Source of the DNA: an uncultured Spirochaetales bacterium
Lineage (GTDB): Bacteria; Spirochaetota; Spirochaetia; Sphaerochaetales; Sphaerochaetaceae
Assembly: GCA_947306375.1 (NCBI GenBank)
Contig: CAMZGJ010000010.1
Coordinates: 1-14,599 of the forward strand
Length of the DNA: 14,599 bases
Reading direction: 5' to 3'
Every line of letters starts with the position of its first letter. Position 1 is the stretch's first letter. The notes below the pieces were generated by a model, which saw only the letters and a program-made list of their open reading frames with translations, was not told where the DNA came from and searched no databases. This document shows, one piece after another, positions 1-14,599 of this stretch. A program made the translations under genes and the position numbers.

Positions 1-239
1 GGATTGACGGTCTTATCAGTAGATTTTCAAACAAGAGAAGTATAGAGAATATCAACATCGTTGACAGGAACATCCTGAGAATCTCTTTCTTCTCTTTTCT
101 TTTCTGTAAAGATATTCCGGTCAACAGCGTTATTGACGAGGCCGTGAAGCTCTCTCAGGAATTCAGCAACGAGGTGAGCTACAGATTCGTCAACGGTCTT
201 CTTGATACTGCATCGAGGTCTTTGGATGATTTATCTTAA
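1..239 (+). CDS. nusB: NusB transcription antitermination protein, C-terminal part (5' end outside window)
   Basis: The window opens inside a gene; reading from base 3 gives 78 residues ending at TAA 237-239. The visible part matches the all-helical C-terminal half of NusB: VDRNILRISFF, then a DIPVNSVIDEAVKLSQEF helix, then the closing RFVNGLLD signature. In the family, NusB pairs with NusE (ribosomal protein S10) on boxA RNA and helps RNA polymerase read through rRNA operons. The last 14 bases overlap the start of map, so the two are translationally linked. The start and N-terminal half cannot be judged. The identification rests on the D-R-x-I-L-R, I-x-E-A-V and R-F-V-N-G patterns, which are characteristic in this order. 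Confidence 0.88.
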   Translation, partial: IDGLISRFSNKRSIENINIVDRNILRISFFSFLFCKDIPVNSVIDEAVKLSQEFSNEVSYRFVNGLLDTASRSLDDLS

Positions 240-984
240 AACAGAGGAACAGATTGACGGTATCAGGAAGAGCTGCCGCATGCTCTGTGATCTTCTTGAT
301 ACTCTGGAAGAGGGCAGAATTAAACCCGGCATGTCCACTAAGGATCTTGATGCTTTCTGCCATGACTGGATAATAAGCCACGGCGGAAAACCTGCAATTC
401 TGCACTATGAGGGTTTTCCCGCTTCCACATGCATAAGCGTCAATGAGGAAGTTATCCACGGAATTCCCAGAAGAAACAAAATCATACAGGAAGGGGATAT
501 AGTCTCCGTAGACACCTGTATCAACCTCAACGGATTCATCTCGGACAGCGCACGCACATATCCGGTGGGCAAGGTCTCTGAAGACAGGCTCAAACTGATC
601 AAGGTTACCCGTGAGTGCCTTTACAAGGGCATTGAGGCCGCCTCTTCGCCCAGAGCCAGAATTCAGGACATAGGCGCTGCAGTCTACAAGCACGCTACCA
701 GAAACGGCTACGGAGTTCTGAGGGAATACTGCGGCCACGGAGTGGGGCTTGAGGTTCATGAGGATCCTGAAGTGCCCAACTATGTCAGTCATACCATTGG
801 CAATCCCAGAATCAGGGAGGGCATGGTTTTTGCAATAGAACCCATGATCAACATGGGCTCACAGAGAATTGATCATCTTGATGACGGATGGACGGTTGTT
901 ACCGCTGACGGAAAACCATCCGCTCATTTTGAACATACCGTTGCAATCACGCACAACGGACTTGAGATTCTTTCTCAGAAATAG
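226..984 (+). CDS. map: Methionine aminopeptidase, type I
   Basis: A 252-residue cytosolic metallo-peptidase that removes the initiator methionine from nascent proteins. All five metal ligands of the pita-bread fold are visible: D96 (SVDTC), D107 (ISDSA), H171 (CGHGVG), E205 (AIEPM) and E236 (HFEHT). Spacing and length are those of type Ia enzymes such as E. coli Map, without an N-terminal zinc-finger extension. I chose ATG 226 because it begins MIYLKTEEQI, where the family normally begins, and has GAGG at 215-218 seven bases upstream. An in-frame ATG at 202 would add eight unconserved residues. The gene overlaps nusB by 14 bases and is followed 8 bases later by a phosphoribosyltransferase, so the three are probably one transcript. 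Confidence 0.96.
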   Translation: MIYLKTEEQIDGIRKSCRMLCDLLDTLEEGRIKPGMSTKDLDAFCHDWIISHGGKPAILHYEGFPASTCISVNEEVIHGIPRRNKIIQEGDIVSVDTCINLNGFISDSARTYPVGKVSEDRLKLIKVTRECLYKGIEAASSPRARIQDIGAAVYKHATRNGYGVLREYCGHGVGLEVHEDPEVPNYVSHTIGNPRIREGMVFAIEPMINMGSQRIDHLDDGWTVVTADGKPSAHFEHTVAITHNGLEILSQK

Positions 985-992
985 GGGGATTT

Positions 993-1610
993 ATGGCAAA
1001 AGAGTTTATTTCACATGATGTAATCAGAGACAGTGCCCTTAAGATGGCTTACAAGATGCATGTTGAGGATCATTTCATTCCGGATGTCATCTATGTATCC
1101 CTGAGAGGCGGAGTTTATCTTGCAAACGTAATCTCCGAGTATTTCAAGATTGTAAGCAAGAAGGAAAACAGAAGACCTGTTCTGTACGCCGCCGTTGTTG
1201 CCAGAAGCCGCTACGCCCTTATTCCCGGAGAGGAAACCAAGGTTTTTGTTGATGGCTGGACATATTCCCCGGACTACCTCAGATACGGAGACAAGGTTCT
1301 CCTTGTGGACGATATTTTTGATACAGGCAACACAGTCAACAAACTTGGCCAGATTATCATGGACAAGGGTATTCCCCGTGAGGATCTGAAGATTGCCGTC
1401 TACGATTACAAGGTTCCCGTATACAAGAACCAGAAAGCTCTTCCCATCCAGCCGGATTACTGGTGCAGAAAGCACGTTCTGAACAAGCCCGAGGATGAGA
1501 CCTGGATTCACTACCTCTGCCACGAGCTTGTAGGTCTTACGGATGATGAGATTGAGCAGTGCTATCCTGATCCCGAGGTCAGAGCAATTCTTCACGGTTT
1601 AAAGAAATAA
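993..1610 (+). CDS. Purine-type phosphoribosyltransferase (xanthine/hypoxanthine-guanine-like)
   Basis: A 205-residue type I phosphoribosyltransferase. The PRPP-binding loop VLLVDDIFDTGNT contains the acidic pair D106-D107 and the DTGNT phosphate loop at 110-114. Upstream, SLRGGVYLAN matches the first pyrophosphate-binding loop. The C-terminal WIHYLCHE followed by LTDDEIEQ resembles the Trp-containing hood of xanthine/guanine enzymes, so 6-oxopurine salvage (base plus PRPP to nucleotide plus PPi) is the best inference; substrate specificity cannot be read from sequence. The start ATG 993 has a GGGGG run at 984-988, partly inside the map stop codon, as ribosome binding site. It is the last gene of the nusB-map group, ending just before a terminator hairpin. 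No symbol is given because gpt, hpt and unnamed paralogues share these motifs. Confidence 0.85.
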   Translation: MAKEFISHDVIRDSALKMAYKMHVEDHFIPDVIYVSLRGGVYLANVISEYFKIVSKKENRRPVLYAAVVARSRYALIPGEETKVFVDGWTYSPDYLRYGDKVLLVDDIFDTGNTVNKLGQIIMDKGIPREDLKIAVYDYKVPVYKNQKALPIQPDYWCRKHVLNKPEDETWIHYLCHELVGLTDDEIEQCYPDPEVRAILHGLKK

Positions 1611-1615
1611 TAATT

Positions 1616-1656
1616 AAGGCTGTAACATTTATCTGAATGTTGCAGCCTTTGTTTTT
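1616..1656 (+). terminator. Rho-independent terminator of nusB-map-phosphoribosyltransferase, probably shared with secA
   Basis: A 14-bp stem (1616-1629 with 1636-1649, one G-T pair) closes a 6-base loop TATCTG and runs into a T-rich tail at 1648-1656. It lies 5 bases after the phosphoribosyltransferase stop and ends 2 bases before the secA stop on the other strand. Read on the minus strand, the same stem is followed by a weaker T-rich stretch (AATTATTATTT), so it probably ends both convergent transcripts. Confidence 0.85.
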
Positions 1657-1657
1657 G

Positions 1658-4420
1658 TCAGCCGTTGGTGTTGCGGCCGTGGCAGTTCTTGTATTTCTTG
1701 CCGCTTCCGCAGGGACAGGGATCGTTTCTGCCGACCTTGGGAGTGCTTCTGACAACCTGAATGCTGTTGGTGTTGCCTGCGTTCTCACTCTGTCTTGCAT
1801 GCTGAATCTGCTGCATTGCAATGTTCTGGAAGGCATTGTTTGCCGCATGGCTTTCCTGGAAGTTGACCTTTCTGTTCCTGAGGCCCGGGTTGTTCTCCGG
1901 ATTGATTCTGATTCTGACCTGGTTGACGGTCTTTACAACGGAAGCCCTTATCTTCTCAATCATTGTGTCAAAGATGTCAAAACCCTCAAGCTTATACTCA
2001 AGAAGCGGGTTCTTCTGTGCATAGGATCTCAATGATACGGAGTCTCTCAGATCTTCCAGTTCCTCAAGGTGGTTCTGCCATCTTGTGTCTATCTGTCTGA
2101 GGTAGGTCTGAAGGACAAAGACGGAGAACAGGGGAGCGCCTACGGTGTTGACCTTGGCCATGAGGCTGTTCTTTACATCTTCCTTGACCTTTTCCTTCAG
2201 AGAGGCAATGTCGCTGCTGTTGTCCTGCTCATCAGGGATGTATGTGTATCCTATCCTGTCCGGAAGGGCATTTATGAAGGCGGAGATATCCTTTTCCTCA
2301 TCTGCAATGTCGTCAATAATATCGTTGCAGGCCCTGATGGAGCGTCCTATTATGTCGGAATCCTTAAGAATCTCGTCACGCTGGCTGTAGATGAAGTTTC
2401 TCTGCTCGTTGAGAACGTCATCATACTCAAGAAGATGCTTTCTTATCTCAAAGTTTCTTTCCTCAACGCGCTTCTGGGCTGTCTCTATGACGCGGCTGAC
2501 CATGGGGTTCTCAATGGCCTCTCCGCTGTTCATTCCCAGACGGCCCATCATTGCCTTGACGTTGTCCTTGGCAAAGAGGCGCAGAAGAGTATCGTCAAAA
2601 GAGACAAAGAAGCGAGAAGTTCCGGGGTCTCCCTGTCTGCCGCTTCTTCCTCTGAGCTGGTTGTCTATACGTCTGGACTCATGTCTTTCAGTTCCAAGAA
2701 TGTAAAGGCCGCCCAGAGCTTTGACCTTCTCGTATTCTTCCTGCCACCTGGGCATTATCTTCTCTTTTGCCTTCTGGAACTCTTCCTCGGAGGCCTCTGT
2801 TCCGCAAACCTTCCTTGTCATGGAGTCCGGAGAGCCGCCCAGCTTTATGTCCGTTCCTCTGCCGGCCATGTTGGTGGCAATTGTAACGGCACCCACGGCG
2901 CCTGCATTTTCAATAATTGCGGCCTCACGGGCGTGGTTCTTGGCATTCAGAACCTCATGGGGAATGCCCATCTTCCTTATCATTGCAGACAGGAGCTCTG
3001 ACTTCTCAATTGAGACGGTGCCCACAAGGATGGGCTGACCTGTTTCATGGACGCGCTTGATTTCCTGACAGATTGCAGTGTACTTGAACTGCTCGTTAAG
3101 GAAGACAAGGTCATCCATGTCCTTCCTCTGAACGGGGAGGTTGGTGGGAATTACAACAACGTCAAGGTTGTAAATCTGGCTGAACTCTGCAGATTCAGTG
3201 TCTGCGGTACCTGTCATACCGGAGAGTTTTTCATACATTCTGAAGAAGTTCTGGAATGTGATTGTTGCAAGAGTTCTGTTCTTTCCCAGGACCTTGATGT
3301 GTTCCTTGGCTTCTATTGCCTGATGCAGGCCGTCGGAGTATCTTCTGCCGTAGAGTATGCGGCCGGTAAACTCATCCACTATCTGGACCTGGTTGTCCAC
3401 AACAACATAGTCAGTGTCCCTGCGGTAGAGAAGGCGGGCAACCATGGCCTGGGTTACGTAGTGAACGTATTCAAAGTTGTTGTCATCGTACAGAGAGCCC
3501 TGGATTACATTCATCTTCTGCAGGAGCTGCTCCATGTGGGTCATGCCTTCCTTGGTGAAACTTACTCTCCTGGATTTCTCATCCACCATGTAATCTCCGT
3601 CAGGCTCAAGTTTTGCACCTTCCTCAAAGCGGGCAAAGGCAGAGATTACCGGATATTCACCGGTCTCCGGGTCTTTGGCGCATTCCCTGAAGTAGGGAGT
3701 AATCTTCTCGGCATTGCGTGCAATCTCGGTGTCATCATCTGCCTGGCCGGAGATGATGAGGGGAGTTCTGGCCTCATCAATGAGGATTGAGTCTATCTCA
3801 TCTATAATGCAGTAGTGGTGCTTTGGCTGAATCTTGTCCTCAAGGCGGAACTTCATGTTGTCCCTGAGGTAGTCAAAACCGAATTCGTTGTTGGTTCCGT
3901 ATGTTACGTCGCAGCCGTAGGCCTCTCTGCGCCTCTCATTGTCCATGTTGCTGACAATGACGCCTGTTGTCAGGCCCAGGAATGAATATACTCCTCCCAT
4001 CCACTGTGCGTCTCTCTGTGCAAGGTAGTCGTTTACGGTGACAATATGCACGCCCTTGCCGTCAAGGGCATTGAGGTACGCGGCGGGAACTGCGGTAAGG
4101 GTTTTTCCCTCACCGGTCTTCAGTTCAAGTATTTTTCCCTGGTGGAGAACAATGGCACCCATAATCTGGACATCGTAATGACGCTCTCCCAGAACCCTGA
4201 ATGCGGCCTCGCGCACAAGGGCAAATGCTTCAGGAAGGATGTTGTCCTTGGTTTCACCGTTTGCAAGACGTTCCCTGAACTTCTGTGTCTGAAGGGGGAA
4301 TTCTTCATCTTTCAGGCCCTTGGCCCAGGGCTCAAAGGATGCAACTTTATCAACTATGGGGGCAAGACCCCTGATATCTTTTTCTTTTTTTGTACCGAAT
4401 AATTTGGTCAGAATACTCAT
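1658..4420 (-). CDS. secA: SecA preprotein translocase ATPase
   Basis: A 920-residue motor ATPase that drives unfolded preproteins through SecYEG. Visible features are Walker A GEGKT at 103-107, the DEID Walker B motif near residue 206, the helicase-like motif [13 protein letters not shown], and RQGDPG within [12 protein letters not shown] of the second nucleotide-binding domain. A C-terminal SEC-C zinc motif supplies C902, C904, C913 and H914 after a linker, which in the family binds SecB and phospholipid. I chose the ATG at 4418-4420 (MSILTKLFG); an upstream in-frame ATG at 4462 would add a hydrophobic 14-residue tail and lies upstream of the promoter. No Shine-Dalgarno sequence precedes the start: the -10 box ends 7 bases before it, so the mRNA is predicted to be leaderless. 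It is a single gene, convergent with the upstream operon and divergent from cvpA. Confidence 0.97.
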
Positions 4421-4427
4421 GTGCAAA

Positions 4428-4456
4428 AGTATAATGAAAATGCTGGTAATCGGAAA
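4428..4456 (-). promoter_or_regulatory. Predicted sigma-70-type promoter of secA
   Basis: On the minus strand, TTTCCG (4456-4451), a 17-base spacer, then TATACT (4433-4428). The -10 box matches TATAAT at five of six positions; the -35 is weak. Seven bases separate it from the secA ATG, which puts transcription start at the A of the ATG or one base before. The call is from motif reading only. Confidence 0.6.
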
Positions 4457-4473
4457 GAGCACGCATTGCCAAA

Positions 4474-4502
4474 TTGATATTGTACACTTATCAGGATATA
4501 AT
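4474..4502 (+). promoter_or_regulatory. Strong predicted sigma-70-type promoter of the cvpA-dinG operon
   Basis: TTGATA (4474-4479), a 17-base spacer, then a perfect TATAAT (4497-4502). This is one mismatch from full consensus at optimal spacing. The ATG of cvpA begins at 4510, only 7 bases after the -10 box, so the predicted start of transcription is 4509-4510 and the message would have no leader. The -35 faces the secA -35 across 17 bp in the 89-bp divergent gap. Confidence 0.78.
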
Positions 4503-4509
4503 TACGGTC

Positions 4510-4995
4510 ATGGATATGTTCAATACACTCGACTGGATAATCATGGCTCTCTGCGCAATAGGCGCAATATGGGGAGCAATCAAAGGCTTTATTGATGAAT
4601 TCTCACAGAAATCCGGGTATATCGCCGGCCTTACGGCCGCCCTTATGTTCACCAAGATGCTTCTTCCCAAGCTTTCAGGCACCGGTATTCCTTACTGGCT
4701 TGGAGCTTTTCTGTGCTATGTGGTGCTCTTCATGGCGGGTTTCCTGCTCATAAAGATGCTGGGCACCATCATAAGGAGAATATCAGACACGGCGGGAATC
4801 AACTTTGTGGACAATCTTCTGGGCTTCTTTCTGGGACTTGCGGAGATGGTATTTGTGGTAGGCATTATTGAGACCGTTCTGGCATATCAGACCATGTTTG
4901 ATCTTCAGAAACTCTTCAATGAAAGCATTATCTCAACAAAGATAATCATGCCCGTCTTCAATATTGCCCTCAATCAGGTCCAGGGCCTTATGTGA
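4510..4995 (+). CDS. cvpA: CvpA family inner-membrane protein
   Basis: A 161-residue integral membrane protein with about four hydrophobic segments (near residues 9-22, 30-45, 60-80 and 103-122). Typical CvpA features are the N-terminal LDWII segment, GAIKGFIDEF after the first helix, and a glycine-rich NLLGFFLGLAEM late in the protein. In E. coli CvpA is needed for colicin V production and has been linked to envelope integrity; its molecular activity is unknown, so none is assigned. ATG 4510 (MDMFNTLDW) is preferred; ATG 4516 is possible. The only SD-like bases (AGGA at 4493-4496) lie 13 bases upstream and overlap the -10 box, so leaderless translation is likely. It is the first gene of the operon, and its stop TGA shares its last base with the start of the next gene. 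Confidence 0.85.
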   Translation: MDMFNTLDWIIMALCAIGAIWGAIKGFIDEFSQKSGYIAGLTAALMFTKMLLPKLSGTGIPYWLGAFLCYVVLFMAGFLLIKMLGTIIRRISDTAGINFVDNLLGFFLGLAEMVFVVGIIETVLAYQTMFDLQKLFNESIISTKIIMPVFNIALNQVQGLM

Positions 4996-6053
4996 TGCAG
5001 ATTGAAAAACTGATAGAGGATGGCAGCTTCCCTTCATGTGTCCTGTTCTCAGGCTCAAGATACTCCGGGCGTATGTATACGGCAAACAAAGTTGCAGATG
5101 CCCTGGGAAGCACGTTTGAATCAACTGTAATTCTCTCGGACAGAGACAACGTAACGCAGATTAACGCTGCGTTGAATCTGTTTGAGAAGAACAGAAACAG
5201 AGCCGCCTCCCAGTTTCTCGAGCGCACCGTAAAGGTCTACCTCAAACAGTTCCACGGCGCCCTTATGGATTCCATGAGCGCCGCCAACAGAAAGAAGTTC
5301 TCAGATGCAGGAGACTGCATGGATCTTCTTTCAGAACTTGCCTCCCTTGATGAGAAGGACATTCCCAAATGGACTGACAGAATGAGAAAGAGCCTTGAAA
5401 AGCTCTATCCGCTTTCAAAGGGCCAGGGAGTGACCGTTGGCAAGATAAGGGACATAAAGAAGTGGTGTTCCGAATATTCTGCGGACGGAAAGACCAAGAC
5501 TGTGATAATAGAGGGTCTTGAGAATGCCGGAGACTCATCATCAAACGCACTTCTCAAGATTCTTGAAGAACCTCCTGCGGATACATACTTCATACTGGTG
5601 TCACAGAATCCCGGAAGGATAGGCCAGACTGTGCTCTCCCGTGTAAGACAGTTCCATTTCAGCGACATGAGCACGGAGCAGAAGAACTCAATTCTCAGCT
5701 CCCTGTTCGTTGATCCGAATGCCCATGAGGACCTTGAATCCTTCTTCATAACAATGAGCGGTGCTGATGATGAGCTTCTTCACCGCAGCGCAAGGGAAGT
5801 CTCGGAGGGCAAAGACCCGCAGTTCCCGGCTCTTGTAAAGGAGCTTGAGAGAACAGGCATGTGGACCCGTTTCTACAGCCTGCTTGTCCGTGAACTGAGA
5901 AACAGACTTGAAAGCGGAGAACTTTCCGAGAGAAAATGCAGCTATCTTCTGGAGGAGATAGAAAACCATACATCAAAGGCAGCATCCTTCAACCAGGTGC
6001 CCAGGCTTACCTTTGATTTTGTTGTTTTCACCGCACTGGGGGTTGTACGTTGA
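4995..6053 (+). CDS. holB: DNA polymerase III delta-prime-like clamp-loader protein (AAA+, degenerate P-loop)
   Basis: A 352-residue protein of the clamp-loader AAA+ family. The clearest block is NALLKILEEPPADTYFIL starting at N184, followed by the sensor/arginine-finger region TVLSRVRQFHF with S215-R216 kept and the usual Cys of SRC replaced by Val. The P-loop position (SGSRYSGRMYTA, residues 19-30) lacks the GK[ST] needed for ATP binding, as expected for a delta-prime rather than a gamma/tau subunit. No zinc-binding Cys cluster is visible, and residues about 60-130 form a charged helical stretch not typical of E. coli HolB. In the family it helps load the sliding clamp on DNA. The start is ATG 4995, overlapping the cvpA stop; GTG 4992 is an alternative. 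The end overlaps the next gene by 4 bases. A dedicated treponemal clamp-loader variant is an alternative naming. Confidence 0.78.
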   Translation: MQIEKLIEDGSFPSCVLFSGSRYSGRMYTANKVADALGSTFESTVILSDRDNVTQINAALNLFEKNRNRAASQFLERTVKVYLKQFHGALMDSMSAANRKKFSDAGDCMDLLSELASLDEKDIPKWTDRMRKSLEKLYPLSKGQGVTVGKIRDIKKWCSEYSADGKTKTVIIEGLENAGDSSSNALLKILEEPPADTYFILVSQNPGRIGQTVLSRVRQFHFSDMSTEQKNSILSSLFVDPNAHEDLESFFITMSGADDELLHRSAREVSEGKDPQFPALVKELERTGMWTRFYSLLVRELRNRLESGELSERKCSYLLEEIENHTSKAASFNQVPRLTFDFVVFTALGVVR

Positions 6054-7207
6054 GCAGGTTTACTGAAAAAGCCCTGAGCAGAATTGCAAAACTCTCACCT
6101 GAGCAAATTGCCAGAATCCTGGACTCAAGAAGCAATGAACTTGCAATGAGGACGGAAATACTGGATTCCGTTAAGATGGGTTATCTTCTTGTAAACAAAG
6201 AAGGTACAGTTCTCTACATGAACAACGTTCTCTACGATCATGCAGACTGCTTCAGGAGAAAAAATACAAGTTCAATAAACGTTGAAAGGCTGTTCAGGGA
6301 CACAGGGCTTGTTAAGTTCATAAAGGGTGTTCTCATGACAGGCTCCGAGGAGGAGTACAACTACGTTCTTGAAAGAGCCTCTTACGGCAAGGCAGACATA
6401 AGGGTCTACTGGCTCCGTCCCGATCAGTCGGACCATTACATCTTCTGCTTCCATGATGTGACTGTGTTCAGAAAGATTAGGGAAGAGTATCTTAAGAATG
6501 AAAGCCTTGCAGCCATGACAACAATGGCCGCGGGAATTGCTCATGAGATAAAGAACCCCCTTGCATCCATTTCCATCTATCTCCAGATTCTTCAGAGAAA
6601 GCTCAGGGAGAACGGAGTTCTTACTGATGAGGATGCATCAAAGAGCCTTCAGGTGATAAGCGATGAGATTGAGCGCCTGAACGCCATAACCGTGGACTTC
6701 CTGTTTGCAGTAAAACCAATGAACGTAAAGCCAACCCTTGCGGATGTAAATTCAGTTGTTCTCAAGGCTGTGGCCGTTGCGGAACCTGAGGCCGCCCAGC
6801 AGGGGATTGAGCTTACAACGGACAAAGCAACAAGTCTTCCCAACGTGGAGATTGACGTAAATCTCATAGAACAGAGCATACTCAACCTCATAAGAAATGC
6901 GGTTCAGGCCATTTGTCCTGAATCCGAAGTAAAGGAAATTAAAGTGGGCACAAGGCTGGACGGAGACATGGTGCGCATAACCGTTTCAGATACCGGATGC
7001 GGAATGACGGATGAGACAATGTCAAAGATATTTGAGCCTTACTACACCACAAAGGCCGGCGGAACCGGACTGGGACTTACCAATATCTTCAAGATAATGA
7101 AGCTTCATAACGGCAATGTCTCCGTAACATCCGAATACGGAAAGGGATCCGAGTTCACCCTCAGTCTGCCGGTTCCCAGAAGCCAGCGCTTCAGGATAGA
7201 GGCATAG
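6050..7207 (+). CDS. atoS: Cytosolic PAS-domain sensor histidine kinase, AtoS/NtrB-like
   Basis: A 385-residue sensor kinase. A PAS fold occupies about residues 28-140 (MGYLLVNKEGTVLYMNNV at its start). The HisKA dimerisation helix follows with phospho-acceptor H165 in GIAHEIKNPLA. The HATPase_c domain shows the N box (LNLIRNAVQAI), G1 (DTGCGM), the F box (FEPYYTTK) and G2 (GGTGLGL). There is no hydrophobic segment, so the protein should be soluble and sense an intracellular signal through its PAS domain. It should phosphorylate the adjacent AtoC. The start is TTG 6050, inside a TTGA overlap with the preceding stop and with a G run upstream at about 6038-6042; a later ATG would remove part of the N-terminal helix. 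The rare start and overlap suggest low, coupled translation. The ligand is not evident. Confidence 0.88.
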   Translation: MSRFTEKALSRIAKLSPEQIARILDSRSNELAMRTEILDSVKMGYLLVNKEGTVLYMNNVLYDHADCFRRKNTSSINVERLFRDTGLVKFIKGVLMTGSEEEYNYVLERASYGKADIRVYWLRPDQSDHYIFCFHDVTVFRKIREEYLKNESLAAMTTMAAGIAHEIKNPLASISIYLQILQRKLRENGVLTDEDASKSLQVISDEIERLNAITVDFLFAVKPMNVKPTLADVNSVVLKAVAVAEPEAAQQGIELTTDKATSLPNVEIDVNLIEQSILNLIRNAVQAICPESEVKEIKVGTRLDGDMVRITVSDTGCGMTDETMSKIFEPYYTTKAGGTGLGLTNIFKIMKLHNGNVSVTSEYGKGSEFTLSLPVPRSQRFRIEA

Positions 7208-7216
7208 GAGAATGAT

Positions 7217-8560
7217 ATGAAGAACACCATTCTAATTGCAGATGATGAATTGAATATAAGAAACGGGCTTATCCAGGCCGTTGAGATGGAAGGCTATGAG
7301 GGCATAGGAGCAGAAGACGGAAACAAGGCGTGGGAGATTATAAACTCACGCAATGTGGACATGGTCATAACTGATCTCAGAATGCCCGGAATGGACGGTT
7401 CAGAGCTCCTCAAGAAGATTTACACCTCCTATCCCACAGTCCCCGTAGTGGTTCTCACGGGCCACGGGACAATTGAAGATGCAGTTACGGCAATGCAGAA
7501 CGGTGCGGTGGACTTTCTTACAAAGCCCGTAAACCTGAACCACCTGTTTGTACTTATTAAAAAGAGCCTTTCCTCCAGGGATATGGCACGTAAGAATGAG
7601 GAACTTCAGGCAGAGCTGGACAGACTCAGGAGCCGTACATCCTATTCACCCCTTGTAGGAAAGAGTCCCGCCGTGCAGCGCCTCATGGACACAATTGTCC
7701 AGATTGCTCCCTCAAGGGCCTCCGTGCTTATTACCGGAGAGAGCGGAACGGGCAAGGAACTGGTTGCAGATGCAATTGTAAACTTTTCTGACAGAAAGAA
7801 TAAGAGCTTTGTTAAGGTCCACTGCGCGGCCCTTAACGATAACCTTCTGGAAAGCGAGCTCTTCGGTCATGTCAAGGGAGCCTTCACAGGAGCGGTTGCA
7901 GACAGGAAGGGCCGCTTTGAACAGGCAGACGGAGGCACTGTCTTTCTTGATGAGATAGGTGAGATTAACCAGAGCACACAGATAAAGCTTCTCAGGGTAC
8001 TTCAGGAACATGAGTTTGAGAAGGTTGGCGGAGAGAAGACAATCAAGACGGATGTCAGGATAATTGCCGCAACCAACAGAAACCTTGAGGAGGAGATAAA
8101 GGCCGGAAGGTTCAGGGAGGACCTGTACTACCGCCTGAACGTGGTAAGACTTGAGGTTCCGCCTCTCAGGGAGAGAAAGGATGACATTGCCCTTTTATCC
8201 ACACATTTTCTTAATCTCTTCAATGAGGAGAACAGAAAGAACATAACGGGATTCACGGCTCCTGCCTCAAAAGCCCTGTACAGCTATGACTGGCCGGGCA
8301 ACATAAGGGAACTGAGAAACTGCATAGAAAGCGCTGTGGTTCTTGCAAGAACTGATGTAATTGACCTTTCAGACCTTCCCCCGGCAGTAAGCAGAGCCAG
8401 AAACACGGATGAGATAGTAATCCCGCTCGGAACAACAATGGAGGAGGCGGAGAGGCAGATAATCAATGCAACTCTTGCATGGTGCAAGGGAAACAAGACC
8501 AAAACCGCCGATGTCCTTGGCCTGGGACGCAAGACAATACAGAGAAAGCTTGATGACTGA
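7217..8560 (+). CDS. atoC: NtrC-family sigma-54-dependent response regulator, AtoC-like
   Basis: A 447-residue three-domain activator. The receiver domain (1-120) has acidic D9-D10, phospho-acceptor D53 in ITDLRMPGMDG, Thr in VLTGHG and Lys in LTKP. The central AAA+ domain has Walker A GESGTGKE from residue 174, the sigma-54-contacting GAFTGA loop at 221-226, Walker B TVFLDEIGE and the RLNVVRLEVPPLRER region. The C terminus carries a Fis-type helix-turn-helix (NKTKTADVLGLGRKTIQRKL) and stops soon after it. All residues needed for sigma-54 activation appear intact. The start ATG 7217 follows AGGAG at 7206-7210. The gene overlaps dinG by 8 bases. Its DNA target is unknown; the paired dyads at 11366-11420 upstream of the sigma factor gene are an attractive candidate. 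Confidence 0.95.
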   Translation: MKNTILIADDELNIRNGLIQAVEMEGYEGIGAEDGNKAWEIINSRNVDMVITDLRMPGMDGSELLKKIYTSYPTVPVVVLTGHGTIEDAVTAMQNGAVDFLTKPVNLNHLFVLIKKSLSSRDMARKNEELQAELDRLRSRTSYSPLVGKSPAVQRLMDTIVQIAPSRASVLITGESGTGKELVADAIVNFSDRKNKSFVKVHCAALNDNLLESELFGHVKGAFTGAVADRKGRFEQADGGTVFLDEIGEINQSTQIKLLRVLQEHEFEKVGGEKTIKTDVRIIAATNRNLEEEIKAGRFREDLYYRLNVVRLEVPPLRERKDDIALLSTHFLNLFNEENRKNITGFTAPASKALYSYDWPGNIRELRNCIESAVVLARTDVIDLSDLPPAVSRARNTDEIVIPLGTTMEEAERQIINATLAWCKGNKTKTADVLGLGRKTIQRKLDD

Positions 8561-10652
8561 ACAGGATATCTACTCCGTCTTTGACTCCGACGGTCTTCTC
8601 AGCTCAAATCTTGAGAACTATGAGTACCGTGAGGACCAGCTGAGCATGGCCCTTAACGTCTTCAGCTGTTTTGAGAACAACGAGACATGGGCTGTTGAGG
8701 CCGGAACCGGTACGGGCAAGAGTTATGCCTACCTGGTTCCTGCCATGCTGGATGCCTTTGAGGACAAGGACAGAAGAACTGTAATTGCAACATCCACAAT
8801 AAACCTCCAGCAGCAGCTTCTTGAGAAGGATATTCCCGTACTGTTTGACCTCTTTGGGAAGAAGTGTAATGTAACTCTTGCAGTGGGAAGAAATAATTAT
8901 CTTTGCCTCAGACGTCTTAACGAGGAGCTTTCCTCAGTTCCTCTTCTTGCCGGGTCCGGAATTTCCGAGTATCAGGGTATACAGGAGTTTGTATCAGAGA
9001 CTGCGACGGGACTGAGGACCGAACTTAAGGGAAAACCTGATCCCCAGCTCTGGAGCAGAGTCTGCAGTGAGTCAGACCTGTGCATGGGAAACAAATGTCC
9101 TTTCTTCTCGGACTGTTTCTACTTCAAGGCCAAGAAGAACCTGTCAAACGCATCAATAATAATCTGCAACCACCACCTTCTGTTCACGGACAGTGCAACA
9201 AGACTTGAGGGAAACATAGATTACTCTGAAGACTGCATACTCCCTCCGTTCAACCATCTGATTATTGATGAGGCTCACAACATAGAGCGTCATGCAACAG
9301 ACCTTTTCACGGTTGAATACAGTTCAAGAGTTCTCAGGCGTCAGCTGGACATGATTTATGACTCAAAATGGCACAAAGGCAGGGGAGTAAGGCTTCTGGA
9401 CCAGCTTGTTCCTTATTGTCCTGACAAGGACCTGTACTCAGCCATTGTCTCGGATATAGCGCTTCTTACATCTGATTCCGAAACACTTAACAGTGCAATG
9501 CTTTCCTTCATGGAGGTCAACAGGCTGTCACATCTTCTTCTGAGTCAGACAAATGCGCCCAAGATTCTGAACAATGTGCGTCCCCTGGCGCTGAACCTTA
9601 TAGAGAACAGCAAACGCCTTGTGGGCCAGATTACGGATTTTTCCGCAAAACTCCAGCTTTCAGAGGAAGATGAGCACAGAAGGGATGATCTTACCGTACA
9701 TGCCGCCAGAATCAGTCTTATTACGGACTGTCTTAAGGAGTTTGTGAACTGGATAGAGTGGGACTCTGATATCCGCTATCTGGAGGTGAACAACGTAAGG
9801 GACATAAAGACGGTCTCATTCATGAAGGCGCCTCTTGACGTTGCTCCTGTTCTCAGGGATGCTCTTTTCAGCAAGATAGATTCCGTTGTCTGTACCAGCG
9901 CGACAATGGACCTGAAGGACAACTTCGGATACTTCTGCCGCTCCGTGGGGCTTCCGGCGCCGAACAAGAGTTTCAGGGGCAAGGTATATGATTCACCGTT
10001 TGACTACAAGAACCGCCTTATGCTTCTGACTCCCTATGATGCAGCGGACTACAACAAGGACAGGGAAGATGAGTATGCAGAGTATCTTTGCACCAACATC
10101 TACAATGCGGTTTCTTCCTCCGGCGGAGGTGCCCTTGTCCTGTTTACAGGCTATCATCTTATGGAAAACGTATATGCCAATCTCAAGCCCATGCTGGACT
10201 GGCTGGGAATTAACTCAATGCTCCAGGGAGAGGCTTCCAGATTTGACCTTCTGACAAGATTCAGGGATGACAGGGACAGCGTCCTGTTTGCAACTTCCAG
10301 CTTCTGGGAGGGCGTTGATGCTCCCGGAGACACCCTGAGGCTGGTAATAATTACCAAACTTCCGTTCAAGATGCCGGATGAGCCCATATTCAAAGCACGC
10401 AGCCAGGCTCTTGAGAAAGAGGGCAAGAGCAGTTTTTTCTTCCTCTCACTTCCGGATGCAACGCTGAGGCTCAAACAGGGATTCGGAAGGCTTATGCGTC
10501 ACACAAGAGACCGCGGCATTGTTCTTATTCTTGATTCCAGGGTGGTGAGCAAGCAGTACGGAGCCCTCATGCTTTCAAGCCTTCCGGAGAGCTATCATCC
10601 GGAGACAACCGTTGAAAACGTTCCCTCCAAGATAGAGAACTTCCTGTACTGA
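8553..10652 (+). CDS. dinG: DinG/XPD-family iron-sulfur DNA helicase
   Basis: A 699-residue superfamily 2 helicase. Walker A is GTGTGKS (51-57) and Walker B is DEAH (239-242). Later motifs include CTSATM, ATSSFWEGVDAPG and the arginine-finger motif QGFGRLMRH. Four cysteines C118, C177, C182 and C188 have the spacing of the iron-sulfur cluster that marks this family; C171 is an extra one. Known members unwind 5'-to-3' and resolve R-loops or unusual DNA structures, so a role in replication or repair is inferred. I chose ATG 8553 (MTEQDIYSVF), overlapping the atoC stop by 8 bases with GAGAAAG just upstream; the longer reading from 8466 is unlike the family and lies inside atoC. It is the last gene of the cvpA operon and stops just before a hairpin. 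Confidence 0.92.
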   Translation: MTEQDIYSVFDSDGLLSSNLENYEYREDQLSMALNVFSCFENNETWAVEAGTGTGKSYAYLVPAMLDAFEDKDRRTVIATSTINLQQQLLEKDIPVLFDLFGKKCNVTLAVGRNNYLCLRRLNEELSSVPLLAGSGISEYQGIQEFVSETATGLRTELKGKPDPQLWSRVCSESDLCMGNKCPFFSDCFYFKAKKNLSNASIIICNHHLLFTDSATRLEGNIDYSEDCILPPFNHLIIDEAHNIERHATDLFTVEYSSRVLRRQLDMIYDSKWHKGRGVRLLDQLVPYCPDKDLYSAIVSDIALLTSDSETLNSAMLSFMEVNRLSHLLLSQTNAPKILNNVRPLALNLIENSKRLVGQITDFSAKLQLSEEDEHRRDDLTVHAARISLITDCLKEFVNWIEWDSDIRYLEVNNVRDIKTVSFMKAPLDVAPVLRDALFSKIDSVVCTSATMDLKDNFGYFCRSVGLPAPNKSFRGKVYDSPFDYKNRLMLLTPYDAADYNKDREDEYAEYLCTNIYNAVSSSGGGALVLFTGYHLMENVYANLKPMLDWLGINSMLQGEASRFDLLTRFRDDRDSVLFATSSFWEGVDAPGDTLRLVIITKLPFKMPDEPIFKARSQALEKEGKSSFFFLSLPDATLRLKQGFGRLMRHTRDRGIVLILDSRVVSKQYGALMLSSLPESYHPETTVENVPSKIENFLY

Positions 10653-10687
10653 AAAAAACAGGGGCTGAAATCTGCATTTCAGCCCCT
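10652..10687 (-). terminator. Rho-independent terminator of groES, at the groES/dinG convergence
   Basis: A perfect 12-bp stem (10660-10671 with 10676-10687) with a four-base loop CTGC. On the minus strand it is followed by G and seven T residues (the A run at 10652-10658), the classic arrangement for ending groES. On the plus strand it sits right after the dinG stop but lacks a T tract, so termination of dinG there is probably weaker. Confidence 0.88.
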
Positions 10688-10715
10688 CATGATGAACTGT
10701 TGTTCAATCCCGATA

Positions 10716-10976
10716 TTATTTGATAACGGCAAGGACATCCTTGATGTCAAGGATAAGGTAATCATCACCGTCCATCTTCAGTGATGTTCCTGAATACTTG
10801 TCATGGAGAATCTTCTCTCCCTTCTTGACTGTCTTTACGTCATCTCCTACAGCAACAACAGTTGCAAACTGTGTCTTTTCCTGTGAAGTCTGGGGAATGA
10901 AAAGTCCGCTGGCTGTCTTTTCCTCAGCCTGTTCGGCCTTGACAAGTACTCTTTCTCCGAGTGGTCTGATATCCAT
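10716..10976 (-). CDS. groES: GroES co-chaperonin (10 kDa)
   Basis: An 86-residue heptamer-forming lid for GroEL. The family pattern is complete: IRPLGERVLVK at the start, the mobile loop KTASGLFIPQTSQEKTQ that contacts GroEL, VVAVGDD, then ILHDKYSGT and a hydrophobic end DVLAVIK. It is slightly shorter than the 95-97 residues of E. coli and resembles treponemal GroES. GroEL is not next to it and is not in this window, although in most bacteria the two are in one operon. It has its own promoter, a 36-base leader, a strong AAGGAG ribosome binding site and its own terminator, so it is monocistronic. No CIRCE-type inverted repeat is visible in its upstream region, so HrcA control is not supported here. 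Confidence 0.96.
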   Translation of the reverse strand: MDIRPLGERVLVKAEQAEEKTASGLFIPQTSQEKTQFATVVAVGDDVKTVKKGEKILHDKYSGTSLKMDGDDYLILDIKDVLAVIK

Positions 10977-10985
10977 GATATTTAG

Positions 10986-10991
10986 CTCCTT
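10986..10991 (-). promoter_or_regulatory. Strong Shine-Dalgarno site of groES
   Basis: AAGGAG on the minus strand, 9 bases before the ATG at 10976. It stands out because several neighbouring first-in-operon genes have no such site at all. Confidence 0.85.
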
Positions 10992-11018
10992 CAGAATTGA
11001 ATTTTAATCAACACTGCA

Positions 11019-11047
11019 AATATAACTTCAAACTTTTTTTTCGGCAA
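11019..11047 (-). promoter_or_regulatory. Predicted sigma-70-type promoter of groES
   Basis: TTGCCG (11047-11042), a 17-base spacer, TATATT (11024-11019) on the minus strand. Transcription should start near 11012, giving a leader of about 36 bases. The -35 box lies 2 bp from the -35 box of the promoter that faces the other way. Confidence 0.72.
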
Positions 11048-11049
11048 GG

Positions 11050-11078
11050 TTTACGATTCGGGAATTTATTATTATCTT
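11050..11078 (+). promoter_or_regulatory. Predicted sigma-70-type promoter of the small unknown gene
   Basis: TTTACG (11050-11055), a 17-base spacer, TATCTT (11073-11078). The six bases TGCCTC separate the -10 box from the ATG at 11085, so the predicted first transcribed base is the A of the ATG. There is no Shine-Dalgarno sequence. The -10 could also be read as TATTAT at 11067-11072, which would still leave only about 6 leader bases. Confidence 0.6.
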
Positions 11079-11084
11079 TGCCTC

Positions 11085-11414
11085 ATGAAAAGCACTTTAT
11101 GCGGCTTAATTGAGAAATACATCAATCTCATACTGGCAATTGAGGATGATGAGGACTGCAGTCCCGAATGGCTCTGCTTCTACAGAATCCAGATGACCAT
11201 ATGGATAATGCAGATGTCCGGACACTGTGACAATCTGACGCAGGCTCATGAGGTCTATACCCGTATAAAAGATGCCTGGAGTGATATGGAGTGTTATCTG
11301 AACTCTGGAAAATTCAATATTTTCAATCAAAGCAACCTCTTCAGTACCGTCTGCATAGACCATAAGGGTAAAAATGACCCGGATTTGAGGCTTGTGGAAA
11401 GACTTGGGTCATAA
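11085..11414 (+). CDS. Hypothetical protein, 109 residues
   Basis: I do not recognise this protein. It is predicted to be soluble and mostly helical, with many acidic residues (an EDDEDC patch near residue 20), several cysteines and aromatic residues, and no signal peptide, membrane segment or catalytic motif. Support for a real gene comes from the promoter 6 bases upstream, an open frame ending within 100 bp of the sigma factor gene, and an AT-rich gene-free stretch beginning after its stop. Its final 50 bases carry two dyad repeats that I read as enhancer sites for the downstream gene, so the last residues may be constrained by DNA binding. It is divergent from groES and points towards the sigma factor gene with no terminator between them. 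A role linked to that sigma factor is speculative. Confidence 0.68.
   Translation: MKSTLCGLIEKYINLILAIEDDEDCSPEWLCFYRIQMTIWIMQMSGHCDNLTQAHEVYTRIKDAWSDMECYLNSGKFNIFNQSNLFSTVCIDHKGKNDPDLRLVERLGS
11366..11380 (+). promoter_or_regulatory. Upstream dyad 1, candidate enhancer site for an NtrC-family activator
   Basis: GGGTAAAAATGACCC, an inverted repeat with GGGT/ACCC arms, inside the end of the small unknown gene. Centre 11373 is about -141 from the predicted start of the sigma factor transcript. It differs from dyad 2 at only two of 15 positions and is followed by the same GATTTG-like flank. Confidence 0.6.
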
Positions 11415-11420
11415 TGACCC
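11406..11420 (+). promoter_or_regulatory. Upstream dyad 2, candidate enhancer site for an NtrC-family activator
   Basis: GGGTCATAATGACCC is a perfect palindrome (7-bp arms around one base). It spans the stop codon of the small unknown gene. Centre 11413 is about -101 from the predicted start and exactly 40 bp from dyad 1, close to four helical turns, so both sites face the same side of the DNA. It has no T tract and a one-base loop, so it is not a terminator. Confidence 0.66.
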
Positions 11421-11486
11421 GATTTGTAATAATCTGCGTAATTTCCTGAATATCATAATTCTTTATTTAACAGACAAATAATAAAC

Positions 11487-11503
11487 TTGGCATGCAACTT
11501 GCT
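11487..11503 (+). promoter_or_regulatory. Sigma-54 (-24/-12) promoter of the sigma factor gene
   Basis: TTGGCATGCAACTTGCT matches the sigma-54 consensus TTGGCACG-N4-TTGCW at all fixed positions but one (T for C). The invariant GG (11489-11490) and GC (11501-11502) are separated by exactly 10 bases. Transcription should start near 11514, one base before the ATG. A sigma-70-like -10 (TATGAT, 11506-11511) overlaps but has no convincing -35. Confidence 0.8.
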
Positions 11504-11514
11504 ACTATGATTGC

Positions 11515-12342
11515 ATGATGAAAGAAAACTCAGTTATCAGCACATATATAAATGAAATCAACAGAATCCCCCTTCTCAGCAGGGAGGAGGAAATGGAACT
11601 TGCTCTCAGGGCCAAAAAGGGTGATGAGACTGCAAGGGCAAGGCTTCTTGAAGCCAATTCCAGATTTGTAGTAAGCATTGCAAAGAAGTACCAGAACAGG
11701 GGACTTCCACTTGAAGACCTTATCTCAGAAGGCAATATTGGTCTTATAACCGCATTGGACAAGTTTGAGCCGGAAACGGGGAACCACTTCATAAGTTATG
11801 CAGTATGGTGGATCAGACAGTCCATTCTCAAGGCAATAGGGGACAAGTCCAGAATGATAAGACTTCCCATGAACAAGAATACTGATTTTCTTCAGGTTCA
11901 GGCTGCAAAGGCAAGACTTGAGACTTCCGGTGAGGATGTTTCTTTGGAGGATATTGCAAAGGAATGCTCCATGTCTGAAGAGGATGTGAAGGAGCTTCTT
12001 GGTTATGCCTCAAACGTCACAAGCCTTGATGCTCCCCTTGCAGAGGGAGAGGGCAACACATTCGGAGATTTCATTGAAAGTCCCATTCCCGGACCTGAGG
12101 CAGAGGTAATTGAAAAATCCCTCAGTGAGTCAATAGACAGAATCCTTGATTCTCTATCGGAAAGAGAGCGCAACGTCATTATCAGAAGATACGGTCTTCA
12201 TGACACAAAACCGCTCAGCCTGAAGGAAGTGGGAGATATCTACGGCCTAACAAAGGAGAGAATCAGGCAAATAGAGAAAAAGGTCCTCAATTCCTTCAGC
12301 CAGAGCAGTGAAATACGTGAGTTGAGGGCCTATATTGCCTGA
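11515..12342 (+). CDS. Sigma-70-family RNA polymerase sigma factor, compact RpoS/RpoD-like (group 1 or 2)
   Basis: A 275-residue sigma factor without region 1.1. Region 1.2 (about residues 7-35, ISTYINEINRIPLLSREEE) is followed by region 2 (about 42-118), which includes the polymerase-binding DLISEGNIGLI and the -10-reading YAVWWIRQSILKAI. Region 3 spans about 125-200. Region 4 (about 213-265) has LSERERNVIIRRYGL and the helix-turn-helix LTKERIRQIEKKVLNSF. The near-standard region 2.4 suggests that it reads TATAAT-like -10 boxes. The size and wording match the small sigma factor of treponemes rather than the roughly 600-residue housekeeping RpoD, so an alternative or stress sigma factor is likely. 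It starts at ATG 11515 or 11518; there is no SD sequence. A sigma-54 promoter and paired enhancer dyads lie upstream, implying control by RpoN and an NtrC-type activator. Confidence 0.93.
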   Translation: MMKENSVISTYINEINRIPLLSREEEMELALRAKKGDETARARLLEANSRFVVSIAKKYQNRGLPLEDLISEGNIGLITALDKFEPETGNHFISYAVWWIRQSILKAIGDKSRMIRLPMNKNTDFLQVQAAKARLETSGEDVSLEDIAKECSMSEEDVKELLGYASNVTSLDAPLAEGEGNTFGDFIESPIPGPEAEVIEKSLSESIDRILDSLSERERNVIIRRYGLHDTKPLSLKEVGDIYGLTKERIRQIEKKVLNSFSQSSEIRELRAYIA

Positions 12343-12352
12343 ATAATCCAAG

Positions 12353-12382
12353 TTGACTACGCCATATAAATAAAGATAGAAT
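12353..12382 (+). promoter_or_regulatory. Predicted sigma-70-type promoter of ppdK
   Basis: TTGACT (12353-12358), an 18-base spacer, TAGAAT (12377-12382). Each box is one mismatch from consensus. It starts 10 bases after the sigma factor stop. The predicted start is near 12389, giving a leader of about 32 bases. No terminator hairpin for the sigma factor gene is visible in this 78-bp gap. Confidence 0.72.
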
Positions 12383-12407
12383 TCCTTTGTAACTAAACAA
12401 ATCAAAA

Positions 12408-12412
12408 AAGGA
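12408..12412 (+). promoter_or_regulatory. Ribosome binding site of ppdK
   Basis: AAGGA at the end of an A run, 8 bases before the ATG at 12421. It fixes the start codon of ppdK. Confidence 0.75.
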
Positions 12413-12420
12413 TTTCATTT

Positions 12421-14599
12421 ATGGCTAACAACGTAACAAAATGGGTTTATTTCTTCGGCAACGGAAAGGCTGAAGGAACATCCAGCATGAAGGACGTTCT
12501 CGGCGGAAAAGGTGCAAACCTTGCCGAGATGACCAACATAGGCCTTCCGGTTCCTCCCGGATTCACAATCAGCACTGCAGCATGTGACTACTTCTCAAAG
12601 AACGACGGTGCATATCCCGAGGGAATGAAGGACGAGGTTCTTCTCAATCTCAAGCAGCTTGAGAATCTGATGGGTGCAAAACTCGGAGATACACAGAATC
12701 CTCTTCTTGTTTCTGTCCGTTCCGGTGCAGCTCAGTCAATGCCCGGCATGATGGATACAATCCTCAACCTGGGTCTCAATCCCGACACAGTTGAGGCAAT
12801 GTCAAGGAAAACCAACAATGAGCGTTTTGCATGGGACAGCTACAGAAGATTCATCCAGATGTTCGGAGATGTTGTAATGGGCGTTCCCCATGCAAAGTTT
12901 GAGGAAGCTATCCAGGACATAAAGGATGAAGAGGGTATTACATGGGACTATGAGCTTACTACGGATATGCTCAAGAACCTTGTAAAGAGATACAAGAGAA
13001 TCTACAAGCGCCACACTGCTGAAGAGTTCCCCACAGACCCCTATGAGCAGCTTTTCAAGGCAATAGACGCAGTTTTCAAGTCATGGAACAATGAAAGAGC
13101 CATCAAGTACAGGCAGATGAACGACATCCGCGGACTTCTTGGAACAGCCGTCAACGTCCAGTCAATGGTATTCGGTAACATGGGCGAGACGTCAGGTACC
13201 GGTGTTGCATTCACGCGTGACCCCGGAACAGGTGACAACAAGTTCTACGGTGAGTACCTCATGAACGCACAGGGAGAGGACGTTGTTGCCGGTATCAGAA
13301 CACCTCAGTCCATCCAGACACTCTGTGACGTCAACCCTGCAGTCTACAAGCAGCTCTGTGATATCAGAGAGATTCTTGAGAAGCACTACCACGACATGCA
13401 GGACATGGAGTTCACAATCCAGGAAGGAAAGCTCTTCATGCTCCAGACAAGAAGCGGAAAGAGAACCATCTTCTCATGGCTCAGATCTCAGGTTGAAATG
13501 GTTGAGGAAGGTCTTATTGACAAGAAGACAGCCGTTTCCCGTGTTCCTGCCGGAGAGTTCAACAAGCTCTTTGCCCCTGTTCTTGACCAGGAATTCATAA
13601 AGAAGAACAAGATCAAGCCCGTAACACACGGTCTTAACGCTTCTCCCGGCGGCGCCTGCGGTCAGGTTTATTTCACAGCTGAGGAAGCTGAGAACAAGGC
13701 CAGGGAAGGAAGAGACGTAATTCTTGTCAGAACTGAGACTTCTCCTGAAGACATAGGCGGAATGGCCGTTTCAAAGGGTGTTGTTACATGCCGCGGCGGT
13801 ATGACCAGCCACGCAGCCGTTGTTGCCAGAGGTATGGGTTGCCCGTGTGTCTCCGGTGCAGGTGAGATTGTTGTAAACCTTGCCAAGAAGGAGTTTGAGG
13901 TCAACGGAATTACAGTTAAGGAAGGTGACTTCATTTCAATTGACGGCTTCTCGGGCGATGTTTTTGCACAGAAGATTGAGGTTAAGGAATCCGAGATTGT
14001 TCAGGTTCTCAAGGGCCAGATGAAGGCTGAGGATTCAAACCTCTATCAGAACTACAAGAAGTTCATGGAATTCGTGAACGAAATCAAGACAATGGAAGTC
14101 AGAACCAATGCCGATACTCCCCAGGATACCCACATGGCAGTCCTGCTCGGAGCAGAGGGAATTGGTCTTTGCAGAACAGAGCACATGTTCTTCGGCGGTC
14201 AGAGAATCATAAGCATGAGAAAGATGATTCTTGCAAACAACCTGCGTGAGAGAGAAGATGCTCTTGCAGAGATTCTGCCCATGCAGAGATCTGACTTTGA
14301 GGCTATGTTCGAGGAACTGAAGGGTCTTCCGGCTACAATCAGACTTCTGGACCCGCCGCTCCATGAGTTCCTGCCCAATGACAGCACAACACGTCATGAG
14401 CTTGCTCTCAAGCTTGGAATCAGCGTTGAAGACATTGCAAAGAAGGTTGCACAGCTGCATGAGTTCAACCCCATGCTCGGTTTCAGAGGCTGCCGTCTTG
14501 CAATCATCTATCCGGAAATTCTGAAGATGCAGGTCAGAGCCATTATCGAGGCTGCAATCAATGTCCAGAACAAGGGTATTCCCGTATTCCCGGAAATCA
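12421..14599 (+). CDS. ppdK: Pyruvate, phosphate dikinase, N-terminal 726 residues (3' end outside window)
   Basis: It interconverts pyruvate, ATP and Pi with PEP, AMP and PPi in the cytosol; in fermentative bacteria it often runs in the ATP-forming glycolytic direction. The N-terminal nucleotide-binding domain shows GGKGANLAEM, then LPVPPGFTI and SVRSGAAQSMPGMMDT. The swivelling phosphohistidine domain shows GGMTSHAAVVARGMG with catalytic H464 two residues after the Thr that is phosphorylated in plant enzymes. The start of the PEP/pyruvate barrel shows GAEGIGLCRTEHMF and FNPMLGFRGCRL. About 150 C-terminal residues, including the barrel's catalytic Cys, are expected beyond the window. The frame is open to the window edge. 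The gene has its own promoter and SD sequence and shows no defect in the visible part. A role in PPi-linked energy metabolism is inferred from the family. Confidence 0.96.
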   Translation, partial: MANNVTKWVYFFGNGKAEGTSSMKDVLGGKGANLAEMTNIGLPVPPGFTISTAACDYFSKNDGAYPEGMKDEVLLNLKQLENLMGAKLGDTQNPLLVSVRSGAAQSMPGMMDTILNLGLNPDTVEAMSRKTNNERFAWDSYRRFIQMFGDVVMGVPHAKFEEAIQDIKDEEGITWDYELTTDMLKNLVKRYKRIYKRHTAEEFPTDPYEQLFKAIDAVFKSWNNERAIKYRQMNDIRGLLGTAVNVQSMVFGNMGETSGTGVAFTRDPGTGDNKFYGEYLMNAQGEDVVAGIRTPQSIQTLCDVNPAVYKQLCDIREILEKHYHDMQDMEFTIQEGKLFMLQTRSGKRTIFSWLRSQVEMVEEGLIDKKTAVSRVPAGEFNKLFAPVLDQEFIKKNKIKPVTHGLNASPGGACGQVYFTAEEAENKAREGRDVILVRTETSPEDIGGMAVSKGVVTCRGGMTSHAAVVARGMGCPCVSGAGEIVVNLAKKEFEVNGITVKEGDFISIDGFSGDVFAQKIEVKESEIVQVLKGQMKAEDSNLYQNYKKFMEFVNEIKTMEVRTNADTPQDTHMAVLLGAEGIGLCRTEHMFFGGQRIISMRKMILANNLREREDALAEILPMQRSDFEAMFEELKGLPATIRLLDPPLHEFLPNDSTTRHELALKLGISVEDIAKKVAQLHEFNPMLGFRGCRLAIIYPEILKMQVRAIIEAAINVQNKGIPVFPEI

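Follow-up and report, generated by a model that had tools for sequence, protein, structure and literature searches.

A probable sigma-54 promoter with tandem candidate enhancers upstream of a compact sigma factor gene in spirochaetes outside Borrelia

Introduction

In Borrelia burgdorferi, an NtrC-type regulator, Rrp2, acts with sigma-54 (RpoN) to switch on rpoS, a sigma-70-family gene, as described in an excerpt of the published account (PMC3037356). This RpoN-to-sigma cascade is already known as a virulence pathway. In Treponema denticola, the kinase Hpk2 is paired with Rrp2, a predicted sigma-54 activator, and the excerpted source calls Rrp2 unstudied and names no target for it (PMC12070737). 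Among the matches listed in a literature search over titles and the opening lines of abstracts of openly licensed papers, a scope that lies mostly outside subscription papers, no sigma-54-driven sigma gene was named in a spirochaete besides Borrelia.

Here we analysed a 14,599-nt stretch of DNA (the window) from an uncultured spirochaete, whose genome is a 1.07-Mb draft, 58% complete. An initial annotation, made from the letters of the window, had proposed that a sigma-70-family gene in it is driven by sigma-54, by the same logic as in Borrelia. The promoter, its candidate enhancers, the presumed activator, and the relationship of the sigma factor to RpoS were compared across spirochaete genomes.

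Results

The features of the window are listed in Table 1. The -24/-12 element TTGGCATGCAACTTGCT showed one mismatch to TGGCACN5TTGCW, and its GG (11489-11490) and GC (11501-11502) were separated by exactly 10 nucleotides, which confirmed the near-perfect sigma-54 promoter that the initial annotation had placed upstream of the sigma gene. The annotation had also judged such a match unexpected by chance. This held for the form TTGGCAYN5TTGCW, which occurred once in the whole window versus a mean of 0.01 in 200 dinucleotide shuffles, but the looser counts were much less striking: 11 window matches had at most two mismatches to the promoter consensus versus 7.7 expected, and the control density given below corresponded to approximately 0.4 GG-GC sites of at least 10/11 anywhere in 14.6 kb on both strands. 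Given that loose matches are common in the window, the window by itself is suggestive only, and it is conservation that settles the promoter. An exact motif match on contig C8 of the draft was dismissed because it is located within lon. A search for sigma-70-like promoters between 11000 and 11700 gave no match on the + strand and two matches on the - strand versus 1.9 expected; the sigma gene may have an additional housekeeping promoter.

Table 1. Features of the window that bear on the predicted sigma-54 control of the sigma gene
Feature	Position	Strand	Basis
Histidine kinase (HisKA, HATPase), probable partner of the regulator	6050..7207	+	Domain matches
NtrC-type response regulator (receiver, sigma-54 AAA+ with GAFTGA, Fis-type HTH), probable activator of the promoter	7217..8560	+	Domains; linkage to the sigma gene
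Distal candidate enhancer palindrome GGGTAAAAATGACCC, 11/12 to GKGTCANNNTGACMC	11366..11380	+	Conserved upstream of sigma and hsp20 sites
Proximal candidate enhancer palindrome GGGTCATAATGACCC, 12/12 to GKGTCANNNTGACMC, 40 bp from the distal one	11406..11420	+	Conserved upstream of sigma and hsp20 sites
Probable sigma-54 -24/-12 promoter TTGGCATGCAACTTGCT	11487..11503	+	Motif match; kept in 57/62 class genomes
Predicted transcription start, ~1 base before the ATG	11514	+	Position of the -12 element (C11502 = -12)
Compact sigma-70-family factor, 275 aa, regions 1.2 to 4, without region 1.1	11515..12342	+	Pfam/NCBIfam, trees

Conservation was scored over the 350 nt that precede the compact sigma gene corresponding to that of the window. 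Of 62 class genomes, 57 had a GG-N10-GC site scoring 9/11 or better there, and 53 had one scoring 10/11 or better; among the 62, the genes taken from G014 and G037 may be paralogues. These 62 come from 68 class genomes seen, with five Borrelia-like ones counted apart and G007 having no match. As a control, 564,694 positions of fetched sigma loci contained 55 GG-GC sites that reached 9/11 and 8 that reached 10/11, so that 0.033 and 0.005 sites, respectively, were expected per gene in a search interval of this size. Four of the five misses, all T. denticola-like, read TTAGCAT-N5-TTGCT at the same place, and the fifth, G141, has a 10/11 site just past the limit, approximately 360 nt upstream. Furthermore, a sigma-54 site was present at 5/5 Borrelia-like rpoS loci and at 18/68 loci outside the class, and in a scan by gene name, which yielded mainly Bacteroidota RpoD, 14 of the 17 spirochaete loci used (of 80) had the site. 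A T. pallidum-like genome carries the same promoter at its compact sigma gene, without a recognised enhancer. In Brachyspira-like genomes and in those of the sister sigma clade, rpoN is present, but the compact sigma gene lacks the site.

The initial annotation had made its proposal depend on retention of the element in relatives and on the presence of rpoN, and both were found. A PF04552 match of 152 bits lies on contig C31 of the draft, and rpoN was detected in 67/67 class genomes searched and in 72/75 other genomes; one of the three genomes without an rpoN match, G075 (outside the class), has a site-like match. In two Borrelia-like genomes, G104 and G133, stops or a change of frame interrupt the rpoN match, and the -24/-12 site of rpoS is kept. 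With its exact spacing, its conservation, rpoN in the draft, and two conserved palindromes spaced 40 bp apart upstream, the element is very probably a real sigma-54 promoter.

The RpoN box contacts the -24 element. It read AVRT in 5/5 T. denticola-like genomes and [AS]RRT in the 22 others read, the Arg-to-Val change being seen in the RpoN sequences L402 and L407-L410 and AG-for-GG -24 elements in the promoters L165-L168. Matches to TTRGCAYN5TTGCW carried AG in 26/46 cases from these five T. denticola-like genomes versus 0/14 from three RRT relatives, three of the AG matches in one genome being one repeated sequence and some not intergenic. At the peroxiredoxin gene, the -24 element reads GG in G188 and AG in G149, a T. 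denticola-like genome that has kept GG at its sigma gene. This covariation suggests that sigma-54 and its promoters changed together in T. denticola-like genomes, and it supports sigma-54 as the factor that would read the promoter of the sigma gene.

The element ends 11 nt before the sigma ATG at 11515, and no Shine-Dalgarno sequence was visible before this ATG; by comparison, a purine-rich sequence occupies the Shine-Dalgarno position of three other window genes, groES, the regulator gene, and ppdK. With the ATG one base past the predicted start and no Shine-Dalgarno sequence, a nearly leaderless sigma mRNA is predicted from this promoter. The same arrangement was found throughout the window's genus (3 genomes) and in G011; in most other species the predicted start would give a leader with a Shine-Dalgarno sequence ahead of the start codon.

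Upstream of the promoter, the two 15-bp palindromes, 40 bp apart, were the only window matches to GKGTCANNNTGACMC with at most one mismatch (0.12 expected); the proximal one also scored as terminator-like. A 109-codon frame without a Pfam or NCBIfam match (11085-11414) runs into both palindromes. An enhancer was called where the motif reached at least 10/12 upstream of a sigma-54 site, and this was the case at the sigma loci of 27/29 relatives, at 12/14 named loci, and at 16/33 phylum loci, sets that overlap, versus 1-2% of dinucleotide shuffles. Among the 61 class genomes with enough sequence, which exclude G141 because it has no valid enhancer anchor, 43 had at least one copy upstream of the sigma gene and 28 at least two, and neighbouring copies at class sigma genes were spaced by exactly 40 bp in 27 of 32 cases. 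The remaining 18 of the 61 had none at 10/12, some of them with the regulator (G003, G008, G153, and the T. pallidum-like G088). The Borrelia-like rpoS loci (0/5) and the T. pallidum-like locus (0/1) showed no enhancer, and 14 other-sigma loci plus two Borrelia stretches yielded one weak copy only (L458).

The motif was derived at the sigma gene and afterwards tested at other loci. At hsp20, it occurred upstream of the sigma-54 site in 27/29 loci versus 1.9% of simple shuffles (30 loci were read of 65 listed, and the 29 with a sigma-54 site entered the count), and 4 of 15 spacings were exactly 40. At pspA, it occurred upstream of the sigma-54 site in 0/22 loci (30 read of 48 listed, 22 with a sigma-54 site); the eight pspA loci without a sigma-54 site all lie outside the window's family. 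On contig C16 of the draft (L122, L313), pspA with a sigma-54 site adjoins a PspF-like activator gene on the opposite strand. Among 37 near-consensus sites in the draft, an intact GG/GC together with the enhancer was present at two, the sigma gene and hsp20; a third candidate, L128, has one weak enhancer copy and no GG and lies within a reading frame. T. denticola-like genomes also carry sites ahead of the second sigma gene, of hsp20 (by eye), and of genes encoding a Clp ATPase, a peroxiredoxin, and a Dps-sized ferritin-like protein; sigma-54-like sites at stress genes of this group are L427, L428, L454, and L430. A protein-stress switch is the most likely role of the circuit, given that the sigma gene and hsp20 both have the enhancer and a sigma-54 site. 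A host-phase regulon, which the initial annotation mentions for Borrelia, was unsupported here; the common target hsp20 points to protein stress.

To act, sigma-54 polymerase requires an activator. The window encodes a candidate, an NtrC-type sigma-54 activator with PF00072, PF00158, PF02954, and GAFTGA in its translation, whose best NCBIfam matches include ZraR and AtoC. Its gene lies upstream of the sigma gene, on the same strand and within 15 kb, in 29 of the 36 genomes that have both on one contig, and is unlinked to it in 7; in 15 of the 51 genomes tabulated, the two are on different contigs. This table covers 51 of 65 genomes and leaves out four Borrelia-like ones, six outside the class, and G007, G013, G014, and G037, the last four because of no sigma match, a weak regulator match, or a doubtful gene. 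In two of the six genomes outside the class, G043 and G047, the regulator lies 266 and 346 bp before a sigma gene. In G004, the gene order is kinase, regulator, helicase, and sigma as in the window, both helicases matching PF13307. The HTH of the regulator was similar in 33/36 loci, and the other three were unparsed; the regulator at one of the 33 loci, C103, is another one, and its helix differs. The HTH is similar in the Borrelia-like and T. pallidum-like regulators as well, yet their sigma genes showed no enhancer, and the HTH and the enhancer are thus not strictly coupled. Judged from domains and linkage, the window regulator is likely the activator of the promoter.

Alternatively, the promoter and enhancer could be real but bound by one or more other activators, for example the C103 response regulator. 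The draft does encode three sigma-54 activators (on C10, on C103, and a PspF-like one beside pspA) and is just 58% complete, and G013 (88% complete) has the site and the enhancer but no sigma-54 activator at E 1e-20 and only a weak match to the window regulator, hence no clear orthologue of it. The linkage in 29/36 genomes, together with an HTH that is similar wherever readable and unlike that of C103, makes this alternative unlikely. The activator requirement of sigma-54 polymerase and the conserved candidate enhancer suggest that expression of the sigma factor would be conditional, and the view of it as a conditional regulator in the initial annotation is a fair one.

The sigma factor itself matched Pfam regions 1.2, 2, 3, and 4. 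The source genome also has a separate long RpoD (679-codon frame), so the window sigma, with RpoD-like regions 1.2 to 4 beside it, is an extra, group 2-like factor. Against proteobacterial RpoS (NCBIfam TIGR02394) it scored 259.9 bits, under the curated cut-off of 378.7. In region 2.4, the window clade carries L in place of the T of RpoD, and its promoter choice therefore probably differs from that of RpoD. The G020 sigma gene (L386) matches in two pieces of one open frame, with approximately 38 internal residues apparently missing.

An orthologous relationship between the window sigma and Borrelia RpoS was first assumed from the common promoter and was dropped on a tree that included RpoD. 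This 49-row tree put the window sigma in a clade of its own (90/77), next to a sister clade without the promoter site, and joined Borrelia RpoS to a second compact sigma family (100/97). An AU test rejected the union of Borrelia RpoS with the window clade (p=0.0002; 0.018 when the sister clade was included), some rows being long branches and the test groups having been chosen after earlier trees. Region 4.2, the -35 reading helix, agrees with separate families, reading ISxET[VI]R[QK] in the second family and Borrelia RpoS and LTKERIRQ in the window sigma. Neither clade, with its long-branch caveat, nor helix residues thus place the window sigma with RpoS, of which it is probably not an orthologue.

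These data bear on the reading that the locus would be the very Rrp2-RpoN-RpoS pathway of Borrelia, in which lineage the orthologous sigma factor evolved fast. The promoter type is identical, Borrelia rrp2 and rpoS lie approximately 7 kb apart on one strand, and a tree without RpoD, which is ambiguous, put Borrelia RpoS nearest the window clade (91/69); however, the tree with RpoD, the AU test, and region 4.2 all separate the two sigma factors, rpoS lies upstream of rrp2 in Borrelia, the reverse of the order in the window, and the enhancer is missing at all five Borrelia-like loci, which renders this reading very improbable. Thus, a sigma-54 promoter ahead of a sigma-70-family gene outside Borrelia was supported, as the initial annotation had proposed, but not the notion that the sigma factor is the same. 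The description of the organism as treponeme-like was loose: its nearest relatives form family f1, and the T. denticola- and T. pallidum-like genomes belong to f18.

Among other sigma genes scored, a GG-GC site of at least 9/11 was found in 10/16, the AG form in 1, and none in 5; the stretch scanned was defined by a residue pattern, so that sites can be missed, as with G037, which scored none yet has a 10/11 site, and G014 is both among the 10 and among the 62 class genomes. Sigma-54 would thus drive at least two kinds of sigma factor in the class. Members of the second compact sigma family with sigma-54 sites are L460-L466, L471-L473, and L476.

Discussion

We propose that, on a presumed stress signal, the kinase probably phosphorylates the NtrC-type regulator, which would bind the 11366 and 11406 palindromes, spaced by 40 bp along one DNA face, and whose ATPase would open the sigma-54 polymerase waiting at the promoter. 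Transcription from approximately 11514 would then give a nearly leaderless mRNA for the compact sigma-70-family factor, which would redirect polymerase to genes of its own. Taken as a whole, this model of a working sigma-54 promoter, a kinase/NtrC-type pair, tandem enhancers, and a stress switch of sigma factor plus hsp20 appears to us quite probable. That the motif is a chance match, or that an ordinary housekeeping promoter is accompanied by palindromes serving as a terminator or operator, would suit the common loose matches and the terminator-like proximal palindrome but is extremely improbable given the conserved sequence and place, the exact 40-bp spacing, the sharing of the enhancer with hsp20 and not pspA, and the lack of a sigma-70-like match on the + strand between 11000 and 11700.

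More broadly, the locus might represent an old spirochaete module, in which one two-component system works through tandem enhancers spaced by 40 bp on hsp20 and a group 2 sigma gene, a second sigma family came separately under sigma-54 and led to Borrelia RpoS, and T. denticola-like sigma-54 changed its reading of the -24 element (Arg to Val, with GG relaxed to AG or GG); we regard this history as evenly poised between right and wrong. If the cascade is true, such cascades are widespread in the class and act on two sigma families, here tied to protein stress, and the Borrelia pathway is one special case. The enhancer would moreover define a small and directly testable regulon.

Several known systems resemble this locus in part. 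In the tree, the window sigma is closest, among outside sequences, to the compact RpoD proteins of Bacteroidota and Gemmatimonadota, which are similar in length and in region 2.4; unlike in those groups, the window genome has a long RpoD too. Sigma-54 control of stress genes recalls E. coli PspF-pspA and ZraSR, pspA having a sigma-54 site in 22/30 loci read here, and the palindromic ZraR site is presumably similar to the window enhancer. Those E. coli systems, however, act on envelope or chaperone genes and are not known to drive a sigma factor, and the window enhancer is missing at pspA (0/22). T. denticola Hpk2/Rrp2 likewise pairs a kinase with a predicted sigma-54 activator, and T. denticola-like genomes carry a close relative of the window regulator; there, unlike in the window, this regulator is unlinked to the sigma gene, and AG stands in the -24 element of 4/5 genomes. 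The closest parallel is Borrelia burgdorferi Rrp2-RpoN-RpoS, which shares an NtrC-type regulator, a predicted activator here, and a -24/-12 promoter at a sigma-70-family gene. In contrast to Borrelia, where no enhancer was found at rpoS, the window has tandem candidate enhancers and a sigma factor from another family, and in the window's relatives hsp20 carries the same enhancer.
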